From a virus, in IMG/VR virus record IMGVR_UViG_3300032954_000044, positions 1 through 39,843 of that record: 39,843 nt of DNA, one strand, 5' to 3'. Every line of letters begins with the position of its first letter. Position 1 is the stretch's first letter. Both the position numbers and the translations under genes were made by a program. This document shows, in pieces, positions 1 to 39,843 of this stretch. The notes under the pieces were generated by a model, which was given only the letters and a program-made list of their open reading frames with translations, did no database searches and was not told the DNA's origin.

Positions 1-1650
1 CCCGCCCGCCCCCCCCATGGCGGTGTTGAGAACCGTGCCCCCGGCGCCATCGCCGACAGAACAGGTGCCAGCCCCGCCATTGGTGCCTCCCCCGAGGCGC
101 CCGGCCGCCGCGCCGGCGCCCGCCACCTTGGAGCCGCCAGCCCCACCCGAGTTGTCGATCGTGCCGTTGTTCGTGATCGTGCCTGAGCAGTAGATCGCGA
201 AGCCCGCCGTCGTCAGGACGATGCCGTTATTGATCGTGAGTGACGAGTAGTACATGTCGCGGCTGAGCGTTGTGTTGACGCTGATCGTGACCGACCCGTC
301 CGATCCGTCACCGTACAGCCAGTGCGCCCCGCCACCCGCCGGGTGAAAGTGCGTTCCCCGCGATGGCGCGTCGCCGGAGTTCCCCGGACCGCCAGAGCCA
401 CTGTTCGCCGCGGGTGTCCCGGAGTAGGTGACGAGCTCGTGACCGTGTGCGGCCCGGGCGATCGTGCCGGCGGTTGCCGGAGATGGAGCGGCGTCGATGG
501 AGACGTTCGCGCCTGAGGGTCCGTCGGTCGTGGAGACGTAGTGCTGGTGCGCCACCCCCGCTGCGACGGAGGCGACGTTGTTCCCGACGGCGACGGCGGT
601 CGAGTCCACGACGACCTGCGTCAGCTCGTCGTCGAGGTCGACGATCCCGGGCGCGATGGGATACCAGCCGGCCGGGATGGAGCCGGTGGCGGCGGAGTAG
701 ATGAACTCCATCGTCTGGTTCGGGGCGATGATGGCGCCGAAGTCGCCCGAGCTGATGTAGCCCTCCAGCGGGAAATAGAACAGGTTCCCTGTCTCGCTGG
801 CCGCCGAGAACTGCGTGAGCAGGATGTCGTAGGCGCTGACGTTCTCGATCAGGAGTCGCTGTCCGTCGGACCCTGCGACGAGTCCGGTCACAGTGCAGGA
901 CGCGCCCTGGTTCATGCGGATGCGCGTCAGGGTCGTGATGTTGGCCGGGCTCAGGTCGTTGAACGTCCCGGAGGCGAGGGTGATGTCGATCACGCCTGCC
1001 GTGAGGGCTCCCTGCGGGTTGGCCGAGTAGGCAGGCAGCGAGCCGTCGGAGGAGAACGTGAACTGCGGCTCGCCGTGGAACATGACGGGGTTGGGCGAGC
1101 CGCCATCGGTGACGGTGAACTGCCAGTGGACGCGCCAGCGGCGTTGCAGGACGGCCCATTGCGTCGGGTCCGACTGGAACTCCGTGGCGACGATGGACAC
1201 GCTCTGACCGACCGCCATCGTGGTCCAGTCGAGGGGCGGCGAGACCGCCGTGATGAGGCCCGAGGCGTCGTCGTAGATCTCGAGGGTCGCCGTGCAGCTC
1301 GCGAAGTGGGTCGGGTCATCGCCCGCTCCGCGGGACAGGACCACGCCTGCCACGAGCCAGTTGAGCGTCGTCCCGGGCACCGACACGGCGGGCACGAGCT
1401 GGATCTGCGAGGTCTGTTCGAGGAAGACTTCGGCGTCGACGTTGCCGTTCCACGCGGACGCGATCAGGGCAAGGACGCTCGACTCGCCCTGCCCGCGGGC
1501 GAGGTACTGCGCGACGAGCGTCGGAGCGGTGGGGCTCGCGACACGCAGGCGTCCCTGCCAGCCGGTCCCAGCGGACACGGTGGACCCGTCGACCAGGGTG
1601 AAGCCCGAGGTCGCCGCCTGGAACGTGTTCGAGATGATCGCGTCAGGCAC
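1..1650 (-). CDS. Large tail fibre/tip protein, N-terminal part (runs off contig)
   Basis: The frame is open from a GTG at 1650 to position 1, 550 codons without a stop, so the gene is cut by the contig end. The GTG overlaps the end of the upstream tail gene by 8 bases and has a GAGGAG ribosome site about 9 bases before it. The first ~350 residues are a beta-rich domain typical of minor tail proteins without a family I can name. Residues ~380-460 contain a His-rich appendage-like stretch (VAHQHYVS, GHELV, GTHFHPAGG). From residue ~490 it becomes Gly/Ala/Ser-rich. The C-terminal part is most likely the Gly-rich frame at 39296-39843, giving a protein of over 700 residues. Likely role: distal tail fibre or tip, host contact. 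Confident as virion protein from position after the tape measure and tip genes; the exact role is inference. Confidence 0.8.
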   Translation of the reverse strand, partial: MPDAIISNTFQAATSGFTLVDGSTVSAGTGWQGRLRVASPTAPTLVAQYLARGQGESSVLALIASAWNGNVDAEVFLEQTSQIQLVPAVSVPGTTLNWLVAGVVLSRGAGDDPTHFASCTATLEIYDDASGLITAVSPPLDWTTMAVGQSVSIVATEFQSDPTQWAVLQRRWRVHWQFTVTDGGSPNPVMFHGEPQFTFSSDGSLPAYSANPQGALTAGVIDITLASGTFNDLSPANITTLTRIRMNQGASCTVTGLVAGSDGQRLLIENVSAYDILLTQFSAASETGNLFYFPLEGYISSGDFGAIIAPNQTMEFIYSAATGSIPAGWYPIAPGIVDLDDELTQVVVDSTAVAVGNNVASVAAGVAHQHYVSTTDGPSGANVSIDAAPSPATAGTIARAAHGHELVTYSGTPAANSGSGGPGNSGDAPSRGTHFHPAGGGAHWLYGDGSDGSVTISVNTTLSRDMYYSSLTINNGIVLTTAGFAIYCSGTITNNGTIDNSGGAGGSKVAGAGAAAGRLGGGTNGGAGTCSVGDGAGGTVLNTAMGGAGG

Positions 1651-4600
1651 GCACGAACTCCTCGGTGTCGTACTGGCTGTCCCACCGGGCTGCGCCCTTG
1701 CCGATCGTGTCCTGCTGCGAGAGCAGGAGCAGCGGCAGCCCAGAGATGGCCTGGCGGGCGAATGTCCACGCCACAACGTCCATCGGGTTGCTGGCGAGGA
1801 TCACCGACCAGTCGTTCGTCCGGGTGATCTGCGGCCGCAGCTTCGAGGATCCGTATCGGGCGATCTGGTAGTTGCAGAGGTCCTGCGCGTCGGTGCAGGA
1901 CCCGGCGGGACCGTTGGTGACATCGGTCGCCCCGACGTCGACCTCGCGCGGTGCTCCAGCGGTGCGCGACAGGATCGTCGACGACGCCTGCGCCATCACC
2001 CCGACCTTCAGCGGCACCACCACTCCCGTCCCGGGCGTGATCGAGTTCGGGTTGTACTGCGCGACGGCGACCTGGTAGGTGACGTCCCGGTCGTTCTGGA
2101 GGTTCGTCACGGCCGCGAACGTCTCCGACCACGTCTGCGTGACGCCCTTCGTCACGAGCGTCTTTCGCGCGACGGAGGTGTATTTGTAATACGGCCGGTT
2201 GCGCAGGTAGGCGATGTAGTGCGCGCCGAGGTTGTCCTGGTTCAGCGTGTTGAGCGTGTCGATCGCCGACGGTCCGACGTCGCTCGTGGAGCCCGACGAG
2301 GTGCTGTACGGCGGCAGCAGGTCCGTCTCGTTCGTGTCGACCCCGCTGATCTCGGGCGGGATGTAGGGCTGCACGATCGTGCCGATCGTCAGCGAGACGT
2401 CGTCGAGCGAGATCGTCACCGCAGACGCCGAGGTGACCATCGCGAACAGGACGAGGTTCGAGCCCGCCAACTGCCCGGTGTAGGTCGTGAAGTCGGTCCG
2501 CGCCGGGGTGAACTTCACGTAGAACCGCTGCGGCGTTGTGGACAGCGTGTAGGTGGCGGACGTCCCATCCACCGATGCCACGCCCCACGGGTTCGCGATC
2601 CCGAACGCGATGGACGGCGTCCCGGTGCTCGCGGTGGCAGTGACGAGCATCGTGATCGTCTTCGCGTTCACGGGCTGCATGAACGACACGAGATGGACGC
2701 CGGAGCCTGCCGTCGCGTAGGTCGTGAACTGCGTACAGTGGGAGTGGCTGCTGATGCCCGTGGTTGACGAGACGATGGTGTTCACCTCGTCGAGCGTCTG
2801 CGGCGAGGTGATCCCGGTCCGGGCATAGGCCAGGAGCGCGCCCGGGTTCACCATGACCCCGGAGAACGTGATCTGGCCCGGGTACGATCCGACCACGGCA
2901 GAGTTCGATGCGCTCGCCCGCACGACGAACGACACGTCCGTCCGGTCGGCCACAGGGACAAACGTGATCGTCAGCCGCTGGCCCGGGTTGCCCACCGGTC
3001 CCGTGACCACGCTGAACGCGACATCCCCGCCCGCGGGTGACGCGAGCGCCACCTTGTACGTCGACGCGAGATAGCCGTCGATCTGGCTCGCCCACATCGA
3101 GCCCGTGTAGGTGTGGCCTGCCCGGAACGTCCCGGTGATCGTGAAGATCGCGGAGTTCCCGTACGCCCCCGACGCGAGCGTGAAACCCGTCCCGAAGTTG
3201 TTCGAGAGCCGTGTCTGCGTCCCGCCCTGCGCCGGGTTGTAGCCGTTGCTGATCCGGTTGAGGGTGCCGCCCGACTTGCCCTTGATCTCGGTCGTGATGA
3301 CCGCCCAGTGCGCCGATGCCGAGAGCAGGGCGGACGTGGCGAGGACCGGGAAGTCGGCCCACTGCGTCTGCATCGAACCGGCCGGCGCCAACCCGGAGAT
3401 CCGGTTCATGGCCGCGTACGGGGCGACCGCCGTGATCGTGACCCCGACATCCGCGCAGACGACCGCGTCCATCATGTGCGCCGGGCTGGCAGCCGATCCG
3501 GCGGTGGCAGCCGGGGTGATGCCGGTGCCGGTGGTCATCACCGCCGTCCCGACCGCGGCAGATCCGGCGGTCCCTCCCGTCGGGACGCCGGCGTACGCCT
3601 TCAGGATGTAGCCGAGCCCGGTATTGGCTGACCCGGCGACGGTGATCGTCAGGGCTCCTGTGGATGCCCCCGAAGTGACGAGCGCCCGGAACCGCGTGAG
3701 CCGCCGGGTCGTGCCGGAGAACTGGCCCGTGGCATGGCTCGTCCACGTCAACCCACCGCCCGACACGGTGACGGTGTTGGCGCTCGTGGCGTGGGAGTTC
3801 TCCACGTCGAGGATGTACAGGACGTTGTTCGAGTAGATCGTCGAGGGGACCGTGTAGCTCTGGGTGTCCGTGTCCGACCAGCCCGAGCCGAGGTAGGACG
3901 GGCTCGCCGCGTTGTTGCCGAAGTACGGCCCTGCCAGCGTTGTCCAGCCGGTCGTCGCCGAGACGCCTTCGGGGTTCGTGCAGCGGTTGCCCCAGCCCTG
4001 GCTGAAGATCGGGACCGCCTCGATCGACTGTCCCGGAGCTGCGTAGTTGCGCAGCCTGCCGGTCGGGGTGGCGAAGTCCACGTAGGCGGGCGGCAGGACG
4101 TAGCCCTCGGAGATCATCACCTCGTCGATGTAGATCCCGTTCGCCGGGTCGCCGCTGGTCGAGAGGAACTGGATCGAGCCCGCGTTCTGGGAGCCGGTGT
4201 TGAACCACAGCATCGAGTACCGCTGGTACGTGGTCGTCAACGCAGCGGCCGATCCCGACCCGGTGACGATCTGCCCGTAGCCCGCCGGCTGGAGGAAGAT
4301 GTCGCCGAACTGCGCGGTCAGCGAATCGGCCGCGGAGACGATGCGAGCCCGGAACGAGAGCTGGTACGGCCGTCCGACCACCATCTGCGCCTGGAGGAAC
4401 GGCGGCATCATGTAGGCCGCGCCCTGCGGTCCGGCGAGCTTGAACGACGCGGTCCCGGAATACGGGGCGGACGTGGATCGGCTCCACGACGCCGAGGTGA
4501 GCCAGCCCGACGTATCCGTCTCGGCGGAGCCGTTGATGCACAGGTTCTCCGCGCCTCCGGCAGTCTGCTGCACCCGCCGGATGGCCGCGTCGAGCAGGGC

Positions 4601-6139
4601 GTAGCGGAGCGAGTAGTGCGTCCCGCCCCCGGTGATCGTGACGTCGACCGGCTGGTTCAGGTTCGCCAGGGCGTCATAGATGACGAGCGCGACCCGCTGG
4701 TCATCCGGGGTCGGGGTGGCGCGTTGGGCGTAGCCGTGGAACAGCGCGTAGTCGGTCGCCGAGTACGTGGCGAAGAGGTGGAACGGCAGCGCGTCCTGGA
4801 GCATCGGCCACGTCGGCGCTTCGATGTAGGCGTTCGCGGATGACCCGGCGTTCACCTGGAACTCGTCGAAGCCCACGACGGCCGAGGCGGCCGAGGTCGT
4901 GCGGATGAAGCACACGAGGTCCTTGCGGTCGGCCGTGACCGTCAGCGTGGCCGTGGGCGTGCCGTAGGAGCCGCTGATCGTCCCGCCTGACGAGGCGAGG
5001 TCGGATGGCGTGCCCATTGACGCGATGCCGACCTCGACGTGGGCGTTGCCGGAGATCGACTTCAGCTTCGCGGCGATGGTGATCGACTGGCCGCTCGCGA
5101 CCGTGCATTCGATCGGGAACCAGACCATCGAGTTGATGGTCCCCGAGAGCGACACCTGCCCGGAGTACGTCCCGCCGCCCGAGGCCGGATCCTTCTTCCA
5201 TGCGAGCGACGTTCCTGCTGCCCCGATCGAGGCGATCGCCGTGAGGTTCAGGTCGTGCAGCCCGAACTCCATCGACGGGTTGGGCGCGAGGTTGCGGTTC
5301 TGGGTCCAGAACTTGTCGGTGTTCGTCAGGGTCAGGTCGAGCTCGCCGACCTGCGTGTTGCTGCGGTCGAAGTTCATGCCCCGCGTGCGCTGGCCGTTCT
5401 CGATCCGGACCGACGCGAAGGAATCCATCGGCGCGCCGAACTCGCCCATGGCGAACGCGACGTAGAGCTGGGACGCCCGGACCGACGACCACTGGGTCGT
5501 GTCGTAGAACAGCTCGCCGAAGGTGGCGCTGCTGAACGAGCTGCCGGCGGAGTTCTGGCCGACGTACAGGGCCGTCGCAGTGCTGGTGCAGGTCTGGTTG
5601 CTGATCGAGCCCGTGACGTCGGTGTCGTCGATGTAGATGAAGATGGACGACCCGGACTTCGCCACCATCCAGAAGTGCGCGCTGGTGTCGAGCGTCGCCG
5701 TGGAGCTGACGATGTCGGCGGTGCCGAACTTCTCCAGGTGGATCTTGTTGTCCGTGCCGACGTAGATCCCGAACGCGCCGGTGCCCTTGCAGCACAGGTA
5801 TTGCTTCGACCCTGTCGCGGCGAGCTTCACCACCCCGCCGACCGTGAAGGTGTCGCCTGCATCGAGGCTGTTGGCGTCGGGGACGCTCATGTAGCCGGTC
5901 GAGCCGTTGAACTTGACATCGGTCGACGTGTCCTCGAACAGCAAGCCCGTCTGCCCGAGCGAGAACCCGCCCGCGTAGGTGCCGTGGTTGCCGTTCAGCC
6001 GGTCGAACGCGATCGTCCCCGCGGCCTCGTTGAAGCGCCAGTAGCCGCCTGACGGCAGGAACGAGACGACCAGGTCCTCCCACGCCTTCTTCCGCACGAA
6101 GTTGGCCCGGCAGGTCATCGTCGGGGCCGGGAGCGTCAC
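1643..6139 (-). CDS. Large minor tail / tail-tip protein with LamG-like and CBM-like domains
   Basis: 1498 residues, GTG start overlapping the tape-measure stop as GTGA. Residues ~30-225 form a concanavalin-A/LamG-like jelly-roll (GYWRFNEAAGT, YMSVPDANSLDAG, IYIDDTDVTG), a fold used for binding glycans. Residues ~240-300 (SVRIENGQRTRGMNF, LDLTLTNTDKFW) resemble the hub-type region of phage tail-tip proteins. At least three later segments begin like galactose-binding/CBM modules (NLAPNPSMEFG, NLCINGSAETDTSGW, NRCTNPEGVSATTGW). The last ~250 residues are a structured, less repetitive domain with two Cys close together (SCTDAQDLC). Position directly after the tape measure places it at the tail tip, probably combining hub and receptor-binding functions. 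The domain calls are by pattern only. Confidence 0.82.
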   Translation of the reverse strand: MTLPAPTMTCRANFVRKKAWEDLVVSFLPSGGYWRFNEAAGTIAFDRLNGNHGTYAGGFSLGQTGLLFEDTSTDVKFNGSTGYMSVPDANSLDAGDTFTVGGVVKLAATGSKQYLCCKGTGAFGIYVGTDNKIHLEKFGTADIVSSTATLDTSAHFWMVAKSGSSIFIYIDDTDVTGSISNQTCTSTATALYVGQNSAGSSFSSATFGELFYDTTQWSSVRASQLYVAFAMGEFGAPMDSFASVRIENGQRTRGMNFDRSNTQVGELDLTLTNTDKFWTQNRNLAPNPSMEFGLHDLNLTAIASIGAAGTSLAWKKDPASGGGTYSGQVSLSGTINSMVWFPIECTVASGQSITIAAKLKSISGNAHVEVGIASMGTPSDLASSGGTISGSYGTPTATLTVTADRKDLVCFIRTTSAASAVVGFDEFQVNAGSSANAYIEAPTWPMLQDALPFHLFATYSATDYALFHGYAQRATPTPDDQRVALVIYDALANLNQPVDVTITGGGTHYSLRYALLDAAIRRVQQTAGGAENLCINGSAETDTSGWLTSASWSRSTSAPYSGTASFKLAGPQGAAYMMPPFLQAQMVVGRPYQLSFRARIVSAADSLTAQFGDIFLQPAGYGQIVTGSGSAAALTTTYQRYSMLWFNTGSQNAGSIQFLSTSGDPANGIYIDEVMISEGYVLPPAYVDFATPTGRLRNYAAPGQSIEAVPIFSQGWGNRCTNPEGVSATTGWTTLAGPYFGNNAASPSYLGSGWSDTDTQSYTVPSTIYSNNVLYILDVENSHATSANTVTVSGGGLTWTSHATGQFSGTTRRLTRFRALVTSGASTGALTITVAGSANTGLGYILKAYAGVPTGGTAGSAAVGTAVMTTGTGITPAATAGSAASPAHMMDAVVCADVGVTITAVAPYAAMNRISGLAPAGSMQTQWADFPVLATSALLSASAHWAVITTEIKGKSGGTLNRISNGYNPAQGGTQTRLSNNFGTGFTLASGAYGNSAIFTITGTFRAGHTYTGSMWASQIDGYLASTYKVALASPAGGDVAFSVVTGPVGNPGQRLTITFVPVADRTDVSFVVRASASNSAVVGSYPGQITFSGVMVNPGALLAYARTGITSPQTLDEVNTIVSSTTGISSHSHCTQFTTYATAGSGVHLVSFMQPVNAKTITMLVTATASTGTPSIAFGIANPWGVASVDGTSATYTLSTTPQRFYVKFTPARTDFTTYTGQLAGSNLVLFAMVTSASAVTISLDDVSLTIGTIVQPYIPPEISGVDTNETDLLPPYSTSSGSTSDVGPSAIDTLNTLNQDNLGAHYIAYLRNRPYYKYTSVARKTLVTKGVTQTWSETFAAVTNLQNDRDVTYQVAVAQYNPNSITPGTGVVVPLKVGVMAQASSTILSRTAGAPREVDVGATDVTNGPAGSCTDAQDLCNYQIARYGSSKLRPQITRTNDWSVILASNPMDVVAWTFARQAISGLPLLLLSQQDTIGKGAARWDSQYDTEEFVRA

Positions 6140-8703
6140 CTGCGGCTCCCGTAGCTGCTGATCGAGGTGTTCTGCTGGCGGAGCGCGCGGTTGATGGGTA
6201 CGACGAGCGCGTTGGCGAGCTGCTGCATCGCCTGCCCGTACTGATCCACGACCAGCACGCCCGACGGCATCTGGACGCTGACCTGCACGACCGACGATCC
6301 GCCGCCGCCTGAGAGATATGCCTGCCGCTCGGACGGCGTCAGGACCATCTCGTCGTCGTGGAGGTAGGCGAAGCCTTCGTTGGTCCGGAACGCGCCCGAT
6401 GCGTAGCTCGGCGACTTGTTCAGCTTGGCGAGCGCAGCGGCAGCCTCGTTGTAGGCGGCGACCGCGGCCACGTAGGCCGGGGAATGGGACTCGGCTTCCT
6501 CTTCGGTCGCGCCCGGATGCTGTGCCTGGTACGCGGCGATGGCAGCCTTCTCGGCGTCGAGCGCCATCTGCTCGGTCTGCTGGTAGAACCGCTTCGTCTC
6601 GATGTCGGCGAGCCCGATGCTGGCGTTCTTCGACGCCGCCAGCGCGGCCTCGTGCTGGTCGAACATCTGCTTTTCGAGGGCGTACCGGGCGTCGGCGTCG
6701 GCCTTCTGAGTCTGGTAGCGGTTGTCCTCGTCCGACTTCTGCTGGTCGTACTGGTTCTGCTCGTCCGTCTTCTCGGTGTTGTAGCGGGCGAGCTCGTCGG
6801 CCTTCTCCTTGTTGTACTGGTCGTCCTCGGCCTGCTGCTGGGCGTCGAGCTGCTTCGATGCGGCGGCGGCCTGTGCCTGCGCCTGCTGGTCCTCCTGCGC
6901 CTGCTGGGCCTTCAGGTTGTCGATGTTCAGTTGGGCCTGGAAGTTCTGGAGGGCCTCCGTGGCAGCCCGGATCTGGAGCGGGTCGCCGCCTGACTGCGCC
7001 GACTGGAGCGCCTCTTGCAGGTCCCGGAGCCGCTCTTGGTTCTCGGTGTTCGTCAGGGCGGCTTCCGCCGCGTTGACCGGTGCGGCGTCGGCGGCTTCCT
7101 TGTCGGCGAGCTGCTGGTTCAGCGCGTCGCGGGCCGCCTGGATCTGGGCATCTGCGGCCTGGTGGGCATCCTCGATCTGCTGGTCGCGCGCCTCGTGGCT
7201 CTCCTCGATCTGGGCTTCCGCCGTCGTGTGGGCCGCTTCGATGCGCTGGTCGTTCAGGTTGTGCTCGGCGTCGATCGCCGCGTCGGCCTTGGCCTGTGCG
7301 TCGTCGTAGTAGGCGTCGCCCGCGGCCTGCATGTCGGCGTAGGCGGCCTGCGTGTCCTTCTTCAGTTGCTCGGCGGCGGCATTGGCGGCGGACCGGCTCC
7401 CCTTCGGTGGCTTCTCGCCGTGGTACATGTTGTCGACGGACGGGAGATTGCCGGTGACCGAGGTGTTGCCGGTTCCGGTATCGCCGAGGTCCAGGTTCCC
7501 GCTTGCGGCGCCCTTGCCGCTGCCGGCCGGGAAGGTCAGGCCCTCACCGGACTGTGCGCCCTGGATCTGGTTGATGTACTCGTTGACGTCGATCGTGACG
7601 GTGGTCGGCAGCGCGTAGAGCGCCTGCGCCAAGTAGTCGGCCGAGGCAGTCGCATCGTCGAGCTTGCTGCCGACTGCCCCGATGCCGCCTTCGAGGTCGG
7701 TCAGGTCGGAACCCGTGGCGACGACATCCTGATCGAGGGTGTTCAGATGGCCGTCGATGATGCTGACCTGCGCATCGGTGTCGCGGGTCGTGTTGCCGAG
7801 GTCGGCCATCGAGCCTGTGAAGTCGACGTTGGCGTCCTTGCCGTGCTCGATGCTCGTCGTGGCGTCAACTACCGAGTCGTCGACGTTGTGCATCCCGTAG
7901 GCGACAAGGGCACCAATTCCGATGACGCCACCAAAGGCGGCAACGAACGGAAGGATTCCGGCGGTGGCAGCGGTGCCGGCAGCCGTGCCCAATCCGGCGA
8001 CTTCTGGCGTCGCGGTCGCGGCTGCGTCGCCTGCGGCAGTCTCGCCCTCGGCTGCGGTGCCACCCGCAGGACCGACGGCAGTGAGGTTGGTTGCTGCGGC
8101 AGAGGCGGCGGCGCTCTCCGCAGTGATCTCGGGTGTGGCGGCCGTCGCAGCAGCGCCAGTCGCAGCGGTCCCGGCCGCGGCCGCGGTGCCGGATGTGCCG
8201 ATGCCCAGCAGGTTCTTCGCGGCGTCGATCGCATCGCTGCCGAGATCATGGATCGCTCGGGTGACGAGGCCGAGGTCGCCGCCGATGTGGACGACCTCGC
8301 CGATGCTGGCCGCGGCATCGCCCCACGGGCCGCCGATCGCACGCCCGACGACGGCCAGTTCCGAGCCCGCCCGGCCGAACTCCCGGATCTTCGGTCCGTT
8401 GGCGTCGAGGGTCGCGCCGAAGCCACCGCCCGACGCCGATGCGGTATCAAGCGAGGTCGCGGCATCCTGCGCCGCGTTGCTGGTCGTTGCCAGTCCGGTG
8501 GAAGCCGCATTCGCGGCTGAACCGACGTCGACGAGATTTTCGGCAGCCGCCGAGCTCGCCGAACTCGTGTCTTCGAGTGCGTCGCCAGCATCATTCGCCG
8601 CACCCGTGAGCGTCTGGACGGATTCCGTCGCCGTGCCGGCGTCAGGCGTGACCTGGTCGACCAGCCGGAGGATGAAGTCGAGTTCGGAGCTGTCGACGGA
8701 CAT
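6136..8703 (-). CDS. Tail tape measure protein
   Basis: 855 residues, ATG start overlapping the chaperone stop (TGATG). The protein sets tail length and is ejected with the DNA. N-terminal ~250 residues are Ala/Gly/Ser/Thr-rich and helical; residues ~249-270 form one membrane-type hydrophobic helix. Residues ~430-730 are a long Ala/Gln/Asp/Glu-rich coiled coil with repeats such as DAHQAADAQIQAA and YNTEKTDEQNQYDQQKSDE. The C-terminal ~70 residues (SYASGAFRTNEGFAYLHDDEMV) have the hydrophilic cap typical of tape measures. Its place between the frameshifted chaperones and the tip proteins is diagnostic. At roughly 1.5 angstrom per residue this would suit a tail of about 130 nm, which is a family rule and not a measurement here. 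Confidence 0.93.
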   Translation of the reverse strand: MSVDSSELDFILRLVDQVTPDAGTATESVQTLTGAANDAGDALEDTSSASSAAAENLVDVGSAANAASTGLATTSNAAQDAATSLDTASASGGGFGATLDANGPKIREFGRAGSELAVVGRAIGGPWGDAAASIGEVVHIGGDLGLVTRAIHDLGSDAIDAAKNLLGIGTSGTAAAAGTAATGAAATAATPEITAESAAASAAATNLTAVGPAGGTAAEGETAAGDAAATATPEVAGLGTAAGTAATAGILPFVAAFGGVIGIGALVAYGMHNVDDSVVDATTSIEHGKDANVDFTGSMADLGNTTRDTDAQVSIIDGHLNTLDQDVVATGSDLTDLEGGIGAVGSKLDDATASADYLAQALYALPTTVTIDVNEYINQIQGAQSGEGLTFPAGSGKGAASGNLDLGDTGTGNTSVTGNLPSVDNMYHGEKPPKGSRSAANAAAEQLKKDTQAAYADMQAAGDAYYDDAQAKADAAIDAEHNLNDQRIEAAHTTAEAQIEESHEARDQQIEDAHQAADAQIQAARDALNQQLADKEAADAAPVNAAEAALTNTENQERLRDLQEALQSAQSGGDPLQIRAATEALQNFQAQLNIDNLKAQQAQEDQQAQAQAAAASKQLDAQQQAEDDQYNKEKADELARYNTEKTDEQNQYDQQKSDEDNRYQTQKADADARYALEKQMFDQHEAALAASKNASIGLADIETKRFYQQTEQMALDAEKAAIAAYQAQHPGATEEEAESHSPAYVAAVAAYNEAAAALAKLNKSPSYASGAFRTNEGFAYLHDDEMVLTPSERQAYLSGGGGSSVVQVSVQMPSGVLVVDQYGQAMQQLANALVVPINRALRQQNTSISSYGSRR

Positions 8704-9391
8704 CAGTCGGCCCAGCCGGTCGGCTCAGGCTCGGGGCGGATCGTTCCCTCGGCGGCCTCGCGCATGACCGCGTAGATCACGTTCCGCCAGCGCATGACGC
8801 CCGACGGCGTGTCGAGATACTCGCGAACCTGCGTGTAGGTCCAGTCGCGGCGGACCATCAGCCACGCTTCCTGGAGCTGCGGCGGCCATTGAGGGTCGAC
8901 GGTGATGAGGTCGTCGGCGAGCCGCTCCCCGATGGACCCCCACCAGCGTTTGGGTCCGGCGCCCCTTCGGCGAGCGCCCGACGGCAGCCCTGGATCAGTT
9001 CGTCGCCATCACGCTTGGAGAGTCGCCCGAGATCGTCGGGGAACGAGAGTTGCTCCTGCGTGCGGGGATCGCGGACGTTCTCCCAGCCGGACAGGCTGAT
9101 CGCGAGTTCCTGCTGCCGCTGGAGGAAGGCGAAGTCCGCCGCCTCCTCGATGTCCGCCCGCGACAGGGTGATCTCGGGTTCCGGTCCGACCGGGATGCCC
9201 TCGGTCACGTCCCGTTCGCGGCGCCGGATCTCGCGCAGGCGTTCGAGGGATGCCGTGGGCTCCGCCATCGCCACGACGTGCGCCCGGCGGAAGTCGTCCT
9301 GCCAGCGCAGCTCGCGCCACGCCCACGCACGTCCGCCGCTGGTCAGGGGGATCAGGACGGTTGCCTGATCGGTCTGGGTCGCTTCCTGCAC
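8703..9391 (-). CDS. Tail assembly chaperone, -1 frameshift fusion (G-GT type)
   Basis: Predicted product when ribosomes slip by -1 at 8948-8954: 148 codons of the upstream frame (9391-8948) followed by 81 codons plus stop (8948-8703), 229 residues in all. The second part has no start of its own and reads as a good protein: RWWGSIGERLADDL, VDPQWPPQLQEAWLM, YTQVREYLDTPSGVM. Its TGA overlaps the tape-measure ATG. In siphophages a pair of chaperones made by such a shift coats the tape measure before tube polymerisation (lambda G and GT). The frame relation, the heptamer and the position all agree; only the shift itself is unproved. Confidence 0.82.
8858..9391 (-). CDS. Tail assembly chaperone, unshifted product (G type)
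   Basis: 177 residues from a GTG at 9391 (preceded by AGAGG) to TGA at 8858. It is mostly helical and charged: SLERLREIRRRERD, RADIEEAADFAFLQRQQELA, RTQEQLSFPDDLGRL. The final ~30 residues after PDPNAGG are Gly/Ser/Pro/Arg-rich and look like out-of-frame translation of the second chaperone frame, as expected for the unshifted form. It lies between the major tail protein and the tape measure, the usual place for G-type chaperones. Confidence 0.85.
   Translation of the reverse strand: MQEATQTDQATVLIPLTSGGRAWAWRELRWQDDFRRAHVVAMAEPTASLERLREIRRRERDVTEGIPVGPEPEITLSRADIEEAADFAFLQRQQELAISLSGWENVRDPRTQEQLSFPDDLGRLSKRDGDELIQGCRRALAEGAPDPNAGGGPSGSGSPTTSSPSTLNGRRSSRKRG
8948..8954 (-). promoter_or_regulatory. 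Programmed -1 frameshift heptamer CCCAAAC in tail chaperone
   Basis: In the zero frame the codons are GAC CCA AAC, so the site reads C CCA AAC, an exact X XXY YYZ slippery heptamer. A -1 slip re-pairs CCA with CCC and AAC with AAA and continues as CGC TGG TGG in the second chaperone frame. The downstream sequence is very GC-rich with a five-G run, but I could not settle on one stimulatory structure. Confidence 0.8.
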
Positions 9392-9432
9392 TGCACCTCT
9401 TTGCTTCCCGTCTCCGGGCCAACCGGCCGGCT

Positions 9433-9449
9433 GCGCGGGACTTCCGCGC
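9433..9449 (-). repeat. Small GC hairpin in tail-tube/chaperone gap
   Basis: Perfect 6-bp inverted repeat GCGCGG / CCGCGC with a 5-nt loop in the 86-bp gap (9392-9477). There is no T-run, so this is at best a pausing or mRNA-stability element that could reduce chaperone expression relative to the abundant tail-tube protein. Confidence 0.35.
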
Positions 9450-9477
9450 CTCCGACCGGCCTCCGGCTCCTTTTGGT

Positions 9478-10695
9478 CTACGGCTGGAGCGCGATGTCGT
9501 TGAGCGTCGTGATCTTGATCTGCGAGCCGAGGGACGAGTCCTTCATGCCCTTGAACTCGACGTCGACCGCGATGAGGCCCTTGTCGGCGACCGGGGTCCA
9601 CTTCGTGAGCTCGACGCCGACGTCGATCGTCGCCGAGTAGTTGCCGGCCCCGAGCGCGCTGCCGGTGGCGGCGATGCGGAGTCGCTGCGCCGTGGCACCG
9701 ATCCACGACACCTTCTCCGTGTTGGCCGAGAAGTGGAGGCGCAGCTTGCCCGACACCTTCTGCGGACCAACCAGGGCCACCATGGACGGAGCGCCGGAGC
9801 CGCTCCAGACCTGCCGGGGATCGCCGCCGTTCTCGTACGTCAGCGAGCCCGAGATGACCCGCGACGCGAGCTCGGTGTTGCCGAACGCCGACCCGGTGCC
9901 GTTGAGGTAGGCCCGCGTGTCGATCGTGCGGATGTGGTGGACGGTGCGCGCGGAGAGCGCGGCCGTCTTGCTCTGGTCCACCACGACCATGCCGGCGTAC
10001 GTGGCCTTGATGCCCCACAGGGCCTGCTTCTGGAAGTCGAACTCCAGCTTGGTCCCGGTGCAGCCGGCGAGCTGGTATTCCGACGGCCATGCCGGGGAGC
10101 CGACGCCGCCGATCTCGAACGTGATGCGCTTGGGATCGTCCGAGCTCGCGTTCGGTGCGCCGGCGTAGGTGTACGGCGGCTTGGTGCAGGTGCCGGAAGT
10201 CCCGGCCCCGCCGGTCGCGTCGAAGGGCACCGTGAAGTGCGTCGTGTCGATGACCGTCACGGTGTACGAGCCATCGGCGGACGGGGTGGTGTTCGTGCCG
10301 GCGAGCGTCGTCGTGTCGCCGGTCGTCAGGCCATGGGCGCCGGACGTGGTGACGTGGGTCGGGTTCGCCGCCGACATCGCGGTGATGGTCGCCGTGCCGC
10401 CGTTGGTCGGGGAGGTGACCGGCGTGGCGAAGGTGTTCCACCACCACGGCAGGTCGTCATACGAGGCCGACATCGGCACCATCAGCCCGACACCGGTCAG
10501 CCCGGCGTAGCCGTAGACGTTCTCAGACAGATCGCCCGCCTGGCCGACGAGGATCGGATCGTGGGTCGGGGTGAAACTCGCACCCCCGGGCGTCATGTCG
10601 ATGACGCGGGTCGCAGCAACCGCGGTCCCGGCGGTGACTTCGACGCCCGCCTGGACGACTGCTACACGAGAGACAGGCGCGTTGTTTGCCGCCAT
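9478..10695 (-). CDS. Major tail (tube) protein with inserted beta domain
   Basis: 405 residues, ATG overlapping the previous stop (TGATG), ends TAG. The N-terminus (SRVAVVQAGVEVTAGTAVAATRVIDM, then PTHDPILVGQAG and GYAGLTGVGLMVPM) and C-terminus (GIKATYAGMVVVDQ, LIAVDVEFKGMKD) have the pattern of siphophage tail-tube proteins, which stack as hexameric rings. Residues ~98-165 hold an extra domain (ITAMSAANPTHVTTSGAHGLTTGD, then YTVTVIDTTHF) like the FCCH-type beta modules seen in many phage tail proteins. The insertion would sit on the outer tube surface. The usual length of the family without the insert is about 200-330 residues. Confidence 0.85.
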   Translation of the reverse strand: MAANNAPVSRVAVVQAGVEVTAGTAVAATRVIDMTPGGASFTPTHDPILVGQAGDLSENVYGYAGLTGVGLMVPMSASYDDLPWWWNTFATPVTSPTNGGTATITAMSAANPTHVTTSGAHGLTTGDTTTLAGTNTTPSADGSYTVTVIDTTHFTVPFDATGGAGTSGTCTKPPYTYAGAPNASSDDPKRITFEIGGVGSPAWPSEYQLAGCTGTKLEFDFQKQALWGIKATYAGMVVVDQSKTAALSARTVHHIRTIDTRAYLNGTGSAFGNTELASRVISGSLTYENGGDPRQVWSGSGAPSMVALVGPQKVSGKLRLHFSANTEKVSWIGATAQRLRIAATGSALGAGNYSATIDVGVELTKWTPVADKGLIAVDVEFKGMKDSSLGSQIKITTLNDIALQP

Positions 10696-11048
10696 CAGGA
10701 AGCGACCTCCGGCTCATCCGCCGGGGTCTCGACCGAGGGCTCGTCAGGAGAGGTCGCAGCGGGTGCGGCGTCTTCTGTCGGTCCTTCGGTGGCCCCAGCC
10801 GCGGCGGGCGGCGGAGCCTCGGTAGGCGGTGTCCCGTCCGGGATCGTGTTGTGCGGGATGCCCGCGGCTTCGAGGGCATCGCTGTACCCGGTGGGGAGCC
10901 GCGAGAAGGCGGCCGGCGAGTACGCCAGCAGGACGTCCGCCACGGCGGGCGAGGTCTCGGTGATGACCTCGGGCGGTGAGCCGAAGCGCGGGTCGCCGAG
11001 CACGTGCGCGGTGCCCGTCGGGTAGATGGTGGTCACGGTGTCGGGCAC
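10695..11048 (-). CDS. Small virion-region protein with Pro/Ala/Glu tail
   Basis: 117 residues. I chose the GTG at 11048 because an AGGAGA ribosome site lies 6 bases before it; an ATG at 11066 in the same frame would overlap the previous stop and lacks such a site. Residues ~1-60 (TVTTIYPTGTAHVLGDPRFG, ADVLLAYSPAAF) look folded and may be a short head-tail or tube-related domain; residues ~70-117 are disordered, rich in Pro, Thr, Ala and Glu. It sits just before the tail-tube gene. No family recognised. Confidence 0.7.
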   Translation of the reverse strand: MPDTVTTIYPTGTAHVLGDPRFGSPPEVITETSPAVADVLLAYSPAAFSRLPTGYSDALEAAGIPHNTIPDGTPPTEAPPPAAAGATEGPTEDAAPAATSPDEPSVETPADEPEVAS

Positions 11049-11058
11049 GGTTCGTCTC

Positions 11059-11553
11059 CTAGTCATTGGGGTTCATGCCGGCTTCGCGGACCCAGAACGT
11101 CACGGACAGCCACGCCGCCGCAGGCGTGCCGAGCAATCCCGCGTTGCGGATCTCCTGCGCGGCGCACACATCACTGAGCGTCGGGGCGTTCGGATTGGCG
11201 GCGAGGAACGCCTTCGCCAGCGGGTTGAGGAAGCCGATCAGGATGCGCGTCGCGTTCGCGAGGTCAGCGCGGTCGAAGTACAGCCGGCCCTCGATGAGCC
11301 ACTGGATGTCGATCGAGGTCGCGTCGCCGTAGGCCCACGTGCTCGATGGTTTCGGTGGCAGGATCCACCACGAGTACGGCGCGGGATCGTCGGGCGGAAC
11401 CCCGGCAAGGACGGTCTGGCCGGGCCGCAGGGGATCTGCCACCTTCCCTGACCCCGCGCCCCACACCGACGACACCTTGAACGGGTCGGTCCCGATCGCC
11501 CCTCCCAGCGCCGCGAGGCCGTCCACGATCTCGTCGATCCGCGTGGCGCTCAT
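11059..11553 (-). CDS. Tail terminator / head-tail joining protein candidate
   Basis: 164 residues, ATG start overlapping the upstream stop. The order connector - HK97 gp10-like - this gene - tail tube is where the tail terminator (lambda U type) is normally found. The sequence begins SATRIDEIVDGLAALGG and includes beta strands around IDIQWLIEGRLYF and a helix NATRILIGFLNPLAKAFLAA, compatible with a terminator fold. The assignment rests mainly on synteny. Confidence 0.6.
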   Translation of the reverse strand: MSATRIDEIVDGLAALGGAIGTDPFKVSSVWGAGSGKVADPLRPGQTVLAGVPPDDPAPYSWWILPPKPSSTWAYGDATSIDIQWLIEGRLYFDRADLANATRILIGFLNPLAKAFLAANPNAPTLSDVCAAQEIRNAGLLGTPAAAWLSVTFWVREAGMNPND

Positions 11554-12140
11554 GCGGCGGCCTGACGCAGCGCGTCGGTGATGGACTCCTGCACGATCTG
11601 GGCCGCGTCCTCGGCTCCGTCCGCGCCGGCCTGCGACAGCCAGTGGAGCGCGCCGAACGAGTAACCCCGCTGGCCGATGGCGCGGGCGATGAGGAACGCC
11701 CGGCTGCGGATCGCGGCGTCCTGGCTGATCTGGGCGATCGTGCCCTTGCGCCGGATGAAGCCTGCCGAGGATCGGGTGACCAGGGGTGATCCGGCGATCT
11801 CCGGCTTCGACGCCAGCCAGCGCGCGATCGCGTCCGTCGGCGGTTGCTTGCCGCTTCCCGCCGGCCAGCCGAACTCCAGCGGTCGGCCTTCTGGCACGAG
11901 TCCCGTCGAAACCCCGACGTGGGCTTCGAGGTCCAGCCCTGATCCCTGCACCTCGGTGTGGAGGTTCTGGGCGAGGTTGCCGGTGAAGTGGTGCTCATCC
12001 TCGACGTTCGCGCGCGCGCGCGACTCGATGGCCGTCTGGCCGGCCTTCAGCAGCCCGGCGCTCGCACCGGCCGCCCATGTCGCAGGGTCGAGCACGCCCA
12101 GCAGCTTCTCGAGGCCGACGATCTCGACGAAGTCGGCCAT
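11550..12140 (-). CDS. HK97 gp10-like head-tail connector / tail completion protein
   Basis: 196 residues, ATG overlapping the previous stop (TGATG); its own end overlaps the next gene by 4 bases. Begins MADFVEIVGLEKLLGVL, then a helix with SAGLLKAGQTAIESRARANVED and a strand HFTGNLAQNLHTEVQ, followed by LEFGWPAGS. This helix-then-strand order is the pattern of HK97 gp10-like proteins that complete the neck or tail. Residues ~150-196 are an Ala-rich helical tail. Function from pattern and gene order. Confidence 0.7.
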   Translation of the reverse strand: MADFVEIVGLEKLLGVLDPATWAAGASAGLLKAGQTAIESRARANVEDEHHFTGNLAQNLHTEVQGSGLDLEAHVGVSTGLVPEGRPLEFGWPAGSGKQPPTDAIARWLASKPEIAGSPLVTRSSAGFIRRKGTIAQISQDAAIRSRAFLIARAIGQRGYSFGALHWLSQAGADGAEDAAQIVQESITDALRQAAA

Positions 12141-13087
12141 CAGATCCGCACCCGGGTGTAGTCGGACACGAGCTCGCGCGTCTTGCTGGCGAACGCCTTG
12201 CTGAGTTGCGCGGTGCCGAACTGCGTGATCCCGATGACGTCGGTGTTGCCGGCGGAGTCCGCGAACCGGCTGCGGATGACCTCGATGATCGCGGTCTCGC
12301 GCCAGTCGTACGGAACCGAGGTGAAGAGACCCGGCGTCATGGACACGGCGATGCCGGCAGGGTTCGACGGCCAGCAGGTGCCGAGCCGGATCAGCCTGCC
12401 GATCGGTCCGCCGTTCGCCGGCTCGGCGATGTAGTCGGTATCCACGACGAGCGTCTGGCTGACCGCCCCGGGCGGGAACATCAGCGACACGGAAGCCACG
12501 GAGACGCAGTCGTCGATCGTGAGGAACGGCGATCCACCCGGCGTCCCGGTGTAGGTGAAGGTGGATGGCGCAGAGGAGACCGCTGCGGACAGTTCCTCGA
12601 CCACGATCACCGCTGCCGCCGGGGTGAAGCCGGACGCAGTGCCGGTGATGCGCGCCTGCGGCCCGGTCAGGGTTCCGGTGAACGTGACGACGTACGGCCC
12701 ACCCGCATTCCCGGACACGTCCACGTTGGCGCCGTCGATGGAGTCGAGCGCCCGGAGTGCCGTCTGCACGTCCGAGGCGGTGGCGTTGTACGCCAGGTCG
12801 GAGGTGGTATCGCCCCCGAAGGTCAGGGCGAAGGTGCCCGCAGTCGGCGAGGAGGCACCGGCCGCGAGCGTGATCTGCTGGACTTCGGTCGTGGAGTCGG
12901 CGAGTCCCGACCACGGACCGGATGCACCGCGGGCGCGGGCCACCATGCGGTTCAGCGTCGCCGTCACCTCGTCGCACTTGTCGGCGAGGATCAGGTCGAA
13001 CTCCGGACCCATGTTGGCCGAGCCCGCTGCGGCCCCCGCGAGGCGTGCGCGGACATCGGCGAGCGTACAGAGGACGCCCGTGTTCAT
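12140..13087 (-). CDS. Head-tail adaptor (gp6-like) with inserted beta domain
   Basis: 315 residues. The N-terminus (VLCTLADVRARLAG, FDLILADKCDEVTATLNRMV) is a helical adaptor start as in gp6-like connectors. The C-terminus (DWRETAIIEVIRSRFADSAGN, then LVSDYTRVRI) completes such a domain. Between them, residues ~68-155 form a beta domain (GTFALTFGGDTTSDLAY, DVQTALRALDSIDGANV, GGPYVVTFTGTLTG), a module that recurs in bacterial and phage surface proteins. A normal adaptor is 100-200 residues, so about one third of this one is insertion. It lies directly after the capsid gene. Confidence 0.7.
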   Translation of the reverse strand: MNTGVLCTLADVRARLAGAAAGSANMGPEFDLILADKCDEVTATLNRMVARARGASGPWSGLADSTTEVQQITLAAGASSPTAGTFALTFGGDTTSDLAYNATASDVQTALRALDSIDGANVDVSGNAGGPYVVTFTGTLTGPQARITGTASGFTPAAAVIVVEELSAAVSSAPSTFTYTGTPGGSPFLTIDDCVSVASVSLMFPPGAVSQTLVVDTDYIAEPANGGPIGRLIRLGTCWPSNPAGIAVSMTPGLFTSVPYDWRETAIIEVIRSRFADSAGNTDVIGITQFGTAQLSKAFASKTRELVSDYTRVRI

Positions 13088-13117
13088 GCCCGCGCCGCCT
13101 CGTGAAGGGTCATGGGA

Positions 13118-14581
13118 TCAGCCCGCGCCGACGCCGACGATGGAGCTGAACGTGGCCGGGAAGTAGCCCTTCAGGACCTCGGAGACGTAGACGCCGATCC
13201 GGTACTGGCGGTCGGTCTGCGCGAAGTCGTACTGGGTGTATTCCTGGCGCACGTCCATCACCCAGAGCGACGGGACGTTCGCGTTCGGGAACCAGCCCGG
13301 GAGCCGGTTCGCGACCATCAGGACGTTGCCGGCGGGTAGGTTCGGGTGAACCCGCAGCGGAACGGCCTGCTGCGTGAACTTGTTCAGGTAGGAGTCGACG
13401 TACAGGCCGCCCTGGAGCGTCCCGTCGGCACCCGCCTGGAGGTTGACGCGCATCGTGGTCGTCGAGCCGTTGGCGAGGACCTTCGCGGTGATGTCCTTCG
13501 CCTGCTGGCTGTTGACCCAGATGACGTCCGGCCCGAGCCGGTTCGTGTCCCACTGGGACTGGAGCGCGACGTCGATCTCCTTGACGCCGCCCGCGTTGTC
13601 GCCGGTCAGCGTCGCCCCGGCCTGGTCGAGCCAGTAGCCGTTGTTCGCGCTGGCCTGCCCCTGCGCGACGAGGCCGTCGAACGCGAGGCTGTTGGCCGTC
13701 TGGTCGCCGGTGTTCGCGACGCCGCCGCTGCCCGGCAGCGAGGCAATCACCGTGTTGTCGATGACGATCGACGTCTGGCCCGTCGAGAACGCCCAGTAGA
13801 GCGTCCCGCTGTGGGCACCGATGAAGACGTTGTACTTGACGGCGCCGCGGACGGCGCCCCACGTCAACTTGACGGCCGTCTTCCCGGAGCCGGTCGTGTA
13901 GGTCGTCAGGGTGCGGCCGTCCGTCTCACCGACGGCGTCGGCCGAGACGTGGCCCTTGCTGTTCGCGAGAACGCCTTGGAGCGTCAGCGCGGACACCGCG
14001 AAGTCGTACGCGGTGGAGGCGGTGAAGGGGCCGGAGTTCGTGCTGTCGGCTGCGGTGAAGCCCGTGGCCGATGGCTTGCCGATGGCGGTGCGGTTGCCGC
14101 CGAGGATCGCGCCCTCTTCGCCGATCATGGTCGTCTGGAGGGTCTGGATCGACATCAGCGCGCGCGGGTCATCGAACCCACGGGCCGCCTGGATCGCCTC
14201 GAAGGTGATCGTGTTCGGGTAGCCAAGGCTCCGGTAGGCCGCGGACACGTCGTTCTCAGTGAACGACGGCACCGTGCCGATGGAGCCCTCGGACACGAAC
14301 GGGTCGATCGCCGTCGTGTTGATTGCGGTGATGGCCTTCCAGTTGACCGCGGTGCCGGTGCCGCCACCCTGCCGCGGAATGGCGTTCCGCAGCGGTGTGA
14401 GGACCGGGTACAGGTTCTTGGCGGGCGCCTCGAGGTTGTAGGCAACGATGCCCGACGTCGTCGAGAAGCCCTGGGTGGTGGTCGCCTTCTGGAGTTCGGC
14501 GCCAGTGAGGCCACTCGCGAGTGCCGCCTTGACGGCTTCGAGGGTCGCTTCGTTGACGCCGAGCTCCGCGGGGGAGCTCAT
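13118..14581 (-). CDS. Major capsid protein, HK97 fold, with inserted Ig/FN3-like domain
   Basis: 487 residues, ATG start 18 bases after the protease stop. N-terminal arm MSSPAELGVNEATLEAVKAAL, then LYPVLTPLRNAIPRQ and TFEAIQAARGFDDPRALMS as in HK97-type capsid proteins; the C-terminal half carries NSQQAKDITAKV, LPAGNVLMVANR and QYDFAQTDRQYRIGVYVSEVLKG, the P/A-domain pattern. Residues ~170-300 contain an extra domain whose core (AVKLTWGAVRGAVKYNVFIG, YWAFSTGQTSIVI) looks like fibronectin type III. Capsomers would therefore display this domain outside the shell. Immediately after the protease gene, as usual. Confidence 0.9.
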   Translation of the reverse strand: MSSPAELGVNEATLEAVKAALASGLTGAELQKATTTQGFSTTSGIVAYNLEAPAKNLYPVLTPLRNAIPRQGGGTGTAVNWKAITAINTTAIDPFVSEGSIGTVPSFTENDVSAAYRSLGYPNTITFEAIQAARGFDDPRALMSIQTLQTTMIGEEGAILGGNRTAIGKPSATGFTAADSTNSGPFTASTAYDFAVSALTLQGVLANSKGHVSADAVGETDGRTLTTYTTGSGKTAVKLTWGAVRGAVKYNVFIGAHSGTLYWAFSTGQTSIVIDNTVIASLPGSGGVANTGDQTANSLAFDGLVAQGQASANNGYWLDQAGATLTGDNAGGVKEIDVALQSQWDTNRLGPDVIWVNSQQAKDITAKVLANGSTTTMRVNLQAGADGTLQGGLYVDSYLNKFTQQAVPLRVHPNLPAGNVLMVANRLPGWFPNANVPSLWVMDVRQEYTQYDFAQTDRQYRIGVYVSEVLKGYFPATFSSIVGVGAG

Positions 14582-14599
14582 GTTCGGTTGACTCCTGTG

Positions 14600-16261
14600 T
14601 TAGCCGATGCCTCGGAGGGGAAGTGGGTTGGCGAGTGCGACCTTCGCCAGTTCCGTCGCGGCGCGCTTCTGGAGCGCCTCCTTGACGATCGGGTTCTGCT
14701 CGCTCTCGGCTGCCTTGCGGAACACCTCGGCCGCGTCCGTGGACGTGGTGTCCGTGGTCAGGGCGACGCCTCGCTGGTCGAGATAGCGCAGCGGACCGCC
14801 CGGGGCTGCACGCTTGGCGACCTCTGTGAGCGTCCCTTCGATCGCGCTGAGGCGATCGGACAGCCCACCTGTTGCCGCTTCCACGTCTGCCGTGGTGGCG
14901 ATGCCGCCGAGCTGCTCGCGCACGCTCGACGCAACCTTGCTGATGAAGTCGGGGTCGGCGGCGATCTTCGCGAGATCGGGAGCCGGATCGGCCACCTTCG
15001 CGATGTCGTCGTCCTTGCCGGCGGCGTAGGCCATGTCGTCACCGACGATGGCGATGACCGCGTCGGGCGCGGACTCTTCCTCGTCGGCTTCCGTCTGCGC
15101 CTGGTCCTCGGGCGTGCCGACCTCCGATGCCTCGGAGCCGATGAAGGCGAGGATGGCCTTCTGCGCATCGCGCAGCGCCGCGAGCTGGCCGTCATCGACC
15201 GTCTGCTCGCCTGCCTCGCACTCGATCAGGCCGTTGATCCAGTCGAGCGCCATGGCCGCGCTGTACGTGTCGCCACGCGCCGTCTTCGCGATGTCACCGG
15301 ACTCGGCGGCCTTGCTCTCGTCGGAGGTGTCGATGCCGAACTTCTTCGCGGCGGCCTCGACCTTCGCCTTGGCCTTGTCGCCGAACGGCGAGCTGTCCAG
15401 CCGGGCGAGTGCGTTCCGGACGTGCGCGGCGTCGTTGATGGGGAAGTGCCGCAGGTCGCGCGGCGTCGTCTTGCCGTCGCTGTCCTTCTCGCCGCCCGGC
15501 TCGATGTAGCCGAAGTCGCTGTCCGGCAGGTCGTTGATGTCGGCCGTGCTCATGGCGGCCTTGGCAACGCCGACGAGTTCGTAGGGCTGGCCGGCCTCGA
15601 ACTTGCCGGTGACCGTCACGCCGTCGGCGGTGGTCTTCACGAGCGGCTCTGTCGTGGCCCGTGCGACGATCCCCGCGTCGCCTTCCACCACCTCGAACTC
15701 GCCGGACCGCTTGGCGATGGTCAGGCTGGCATCGGGGTTGGACGGGCGATCGACGAGCGAGGTTCGGGTCCACAGGAGGTCGGTGACTCGGCGGACGTCC
15801 TTGCCGGCGGCCTTCTGCATGGACCACGCGATCCGGCGCCCCTCGATCGAGACGCCCTTGTAGACGCCGGTCTCGACCTTCTTCACGGCGACCGGATCCA
15901 CGACGTGGACCTGGCCGGCCATCTTCCGGGTGGCGTCGTTCGGGATGACCGAGAGCGCGACACCGACCGCGGACGGCTGGTGCATCTCGTTGACCGAGCC
16001 CCAGCGCGAGTAGTCGGCGGCGGCCTTCTTCAGCCCGTCGTAGTCGACGATCTCGTTCTGGTCGTCGACCGCCTCGCTGCTGTAGGTGACGTCCACGAGC
16101 AGCGTGCCGTCGGCCTGCCGCGCGATCTTCTCGATCGGCGCGAACATCGTGATGTCGGTGTCTGCCGCGGCCTTGGCGATCGGGGTCGACTCGTCGGCCG
16201 CGTTCGTCATGGTCTCGGTCTCCGCCGTTGTGTCGGCCGGCGGTGCCGCAGCTTTGCTCAT
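14600..16261 (-). CDS. Prohead (capsid maturation) protease, XkdF-like, fused to scaffold-like region
   Basis: 553 residues. Residues ~45-200 match the XkdF-type prohead protease pattern: LLVDVTYSSEAVDDQNEIVDYDGL, SVNEMHQPSAVG, VYKGVSIEGRRI; the His in NEMHQ and Ser in GVSIE are likely catalytic. Residues ~255-310 (DLRHFPINDAAHVRNALARLD, KVEAAAKKFGI) match the small DUF6582-type domain often found in these proteins. The remainder is acidic, Ala-rich and partly coiled, consistent with an internal scaffold removed by proteolysis. It sits between the MuF and capsid genes. Confidence 0.78.
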   Translation of the reverse strand: MSKAAAPPADTTAETETMTNAADESTPIAKAAADTDITMFAPIEKIARQADGTLLVDVTYSSEAVDDQNEIVDYDGLKKAAADYSRWGSVNEMHQPSAVGVALSVIPNDATRKMAGQVHVVDPVAVKKVETGVYKGVSIEGRRIAWSMQKAAGKDVRRVTDLLWTRTSLVDRPSNPDASLTIAKRSGEFEVVEGDAGIVARATTEPLVKTTADGVTVTGKFEAGQPYELVGVAKAAMSTADINDLPDSDFGYIEPGGEKDSDGKTTPRDLRHFPINDAAHVRNALARLDSSPFGDKAKAKVEAAAKKFGIDTSDESKAAESGDIAKTARGDTYSAAMALDWINGLIECEAGEQTVDDGQLAALRDAQKAILAFIGSEASEVGTPEDQAQTEADEEESAPDAVIAIVGDDMAYAAGKDDDIAKVADPAPDLAKIAADPDFISKVASSVREQLGGIATTADVEAATGGLSDRLSAIEGTLTEVAKRAAPGGPLRYLDQRGVALTTDTTSTDAAEVFRKAAESEQNPIVKEALQKRAATELAKVALANPLPLRGIG

Positions 16262-16270
16262 CGGTTCTCC

Positions 16271-16957
16271 CTACTGAGGCGACGTCACGTCGTCGGGGTT
16301 GACATCGGCCGAGTCGAGCGCGGTTGCCGAGCGGCCACAGTTCGGGTGTTGCAGCGGGTTCGCCTCGTAGTCGTCGAGCGTCCAGATCGCCCCGTCGGCG
16401 GCCACGCACTCCGGGTCGAAGTTCTCGCCGTCGGTGATCTGGACGTACTGGATGCCGGAGTCGCGGAACCCCGCCACCTGTCCACCCGCAGCGGCGAGCG
16501 AGGTTTCCGTCCGGGCGATCATGTCGGCGCGCCAGTCCGCCTCGTCGTCGAACATCTGCCCGATGTCGTCGCCGAGCTGCTCCTGCGTCACGTCCGGATC
16601 GGCCATGGCATCCGCGACGATGTGCGCCATGTGCTCGCGGTCCGCGGCGGAGATGCCCGCCACGAGTTCGCCCGCGTGCTGGCGCGCCCATGCCGCGGCG
16701 CGGTCGTTGGGCAGTGAGAAGCCCTGCGCGAGCAGCGCCGACGCGGCGTTCTGGTAGCCGAGCGAGTACATCACCGCGAGAAGCTCTGCGGTTGGGTCAG
16801 CGAGGACGGCGACGTCCTGGCCCCACGGATATCCGGCCGTAGCGTCGATGGGTAGAGCGGCCTTGCTGACCCCGTGCGCACGTCGAGCGCCGTCGGCGAG
16901 GGCGTGGAAGTGGGCCGACCAGAGGTCGCGGAGCTTCCGGCGGACGCCGGCGCGGGT
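16271..16957 (-). CDS. MuF-type minor head protein, expressed as -1 frameshift fusion to portal
   Basis: The frame from 16957 to TAG at 16271 encodes 228 residues. The C-terminal half is the MuF pattern: MIARTETSLAAAGGQVAGF, DPECVAADGAIW, NPLQHPNCGRS. The N-terminal part also reads as protein (GVRRKLRDLWSAHFHALADG, PWGQDVAVLADPTAELLAV) yet contains no ATG or GTG until 16777-16774, inside the domain. It is in the -1 frame of the portal, and a perfect slippery heptamer lies at 16957-16963. The full product would be portal residues 1-602 plus these 228, 830 residues. A shorter separate protein from 16774 (167 residues) is the fallback. MuF proteins act inside the capsid at the portal. Confidence 0.78.
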   Translation of the reverse strand, partial: TRAGVRRKLRDLWSAHFHALADGARRAHGVSKAALPIDATAGYPWGQDVAVLADPTAELLAVMYSLGYQNAASALLAQGFSLPNDRAAAWARQHAGELVAGISAADREHMAHIVADAMADPDVTQEQLGDDIGQMFDDEADWRADMIARTETSLAAAGGQVAGFRDSGIQYVQITDGENFDPECVAADGAIWTLDDYEANPLQHPNCGRSATALDSADVNPDDVTSPQ

Positions 16958-18762
16958 AAAGGGCTGGCGGCTGCACCCGCTTTCGCGAGGGTGAAGGCCG
17001 CTCGCACGTCTTCGGGCGTCGTTGACTTCGCCAGCGCGAATCCGATCTGCTCGACAACGTCATCTGCGATCGCATCCGACGTGAACCGGACGGCGGGCGA
17101 ACGGCCTTCCTTCATGGCCCGGAGCGCCTTGCGCTGCCACGCGGCCAGTTCTGCGGCCTTGCCGACGGGCGTCGGGGCGCCCTTGGGCTGACCACCGGGT
17201 GCGTTCTTGTCGGCCACGGCAGGCTCGCCCGGCTTCGTCTCCCCGGTGTTCTCGCCGGGTGCGCCGGACGGCGTCTCGGGCGGCTTGCCGTCCGGCGTCT
17301 CGACCGTCGCTCCGCCGGCCATCAGCTCCGACACGAGCACCGGACCCTGCGCGGTCGAGACGTACGCTTCCTTGAGCCCGGGCGGATCCTCGTCGATGCT
17401 CTCAGCCACCGTGTCGCCGCTGACCACGCCGAGGTTCATGTAGATCTGGTTGACCTGCGCCTCGACCAGACGGTCCTTGCCCTGGTCGAGGTCCTCGAAC
17501 CACAGTTCGAGCTCCGGCTGGCCGAGCGCCTGCGCGATGACGATGTCGAGCAGGCCCTTGAGGTGGAGGGCCGGGTTGCGGACGGAGCGGATGAACTCGA
17601 CGTCCTGGCTGACCTCGGCATCGCCCTTGCCGGATGTCACACCACCGCGCGAGGTCACGAAGCCCAGCGACCGCGGGTTCACGCCGTACGCGGCACAGGT
17701 GATGTGCATCAGCCATTCCTCGGCGTCGGTCGTGACATCGGGGTTCATCTGCTGGACGGCGTTGGTGCCGTTCGAGGCCGACGGGATGGGGATGACGCGG
17801 GACCGGGTGACGTCGTTGCCGGCGAGCAGGGCGTCGAGGTATTCGCGCAGTTCCTTGATCTGGGTCATGTCCCAGTTCTCGGGCGCTCGCAGGAACGCGG
17901 CGGGCAGCGTGCCCTCGGTGAACCGCGACAGGTCGAGCGTCTGCCGCCGCAGCGCCCGGTTGGCGGTCATCAGGACCCACTCGGCGGGCGGCGAGCCGTA
18001 GGGACTGCGAGACGTCTGCCAGTACGGCGCCGAGAGGATCTGGTTCTTCGGCCACCACCCCGACGGGAAGCCGCGGATCACCTGGATGTACGCGGGATCG
18101 GGCGGATCGGGCAGTCGGCCCCACTCGTCGACGATCGGGTAGATCGTCGTCCCGTCCACCACTTCGAGGCCGTACAACTGGCCGGCGAGGGTCGGACGGA
18201 GGAACAGGGTCGCGGAGTCGGTGGTGAAGAGGTCGTGCGCCCACTGCACGAGCCATGCGCCCCACGGGTCCTCCTGGTTGGGCGTCAGGAAGAAGCCGGT
18301 GACGTCGTTGATGGCGGACTCGAGCTTGGCGCCGCGTGCCTTCGCCTCGGCGCGCGACTGGCCGGTCACCTGCCGCGGACGGATCGACCACGTCAGCGAG
18401 CGCAGGTCGTCCTTGCGCTTCTCGATGCACAGGCGGGCGATGTCGTAGTTCTCGGCGAACGCCCGCAGCGTCGGGAAGTCGAGCCCCTCGTACTTGCGGG
18501 GCTGCGTGCTGATGTTGTAGCCGGGGACGTAGTCCCAGCGGCGCGGCGCCTCTTCCTCGGTGCGGACCGGTGTGACCGGCGATCCCGGGCCGAGGTTGGC
18601 GAGCGAGGCATCCCCGCCCAACTGGCGGGACAGTTGCGCCAGCGAGGTCGTCGTGACCGGCGGCTCTCCGACGGGCACCGGACCCTTGGCGAGGTTGCCG
18701 CCGGCGCGCAGCCATGCGGTGTAGTCGCGCGAGTTCATGCGGCGCGGATCGGTGGCGATCAT
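16771..18762 (-). CDS. Portal protein
   Basis: 663 residues in the unshifted frame, ATG overlapping the terminase stop (ATGA). Portal-type features: FPTLRAFAENYDIARLCIEKRKDDLRSL, FFLTPNQEDPW, FTTDSATLFLRP, VVDGTTIYPIVDEWG, LTANRALRRQT-type loop near residue 230, and EEWLMHITCAAYGVNPRSLGF. Portals form the dodecameric DNA channel at one capsid vertex. Residues ~480-545 are a Pro/Gly/Glu-rich linker and ~545-600 a helical segment. Residues 603-663 are Ser/Pro/Thr/Arg-rich and look like out-of-frame reading of the MuF coding sequence, supporting the frameshift at codons 601-602. Confidence 0.9.
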   Translation of the reverse strand: MIATDPRRMNSRDYTAWLRAGGNLAKGPVPVGEPPVTTTSLAQLSRQLGGDASLANLGPGSPVTPVRTEEEAPRRWDYVPGYNISTQPRKYEGLDFPTLRAFAENYDIARLCIEKRKDDLRSLTWSIRPRQVTGQSRAEAKARGAKLESAINDVTGFFLTPNQEDPWGAWLVQWAHDLFTTDSATLFLRPTLAGQLYGLEVVDGTTIYPIVDEWGRLPDPPDPAYIQVIRGFPSGWWPKNQILSAPYWQTSRSPYGSPPAEWVLMTANRALRRQTLDLSRFTEGTLPAAFLRAPENWDMTQIKELREYLDALLAGNDVTRSRVIPIPSASNGTNAVQQMNPDVTTDAEEWLMHITCAAYGVNPRSLGFVTSRGGVTSGKGDAEVSQDVEFIRSVRNPALHLKGLLDIVIAQALGQPELELWFEDLDQGKDRLVEAQVNQIYMNLGVVSGDTVAESIDEDPPGLKEAYVSTAQGPVLVSELMAGGATVETPDGKPPETPSGAPGENTGETKPGEPAVADKNAPGGQPKGAPTPVGKAAELAAWQRKALRAMKEGRSPAVRFTSDAIADDVVEQIGFALAKSTTPEDVRAAFTLAKAGAAASPLPAPASAGSSATSGRPTSTPSPTALDVRTGSARPLYPSTLRPDIRGARTSPSSLTQPQSFSR
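16937..16963 (-). promoter_or_regulatory. Programmed -1 frameshift signal CCCTTTA plus hairpin (portal-MuF)
   Basis: In the portal frame codons 601-602 are CCT TTA preceded by AGC, so the site reads C CCT TTA, an exact X XXY YYZ heptamer (16963-16957). A 6-nt spacer follows (16956-16951), then a perfect palindrome CCGGCG / CGCCGG (16950-16937). Spacing of 5-9 nt to a stable hairpin is the usual design of bacterial -1 shift sites. The TTA leucine codon is itself unusual in DNA this rich in GC. Confidence 0.72.
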
Positions 18763-20084
18763 GCCGCGGCCTTCTCAGCCTTCTCGGCCGCCATCCGGTC
18801 GAGTTCCTGGCGCATGTAGTCACCCCACCCGGAGCCGCCCTCGGTCAGTTCGGTCAGGGCGTACACGACCGCATCGAGCCGGTCGTCGTGCTCGTTGGCG
18901 ACCGGGAACGTCGTCTGCTGGTCTTCGAGCGCCTCGAACGTACCGATGTGGTGGACGCGGTTCTGCTCGTACAGGAGCGAGATCGGCTCGGCACGGAGCG
19001 TCTTGCCACGGGATGCGGTGATCTTCCGGACGGGTAGCCCGGGACGGACCTTCTGGACGGTCGACACGACCATGTCGCCGCCGTTGTTCACCTCGGCGAG
19101 GATCGCGTCGGCCTTGTGCGTGTCGTACGCATCGACGGCCTTCGTCGCCCAGCCGTTCGGCGAGAGGTGGTAGCCGTCCGCGGCCAGCACGTAGAGCTGT
19201 CCGTCCTTGCCCTTCGCGGCGACGGCGATCGCACTCTCGTCCGATTCCTCGTCGGCAGTGGCAGCCGGGTCGATCGCGACCACGATGCGGGCGTACTCGC
19301 GCTTCGGGTCGGGCATGACCCGGTTGCGCTCGATCCACTCGTACTGCCACAGCGCCCCGGGGACATCGACGAGCAGCTCGCCGGCGAGCTCCTGGCGCCC
19401 GGTGCGGGTGCCCTTGTACTTGGCGTACAGCAGCGCCCGGACGTCCTCGTGGAGGAACGGGTTGTCGTCCGTCGTGGCGTGCGTGACAGCCGTGCCCGGA
19501 TCGGCGACGAGCGCGCGGATCTTCGGGCGGGGTTTCGGGGTCGTGGTGAAGATCGCCACCGGGTGCGAGCCGAGCCGCAGCCCGAACTCCATCATGGCGA
19601 AGGTGTCGTCGAGCTGGCGCCAGGCGGCGATCTCGTCGCCCCACACGACGCAGTGCTGCGGGCCGCGGAGGCGTTCGGGATCCTCCGGCAGGTAGGCGCC
19701 GAAGATGCGGCCCTCGGCGCCGTTGGGCCACGTCACCACGCCGCGGTTGCTGTTGAACCGGACGCGGGGATTGGCGACCTTCAGCCCCGAGACACCGTCC
19801 ACGCACGTCTCACGGGCGTCCTGGAGCGTCGTGCTGATGATCGCGGCTCGATGCCCACCGGACGCGCCAGCGATGCACGCCGGGCCTTCCATGTGGGCAT
19901 CGAGCCAATGTGCGGCGGCGTCCGTCTTGCCGGCGCCGCGTCCGGCCATCAGCAGCCAGTAGTGCCACGGACCAGTGGGCGGCAACTGGTGCGGGCGGGG
20001 TGTCCATCGCGTGACGGGCAGGGCGAACCGCTTCGCGGCGACCGCGAAGGGATCGAGCTGCCCGGGCGCGATGGCGAGCGTCAT
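18759..20084 (-). CDS. terL: Terminase large subunit
   Basis: 441 residues, ATG start, overlaps the portal start by 4 bases. The packaging motor: N-terminal ATPase with Walker A GRGAGKT (48-54) and Walker B VVWGDE (146-151), coupling-type motif TTTPKP near 180. The C-terminal RNase H-like nuclease shows acidic residues at D272 (VVAIDPAAT), E331 (AILAEVNNGG) and D400/D401/D404 (EHDDRLDAVVYAL). All key residues are present and the length is normal. Confidence 0.95.
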   Translation of the reverse strand: MTLAIAPGQLDPFAVAAKRFALPVTRWTPRPHQLPPTGPWHYWLLMAGRGAGKTDAAAHWLDAHMEGPACIAGASGGHRAAIISTTLQDARETCVDGVSGLKVANPRVRFNSNRGVVTWPNGAEGRIFGAYLPEDPERLRGPQHCVVWGDEIAAWRQLDDTFAMMEFGLRLGSHPVAIFTTTPKPRPKIRALVADPGTAVTHATTDDNPFLHEDVRALLYAKYKGTRTGRQELAGELLVDVPGALWQYEWIERNRVMPDPKREYARIVVAIDPAATADEESDESAIAVAAKGKDGQLYVLAADGYHLSPNGWATKAVDAYDTHKADAILAEVNNGGDMVVSTVQKVRPGLPVRKITASRGKTLRAEPISLLYEQNRVHHIGTFEALEDQQTTFPVANEHDDRLDAVVYALTELTEGGSGWGDYMRQELDRMAAEKAEKAAA

Positions 20085-20091
20085 CGTGGGC

Positions 20092-20736
20092 TCAGGCGCC
20101 GTAGTTGCCGCTAACGAGCTGGGCGGAGACGACGGGCGCGGTGCCGTTGGGCAGCCCGACGGCGACGTAGAACCCGGTCTTGGCCGAGTCGGTGATCGAG
20201 AGGATGTAGCTGCCGTCGGCCTTCGTCTGGCTGAGGAGCGCCTTCTTCGCGGTCAGCGCCCCGAAGTCGGAGCCGCTGGATGCCTTGGCGGCGACCGCGC
20301 CGGATGCACTCGTGGCGGTGAGCCCGATGCCGGTCGCTGCGTCACTGAGCCAGATCAGGATCGGGATCGACCGGGCGAGGTTGTTCCCCGCGGCGTCCTT
20401 CGCCTGGATCGTGACCTCGCAGACGTTCGACGACCCGGCGGCCGGCGTCAGCGTGAACGCGGCAGGCGTGTCGGTGATCGCGAGCCCGGCGCGATCCGTC
20501 TCGCGCTGGCTGATGATCGTGATCGTGGCGTTGATGGCGTGGGTCGCCTTGGCCGTGTCGGCGTAGCCGCGCCGGCCGCGCCACGTCGTGCCCTGCGTGC
20601 CTTCGATGAACAGGATGGCCTCGGTGCCGATGAAGCCGATGAAGGGCGCCACGTGGCTTGTCGCGGCGGCCGAGACGGTGATGAGCTCGTCGTTCGGGCC
20701 GATGGCTGCGGCGAGGGTGATGGTCGAGTCGGACAC
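20092..20736 (-). CDS. Putative virion decoration/head protein between terminase genes
   Basis: 214 residues, GTG start with AAGGAGA 4-5 bases upstream. Residues 1-75 (STITLAAAIGPNDELITVSA, then GFIGTEAILFIEGTQGTTW and RRGYADTAKATHAINATI) form a beta-rich domain like those in phage baseplate or decoration proteins. Residues ~85-214 resemble an Ig-like surface domain (FTLTPAAGSSNVCEVTIQAKD, ADGSYILSITDSAKTGFYV). Its place between the small and large terminase genes is unusual for a structural gene. No enzyme motif is visible. Confidence 0.62.
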   Translation of the reverse strand: MSDSTITLAAAIGPNDELITVSAAATSHVAPFIGFIGTEAILFIEGTQGTTWRGRRGYADTAKATHAINATITIISQRETDRAGLAITDTPAAFTLTPAAGSSNVCEVTIQAKDAAGNNLARSIPILIWLSDAATGIGLTATSASGAVAAKASSGSDFGALTAKKALLSQTKADGSYILSITDSAKTGFYVAVGLPNGTAPVVSAQLVSGNYGA

Positions 20737-20745
20737 GGGTTCTCC

Positions 20746-21450
20746 TTAGTTCCGGGATGTGGCGTTGACGGCCGCGAGGGATGGGGACAGGGCGGCGAAG
20801 CCCTCGGAAGCGAGCAGGCGGGCCTTGGCGTAGCGGTCGGGATCGAGCTCCAGTCCGTCGATGACCTTCTCGACCACCGATGCGATCAGGTCGGCCTGCC
20901 GTTCGACGAGGTCGACGATGCGGCTCTGGATGCCCGCGTCCACGGCCGCCTTGGCGTACTTCGCGAGACGGTCGGCCCACTCGCCGTAGAGCTTCACGAG
21001 CGCCCGGACCTCTTCGGAGACGGGGATCGCGTCGCCGTCGCGGGTCAGGTCGAGGATGTCGCCGATCAGCCCGACCCGGCCGGTATCCGCGGTGACCATC
21101 GCCTGCACGCTCTGGCGCAGGAATGCGACGTTGCCGGCGGCTTCCCAGACGAGTTCGAGCAGGGCCTGCGCCGGGTCCTTCTCGATCGGCTCGCCGAACT
21201 TCGCCAGCGCGGCGGCGGCCGCGAGTTGCTTGCCGTGGCTGCGGCCGTTCGGGGTGCGCCCGAAGTGCAGCCAGCAGTTCCCGAAGCCCGGGTGATCCGT
21301 CCGCGTTCCCGCGTGCTGGCGGCAGGGCTTGCCGGTGCTCTTGATGATCGCGCCGCACCGGAGTCCTGTTGCCCTTTCGGGAGAGGTCGAACCTTCCGGG
21401 TCAACCGCTCGCGAGAGGGCAACAGGGGTGCCCGTGGTCGGTGGGCTCAT
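20746..21450 (-). CDS. terS: Terminase small subunit, zinc-finger type
   Basis: 234 residues, ATG start, 4-base overlap with the upstream gene. Residues ~32-63 hold a Cys/His cluster (CGAIIKSTGKPCRQHAG, then GFGNCWLHFG) seen in many actinophage-type small terminases and likely to bind zinc and DNA. The remainder is helical: ALLELVWEAAGNVAFLRQSVQ, VRALVKLYGEWADRLAKYAK, consistent with ring-forming oligomerisation. It lies upstream of the large subunit with one gene between. Confidence 0.8.
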   Translation of the reverse strand: MSPPTTGTPVALSRAVDPEGSTSPERATGLRCGAIIKSTGKPCRQHAGTRTDHPGFGNCWLHFGRTPNGRSHGKQLAAAAALAKFGEPIEKDPAQALLELVWEAAGNVAFLRQSVQAMVTADTGRVGLIGDILDLTRDGDAIPVSEEVRALVKLYGEWADRLAKYAKAAVDAGIQSRIVDLVERQADLIASVVEKVIDGLELDPDRYAKARLLASEGFAALSPSLAAVNATSRN

Positions 21451-21791
21451 GCGCTGCCCCCGGCGACGAGTGCCAGCCGCGGACGTTCGATCGGCTCATC
21501 GGTGACAAGGCCGACCGGCTTCAGCCAGTGCGCGAAGATCCCCTCGTCCGCCACCCGAACGCCGAGCATCCCGTGGATGGACACGGCCTCGGCGACCTGC
21601 TCATGGGTCACCGCGAGTTCGTTCCCGTCGGTGGCAGCCAGCATCACGGCGACGATGCCGCCGTACAGGTTCGCCAGTTCTCCGGCCTGATCCGCGCGCT
21701 GGCGTTCGGAGAGGGCGATCTCACGGAGACGGGCGATCTGGCGGTTCTTGTCCACCTCGAACATGGCAGCGGTGATCGGGTCGGTGGCCAT
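21447..21791 (-). CDS. Small helical protein of unknown function
   Basis: 114 residues from the ATG at 21791, which overlaps the previous stop as TGATG; a longer reading to 21824 is rejected because the upstream gene occupies it. The sequence (ITAAMFEVDKNRQIARLREIALSERQRADQAGELANLYG, HEQVAEAVSIHGMLGVRV) is helical and charged. It could be an accessory packaging or regulatory protein because it directly precedes the small terminase. No family recognised. Confidence 0.68.
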   Translation of the reverse strand: MATDPITAAMFEVDKNRQIARLREIALSERQRADQAGELANLYGGIVAVMLAATDGNELAVTHEQVAEAVSIHGMLGVRVADEGIFAHWLKPVGLVTDEPIERPRLALVAGGSA

Positions 21792-22093
21792 CAGGACTCG
21801 ATGACCTCGCGCTCGAATACCCATGCCCCCGGACCGCTAGAGCCGTCGTACCGCCGCGAGGGCCACTTCGCGTATTCGCCTTCCGGCGCCTCGACGAACG
21901 TGTAGACGAGCCGCGGATTGCCCGGTCCGCTCCAGTCGAGCTTGGTTTCGGTTGCGTTCTCCGGGCGGTAGTGCGATCGGGCGAACCGCTCGCGGTCCGC
22001 CGCATCGAGAGCGGCAAGCGCCAGCTCGCGAGTCGCGTACACCTCGACGCCGTCCACGCCGTAGTCGCCGCCGGGGACGAGATAGACCTTCAC
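21791..22093 (-). CDS. Hypothetical protein, 100 residues
   Basis: GTG start at 22093 overlapping the previous stop (GTGA); stop overlaps the next ATG. Begins MKVYLVPGGDYGVDGVEVYAT, followed by a helix RELALAALDAADRERFA and an aromatic C-terminal half (LVYTFVEAPEGEYAKWPSRRY). Small soluble phage protein of the type that often carries a compact alpha/beta fold. Function unknown. Confidence 0.65.
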   Translation of the reverse strand: MKVYLVPGGDYGVDGVEVYATRELALAALDAADRERFARSHYRPENATETKLDWSGPGNPRLVYTFVEAPEGEYAKWPSRRYDGSSGPGAWVFEREVIES

Positions 22094-22320
22094 GCGCCCA
22101 CCTCGTCGGTGTCAGTCGGCACGAGCGCGTGCAGCACGTCGTCCCGCGTCGCCTGGAGTTCGGCCCGGTGCGCCTCGAGCCGTGCGATCGTCGCCGTCAG
22201 TTCGCGCATCGGTCGATCCACGTCCCACGCCGGGACGGTCCCCCGCGGGTGAGCGCGTTGATAGAGCCGGAACCCGATCAGCCCCGCGAGGGTGGCATAG
22301 ACGGCGACCGCGACGATCAC
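22090..22320 (-). CDS. Small membrane-anchored coiled-coil protein (spanin-like or Rz-like candidate)
   Basis: 76 residues, GTG start, 4-base overlaps on both sides. Residues 1-20 (IVAVAVYATLAGLIGFRLYQ) are one membrane helix; residues ~35-66 (RPMRELTATIARLEAHRAELQATRDDVL) are a coiled coil. This architecture, right after the two-helix holin candidate, is that of an i-spanin or a holin regulator. There is no overlapping lipoprotein gene, so a spanin role is only a suggestion. Confidence 0.6.
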   Translation of the reverse strand: MIVAVAVYATLAGLIGFRLYQRAHPRGTVPAWDVDRPMRELTATIARLEAHRAELQATRDDVLHALVPTDTDEVGA

Positions 22321-22523
22321 TGGCGCTTCGCCTGCTTTGCCTGATGCGCGCTCACGACCTGTGCCGCAATCGCTGGACTGTTGGCGATCAGCATCACCAC
22401 CGCACCGATCGCCGCGACGATCAGGTCGTTCAGTGCTGGTGCGAACCCGGCGATGTAGGCGATGACGGCATAGACAGCGAGCAGCGCGCCGAGCCAGGCG
22501 TTCGCAGGACGGTTGAGGATCAT
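22317..22523 (-). CDS. Two-helix holin candidate
   Basis: 68 residues from the ATG at 22523. Two hydrophobic segments are visible, about 9-28 (LGALLAVYAVIAYIAGFA) and 33-57 (LIVAAIGAVVMLIANSP...), with a short, highly charged C-terminus ending HQAKQAKRQ. Size, two helices and basic tail match class II holins. The gene directly follows the papain-like peptidase, forming a possible lysis pair, and overlaps the next membrane protein by 4 bases. Confidence 0.6.
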   Translation of the reverse strand: MILNRPANAWLGALLAVYAVIAYIAGFAPALNDLIVAAIGAVVMLIANSPAIAAQVVSAHQAKQAKRQ

Positions 22524-22527
22524 CGGG

Positions 22528-23274
22528 TCAGCCTCCGACGTGTGGATCCGGCGAGATGTCGGCCGTCGTCCAGGCGTCGTGCATGGCGTGCAGACATCCC
22601 GCGTACGGGTCGTACGAGTTGCCGTTGCTGCCCCACGCCGCGCCCCACGAGTTGCGCACGAGGAACGACCCACCAGCGACGTTGTCGTCCCAACCGAAGA
22701 TGAAGCGCGCGTGTCCGCCGACCACCGAACCGACCGGCTTCGGCAGGACACCGTTCACCGGCTTGAACCAGTTGCCGTACCAGCTCGTGGCGATCCAGAT
22801 CGGCACCTTGAGCTGCGCCAGGGCAGACTTGATCGTCGCCGCCGCGAAGCTGACCGCGTGGTAGCTCGCGATCTTGAACTCGGGCGCCGTGGCCGGCTTG
22901 CCGGTGAGCGGCTGACCCTGCTTCAGCAGCACGTTCAACGCCGCGCGAACCGTCGTACCGCGCTGGTCGTTCGGCGGACCCGGCAGACCGTCGATGGCCT
23001 CGGCGTGCGTGTACAGCCATTCCTCGTCGAGTGGCGGCCAGCCGGACGGCCAATCGCCGTCGGAACGCTCTTCCTGCTGCCGTGCGCCGGTTCCCGAGAA
23101 CGCCACGCATCGGCCGGTGTTGCCCTGGTTGAGAACTGGCGCCAGGAGTGACAAAACGAACCGTCGCGGCAGCGGCGCGGCCATATCGAGGTGTTCCTCG
23201 ACCTTGTAGTCGCGATGGTCGGGATGCGACGGATACGCGCCGAGGAGGCGTTCGTCGAGGATGAGATCAGCCAT
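22528..23274 (-). CDS. Papain-family (C1) cysteine peptidase
   Basis: 248 residues, ATG start. The C1 catalytic set is complete and in order: Gln50 and Cys56 in LNQGNTGRCVAFS, His188 in VVGGHARFIFGWD, Asn208 in FLVRNSWGAAWG. The N-terminus YPSHPDHRDYKV is the type that precedes the catalytic domain in bacterial and phage C1 peptidases. No signal peptide or membrane segment is seen. Because it abuts a holin candidate and no amidase, muramidase or transglycosylase-type endolysin is recognised in the window, it may act in lysis, or in processing virion or host envelope proteins. Enzyme class is confident; role is inference. Confidence 0.85.
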   Translation of the reverse strand: MADLILDERLLGAYPSHPDHRDYKVEEHLDMAAPLPRRFVLSLLAPVLNQGNTGRCVAFSGTGARQQEERSDGDWPSGWPPLDEEWLYTHAEAIDGLPGPPNDQRGTTVRAALNVLLKQGQPLTGKPATAPEFKIASYHAVSFAAATIKSALAQLKVPIWIATSWYGNWFKPVNGVLPKPVGSVVGGHARFIFGWDDNVAGGSFLVRNSWGAAWGSNGNSYDPYAGCLHAMHDAWTTADISPDPHVGG

Positions 23275-23560
23275 TTGGAACCTCCGTCGGCAGCACCATC
23301 GGCGGCCGGTAGCCGGGCACGGTCACAAGACGGGCGACGAGTCCTGATGGCGCTTCATCGCGGACGGCTGGCATCACGGCTTCGACGTAGAGCGTCGTGC
23401 CTTCACGCATGAACCCGTCCCAGCCCTCCGGGATCACCACGTAGGTCGTCGGGCCGAGCATCGGTTGCGGTGCCGGTGCAGCCGATCGCAGGGCCGACAT
23501 GACGCAGTCGCAGTCCGGGCGAGCGCATGGACCGGAGTGGCCCCATGAGATCTCGTTCAC
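23267..23560 (-). CDS. Small Cys-rich-N-terminus protein
   Basis: 97 residues, GTG start overlapping a preceding TGA. N-terminus SGPCARPDCDCVMSAL contains three closely spaced Cys (C-x4-C-x-C), possibly a metal site; the middle (GPTTYVVIPEGWDGFM, TTLYVEAVMPAVRD) is beta-rich. It overlaps the peptidase start by 8 bases, so the two are likely co-translated. Function unknown. Confidence 0.62.
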   Translation of the reverse strand: MNEISWGHSGPCARPDCDCVMSALRSAAPAPQPMLGPTTYVVIPEGWDGFMREGTTLYVEAVMPAVRDEAPSGLVARLVTVPGYRPPMVLPTEVPNG

Positions 23561-23619
23561 CGAACGTCCTCGGGATGGTCAGACGGGTCGTTCGGGTCGC
23601 GCGGCAGTGGCTCGCTCAC
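23557..23619 (-). CDS. Possible 20-residue peptide bridging two genes
   Basis: GTG at 23619 to TGA at 23557, reading MSEPLPRDPNDPSDHPEDVR. Both ends overlap neighbours as GTGA, the pattern used throughout this operon, and it fills what would otherwise be a 55-base gap. The sequence is acidic and Pro-rich with no recognisable motif. It may only serve to carry ribosomes across the gap. Confidence 0.35.
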   Translation of the reverse strand: MSEPLPRDPNDPSDHPEDVR

Positions 23620-23876
23620 GGACGGAGCTCGGGCGGGAAGAACGACGGGATGCGGCGCCAGAGCTGCCAATAGGCGGCGTAGCCGTCGCCTTCGCATCGC
23701 TCAAAGGCTTGCCAGCGCCAGCCGTATCCATCGCGCCTCGCATCGATGTCCGCGATGTTCAGCGCATGGATGTGGTCGATGACGCGGATCGTGTAGCTGA
23801 AGACCAGCAGGGCGCGGATCACCAGGATGGCGCACAGGGCGAACGACGCGGCCAGGCCTGCGGCGATGGCGTCCAC
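23616..23876 (-). CDS. Small membrane protein
   Basis: 86 residues from a GTG at 23876 that overlaps the preceding TAG (TAGTG). Residues ~3-27 (IAAGLAASFALCAILVIRALLVF) are one membrane helix. The rest (DGYGWRWQAFERCEGDGYAAYWQLWRRI) is very aromatic and basic, likely membrane-adherent. Part of a run of three small membrane genes upstream of the peptidase/holin pair. Function unknown; lysis control or host membrane modification are possible. Confidence 0.65.
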   Translation of the reverse strand: MDAIAAGLAASFALCAILVIRALLVFSYTIRVIDHIHALNIADIDARRDGYGWRWQAFERCEGDGYAAYWQLWRRIPSFFPPELRP

Positions 23877-24205
23877 TACCGCCGCCACCGCGGCAACCGC
23901 AGGTCGTGATTCGCCCAGAAGTGGCCGAGGATCAGCAGGGACGAGGCGATGACGAGCCCGCGGATCGTGTTCATCACGAAGCGCCCGATCGTGATGTAGT
24001 CGGGCGTGCCGATCGACCACGCAGAGACGAGCGTGACGACCGCGATGAGGAACAGGGTCGTCGTCAGCGGTCCGTCGACGTAGGTGATCCAGTCGTGGAT
24101 CGTCCGGTGCCTTCGAAGCGCCCGCAGGAACGTCTCGAACAGCGCCACGCCCGACAGGACGATCGCGGCGAGCGACGCGATGATGGCGAGCTGCTGGTAG
24201 GTCAC
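23876..24205 (-). CDS. Three-helix membrane protein
   Basis: 109 residues, GTG start overlapping the upstream stop (GTGA). Hydrophobic helices at about 3-26 (QQLAIIASLAAIVLSGVALF), 45-65 (TTTLFLIAVVTLVSAW) and 75-96 (NTIRGLVIASSLLILGHFW), linked by a basic loop (RALRRHRTIHDW). Size and topology suit a holin or antiholin as well as a generic phage membrane protein. Middle gene of a coupled membrane-gene run. Confidence 0.65.
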   Translation of the reverse strand: MTYQQLAIIASLAAIVLSGVALFETFLRALRRHRTIHDWITYVDGPLTTTLFLIAVVTLVSAWSIGTPDYITIGRFVMNTIRGLVIASSLLILGHFWANHDLRLPRWRR

Positions 24206-24453
24206 AGCCGCCGCGTCCCGACGAGCCGGATGACCGCACCGCGGTTCAGGATCGCCAGCAGGCCGCCCATCTCGACCCCAAACAGGCCCAGATCGACCGA
24301 GGACGGCGACGGCAGATGCGCCAGCTCGAACAGGGACGGCGCGAAGAGCGAGTACAGGATCTGGATCGTCATCACGATCACCAGGACCACTGCGGCGATC
24401 TCGGCGATGCGATCGAGCCGCGCCTGTCGCTGCGGATCGGCAGGAGCCGGCAT
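24202..24453 (-). CDS. Small membrane protein with one or two helices
   Basis: 83 residues, ATG start. A basic N-terminus (PQRQARLDRIAE) precedes a clear membrane helix (IAAVVLVIVMTIQILYSLF); a second weaker hydrophobic stretch follows (VDLGLFGVEMGGLLAILN). First of the three coupled membrane genes. Function unknown. Confidence 0.62.
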   Translation of the reverse strand: MPAPADPQRQARLDRIAEIAAVVLVIVMTIQILYSLFAPSLFELAHLPSPSSVDLGLFGVEMGGLLAILNRGAVIRLVGTRRL

Positions 24454-24525
24454 TCACGCCGACCATGCAAGTCGTGTCTCAGTTGACCGGCCCGGACGCG
24501 CAGCGACTCGAAAGCACGCCGGCAT
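24454..24525 (-). CDS. Possible 23-residue ORF in 96-bp gap
   Basis: ATG at 24525 to a TGA that directly touches the next ATG. Reads MPACFRVAARPGRSTETR plus LAWSA. There is no good ribosome site and an 8-codon ORF precedes it. The gap 24454-24549 otherwise shows nothing I can name. Included because tight packing is the rule here. Confidence 0.22.
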   Translation of the reverse strand: MPACFRVAARPGRSTETRLAWSA

Positions 24526-24549
24526 CTCAGCGTCCACACGTCGAAGTGG

Positions 24550-24873
24550 TCATGCGGCGACCTCACCGCGTTGGCGCAGGTAGCTCGCCACGCGCCGCAG
24601 GCCGACGACCTCGACGCCCCATGACCGCTTGATATGTCGGGCGTGCGTGATCGTCTCGCCGCGGTTCAGATACGCCTCGCGGTCCGCGAGATAGAGCAGG
24701 TTCGAGAGCTTCGCGAACTCGATGCCGTCAGGGAACGACGCGAGGACGTACCGCACGAGGTTCAGCAGCCGGCCGCGCTCCGCGTGGGAGACGGCGAACG
24801 GACCGCCGTTGGAGGGGGCAGCGGTCCGTGTCGTGCTCGCCGTGGCGGACGTCACCCGCCGGGTACTCGCCAT
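24550..24873 (-). CDS. Short protein with Panacea/DUF4065-like motif
   Basis: 107 residues, ATG start. After a Ser/Thr/Ala-rich, basic N-terminus (~28 residues) comes RGRLLNLVRYVLASFPDGIEFAKLSNLLYLADREAYLNRG, then ETITHARHIKRSWGVEVVGL. The segment KLSNLLYLADREAYLNRGETIT resembles the central motif of Panacea (DUF4065/SocA-like) proteins, which in other systems act as antitoxins or protease adaptors. It is shorter than the family's usual 150-plus residues and no partner toxin is visible next to it. Family assignment is by eye and tentative. Confidence 0.6.
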   Translation of the reverse strand: MASTRRVTSATASTTRTAAPSNGGPFAVSHAERGRLLNLVRYVLASFPDGIEFAKLSNLLYLADREAYLNRGETITHARHIKRSWGVEVVGLRRVASYLRQRGEVAA

Positions 24874-24892
24874 GCGCCGACGAGCGTAGCTG

Positions 24893-24909
24893 CCCGGTTA
24901 CGCTCCGGG
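24893..24909 (-). repeat. Small inverted repeat in 70-bp gap
   Basis: CCCGG / CCGGG arms with a 7-nt loop in the gap 24874-24943, the only structured element there. No T-run follows. This gap is one of few real breaks in the packed minus-strand series and could hold a weak promoter for the membrane/lysis genes, but no convincing -35/-10 pair is visible. Confidence 0.25.
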
Positions 24910-24943
24910 AACGGCTATGGATTGGACAAAGCGAACGGGCAAT

Positions 24944-25726
24944 CTAGGCCGGATCGCCGTCCAGGTCCACTGTGCCAGACGATCGGATGACCACAGTCGT
25001 CCGGGCCTTGACGTCGATCGGCTCATCGAGCACGAGCGTGTGGCCTTCGATGTGGCCGCGGATCTGCACGGACTCTGGGAACGTCCCTTCCGGCGTGGCC
25101 CGGACATAGACCGCGAACGGCTCGATGGGATCGTTGTCGGTGCTGACCGGACACATGGAGTAGTGCGTGCCGAAGTCGCGCCAGTACGCGCCGTTCTTGC
25201 CGACGACGATGCGCTCGGGCATCGCGTCCTCGGTGGCAGGGAGGATGCGCGGTTCGAGGTTTCGTTGCATCCAACCGGGCCATGTCGCGATCTCCGCCGC
25301 TGCTGCCCGTGATTGCTCGACGTATTGCTGAGGCTTGGTCAGCAGACGCGCGTCCCCTGCGTCCGCCAGCACTTCCGAGATCAGGTTCAGATCTGCGACC
25401 GACTCCGGGATGATGTCGGACCGCGCCAGTTCGATGCCCGTCGTTGTAACGCCGTTATCCCAGTGCATCCTCCCGTTGATCTGGCCGGGGAACTGTGCGG
25501 ACCAATCCTCGACGGACAGCAGGCGTGCCGTGAACTCCACAATGTAGGAATCATCGCCCCATGGCTCGACAGCCTCGATCCTGATAGCGAAGCGTTGGCC
25601 GATGAGCGCGGAGAGCAGCACTTCCCCTTCTGCGCGGCGCTGGGCGCGCTCCCGCTCATACTTCGCCGCCTCGTAATGCCGAACCACCTCGCGAGCCGCG
25701 GTGATGTCCTCGGGTTCGTCGCTCAC
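24944..25726 (-). CDS. Hypothetical protein, 260 residues
   Basis: GTG start at 25726 overlapping the HTH gene stop (GTGA); ends TAG. A helical N-terminus (ITAAREVVRHYEAAKYERERAQRRAEGEVLL) is followed by a beta-rich region (FAIRIEAVEPWGDDSYIVEF, GQINGRMHWDNGVTTTG) and, near the C-terminus, GHIEGHTLVLDEPIDVKARTTVVI, which has the layout of small beta-barrel antitoxin-like domains. Two-domain soluble protein, function not recognised. Confidence 0.65.
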   Translation of the reverse strand: MSDEPEDITAAREVVRHYEAAKYERERAQRRAEGEVLLSALIGQRFAIRIEAVEPWGDDSYIVEFTARLLSVEDWSAQFPGQINGRMHWDNGVTTTGIELARSDIIPESVADLNLISEVLADAGDARLLTKPQQYVEQSRAAAAEIATWPGWMQRNLEPRILPATEDAMPERIVVGKNGAYWRDFGTHYSMCPVSTDNDPIEPFAVYVRATPEGTFPESVQIRGHIEGHTLVLDEPIDVKARTTVVIRSSGTVDLDGDPA

Positions 25727-25932
25727 GCCGTCACGCCCTCCAGTTCCCCGCGATGCGCCCAGCACGCCTGGGCCTCATCTTCGCATCCGCACCGCTCGAA
25801 CGCGCGCAGGAGCGTCCGGTGCACCGTCCACACCGACACGCCGAGCCGGTCTGCCGCCGCCTTCCGGGAACCCGTCTCGCAGCGAGCCTTGAGTACCTCG
25901 CGCTGGCGTGCGGAGAGGCGGGCGTGGGTCAT
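25723..25932 (-). CDS. Small LuxR/sigma-4-like HTH protein
   Basis: 69 residues from ATG at 25932; a longer reading from 25965 would cover an inverted repeat and has no better ribosome site. LSARQREVLKARCETGSRKAAADRLGVSVWTVHRTLLRAFER is a LuxR/sigma-region-4-type helix-turn-helix. It follows the attP region and leads into the 260-residue gene. It may control the late or lysis genes, which lack another visible regulator; this is inference. Confidence 0.7.
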   Translation of the reverse strand: MTHARLSARQREVLKARCETGSRKAAADRLGVSVWTVHRTLLRAFERCGCEDEAQACWAHRGELEGVTA

Positions 25933-25936
25933 CCCG

Positions 25937-25960
25937 CAGCATCCACCGCGGGGGATGCTG
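25937..25960. repeat. Perfect inverted repeat upstream of HTH gene
   Basis: CAGCATCC and GGATGCTG, 8-bp arms with an 8-nt spacer, ending 5 bases before the ATG of the small HTH gene. The left arm extends to CAGCATCCAC, which recurs twice on the far side of the attP core. It could be an operator for the HTH protein or an integrase arm-site pair. Confidence 0.55.
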
Positions 25961-25961
25961 T

Positions 25962-25997
25962 CCATCTGCCACGCTCAGGCCACGCGGTGCCAGATGG
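25962..25997. repeat. Imperfect hairpin CCATCTGCCAC / GTGCCAGATGG
   Basis: Arms of 11 bases with one mismatch and a 14-nt loop, between the attP core and the HTH gene. It may terminate or pause transcription arriving through attP, or be a recombination-protein site. No T-run. Confidence 0.4.
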
Positions 25998-26016
25998 GCT
26001 CATTCGTGCGGGGAAT

Positions 26017-26068
26017 TGGCTGGCGCGCCAGGATTCGAACCTGGAACCCCCTGATCCAGAGTCAGGGG
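26017..26068 (-). other. attP: attP core: 3' half of tRNA-Gln(CUG)
   Basis: Reading the minus strand, the sequence gives a perfect anticodon arm (CCTGA, loop CTCTGGA with anticodon CTG, TCAGG), a 5-nt variable loop, a perfect T arm (CCAGG, TTCGAAT, CCTGG), acceptor 3' strand CGCGCCA, discriminator G and encoded CCA. Upstream of the anticodon stem the match stops: no D arm and no 5' acceptor strand exist. A tRNA 3' half about 400 bp from an integrase gene is the classical attP identity block that restores the host tRNA on integration. A host tRNA-Gln(CUG) gene is therefore the expected attB. Confidence 0.85.
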
Positions 26069-26107
26069 TATTTCGTGCTTGGGACGTGTTCGGTTCGTGC
26101 GTGAGGT

Positions 26108-26464
26108 TCACGAGGCAGCATCCACGACAGCATCCACGGGCGGCGTGGGACCGTCACGGAGTGGTGCGTCATCGTCAGCGAAGACAGCCCGAACGCGCTT
26201 CTCGCGCAGGGCTGCGACGATGTCCGGGAGGGCGTTGCGGAGCGCAGTGATGCCCTCGAAGTCAGCGGTGCCCTGTTCTGACCACGGCCAACGGTTCGCG
26301 ATGTGCGGACCGTCACTGTCAAGGATGCCTAGTGGTCCGGCGGCGATGCTGTGACCGCGAGCAATGCCTCCATGATCCGGAAAGTCGGTATACGGGTTCC
26401 ACGGTCCCGGCGTCATCGCCGCGTCAATCTCGGCCAGCCGGTCCGCCAGCTCGTTCGCTGTCAC
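26108..26464 (-). CDS. Phage protein with ALRNALPDIVAALRE motif
   Basis: 118 residues from GTG at 26464 overlapping the integrase stop (GTGA). N-terminus TANELADRLAEIDAAMTPGPW and middle HIANRWPWSEQGTADFEGITALRNALPDIVAALREK are typical of small accessory proteins in many temperate phages; function unknown. The last codons (DAVVDAAS) overlie two copies of the repeat CAGCATCCAC beside attP. A 38-bp stretch of this gene (26200-26237) is repeated exactly at 32657-32694. Confidence 0.7.
   Translation of the reverse strand: MTANELADRLAEIDAAMTPGPWNPYTDFPDHGGIARGHSIAAGPLGILDSDGPHIANRWPWSEQGTADFEGITALRNALPDIVAALREKRVRAVFADDDAPLRDGPTPPVDAVVDAAS
26116..26137. repeat. Direct repeats CAGCATCCAC flanking attP
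   Basis: Two copies 12 bp apart (26116-26125 and 26128-26137) on one side of the attP core, with a third at 25937-25946 on the other side, all in the same orientation. Short direct repeats on both flanks of a core are the arrangement of arm-type sites bound by the N-terminal domain of tyrosine integrases. Confidence 0.5.
26200..26237. repeat. 38-bp exact direct repeat, copy 1
   Basis: Identical to 32657-32694, from TCTCGCGCAGG to GGGCGTTG. Both copies code for NALPDIVAALRE on the minus strand in otherwise different proteins. This points to domain shuffling by recombination between early-region genes. Confidence 0.85.
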
Positions 26465-27621
26465 TTCGCTTCCTCCTCGCGTTCTGTCGGCAGCAGCCGC
26501 GCGTCGATGGCATCCGCCGCGGCCTGCGATGTCGCGGACGGGTGGGCATAGCGGCCGGTCATCGTCACCGTGGAATGGCCGAGAACGGCCTGCGCCGAGC
26601 CGATGCCCACGGCCTCGGTGATCCACGTCGCCGCCATGTGACGCAGATCGTGGGGTCGCAGCCGCGGCACCTTCGCCTCATCGCAAAGCCGGTGCATCGC
26701 GTGAACCACCGTCGCCCCGGAGAGCGGTTCGCCATACACCTTCACCCCGTCGATGAGGTGGGCCTGCTGCGCGGTGAAGATGAGGTCGTGGTCGCGCCAG
26801 CGGTTGCCGTGCCTGAGCCGTTCCGCGGCCTGCGCCTTCGCCTGCGCTTTGAGTGCCGCCTGCGCCGCCAGGGACAGCCGGATGACGCGGTTGCTCGTCC
26901 GGGTCTTCGGCGCGACGAGCTCGAACCCTTCGCCTGCCCGGTACAGCAGGGTCTTTGATATGGCGAGCGTGCCAGCGGCCTTATCGAAGTCGGACCACCG
27001 CAAGGCGAGCGCCTCGCCGCGCCGAATCCCGGTGGTTGCCAGGAGCCGGAACAGCGGGCCCAGCCGGTCGTCCTCGAGTACCGCGAGCAGCCGCGCGACC
27101 TGCGCGTCGTCGAGCATCGTCGGCTGGCGGCGCTTCACGACCGGCCGATCCGCCCCGATGGCAGGGTTGTACGGGATGAGCCGCTTGCGGGTGACGGCGA
27201 CGTTCAGCGCCACGGACAGGACCCGCAGGGCGTAAGCGCGAGTGGGGGCTCGGACACCCCGAACTGCCAGATGCGCGAGCATGGCGTCGATGTCGAGGGG
27301 TCCCAGCTGGGACAGGAGTAGCCCACCAATGTTGGGTAGGACGTGCCGCTCCAGGACAGCATGATAGGACTCGGCGGTACGCTCGCGCACCGATAGGGAG
27401 TCGAGCCAACGTCGGAGGTAGGTGCCGACGGTGAGCCGCCGATCGGGTGGGCGCTGTCCTTCGGCGCGGGCTTTGAGCCAGTCATCCCGCTTGGCTCGCA
27501 CGATCTCCGGTGATGAGCCCGAGAGATACGCGCGGACGCGATGCTCGCGGCTTCCGTGGCCCGCCTGGACGGCCACCCGCCACCGCCCGTCGGGGAGTTG
27601 GTACGGTTCCGGCAGCTTCAT
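26461..27621 (-). CDS. int: Tyrosine recombinase integrase
   Basis: 386 residues. ATG at 27621 is chosen because of the strong GGAGGGAGA site just upstream; longer readings are in the xis gene. N-terminal ~55 residues: arm-binding-like beta domain (YQLPDGRWRVAVQAG). Residues ~60-155: SAM-like core-binding domain (TVGTYLRRWLDSL, YHAVLERHVLPNIGG). Catalytic domain with Arg200 in TTGIRRGEAL, Lys239 in PKTRTSN, His324 and Arg327 in HDLRH, His349 in GHST and Tyr358 in GRYAHP. Complete and normal in length. It inserts the phage into the host tRNA-Gln gene using the nearby attP. Confidence 0.95.
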   Translation of the reverse strand: MKLPEPYQLPDGRWRVAVQAGHGSREHRVRAYLSGSSPEIVRAKRDDWLKARAEGQRPPDRRLTVGTYLRRWLDSLSVRERTAESYHAVLERHVLPNIGGLLLSQLGPLDIDAMLAHLAVRGVRAPTRAYALRVLSVALNVAVTRKRLIPYNPAIGADRPVVKRRQPTMLDDAQVARLLAVLEDDRLGPLFRLLATTGIRRGEALALRWSDFDKAAGTLAISKTLLYRAGEGFELVAPKTRTSNRVIRLSLAAQAALKAQAKAQAAERLRHGNRWRDHDLIFTAQQAHLIDGVKVYGEPLSGATVVHAMHRLCDEAKVPRLRPHDLRHMAATWITEAVGIGSAQAVLGHSTVTMTGRYAHPSATSQAAADAIDARLLPTEREEEAK

Positions 27622-27832
27622 CGCTCTCCCTCCCGGCGAACGCGGACTCCCGCAGCGCCCAATCCTCCAGGGCGCGAACAGCGTAAAGCCGAATCCCGCC
27701 CCGCCGGATCGACGGCAGGAACCCGTCACGGGTCCATGCGTCCAGCGTCCCGACCCCGATCGACAGCCACTCAGCGGCTTCGGTCCGCGTGAGAACGGCT
27801 GGCGGGAGCTGGGCGAGGCGGGGCAGGCTCAT
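27482..27832 (-). CDS. Excisionase-like / MerR-type HTH_17 protein
   Basis: 116 residues from ATG at 27832, overlapping the previous stop as ATGA. Residues ~12-58 (AVLTRTEAAEWLSIGVGTLDAWTRDGFLPSI, then RLYAVRALEDW) are a winged helix of the excisionase/helix-turn-helix 17 family. The C-terminal ~50 residues are Arg/Pro/Gly-rich and overlap the integrase start by 140 bases in another frame. Order xis then int with overlap suggests joint expression. It likely directs excision; a regulator role cannot be excluded. Confidence 0.75.
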   Translation of the reverse strand: MSLPRLAQLPPAVLTRTEAAEWLSIGVGTLDAWTRDGFLPSIRRGGIRLYAVRALEDWALRESAFAGRESDEAAGTVPTPRRAVAGGRPGGPRKPRASRPRVSLGLITGDRASQAG

Positions 27833-28074
27833 TCGGTGGAGGACCGGGAAGCGGGATACGTCCATGGTCCGGTCGGCGCCACGCGATACAAGCCGGACGC
27901 TTCGATCCCAACGATGACGCCCTCTCGGCGTGAGTCCTCGAACACGAGAGTGACGAGCGTGCCGATCGGGAACGTCGTGTACGGATGTGTCGAGCCGACG
28001 AGCGTGCCGTCCGCTTCCGGCGGCCAGTTCACATCGGTGAAGAGGTCCCAGCGCACCACGCTTTCCGGGCTCAC
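27829..28074 (-). CDS. Small beta-rich hypothetical protein
   Basis: 81 residues, GTG start, 4-base overlaps at both ends. The core (IGTLVTLVFEDSRREGVIVGIEASGLYRV) looks like a small SH3-like beta barrel. It sits directly before the excisionase gene. Function unknown. Confidence 0.65.
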   Translation of the reverse strand: MSPESVVRWDLFTDVNWPPEADGTLVGSTHPYTTFPIGTLVTLVFEDSRREGVIVGIEASGLYRVAPTGPWTYPASRSSTE

Positions 28075-28295
28075 CTCGGCTCTCCGGTGGACGGATCAGG
28101 CCCGAAATGGTCGCCGCTGAGGATGGCGCGCAGGCCGCGCTCGAAACGGAAGTCCTCCGGGAAGAACACGTCCTGCACTCCGGCGCCGAGGCTGTTCGAC
28201 ACGAGCTGGCCGAGGCGCCAGTCCGGGTTCGCGTGCCACGCCTCGCGCAGCAGGTCCACGATGCGGTCGATGCGGTCCAGGTCCCTGACCATCAC
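28071..28295 (-). CDS. Small hypothetical protein, PDWRLGQL type
   Basis: 74 residues; GTG at 28295 is followed at once by ATG at 28292, and either may start translation. The pattern RDLDRIDRIVDLLREAWHANPDWRLGQLVSN, then DVFFPEDFRFERGL, is a recognisable small helical family seen in phages and bacteria (UPF/YihD-like), without an assigned function. Coupled to genes on both sides. Confidence 0.68.
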   Translation of the reverse strand: MMVRDLDRIDRIVDLLREAWHANPDWRLGQLVSNSLGAGVQDVFFPEDFRFERGLRAILSGDHFGPDPSTGEPR

Positions 28296-28894
28296 GCTCG
28301 TCCCTCCAGTTGCACTGTCACGTCACACAGGCCCATCGTCCAGGGGACGCCGCACACGCTCTCGAACGCCCCGACCGGCAGGTCCACGATGCGCCCGGCG
28401 CGCTGTTCGGCCTTGTCCGGGCCCGCGTCCGTCGAGATGAGCGTCTCGCATCCGCCGGCACCGCACACCCGGAATCGCCAGCCCGGACCGTCCGGCAGCG
28501 CGACCCATCGCTCGGAGTACTTCGGTCCGTAGGTCGACGCGATGCCGCGACGGAAGGTGTGCCCGGCGGCGGGACTTGAACCCGCAAACACCCGAGTGCT
28601 AACGGCAGCACGGGTCGCATCCGGCCGATCAGCGTCGCCGGGCTTGGGTTTGGACGCCGAGCTGGTCTTCGGCACAGGCGTCGGCCGTGGACGATTGGTC
28701 GGGGTCACGGCGACGGAGTCCCGTCCGTCGCTCGCCCGGATCGAGCTCGGCGTCCTGGACAGGCTCGCAGGGGTTCCACTCGCATCCGCCCGAAGAGGCG
28801 CGGTGGAGATTGCCTGAGAGCCTGTCCACGAGGCCGAGGCCGTGCCTGCGAGGAAGGCCAGGAGGATGATGAGCAGGTGCAGGGCGCCCTTCAT
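28292..28894 (-). CDS. Secreted RlpA-like (double-psi beta-barrel) protein
   Basis: 200 residues from ATG at 28894 (ATGA overlap). Residues 1-23 (KGALHLLIILLAFLAGTASA) are a signal peptide. Residues ~25-115 are a Ser/Thr/Pro-rich linker. Residues ~122-198 (GIASTYGPKYSERWVALP, CGAGGC, LISTDAGPDKAEQRAGRIVDL, GAFESVCG) follow the double-psi barrel of RlpA-type proteins, which act on or bind peptidoglycan; an Asp is present at STDAG. Four Cys could form disulfides outside the membrane. The linker-coding DNA contains a tRNA-like sequence. Possible roles: cell-wall remodelling during infection, or lysis. Confidence 0.7.
   Translation of the reverse strand: MKGALHLLIILLAFLAGTASASWTGSQAISTAPLRADASGTPASLSRTPSSIRASDGRDSVAVTPTNRPRPTPVPKTSSASKPKPGDADRPDATRAAVSTRVFAGSSPAAGHTFRRGIASTYGPKYSERWVALPDGPGWRFRVCGAGGCETLISTDAGPDKAEQRAGRIVDLPVGAFESVCGVPWTMGLCDVTVQLEGRA
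28562..28642 (-). other. tRNA-like sequence inside the RlpA-like gene
   Basis: On the coding strand a 7-bp acceptor stem (CCCGGCG with CGCCGGG) encloses 81 nt, with a perfect T arm: GCGGG, loop TTCAAGT, CCCGC. The centre folds as a 9-bp hairpin (ACCC-GTGCT with AGCAC-GGGT) with a 6-nt loop instead of a canonical anticodon arm, and the D arm is poor. The 3' end is CACA, not CCA. It lies in frame in the linker of the secreted protein (residues around RVFAGSSPAAGH). It is either a decayed tRNA gene captured by the coding region or a tRNA mimic. Confidence 0.5.
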
Positions 28895-29220
28895 CGCGCC
28901 TGCTCGATCCACCGGAGACACTCGCCGGACTTGACCTGCCGTGGCGTGCAGCGGATGACGCGGTAGCCCGCGACGGCTGCGAGGCTCGCCTTTTCGCAGT
29001 CGTTCTCCATCCCGGTCCCGGTGGAATGACGACCGCCGACGAATGCTCCGCCGTCCACTTCCACGAGCAGGCCCTTGCGGGCATCATCGGAATCGGCCCA
29101 GCGGCCGCGGACGTAGAAATCTGCGCGGAACCGTCGCGGTGGAGCAAACCGGTACTCCCTCGAGTGTGGGATGTCCGCCGCGCGGAGCTGCCACGCCAGC
29201 ATGTCCTCGGCCTCGCTCAT
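28891..29220 (-). CDS. VSR/DUF559-like PD-(D/E)XK endonuclease
   Basis: 109 residues from ATG at 29220 (ATGA overlap). SEAEDMLAWQLRAADIPHSREYRFAPPRRFRADFYV, then GLLVEVDGGAFVGG and ENDCEKASLAAVAGYRVIRCT. The acidic RADF, the E-x-D in VEVDGG, and Lys in CEKA match the active-site order of small single-domain nucleases related to VSR/DUF559. Likely a DNA-repair, recombination or host-DNA-degrading enzyme. Located among the early nucleotide/DNA modification genes. Confidence 0.75.
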   Translation of the reverse strand: MSEAEDMLAWQLRAADIPHSREYRFAPPRRFRADFYVRGRWADSDDARKGLLVEVDGGAFVGGRHSTGTGMENDCEKASLAAVAGYRVIRCTPRQVKSGECLRWIEQAR

Positions 29221-29285
29221 CGGGAGCGCCAGCCATAGGCTGCGAGTACGTCGGTGACGCCCTGGAGGAGCTGGGCCTCGGTCAT
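29217..29285 (-). CDS. 22-residue ORF before the nuclease gene
   Basis: ATG at 29285 to TGA at 29217, reading MTEAQLLQGVTDVLAAYGWR plus SR, with ATGA overlaps at both ends. The sequence resembles the opening helix of VRR-NUC-type nucleases, so it may be a remnant of another nuclease, or a real peptide that carries ribosomes to the nuclease start. Confidence 0.42.
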   Translation of the reverse strand: MTEAQLLQGVTDVLAAYGWRSR

Positions 29286-29674
29286 CGGTTCGCCAGTTCG
29301 AGCAGGACGTCGGCGTGGCACGGCTGGTCGAGCGGGCACCAGCAGACGAGGTCGTGGCCATGGAGCGGCATCAGGTCATCGTCAAAGTCCCGCCGGAACA
29401 TGACCGTGGCCCAGTAGCTAGCGCGCTCCGCGTTGACGAACGTGCCGATGGTGACGCGAGAGCCGTCGTCTTTGGTAGTCCATACCCCGTACGGTGTCTC
29501 GCGGTCCCATGCCGTCCGGTGTTCTGGCAACACCTCCCACGGGTTGCCCCATCGGCTCGGCCGGCCGACGTAGATCGCGCCCTCGGGCATCCGCCAGCCC
29601 TTCGTCCGTCGTCGCTGAATGCGGCGCGGCCCATCGGGTGACGACGTGGGAGCGGTCGGCACGGGGTGGGTCAC
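29282..29674 (-). CDS. DUF4326 family protein
   Basis: 130 residues from GTG at 29674 (a second in-frame GTG lies at 29677). The family pattern is clear: RRTKGWRMPEGAIYVGRPSRWGNPW, and near the end LVCWCPLDQPCHADVLLELAN. The CWC...PCHAD cluster is probably a metal site. DUF4326 proteins are common in phages and have no established biochemical role. Confidence 0.82.
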   Translation of the reverse strand: MTHPVPTAPTSSPDGPRRIQRRRTKGWRMPEGAIYVGRPSRWGNPWEVLPEHRTAWDRETPYGVWTTKDDGSRVTIGTFVNAERASYWATVMFRRDFDDDLMPLHGHDLVCWCPLDQPCHADVLLELANR

Positions 29675-30222
29675 CACGCACCGCGCTTTCGTTCGACGGT
29701 GACGATGGTGTCGTTGTGCCACCCGCCATGGGCCACAAGCAGGATTTCCGTGATGTCGAAGCCGCGGTCGATGCCGATGCCGCCGCTGTTCCAGCCGCAT
29801 GAGATGACGGTCGCGCCGGGCCGAGTCACACGGCCGATTTCGTCCTTGCAACGCGCCCAGAATGCCGCCTGCGTCGTCTCCTTCGTGACCGCCAGACCGA
29901 AACTCCGATAGACCTCGACGATCTGGCCGGGGCTATAGGGTGGGTCGAACAACACGCCGTCTGCCGAGGCGGAGGGCTGCGCGCGGAGAAAGTCGAGCGC
30001 GTCGAGGTGGTGCGTTGTCGGCATCGCCGGATTGAGGTCGTTGGTCAGGGTGCCGATGACGTGCAGGCCGGCGAACGGATTGAGCCAGTTCCCATCGTTG
30101 AGATAGCGGCCGATGAGCCGCGCGATCGGCGGGATGGTGAATGTCCACCGGTTCGGCATGGCCCACTCGCGGGACATGCGGCACTCCACGTCCGCCTCTG
30201 CGAACGGGCGCAGTGCGTTCAT
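29671..30222 (-). CDS. DNA methyltransferase, DPPY type (small)
   Basis: 183 residues from ATG at 30222; the longer frame upstream lies over the next gene. Motif IV is DPPY (ADGVLFDPPYSPGQ) and an SAM-site-like NPFAG precedes it (WLNPFAGLHVIGTLTNDLNP). The C-terminal strands (GATVISCGWNSGG, DITEILLVAHGG) complete a Rossmann-type core without a separate target-recognition domain. DPPY suggests amino-methylation (N6-A or N4-C). Likely role: protecting phage DNA from host restriction. Confidence 0.78.
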   Translation of the reverse strand: MNALRPFAEADVECRMSREWAMPNRWTFTIPPIARLIGRYLNDGNWLNPFAGLHVIGTLTNDLNPAMPTTHHLDALDFLRAQPSASADGVLFDPPYSPGQIVEVYRSFGLAVTKETTQAAFWARCKDEIGRVTRPGATVISCGWNSGGIGIDRGFDITEILLVAHGGWHNDTIVTVERKRGAW

Positions 30223-30256
30223 CGCGGCGCCACGGCTGTTCTCGGAGACTGGCGGG

Positions 30257-30991
30257 TCATGCTGGCCTCTGTCGTGCGATGAGACGTTGCGTTTCCTCGA
30301 AGGCGGCGCGGTTGCGCCTGGACTGCTCCTCTTCGGCAGCCTGCTGTGCGGCAGCTTTGGGATCGGCGACGACGGACCCGGAGAGCGGATACAGCGTGTT
30401 GTGGGCACTGAACACGAGCTGCGCGATGTCGGGCCGCTCGGTGCGATCGGCCACCATCGCGGCGATGACGCGCTTCGCGCCCTGATCCCGGACATCGGGG
30501 CCGAGCGTCTCATGGACCTTGGAGCCCGGACCGAACCCGTATGGCCTCCCGGTGCGCTTCTCCAGGTAGTCGACGACTTCGGTGAAGTCCGCGCGCGCGT
30601 CGGCTTGGCTTGGCTCGTCTCTACTCGTCTCGTCTCGTCTTAGGCCCGTAGTGCCGGGGCCGTTTGGGTCCCGGTTGGGGACCAGTTGGGGACCAGACGG
30701 GGGCCGAGTGGCGGCTTCCTTCCGACGGGTGCGCTCCGCATCGAGTCCGTGGATGCGGTAGCGCGCTCCGCCCCGCTGGTCGAAGTCCACAAGCCCCGCG
30801 AGGCTGAGGATCATCAGCGCCTTGCGGTTCACGTTGGCCGGGACGTGGGCACTGGCGGGCCATGCCTGGTCGGCTACCAGCAGCAGGCGCAGCCACGTCG
30901 CGAGAGCGCGGTCGTCGTCGTAGACGTTCGCGAACTTCTCGTCGTCGATGATCGACCAGTAGACCCGGGAGTAGGCGGCTCGCTCGCTCAT
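30257..30991 (-). CDS. Replication initiation-like winged-helix protein
   Basis: 244 residues from ATG at 30991. N-terminal ~75 residues (SRVYWSIIDDEKFANVYDDDRALATWLRLLL, then VNRKALMILSLAGLVDFD) form a winged helix as in phage replisome organisers. A charged linker (~95-125) is encoded by short GACGA direct repeats at 30613-30645. The C-terminal part (TEVVDYLEKRTGRPYGFGPGSK, RVIAAMVADRTERPDIAQ) resembles DnaD/O-protein-type conserved tails. No helicase or polymerase is visible in the window, so the phage likely recruits host replication proteins with this factor. Confidence 0.65.
   Translation of the reverse strand: MSERAAYSRVYWSIIDDEKFANVYDDDRALATWLRLLLVADQAWPASAHVPANVNRKALMILSLAGLVDFDQRGGARYRIHGLDAERTRRKEAATRPPSGPQLVPNRDPNGPGTTGLRRDETSRDEPSQADARADFTEVVDYLEKRTGRPYGFGPGSKVHETLGPDVRDQGAKRVIAAMVADRTERPDIAQLVFSAHNTLYPLSGSVVADPKAAAQQAAEEEQSRRNRAAFEETQRLIARQRPA
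30613..30645 (-). repeat. GACGA tandem repeats within replication gene
   Basis: The coding strand shows GACGA-GACGA-GACGA, GTAGA, GACGA in the linker of the replication protein (residues RRDETSRDE). Lambdoid phages carry their origin iterons inside the O gene linker, so this is a candidate origin, though the repeats are short. Confidence 0.35.
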
Positions 30992-31013
30992 GCGAGCACC
31001 GACTGGCGTACAG

Positions 31014-31370
31014 TCATTGGACGGCTCCGATATGGGTTTGGCTAGCACCATCCATTGTCGGAGCCGTAGCTGTGATTCCGTCACCAACTTGCGCTCGGGT
31101 TGTCCACGATTGAGCACGGACTGTGGAGAACGTGCGTTCGGTTTGAACCCCGAACCAACGGGCGTCGCGGTCGTTGTCGAGGGCGTACTGCGTTCGGTGA
31201 CCCTGGCGATCGCGGTCCGGCGCGTGACCGGCGAAGCGGGCGCAACGCTCCCCCGCAATCGGCATCACGGCACCACATCGCGGACGGCTTCCCCACCTCG
31301 AATGCCCGCGCGTGAACTCGTTCTCCTCGACATCGGGTCGGGTGACGGGTCCGACCGGCTTGCCCTCCAT
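31014..31370 (-). CDS. Small Cys/His protein
   Basis: 118 residues, ATG directly after the previous TAG. Residues ~28-50 (RPRCGAVMPIAGERCARFAGH) form a C-x11-C-x5-H cluster that may bind zinc; DNDRDARWFG follows. The last ~35 residues are of low complexity (Thr/Ala/Gln). It directly precedes the replication gene. Function unknown. Confidence 0.6.
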   Translation of the reverse strand: MEGKPVGPVTRPDVEENEFTRGHSRWGSRPRCGAVMPIAGERCARFAGHAPDRDRQGHRTQYALDNDRDARWFGVQTERTFSTVRAQSWTTRAQVGDGITATAPTMDGASQTHIGAVQ

Positions 31371-32102
31371 CTAGGTCTCCCGCTCGGATGAGGCAGCCGG
31401 GGTGGCTGGGGAGGCGAGACGGGCGTACTCGGCAGCGAGCATCTGGCAATCGCCCATGCCCATCGTGTGCGTTCCGCCGCAGCCGCCACACCAGTTCGTC
31501 TGGAAGATTTCGTGCAGCCGCTCCACGTCCAGCCCGCCATCCCGCTCGGGGGTCGGCTGCTCGGATGAGGTGGCGGCGAGGAGGGCGATGTTGTCGCCGA
31601 CTTGCTTGCGAACGCGCTCCTCGGTGAGTTCGTTGGGCGCCCAGAGCCACAGGTCCAGCATGAGGTTCGTGGGCTCCAGCGCCGCTTCCAGCGCCCGGAC
31701 CCGCGCCTGCGCCGGCACGACGGCTTCGGCGACCGCCTCACGTCGCACGGCATCGAGATATGTGATCGCCTCGTCCTCGTCCATGGGCCAGAGCTGGTGG
31801 CCGTCGTTCTCTGCCGCGAACTCGTCTGGGTCCCAGACCATCAGGTGCCACACGGTGTCGGCATCGCCGGCTTCGGGCCACGGAAGATCGAGCCCGTCGA
31901 GCCGTCCGGCTTCGGTTCCCGGCTCTCCTGTCGGGCCTGAGACGGCATGACCGAAGATGTCGCGCCCCGGCTCGCGCTCGCCCGGCACGAGGTGTCCGTG
32001 TTGCTCCATGAGGCGCAGGTACTCGGCCCGATCGCCTTTGGCCTGCTCCCACAACTCGAACGGCGACGGGGAGCCTGTCGGGCCTGAGACGTGGTCGGTC
32101 AT
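31371..32102 (-). CDS. Hypothetical acidic protein with C-terminal CxxC
   Basis: 243 residues, ATG start (ATGA overlap). Mostly acidic and helical: PFELWEQAKGDRAEYLRLMEQHG, WHLMVWDPDEFAAENDG, MDEDEAITYLDAVRREAV. C-terminus has CGGCGGTHTMGMGDC. The phrase VSGPTGxP occurs twice (about residues 5 and 54) and is encoded by a 17-bp direct repeat. No family recognised; likely an early accessory protein. Confidence 0.65.
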   Translation of the reverse strand: MTDHVSGPTGSPSPFELWEQAKGDRAEYLRLMEQHGHLVPGEREPGRDIFGHAVSGPTGEPGTEAGRLDGLDLPWPEAGDADTVWHLMVWDPDEFAAENDGHQLWPMDEDEAITYLDAVRREAVAEAVVPAQARVRALEAALEPTNLMLDLWLWAPNELTEERVRKQVGDNIALLAATSSEQPTPERDGGLDVERLHEIFQTNWCGGCGGTHTMGMGDCQMLAAEYARLASPATPAASSERET

Positions 32103-32290
32103 CGGGTGGGCTCCGGGCTGCTGTACTTCTCCACTTCCGCTTCGAGACCGCCGTACTCGATGTCGTCGAAGGTCACATCGCCGTTCTCGAAACCCTCAAT
32201 GGCGAGACGTTTCGCCTCCTCGCGCGTCTCGGCGGTGACGGTCGCGTTGCACGAGAACGTGCCCCACACCGTGACGCCCCAGTCGCTCAC
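32099..32290 (-). CDS. Small hypothetical protein, 63 residues
   Basis: GTG start (GTGA overlap). SDWGVTVWGTFSCNATVTAETREEAKRLAIEGF, then a short acidic tail. A strand-strand-helix layout with the ATVTAETREEAKRLA pattern is common in tiny phage proteins of unknown role. Confidence 0.65.
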   Translation of the reverse strand: MSDWGVTVWGTFSCNATVTAETREEAKRLAIEGFENGDVTFDDIEYGGLEAEVEKYSSPEPTR

Positions 32291-32571
32291 GGTCGCTCCG
32301 TCCCTTCCGGCGTGGCTGCGGCGTCACGGATGGCGGCGAGCATCTCCGCGAGCGTGTCGGAGTCGGCGGCGAGCCGAAGAACTACGTCGGCCGGTACCTG
32401 AACGTAGCGGTGGTTCGGCCGGCTTTCGTTGGCCTTCGCGCGCAGGGTGGCGTTCGTCCAGCGGTCGTGATTGACCCGCGGCTTGCGCCTTGGCTCGGGC
32501 GCACCCTGGACTGCGCACGCCTCGCAGCCCGCGACGAACCCGCGATAGAGAGCGTGGGAATGGGCGATCAT
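32287..32571 (-). CDS. Small hypothetical protein, 94 residues
   Basis: ATG start. N-terminus HALYRGFVAGCEACAVQ contains C-x2-C; the middle is basic (EPRRKPRVNHDRWTNATLRAKANESR), and the C-terminus is a helix (LRLAADSDTLAEMLAAIRDAA). Coupled to neighbours by 4-base overlaps. Function unknown. Confidence 0.62.
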   Translation of the reverse strand: MIAHSHALYRGFVAGCEACAVQGAPEPRRKPRVNHDRWTNATLRAKANESRPNHRYVQVPADVVLRLAADSDTLAEMLAAIRDAAATPEGTERP

Positions 32572-32978
32572 GACCCCGTCTCCGTGTCAGCGAGACCTCG
32601 CCGCGAAGCTCGCGCCCACGGCGCTGGTGCTCCGCATGGACATTGCAGCCGCTCCGTCTCGCGCAGGGCTGCGACGATGTCCGGGAGGGCGTTGACGGCC
32701 GCGACGAGGACGCAACCCGGCGTGTGGGTTTCCTCGTCGTCCACGAAGTTGCCGCAGACCGGGCAGGACGGGCGGCCGTTGTAGCGCGGTTGGTAGCCGC
32801 CGTCGCGCAACGACTCCAATGCCATTAGCAGCTGTTCCGCCAGCTCGCTCACTTCATCCCTCCAATGAGCCACAGCGCCCACACCGGCGCCGTAGAACAG
32901 CGCGGCATACAGAACGCCACCCAGGAGCCGTGCGGGCCACTCCGACCGTCTGGGACGGGCGTGGTAGCGGGAGGTCAT
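32568..32978 (-). CDS. Membrane-anchored zinc-site protein
   Basis: 136 residues from ATG at 32978. Residues ~17-38 (LLGGVLYAALFYGAGVGAVAHW) are one membrane helix. The remainder has RPSCPVCGNFVDDEETHTPGC, a CxxC...H...C zinc site, then NALPDIVAALRE and LQCPCGAP. An internal GTG after HWRDE has a good GGAGGGA site and would give a soluble form of about 93 residues. The NALPDIVAALRE part comes from a 38-bp repeat shared with the gene at 26108-26464. Function unknown. Confidence 0.6.
   Translation of the reverse strand: MTSRYHARPRRSEWPARLLGGVLYAALFYGAGVGAVAHWRDEVSELAEQLLMALESLRDGGYQPRYNGRPSCPVCGNFVDDEETHTPGCVLVAAVNALPDIVAALRETERLQCPCGAPAPWARASRRGLADTETGS
32657..32694. repeat. 38-bp exact direct repeat, copy 2
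   Basis: Second copy of the sequence at 26200-26237, about 6.4 kb away in the same orientation; both encode NALPDIVAALRE in unrelated proteins. Recombination between them would delete the integrase, excisionase and early genes between. Confidence 0.85.
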
Positions 32979-33616
32979 GCCGCGGCCTCGATGGCCGAGA
33001 GGAGCTGGCGGCCGATCCATTCGGTGTAGGCTGGCGGGATGGCCTGCGCCATTTCGTCGCGCGTCATCCAGTCGATGCCGAGAGCGATACGACCTGACGA
33101 TGCCGAGAAGTTGTGCCCCACCGCGGTGATGAAGTCCTGCGTTTCCAGTGTGTGGTACTGGCCCTTGGACGCGGGCATCGAGAAGGAGTGGTTGCACGCG
33201 AGCGGCGGGAAATAGAGGGGCGGATCGCACTCGAACAACCGATGCCGGTAGACGCGCAGTCCCTCGAACATCGTCCCGCACAGCACGAGAGCATTCGCCA
33301 GTGGTGCTCCGACGACGTTTTCCATGACCCATGGCAGGCCCGACGCCTGGAGTAGTTCGCGAGTCGGCTCAACGAGCATCGGATGTGCGCGTTTTCGCAG
33401 GGCCCGCGTGACGGAATACGCCTGGCACGGCGGGCTCGCGTGGATGGCGTCGAACCCGTCGAGCGGATAGGTCAGCGCGTCGGCCTGGTGGAACTCGAAC
33501 GGGTAGTGAGGCTGCGGCGCGATGTCCACCCCCACCACGTCGAAGCCCGCCCAGTGGTAGCCCATCGCCGCTCCGCCAGCGCCGCAGAACAGGTCGAGCA
33601 ATCGGGGTGTGGTCAC
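32975..33616 (-). CDS. DNA (cytosine-5) methyltransferase
   Basis: 213 residues from GTG at 33616 (GTGA overlap). Motif I LLDLFCGAGGAAMGY (6-20), motif IV ASPPCQAY with the catalytic Cys, motif VI VMENV, motif VIII-like YRHRLFE, and motif X-like IPPAYTEWIGRQL. All key motifs are present but the protein is far shorter than the 300-plus residues of typical Dcm enzymes; the target-recognition segment is reduced. Such short forms occur in phages. It likely shields the phage DNA from restriction together with the DPPY enzyme. Confidence 0.9.
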   Translation of the reverse strand: MTTPRLLDLFCGAGGAAMGYHWAGFDVVGVDIAPQPHYPFEFHQADALTYPLDGFDAIHASPPCQAYSVTRALRKRAHPMLVEPTRELLQASGLPWVMENVVGAPLANALVLCGTMFEGLRVYRHRLFECDPPLYFPPLACNHSFSMPASKGQYHTLETQDFITAVGHNFSASSGRIALGIDWMTRDEMAQAIPPAYTEWIGRQLLSAIEAAA

Positions 33617-33981
33617 GGCCGTCCCACCCCCTCGAACCGCGGCTCGGCGTGGGCGAGGTACTGGCGGAAGGCGGCCCTCATTTCCGCGGACGGCGGCCGG
33701 TTGTTCAGCATCCCGCACAGGGCGACCATGTGGCCGAGGTCCGACGTCGCCCGCTTGCCGGCCATCCCATAGCCCTCGTGAACGTGCTCGATCGTGAGAA
33801 CGTCCACCGCGAACGGTGCGTGGGGCACGCCGAACCGCGTCCGGCACACGTGGTCGAAGCCGAGCTTGGCTGCCACGCACTCGCGGTCCCGGCGCATCAC
33901 CGCAGCGTGCATCTCCGGTGTCACCGGGTCGGCCTGCGCGTGGCGCTTCGGGGCGTGGACCAGGGGCGCACGGCGGATCAC
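33613..33981 (-). CDS. HNH-like endonuclease
   Basis: 122 residues from GTG at 33981 (GTGA overlap). RRDRECVAAKLGFDHVC, then VLTIEHVHEGYGM and LGHMVALCGMLNNR follow an HNH/zinc pattern (C...C, then H-x-H, then H...C...N). The protein lies between the recombination genes and the C5 methyltransferase. A modification-linked nuclease or general recombination function is possible; catalytic detail is uncertain. Confidence 0.65.
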   Translation of the reverse strand: MIRRAPLVHAPKRHAQADPVTPEMHAAVMRRDRECVAAKLGFDHVCRTRFGVPHAPFAVDVLTIEHVHEGYGMAGKRATSDLGHMVALCGMLNNRPPSAEMRAAFRQYLAHAEPRFEGVGRP

Positions 33982-34826
33982 CGGGGTTGAACCTCAGCCC
34001 ACAGGGCCGCCCGCTCGTCGTCGGAGAGGTCGGTGACCTTCCAGCGGTTCGCGCCGAACATGCTCTTGGCGGACAACGTGAGTCGGGCCTTGGGGATGCC
34101 GGCGTCCTCGGCAGCCTGGAACAGCTCGCCCGTCGTCATGCCGGTCGTCGAGCCGATGTGCGGCGATGCGTCGTCGAGCGGATCCATGTCGTCGGCGAAC
34201 ACCTGCCGCGCGGCGTCGTTGAACTGCGCGTGCAGAGCGTCCAGGTCGGCCTGTGACGGCGCCTGAGGCACGGAGACGGGCGCAGCGATCGCCAGTGGCC
34301 GAGGACGCAGGATCTCGCCCGTCTCGGGGTCGACGTCGGTCCGCTGCGCCATGGGGATCGACTGGACCTCGGACTCATCGAGGAAGCCGAGCCCGGACAG
34401 GCTGAGGGTCAGCCGGCGCTTCGCCTTCGTCTCGGCCTTCATGTAGGCGTTGGCGAGCGCCTCGCCTTTCAGGCTCGCCACGGGAACCGCTCCGGTCGCC
34501 GAGTCGGTCCGGCCCGTCTTGGTGGTGCCGGACGCGGTGACCACGTACACGTCGCCGATGAGGGTTGGGACGAGGCTCGTGACGGAGATCCCGTGGACGA
34601 GACGAAGCTGATCCGTCCCGCCCCGGTTGCAGTACAGGACGAGCTTGCCGTTGAGGGTCAGGTAGTCGAACGGCTTCGTCAGCGGGTTGAGCCCGGCCGA
34701 CTCGCACACCTGCCGGTAGTAGACGACCCGCTGCTCCGGGTTCAGGCGCGACAGGTCGCCACCGATGACGACCTGCTCGATCAGTTCCGCCCCGTCACGC
34801 AGGGCGACGGCGTTGCTACGCTGCAT
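33978..34826 (-). CDS. RecT/Bet-like single-strand annealing protein
   Basis: 282 residues, ATG start, 11 bases inside the end of the nuclease gene. Residues ~30-75 (LNPEQRVVYYRQVCESAGLNPLTKPFDYL, then LVLYCNRGGTDQLR) are the typical start of RecT-like proteins of actinophage type; residues ~100-145 (TASGTTKTGRTDSATGAVPVA, ALANAYMKAETKAKRRLTLSLSGLGFLDE) match the core with the KAKRRLTLS helix. The C-terminal 120 residues vary. Works with the adjacent exonuclease in homologous recombination and DNA circularisation. Confidence 0.85.
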   Translation of the reverse strand: MQRSNAVALRDGAELIEQVVIGGDLSRLNPEQRVVYYRQVCESAGLNPLTKPFDYLTLNGKLVLYCNRGGTDQLRLVHGISVTSLVPTLIGDVYVVTASGTTKTGRTDSATGAVPVASLKGEALANAYMKAETKAKRRLTLSLSGLGFLDESEVQSIPMAQRTDVDPETGEILRPRPLAIAAPVSVPQAPSQADLDALHAQFNDAARQVFADDMDPLDDASPHIGSTTGMTTGELFQAAEDAGIPKARLTLSAKSMFGANRWKVTDLSDDERAALWAEVQPR

Positions 34827-35640
34827 CGGAGACCTCTCCCTGGACCGCGATCAGGCAGGGGCCACCGTTCGCCGGTGAGTACGAACAGGTCCCGCACAGC
34901 CCGAGCGACTTCGGTCCGCTCGTCATCGAGAAGTTGATGGGGTTGTCCTGGCCACGGTTCAGCAGCTCATCGGCTGCCTTCGCGCGGACGTAGGCGCGGG
35001 CCACTTCGCGGGTCCGCCGGCGCATCTCGTCCGTGACCGGCGTCTCGAGGACCTGCCAGTACGGCTTGCTGGTCCGGCACCACGTCCAGTAGCCGACGCG
35101 CGGGCACGGCTCGCCGGACTCGGCCTCACTGAGCAGGGCGTACAGCCCGAGCTCGACGGAGGTCGCCGCGGCATCGGCAGGTTTCGCGCGAGCCGACGAC
35201 TTCACGTCGAAGATCGACCCGTCCGCAAGCCGAACGTCCGGATGACCCTCGGTCTCGCCGATCCCGTCGAGGGCTTCGTGGAGCGACAGTTGCAGCCCGC
35301 ACAGGGCGAAGTCGAAGTGGGGCAGCACGTCCCGCAGGAACGCGGATGCGGCGCGGTCCACCTCGGCGATGTCGACGTCCACGCCATCGCGGGCGATGAC
35401 TTCCTCGGCGGCTTCGAGGGGATGCGCGTCAGCGGCCGGGAGCCCGGCCCGGACGGCGGTCAGGATCTGCTCGATCGCCGCGTCGAGCGCGGAGCCGAAG
35501 GTGATCTTCTCCATCGGCATCAGCGGTCGGCGGTCGTGGATGTCGAACCAGGAGCGCGAGGCGCACATGTCGAACCCGACCAGCGTCGACTTCGACAGGC
35601 CCGTGCGCCTGGACAGGTCGGGGCGCTGGACGAGGGTCAC
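34816..35640 (-). CDS. Cas4/RecB-like exonuclease with Fe-S cysteines
   Basis: 274 residues from GTG at 35640 (GTGA overlap). PD-(D/E)XK core: GHPDVRLADGSIFDVKSSARA contains the Asp and the D-x-K; preceded by GSALDAAIEQIL. A Cys near residue 26 (FDMCASRSWFD) and a C-terminal CGTCSYSPANGGPC make the four-Cys set that in Cas4/AddB nucleases holds a 4Fe-4S cluster. Directly upstream of the RecT-like gene, forming a Red-type exonuclease plus annealase pair. No Cas genes or CRISPR are present. Confidence 0.85.
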   Translation of the reverse strand: MTLVQRPDLSRRTGLSKSTLVGFDMCASRSWFDIHDRRPLMPMEKITFGSALDAAIEQILTAVRAGLPAADAHPLEAAEEVIARDGVDVDIAEVDRAASAFLRDVLPHFDFALCGLQLSLHEALDGIGETEGHPDVRLADGSIFDVKSSARAKPADAAATSVELGLYALLSEAESGEPCPRVGYWTWCRTSKPYWQVLETPVTDEMRRRTREVARAYVRAKAADELLNRGQDNPINFSMTSGPKSLGLCGTCSYSPANGGPCLIAVQGEVSDAA

Positions 35641-35864
35641 GCCGGCCACTGCCCGTCCGAGGCGATCAGTCGGTACTCGTGGATCTGGTCCGATGAGTGG
35701 ACGTAGTGACCGCGCTCCCACTCGATGCGGAAGCCGTCGTGGGTGCAGATGACGGTGTTCTCGTCCTGCCCCTCCGGGCGGAGCATCCGGCACCGGGCGA
35801 GCGCGTCGAGCGCCATCTGCGCTTCCCGCTGCGTCGGGGCCTTTCGGTTCAGGGTTTCGAGCAT
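35637..35864 (-). CDS. Small hypothetical protein before nuclease
   Basis: 75 residues, ATG start. Begins MLETLNRKAPTQREAQMALDALARC and continues GFRIEWERGHYVHSSDQIHEYRLIA. It overlaps the exonuclease start by 4 bases and is the first gene after a strong hairpin, so it leads a recombination sub-operon. Function unknown. Confidence 0.65.
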   Translation of the reverse strand: MLETLNRKAPTQREAQMALDALARCRMLRPEGQDENTVICTHDGFRIEWERGHYVHSSDQIHEYRLIASDGQWPA

Positions 35865-35894
35865 GTAACCTTCGCCTCGTCCTTTCGGGGATTT

Positions 35895-35929
35895 GGCCGC
35901 CAGCGGAGTTCCAAGTCGCGCTGGCGGCC
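35895..35929 (-). terminator. Strong 11-bp hairpin in 75-bp gap
   Basis: GGCCGCCAGCG and CGCTGGCGGCC form a perfect 11-bp stem with a 13-nt loop. On the minus (transcribed) strand AAAT follows; on the plus strand TTTCGTT follows. It lies at 35865-35939, the largest break among early minus-strand genes, so it likely attenuates early transcripts before the recombination genes, or terminates plus-strand readthrough. Confidence 0.55.
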
Positions 35930-35939
35930 TTTCGTTGCC

Positions 35940-36272
35940 TCAGACCGCCTTCGCGGTCCTCGCCGGCGTCGATCGACGCTTGCGTCCGGGAGCGTTCGCA
36001 CGTCCGGCGCCGGTGGGGAAGAACGAACGAGTACCGGTCGCTCGCTCTTCCCTATCGAGGTCGGATGTGGAGACAGTCGGAATGCCTGCCGCGCTCTTCG
36101 TCGATGCAGCGAGCCCGGGCACGGCAGGCGGGATGGGGCGGGTTCGGAGCTCGGGATGCAGTCGAACCGCGTTCATGCAGAGCAGCACGCCCAGCGGGCG
36201 ATCGGTCACCGGGTCGATCACCTCGCGGACGCCGACGCCACCACATCCCTCGGAGCACATACCGGGCTTCAT
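35940..36272 (-). CDS. Small Cys-cluster protein with basic tail
   Basis: 110 residues, ATG start. N-terminus KPGMCSEGCGGVGVREVIDP with a later LLCMNAVRLHPE gives C-x3-C...C-x7-H, a possible zinc site. Residues ~60-110 are Ser/Thr/Arg-rich and disordered. Ends just before the hairpin. Function unknown. Confidence 0.62.
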   Translation of the reverse strand: MKPGMCSEGCGGVGVREVIDPVTDRPLGVLLCMNAVRLHPELRTRPIPPAVPGLAASTKSAAGIPTVSTSDLDREERATGTRSFFPTGAGRANAPGRKRRSTPARTAKAV

Positions 36273-36610
36273 GCGGCGTGCTGGGTGCGCGTCTCGAAGA
36301 ACCCGTCGAGCTCCGGGTAGTCCGCCATGACGCGGCGGGCGATGAACGCGCGGTAGTTGTTGTTCACCTTGAACCCGTCCACGTCAGGGCCGGCGGCGAC
36401 GTTCCAGTCGAAGCGGATGGACTCCCAGATGGCCGCGATGCCGTAGTGCTGCCAGCCGAGGGAATGCAGGCGCCGAGCCCGGTAGACGACCTCGTGGTAG
36501 ACGCTCCGGCCATAGTTGGTGGCCAGCCACGCCTCGAACTGCTCGGTCAGCGTCACGGGGAACGCGGAGCCACGGCGAGCGGCGACGTCCCAGATCGTCG
36601 GCCCGGTCAC
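36269..36610 (-). CDS. Conserved phage hypothetical protein
   Basis: 113 residues from GTG at 36610 (GTGA overlap). YRARRLHSLGWQHYGIAAIWESIRFDWNV, then VNNNYRAFIARRVMADYPELDGFFETR. The YRAFIARRVMADYPELDGFFETR pattern is recognisable from other phages as a small protein with no known function. Likely DNA- or host-regulation related, by position only. Confidence 0.7.
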   Translation of the reverse strand: MTGPTIWDVAARRGSAFPVTLTEQFEAWLATNYGRSVYHEVVYRARRLHSLGWQHYGIAAIWESIRFDWNVAAGPDVDGFKVNNNYRAFIARRVMADYPELDGFFETRTQHAA

Positions 36611-36888
36611 CCGACCGACTCCTGAGCCGTGCCGGTGATGAGGTCCAGGTGCCCGAGCAGCCCGCGCCCGTCAGTCCGGCGGCGTCCACCGAGGTTGGAG
36701 AACCGCCGATCGCCCGGAAAGATGCGCCGGTCGCGGGCGACGATGTAGACCCGGTGGTGCGTGTCGAGCGCGTGACCGAAGGCAGCGTCAACGTCCGAGG
36801 TGCCGTACGGCAGACGCGACGGGATGACGAGCTCGCGGCGCTGTTCGGCCGTCCGGCACTCGTCGCAGCCGTACAGGATGTCGCTCAT
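36607..36888 (-). CDS. Small hypothetical protein with CxxC
   Basis: 93 residues, ATG start (ATGA overlap). Begins SDILYGCDECRTAEQRRELVIPSR and continues DAAFGHALDTHHRVYIVARDRR. One CxxC close to the N-terminus and two adjacent His may bind a metal. Function unknown. Confidence 0.6.
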   Translation of the reverse strand: MSDILYGCDECRTAEQRRELVIPSRLPYGTSDVDAAFGHALDTHHRVYIVARDRRIFPGDRRFSNLGGRRRTDGRGLLGHLDLITGTAQESVG

Positions 36889-36986
36889 GCCACGGCCTCC
36901 GCAGGCTCGGCCATCCCGGCCACGACCTTCGCCTCATTGCGGGTCGCGTCCGCGACGGACACGCGCGGGTTCTTCAGCGGGGCCAT
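36885..36986 (-). CDS. Very small early peptide, 33 residues
   Basis: ATG at 36986 to TGA at 36885, reading MAPLKNPRVSVADATRNEAK and on to VVAGMAEPAEAVA. Its start overlaps the HTH gene stop (TGATG) and its stop overlaps the next ATG (ATGA), and it exactly fills the gap between them. One amphipathic helix is likely. Too short for most gene finders. Confidence 0.6.
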   Translation of the reverse strand: MAPLKNPRVSVADATRNEAKVVAGMAEPAEAVA

Positions 36987-37207
36987 CACGCCACCGCCGC
37001 CGGCCGCTGGCCCGGGAAGCGACGCTCGATGCCGAGGCGAGCCATCCAGCGCATGACGCTCACCTCGCTGACGCCGAGTTCGGTCGCGATGTCGGCGAGC
37101 GTTCGCGTGGCGTACTGCTCTTCGAGGAAGTCGCGCAGGGGACGACCGAGACGCCCTTCGACGCGCCTCATGGGCTCCGTGAGTTCGATGCTGCGAACCG
37201 CGTTCAT
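36986..37207 (-). CDS. Cro-like small HTH regulator, first early gene
   Basis: 73 residues from ATG at 37207. RPLRDFLEEQYATRTLADIATELGVSEVSVMRWMARLGI is a clear helix-turn-helix. It is divergent from the XRE repressor and is the first gene of the long minus-strand series, the place of Cro. The promoter predicted at 37214-37243 puts the transcription start at the A of the ATG, so this gene may be read from a leaderless mRNA. Confidence 0.78.
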   Translation of the reverse strand: MNAVRSIELTEPMRRVEGRLGRPLRDFLEEQYATRTLADIATELGVSEVSVMRWMARLGIERRFPGQRPAAVA

Positions 37208-37243
37208 GCCGTCACGATAGCAAAAGTGACGGAAAGACGTCAA
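37207..37243 (-). promoter_or_regulatory. Early promoter, sigma-70 type
   Basis: On the minus strand: -35 TTGACG (37243-37238), 18-nt spacer, -10 TATCGT (37219-37214). TTGACG matches 5 of 6 and TATCGT 4 of 6 consensus positions. The start site expected about 7 bases after the -10 is at 37207, the first base of the Cro-like ATG. The region is an AT-richer island in GC-rich DNA. Confidence 0.65.
37210..37231. promoter_or_regulatory. Operator candidate CGTCAC-N10-GTGACG
   Basis: 6-bp perfect inverted arms (37210-37215 and 37226-37231) overlap the -10 and spacer of the early promoter. Further CGTCA half-sites occur at 37238-37242 (within the -35) and 37270-37274. A dimeric repressor bound here would block early transcription. 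Which of the two divergent HTH proteins binds is not known. Confidence 0.6.
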
Positions 37244-37330
37244 GAGGGAAGTTGTGCAGTCGTGTTAGGCGTCAGGACGGCCGGAGTGCTATGGCACGGC
37301 CAAACGCCGCGCCGTACCGTCGCTCTGGCG

Positions 37331-37690
37331 ATGGAGGACGCCGAGGACGACTACAGGCATCGCTTCGCCATGCAGTTGATCTACCTGCGCGGTCGCGCGG
37401 GCATCAGCTCCCAAGCCAAACTCGCGGAGCTGCTGAACGTCAGCGAAAGCAAGGTCCAGCGTTGGGAAATCGGGAAGGGCCTGCCCGACGCCTACGAATT
37501 GACCAGGCTGTGCTCGCCGGATGTCCTCAACTGCACGATCGAGGAACTGGCGTTTCCGGACAAGATGAGTCCTCGCGAAGAAGAGATGACGCGCCGCGTG
37601 AACCGCGGGCTGCGGCGCGGTCTAGGCGGGCGAACCGGCGGCGGGCGCGGCGGACGGCGGCGGCCACCTCGCGCTCCAGAGCAGCCATGA
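37331..37690 (+). CDS. XRE-family lysogeny repressor
   Basis: 119 residues from ATG at 37331; an in-frame GTG at 37286 would add 15 residues and neither has a strong ribosome site. HTH: RGRAGISSQAKLAELLNVSESKVQRWEIGKGLPDAYELTRL. The C-terminal ~30 residues are Arg/Gly-rich (RRGLGGRTGGGRGGRRR) and no peptidase or oligomerisation domain is seen, so it is not a LexA-type repressor. Divergent from the early promoter with operator repeats between, as expected for an immunity repressor. Confidence 0.78.
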   Translation: MEDAEDDYRHRFAMQLIYLRGRAGISSQAKLAELLNVSESKVQRWEIGKGLPDAYELTRLCSPDVLNCTIEELAFPDKMSPREEEMTRRVNRGLRRGLGGRTGGGRGGRRRPPRAPEQP

Positions 37691-37721
37691 TCTCGCCCTC
37701 AGTGAGGAACCGCGTGGGCAC

Positions 37722-37770
37722 GGGCTACCCCCTTCGGGAGCCCATTACCGACCCGCTCCCGCTGGGTCGG
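37722..37770 (+). terminator. Two tandem hairpins after the repressor gene
   Basis: GGGCT / AGCCC (37722-37743, with an inner CCC-TTC-GGG) and CCGACCC / GGGTCGG (37748-37770, 9-nt loop). They lie in the 125-bp gap between repressor and lipoprotein. No T-run, but tandem GC-rich stems are typical of terminators in GC-rich bacteria. A TAGGAT at 37799-37804 might be the -10 of a separate lipoprotein promoter. Confidence 0.45.
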
Positions 37771-37815
37771 CCGACGCGGTGAGTGCGCCTGAGCACGCTA
37801 GGATCAGGGGCAGCG

Positions 37816-38307
37816 ATGACAGCTAGATTGGCACGGCTCATTGCGGTGTCGGCGTTCTGCGTGTTCGTCTCGGCCTGCTCGTCCGCGACCGCTCCGACGC
37901 CCGAGATCGTCTACGTGACTGCACCCCCGGCAACACCAGCGGCGACACCCGCCGGGACCACGATGCACGCCCTCATGCTCACGTTGTCGCTGCACCGCTC
38001 CGGCAATGAGGCGACGTGGAGCTACGTCACCGGTCTGAGCGGACCGTGCCAGGGCATCCGCGACTTCGCGGACATCGCGCCGGGAACGACCGTCACCGTG
38101 ACGGACCAAGCGGGCACGATCATCGGCTCGGGCAACCTGGCGTTCGATGCGGTGACAAACGACGGTGCGTGCGAACTCGCCGACACGCTTGCGCTCCCGG
38201 ATGCCACCTTCTACTCGATCGCCATCGCCAAGCGCAGCGCGACCACGATTGCCGCCAGCGACCTTGCTGCGCAGGGCTGGCACGTCGACCTGTCGCTCGG
38301 AGGCTGA
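37816..38307 (+). CDS. Secreted lipoprotein, lysogenic-conversion candidate
   Basis: 163 residues from ATG at 37816 (AGGGGC upstream). Signal peptide LARLIAVSAFCVFVSAC with lipobox VSAC, Cys21 lipidated. A Thr/Pro/Ala linker follows (TPEIVYVTAPPATPAATPAG), then a beta domain: HALMLTLSLHRSG, CQGIRDFADIAPGTTVTVTDQAGTIIGSGNLAF, CELADTLALPDATFYSIAIAKRS, GWHVDLSLGG. This domain is common in secreted proteins of GC-rich Gram-positive-type bacteria and has no known activity. Encoded on the plus strand beside the repressor, so probably made in lysogens; exclusion of other phages or a host-surface trait are possible roles. Confidence 0.8.
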   Translation: MTARLARLIAVSAFCVFVSACSSATAPTPEIVYVTAPPATPAATPAGTTMHALMLTLSLHRSGNEATWSYVTGLSGPCQGIRDFADIAPGTTVTVTDQAGTIIGSGNLAFDAVTNDGACELADTLALPDATFYSIAIAKRSATTIAASDLAAQGWHVDLSLGG

Positions 38308-38310
38308 CCG

Positions 38311-38445
38311 ATGTCCGACATCCTCATCGCCGTGACGGCCACGCTGGCTGGCATCCTCACGCTGACTCTGCTGGCGCCGCTCCTGGCGGTCATCGGCATC
38401 TGCGTCATGGCGAAGGGCGCATTCGATGTTCTGGCCGATCGCTGA
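38311..38445 (+). CDS. 44-residue membrane peptide
   Basis: ATG at 38311, 3 bases after the lipoprotein stop, to TGA at 38443-38445. MSDILIAVTATLAGILTLTL followed by LAPLLAVIGICVMAK is one long membrane segment with a short polar tail (GAFDVLADR). Probably co-transcribed with the lipoprotein. Small single-helix proteins in prophage conversion modules can act in exclusion or as toxins, but nothing shows which here. Confidence 0.6.
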   Translation: MSDILIAVTATLAGILTLTLLAPLLAVIGICVMAKGAFDVLADR

Positions 38446-38471
38446 CCCCTCCATGATCTAGGGCGCAAGCC

Positions 38472-38490
38472 GACGGTGTACCGGACCGTC
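38472..38490 (+). repeat. Hairpin GACGGT / ACCGTC
   Basis: Perfect 6-bp stem with a 7-nt loop in the gap between the two tiny membrane ORFs (38446-38532). It may terminate the lipoprotein transcript or structure the leader of the next ORF. Confidence 0.35.
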
Positions 38491-38502
38491 CCACCAATCG
38501 CT

Positions 38503-38516
38503 TCCCCGACAGGGGA
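38503..38516 (+). promoter_or_regulatory. Hairpin sequestering the ribosome site of the 28-residue ORF
   Basis: TCCCC-GACA-GGGGA forms a 5-bp stem that includes part of the GGGGAGGAAGGG purine run 17-30 bases before the ATG at 38533. Opening of the stem could be required for efficient translation of the tiny hydrophobic peptide. Confidence 0.35.
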
Positions 38517-38532
38517 GGAAGGGACCCATCCG

Positions 38533-38619
38533 ATGCCGTTCGGTCACGGCCACATCCCGTTCGACTTCTGGAGCTGGCTGCTCCTGCTGCTCGGTTTCCC
38601 GGTCGCGATCCCGCTCTGA
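38533..38619 (+). CDS. 28-residue hydrophobic peptide
   Basis: ATG at 38533 to TGA at 38617-38619: MPFGHGHIPFDFWSWLLLLL and then GFPVAIPL. One short membrane helix preceded by a His/Phe-rich N-terminus. A purine-rich GGAGGAAGGG lies upstream at a longer than usual distance. Size and hydrophobicity match type I toxin-like peptides or small phage membrane regulators. Reality uncertain. Confidence 0.42.
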   Translation: MPFGHGHIPFDFWSWLLLLLGFPVAIPL

Positions 38620-38623
38620 GATT

Positions 38624-38651
38624 GCCCGGAAAATGCCCGGGGAACGCCCGG
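38624..38651. repeat. Three GCCCGG repeats at 11-bp spacing
   Basis: GCCCGG begins at 38624, 38635 and 38646, with a degenerate GCGCGG at 38656. An 11-bp period places all copies on one helix face. Copies two and three can also pair as CCGGG-GAACG-CCCGG. The position between convergent plus- and minus-strand genes suggests a bidirectional terminator or a protein-binding cluster. Confidence 0.4.
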
Positions 38652-38670
38652 ACATGCGCGGGGCGATGTG

Positions 38671-38886
38671 CTACCGGATCGCCGCGAGCATCTGGCGCAT
38701 CAGCCGTCCTCGCCGGCTCGACAGGCTGAACCGGATGCGGCCCATGTCGACGCGGACGTGCCACGATCCCTCGTTGTCGCGGTACGGGACCACCACGCCC
38801 GCGTCGGCGTGCAACTGGCAGATGGACAGCCCGCAGGGCAGTCCCACGTCACCACGGCCGGGACAGCGGACGACGGCGCACGTCAT
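38671..38886 (-). CDS. Small zinc-site protein downstream of tail genes
   Basis: 71 residues from ATG at 38886 (ATGA overlap). MTCAVVRCPGRGDVGLPCGLSICQLHADA has Cys at 3, 8, 18, 23 and His 26, a compact metal site. The remainder (GSWHVRVDMGRIRFSLSSRRGRLMRQMLAAIR) ends in a basic helix. Last gene of the minus-strand series before the convergent lysogeny module. Function unknown. Confidence 0.6.
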   Translation of the reverse strand: MTCAVVRCPGRGDVGLPCGLSICQLHADAGVVVPYRDNEGSWHVRVDMGRIRFSLSSRRGRLMRQMLAAIR

Positions 38887-39299
38887 GAGTCGGTGATCGA
38901 GTCGAGCGCGCCGAGCAGGAGCCGGATGATCCCGTCGGTCTGACGGGTCAGGGCTGCCACCTGTGCGATCGCCTGACCCTGCGTGGGACTCGCGATACCG
39001 AGGTATGTGGCGTTGTTCGCCAGGGCGAACGCGGCGCGCGATCGGAGCGTCGCCGCGTTCGCCTGCTGCGCGATCACCGGGTTCGGGCCCGGATCCGGAA
39101 GGGCTGCCACTTGCTGTGCGGTCGCGTCGGGCAGGTAGTCGACGCTGGCCCACGTCTCGCGGATCACGAGGTAGGCCGCGAAGGTCGGCGCCTGCCCGGC
39201 GTAGCGCGGCGGGATCGCAGGAGCAGTTGCTTCGACGCCCAAGGAGGCCGCGAACGCGCCGACGTCGCCCGGGGGGAAGGGATAGACGAGCAGCTTCAT
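38883..39299 (-). CDS. Tail-associated hypothetical protein
   Basis: 138 residues, ATG overlapping the stop of the Gly-rich tail protein (ATGA). An N-terminal beta region (KLLVYPFPPGDVGAFAASLG, then YLVIRETWASVDYLPDATA) precedes a helical half (AQQANAATLRSRAAFALANNATYLG, QAIAQVAALTRQTDGIIRLLL). Following a fibre gene, it may be a fibre assembly chaperone or a small fibre component. Function not established. Confidence 0.65.
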   Translation of the reverse strand: MKLLVYPFPPGDVGAFAASLGVEATAPAIPPRYAGQAPTFAAYLVIRETWASVDYLPDATAQQVAALPDPGPNPVIAQQANAATLRSRAAFALANNATYLGIASPTQGQAIAQVAALTRQTDGIIRLLLGALDSITDS

Positions 39300-39843
39300 G
39301 CCGCGAGCTCCAGCACCAGGCCCGCGCTGCCGTTGGAGCCTGCGACACCGGAACCGATCTTGGCGGCGCCGGAGCCGAGCGCGGCAGTGATCGTGCCCGG
39401 TCCGGTCAGCGAGTCGTAGATCAGGATCACGAGTCCACCCCCCCCGCCGCCACCACCACCGGCGCTGCCGGAGCCGGTCCCCGCGGAGCCGTTACCACCG
39501 TTGGCCCGGATGACTCCTGAGCCGTTGGCGATGACCTTGGCGCAGATCAGGATCACACCGCCGCCGCCGCCGCCAGAGCCCGACTGCGTGCCCGAGGCAT
39601 ACGCTCCGCCGCCACCGCCGGTGCCTCCACCGTAGAGTCCGACCGCCGCGCCGGAACCATTGATGAACAACGCCAGCGCAGCTTCGATGCCGGCGCGCGG
39701 AGTTCCGACCAAGGCCGTCGGAGCGTTGAGCGTGCCGGCGCCACCGCCAGCGTGTGTTCCGTCGCCACCGCCCGCGCCCCCCCCCCCCCCCCCCGCGGGG
39801 GTGTTGTACCGGGGGCCCCCGGCCCCGCCCCCCCCAAAAGGGG
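39296..39843 (-). CDS. Glycine-rich tail protein, C-terminal part (enters from contig end)
   Basis: Open from about 39777 to TGA at 39296. Residues include PRAGIEAALALFINGSGAAVGLYGG, long Gly runs (GGGTGGGGGAYASG), KVIANGSGVIRANGGNG and LVILIYDSLTGPGTITAALG, ending LVLELAA. The pattern IxANGSGVIRANGGNG with Gly-rich blocks is the Gly-rich collagen-like fold found at fibre tips that bind host receptors. It continues the frame cut at position 1. Upstream of 39777 the sequence is doubtful. Confidence 0.78.
   Translation of the reverse strand, partial: PFGGGGAGGPRYNTPAGGGGGGAGGGDGTHAGGGAGTLNAPTALVGTPRAGIEAALALFINGSGAAVGLYGGGTGGGGGAYASGTQSGSGGGGGGVILICAKVIANGSGVIRANGGNGSAGTGSGSAGGGGGGGGGLVILIYDSLTGPGTITAALGSGAAKIGSGVAGSNGSAGLVLELAA
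39777..39843. other. Low-quality poly-C contig end
   Basis: A run of 18 C (39777-39794) is followed by further C/G homopolymer blocks and CAAAAGGGG. This interrupts an otherwise good Gly-coding frame. The opening bases 1-16 are likewise only C and G. It looks like assembly or base-calling failure in a Gly-codon repeat rather than biology. Confidence 0.7.

Follow-up and report, generated by a model that had tools for sequence, protein, structure and literature searches.

A -1 frameshift yields the tail assembly chaperone pair gpG and gpG-T of phage lambda (Xu, Hendrix and Duda 2004, cited in PMC6316719). The portal locus described here resembles this system in that an in-phase heptamer lies near the 3' end of a morphogenesis gene, where it would give a minority product a -1 C-terminal extension. 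However, the lambda pair consists of tail chaperones, whereas the genes concerned here encode a portal and a MuF protein, both head proteins of the virion. The lambda G/GT frameshift was thus rejected as the identity of the portal site. Frameshift-extended structural proteins are known from Lactobacillus phage A2, the T3/T7 coat protein, the Listeria phages PSA, A118 and A500, and SPP1 (gp17.1*), as listed in the accessible part of a frameshifting review (PMC5009743), in which the word 'portal' does not appear. In these phages recoding likewise adds a C-terminal domain to a minority of the structural copies. The extended proteins are capsid or tail-tube subunits and the added domains are often Ig-like, whereas here the 12-mer portal would gain a MuF domain.

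The combination of portal and MuF in one protein is not new in itself. In-frame portal-MuF fusions are found among the members of phrog_2662, a family that is related to the portal studied here and includes proteins of the Arthrobacter phages Sonali and Mufasa8, the Brevundimonas phages Polewnik and Strzyga, and Thermoanaerobacterium phage THSA-485A. They have also been described as unusual in the Microbacterium phages of clusters EA3, EA5, EA8 and EB (PMC7302621). Domain content and order agree with the fusion proposed here, but these proteins use a single reading frame and offer no control of the ratio; every portal subunit should therefore carry MuF. In two Arthrobacter fusions (L004:2134-5133 and L006:2144-5128) an extra stretch is present between the domains, and the RefSeq record of Mufasa8 labels its portal-MuF protein as a MutT/NUDIX hydrolase. 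A different solution is used by SPP1, where the portal gp6 binds gp7 and thereby brings a few copies of it into the procapsid (PMC6316719). There, a MuF-type protein likewise enters the procapsid by binding to the portal, in a few copies, but it is encoded by a second gene and the link is non-covalent. No description of frameshifting or recoding between portal and MuF was found in open-licence PMC papers; the subscription literature lies outside this scope, and such absence is no proof. The first-pass annotation had stated that a canonical recoding signal joining the two was not known. This agrees with the open-licence literature, with the qualification that the one-polypeptide form is already on record. 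The new part appears to be the making of the fusion by recoding.

The window (the whole stretch of viral DNA that was analysed, 39,843 nucleotides) carries on its minus strand, in this order, the terminase (20084-18759), the portal (18762-16771), MuF and further structural genes. The portal ORF has a length of 663 amino acids. Direct inspection of the sequence confirmed the heptamer C CCT TTA (16957-16963, of the type X XXY YYZ) in the phase of the portal, followed by a 6-nt spacer (16956-16951). Upstream of the shift point lies the portal part common to both products (16957-18762, 602 amino acids, PF04860-like). Downstream of it, the unshifted frame continues for 61 low-complexity Ser/Pro/Arg codons (16771-16956) and ends at TGA, while the -1 frame encodes the MuF domain (16271-16957, 228 amino acids plus stop). 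The predicted ORF lengths give the 830 residues (602 + 228) that had been calculated for the fusion, next to the 663-residue portal. Both frames, the boundary between them and the heptamer with its phase are read directly from the DNA. Around 17000-16960 the GC phase leaves the 0 frame and follows the -1 frame. The closest upstream stop in the MuF frame is found 34 codons before the shift, and from there no ATG, GTG or TTG occurs in this frame until the GTG at 16774, 61 codons past the heptamer, as the first-pass annotation had noted. The downstream ORF is thus open in the -1 frame and has no nearby start of its own. From this arrangement and the evidence below, a programmed -1 ribosomal frameshift (PRF) in the portal gene very probably adds MuF to some of the portal copies.

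The protein evidence changes frame at the same point. The portal matches phrog_2662 ('portal protein') over profile positions 26-473 (E 9.7e-42), which places it in the portal family; the match to PF04860 (E 6.6e-07) reaches 29.3 bits, under the gathering cut-off of 39.1. The -1 product matches the same phrog_2662 profile at positions 491-678 (E 1.9e-14), starting from its residue 8. Since portal and -1 product match one profile, the ancestral or a sister form is a single portal-MuF chain. The -1 product also matches phrog_2468 ('head morphogenesis', E 1.4e-07) and, below the gathering score, PF04233 (MuF, phage Mu gpF-like; E 4.4e-04, 21.4 bits where the cut-off is 29.6). Because of the latter, MuF was assigned on the PHROG profile and the fold only. 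A Foldseek search of the predicted structure against the BFVD viral models matched models of minor capsid proteins and of head morphogenesis proteins (probability 1.00). By profile and predicted fold, the -1 product is accordingly classed with the broader group of MuF or minor head proteins. A search of the PDB with Foldseek and VIA-align retrieved helical bundles (best Z 7.3) and no MuF relative, so no solved relative was identified. A MuF polymorphic toxin was considered as well and rejected: no toxin domain was found C-terminal to MuF, as the -1 ORF stops about 20 residues past the last Pfam MuF match.

In the AlphaFold models, the portal is ordered to about residue 596, with a helix at 583-595, and the 0-frame tail (residues 597 to 663) has a pLDDT of about 30. 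The -1 product is a folded protein in its model (pLDDT 88). It is folded from the second residue onwards, with a first helix at 2-26 and an average of 96 over the first ten residues. At the heptamer, the GC phase, the protein homology and the predicted order thus all switch frame, which supports a frameshift.

These data also bear on the simplest alternative, in which portal and MuF are two coupled genes: the portal stops at its TGA, MuF re-initiates at the overlapping GTG 16774, and the open stretch upstream is incidental. A GTGA overlap (16771-16774) is indeed present in the window, where re-initiation would give a 167-residue MuF, and it recurs in three related phages (at 6071 in L010, 6031 in L090 and 8356 in L370). 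Furthermore, coupled overlaps without a heptamer exist among more distant relatives (ATGA in L129, GTGA in L074 and TTGA in L227). However, a start at this GTG would cut the predicted helix 49-71 of the -1 product and lose helix 2-26 altogether, and the homology to phrog_2662 precedes the GTG, beginning 6-8 residues past the heptamer. At this base composition, a G ahead of a TGA stop should be about an even chance. The GTG is placed 61 codons past the heptamer in the window and 29, 34 and 38 codons past it in the relatives; as this distance varies between phages, the GTG marks no domain boundary. The preserved CCCTTTA and its unique TTA (see below) would also be left unexplained. The ordinary GTGA start was therefore rejected as the sole route to MuF, and we consider the coupled-gene reading very unlikely. 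An ordinary separate start had been named beforehand as an observation that would speak against recoding; it does not fit a junction with a conserved CCCTTTA and no start codon near it.

A combined arrangement fares somewhat better. Here, the frameshift fusion would be accompanied by a free MuF re-initiated at GTGA, giving two MuF forms. The GTG overlies the TGA in all four phages with CCCTTTA despite the varying overlap (chance about 1 in 16), so re-initiation could occur too. Against this, no Shine-Dalgarno-like sequence is evident ahead of the GTG, the start cuts a predicted helix, and in the distant relative L080 the codon over the portal stop is TTA, which is no start. Production of both forms is judged unlikely.

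The frameshift reading gains most from the comparison with related phages. L010 and L090, two phages from metagenomes whose portals are about 50% identical to that of the window, were located through searches of viral contigs with the terminase and capsid proteins of the window. When MuF or portal alone served as the query against viral contigs, no close kin was returned, and a profile search of genome contigs with the alignment of close relatives found nothing. Both phages encode MuF in the -1 frame and carry CCCTTTA, unaltered, at the same aligned position. A DNA pattern was then built from the three sites and run on 2.9 million viral contigs. It matched six of them, namely L010, L090, the new contig L370 and three contigs unrelated to the portal (L369, L371 and L372, two of them near-identical), which were dismissed. 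L370, also a metagenomic phage, has a portal about 40% identical to that of the window and the same junction, its MuF being in the -1 frame (E 5e-138 for the portal and 4e-48 for MuF). The much more distant L080 likewise shows the -1 layout and an in-phase CCCTTTA at the junction, with an A run lying farther upstream.

The 39.8 kb of the window contain a single CCCTTTA when both strands are scanned, and in L010, L090 and L370 it is again found once per sequence stretch, on one strand only. Apart from the TTA of the heptamer, none of the Leu codons in the predicted genes is TTA (746 Leu codons in the window, 203 in L010, 357 in L090 and 167 in L370). With Leu codons chosen according to usage, TTA would stand at all four sites with a joint chance of about 1e-10, a rough figure since the four are related. 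As the heptamer is single and its TTA unique, it is the nucleotides and not the amino acids that are preserved. The alignment with relatives proposed in the first-pass annotation thus came out in its favour. Heptamer and phase are observed to be conserved in L010, L090, L370 and L080, beyond what protein-level constraint explains, with a unique TTA in the window, L010, L090 and L370. In L090 and L370 a stop in the MuF frame is found 5 codons ahead of the shift. The 0-frame tails of the three closer relatives (29, 34 and 38 codons, compared to 61 in the window) share no similarity. Codon-position divergence in the short portal/MuF overlap was saturated.

The same comparison addresses whether the junction is a broken in-frame fusion, with a one-base indel introduced by sequencing, assembly or mutation. 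In favour of this, the family has many single-frame fusions (75 of the 202 non-redundant ORFs, see below). However, the same -1 layout and heptamer position is shared by four contigs whose IMG/VR prefixes differ and whose portals are 40-50% identical, and tails of unequal length, all unconserved, follow the same switch point. Sequencing error and pseudogene were rejected, as the layout is common to independent contigs. The indel that the first-pass annotation had listed as a possible refutation does not fit these contigs, and such a break is extremely improbable. Taken together, sequencing error, a pseudogene and an ordinary MuF start are poor explanations because the relatives share the layout, the TTA is unique and the predicted order switches at the site.

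Several observations count against a frameshift, among them the GTG over the portal stop and the downstream hairpin at background level (see below). L191, the sister of L370, has its MuF outside the portal gene, where it starts at an ATG of its own behind two intervening ORFs (1654-5654); CCCTTTA is absent from L191. The portal-MuF linkage would therefore be useful but replaceable. No isolated phage with the layout of the window was found. The PRF cases come from metagenomes, as viral contigs or MAGs, while the isolates of this portal family are in-frame portal-MuF fusions.

Two elements around the heptamer were considered as candidate stimulators. A Shine-Dalgarno-like GGTG (16974-16977) lies 10 nt upstream, a spacing of an upstream Shine-Dalgarno-like sequence that favours -1 slippage. 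Exactly this spacing is common to the window, L010 and L090, where it was seen before its use as a pattern; the GGTG of L370 is found by construction of the pattern search. The shared Gly codon GGT makes up about 10-11% of Gly codons in the window, L010 and L090. The second element is the GC-rich inverted repeat CCGGCG-TC-CGCCGG (16937-16950), 6 nt after the heptamer. Because its arms are just 2 nt apart, the stem that forms has 5 bp and a loop of 4 nt. A perfect hairpin had been reported at this position. The repeat is present, but its folding does not rise above background: its energy is no better than that of dinucleotide shuffles (z -0.03) and falls at the 18th-34th percentile of other stretches of the same genes. 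The downstream fold stays at background level in the window, L010, L090 and L370 alike (|z| below 0.6); in L080 a downstream hairpin reaches z -2.6. As candidate stimulators, GGTG and the rare TTA are likelier than the hairpin.

Most likely, then, a conserved slippery spot makes some of the ribosomes switch frame. The majority would read C CCT TTA in frame, continue through the unconserved disordered tail and stop at 16771, yielding the 663-residue portal. Others would stall with the very rare TTA in the A site, perhaps aided by the upstream GGTG and the GC-rich structure downstream; the GGUG of the message may pair with CCAC of the anti-Shine-Dalgarno region. The two tRNAs would then slip one base back, onto CCC and TTT. 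By comparison with known recoding, the tRNA-Pro on CCU would re-pair with CCC and the tRNA-Leu on UUA with UUU. The shifted ribosomes would read MuF directly and produce the 830-residue portal, whose C-terminal MuF should face the capsid interior. We infer that slippage occurs at a useful frequency, that stimulators contribute to it, and that mixed portal rings with a few MuF copies result. The proposal of the first-pass annotation that a few of the 12 subunits carry MuF would suit such rings. By analogy with SPP1, the fraction of fusion would set the number of MuF copies through translation.

Polymerase stutter could in principle produce the same fusion at the level of the transcript. The longest run of identical bases in CCCTTTA is 3, so slippage of the polymerase is not expected there, and the X XXY YYZ phase preserved in all four phages also speaks for the ribosome. 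Transcriptional slippage could operate at the runs of 8-9 A that many relatives carry at the junction. At CCCTTTA itself, it was rejected for want of a homopolymer and has next to no probability.

How widely portal and MuF are linked in this manner was surveyed in 296 portal ORFs (202 non-redundant), with MuF sought within 2.5 kb. Among the non-redundant ORFs, 75 are in-frame fusions, the commonest linked state among the relatives. MuF lies in the -1 frame in 36, in the +1 frame in 10 and separately in the same frame in 3; for the remainder no MuF was detected within 2.5 kb or the sequence was cut. A strong in-phase heptamer with AAA or TTT as YYY was counted by script in 29 of the 32 overlapping -1 junctions, including CCCTTTG in L300, which was judged spurious by eye. 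The other three are the coupled ATGA, GTGA or TTGA genes. None of the 9 overlapping +1 junctions has an in-phase heptamer, and neither do most of the portals without MuF (17 of 75 do, with longer regions scanned); the Fisher p values of these comparisons are 6e-7 and 3e-11, respectively. The majority of the heptamers read A AAA AAG or A AAA AAC. Placing the PRF label on a portal tree with 123 rows takes 17 changes, of which well-supported branches force at least 12. One clade of 7 is entirely PRF, and a single supported set holds the window together with L010, L090, L370 and L191. Single cases with A runs may include assembly errors or transcriptional slippage, but assembly error is no explanation for the two PRF clusters on the tree.

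It is about an even bet, in our judgement, that -1 frameshifting from portal into MuF represents a widespread and undescribed assembly strategy that fixes how many of the 12 subunits bear MuF, and that has been repeatedly gained and lost relative to in-frame fusion and separate genes. In GC-rich phages, its driver would be a lone, otherwise avoided TTA, and the ratio could follow the supply of host tRNA-Leu(UAA). The reason for MuF proteins at the portal vertex and their copy number are poorly understood. With a covalent MuF on a set fraction of portals, copy number and ring asymmetry could be tested by mutating one heptamer. Present annotation of such phages lacks the fusion protein and leaves out the N terminus of MuF. 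Recoding in phages, known from capsid, tail and chaperone genes, would extend to the portal.

Some further arrangements were seen in the survey. In L198 (3415-3500), L119, L165, L181, L185, L257, L276 and L287, the portal is overlapped by a MuF in the +1 frame. The shift point of L198 would be CGG TGA C, which resembles known +1 sites, while the other +1 cases may have their own starts. A long intein-like insert follows directly after the HPNC motif of the MuF ORF in L092 (4059-6401), with Hint-type ends and a terminal HNC as judged by eye. L125:4138-8502 and L127:654-3959 are single-frame portal ORFs of about 1450 and 1100 codons in which no MuF was detected. Finally, the window itself contains a second candidate site, which was counted in favour of frameshifting. 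An in-phase C CCA AAC (8954-8948, minus strand) lies ahead of a likely tape measure gene, the two ORFs concerned end at 8858 and 8703, and from the site the -1 frame runs about 80 codons into the next ORF. From its sequence and position, it looks like a tail chaperone frameshift of the lambda G/GT type.
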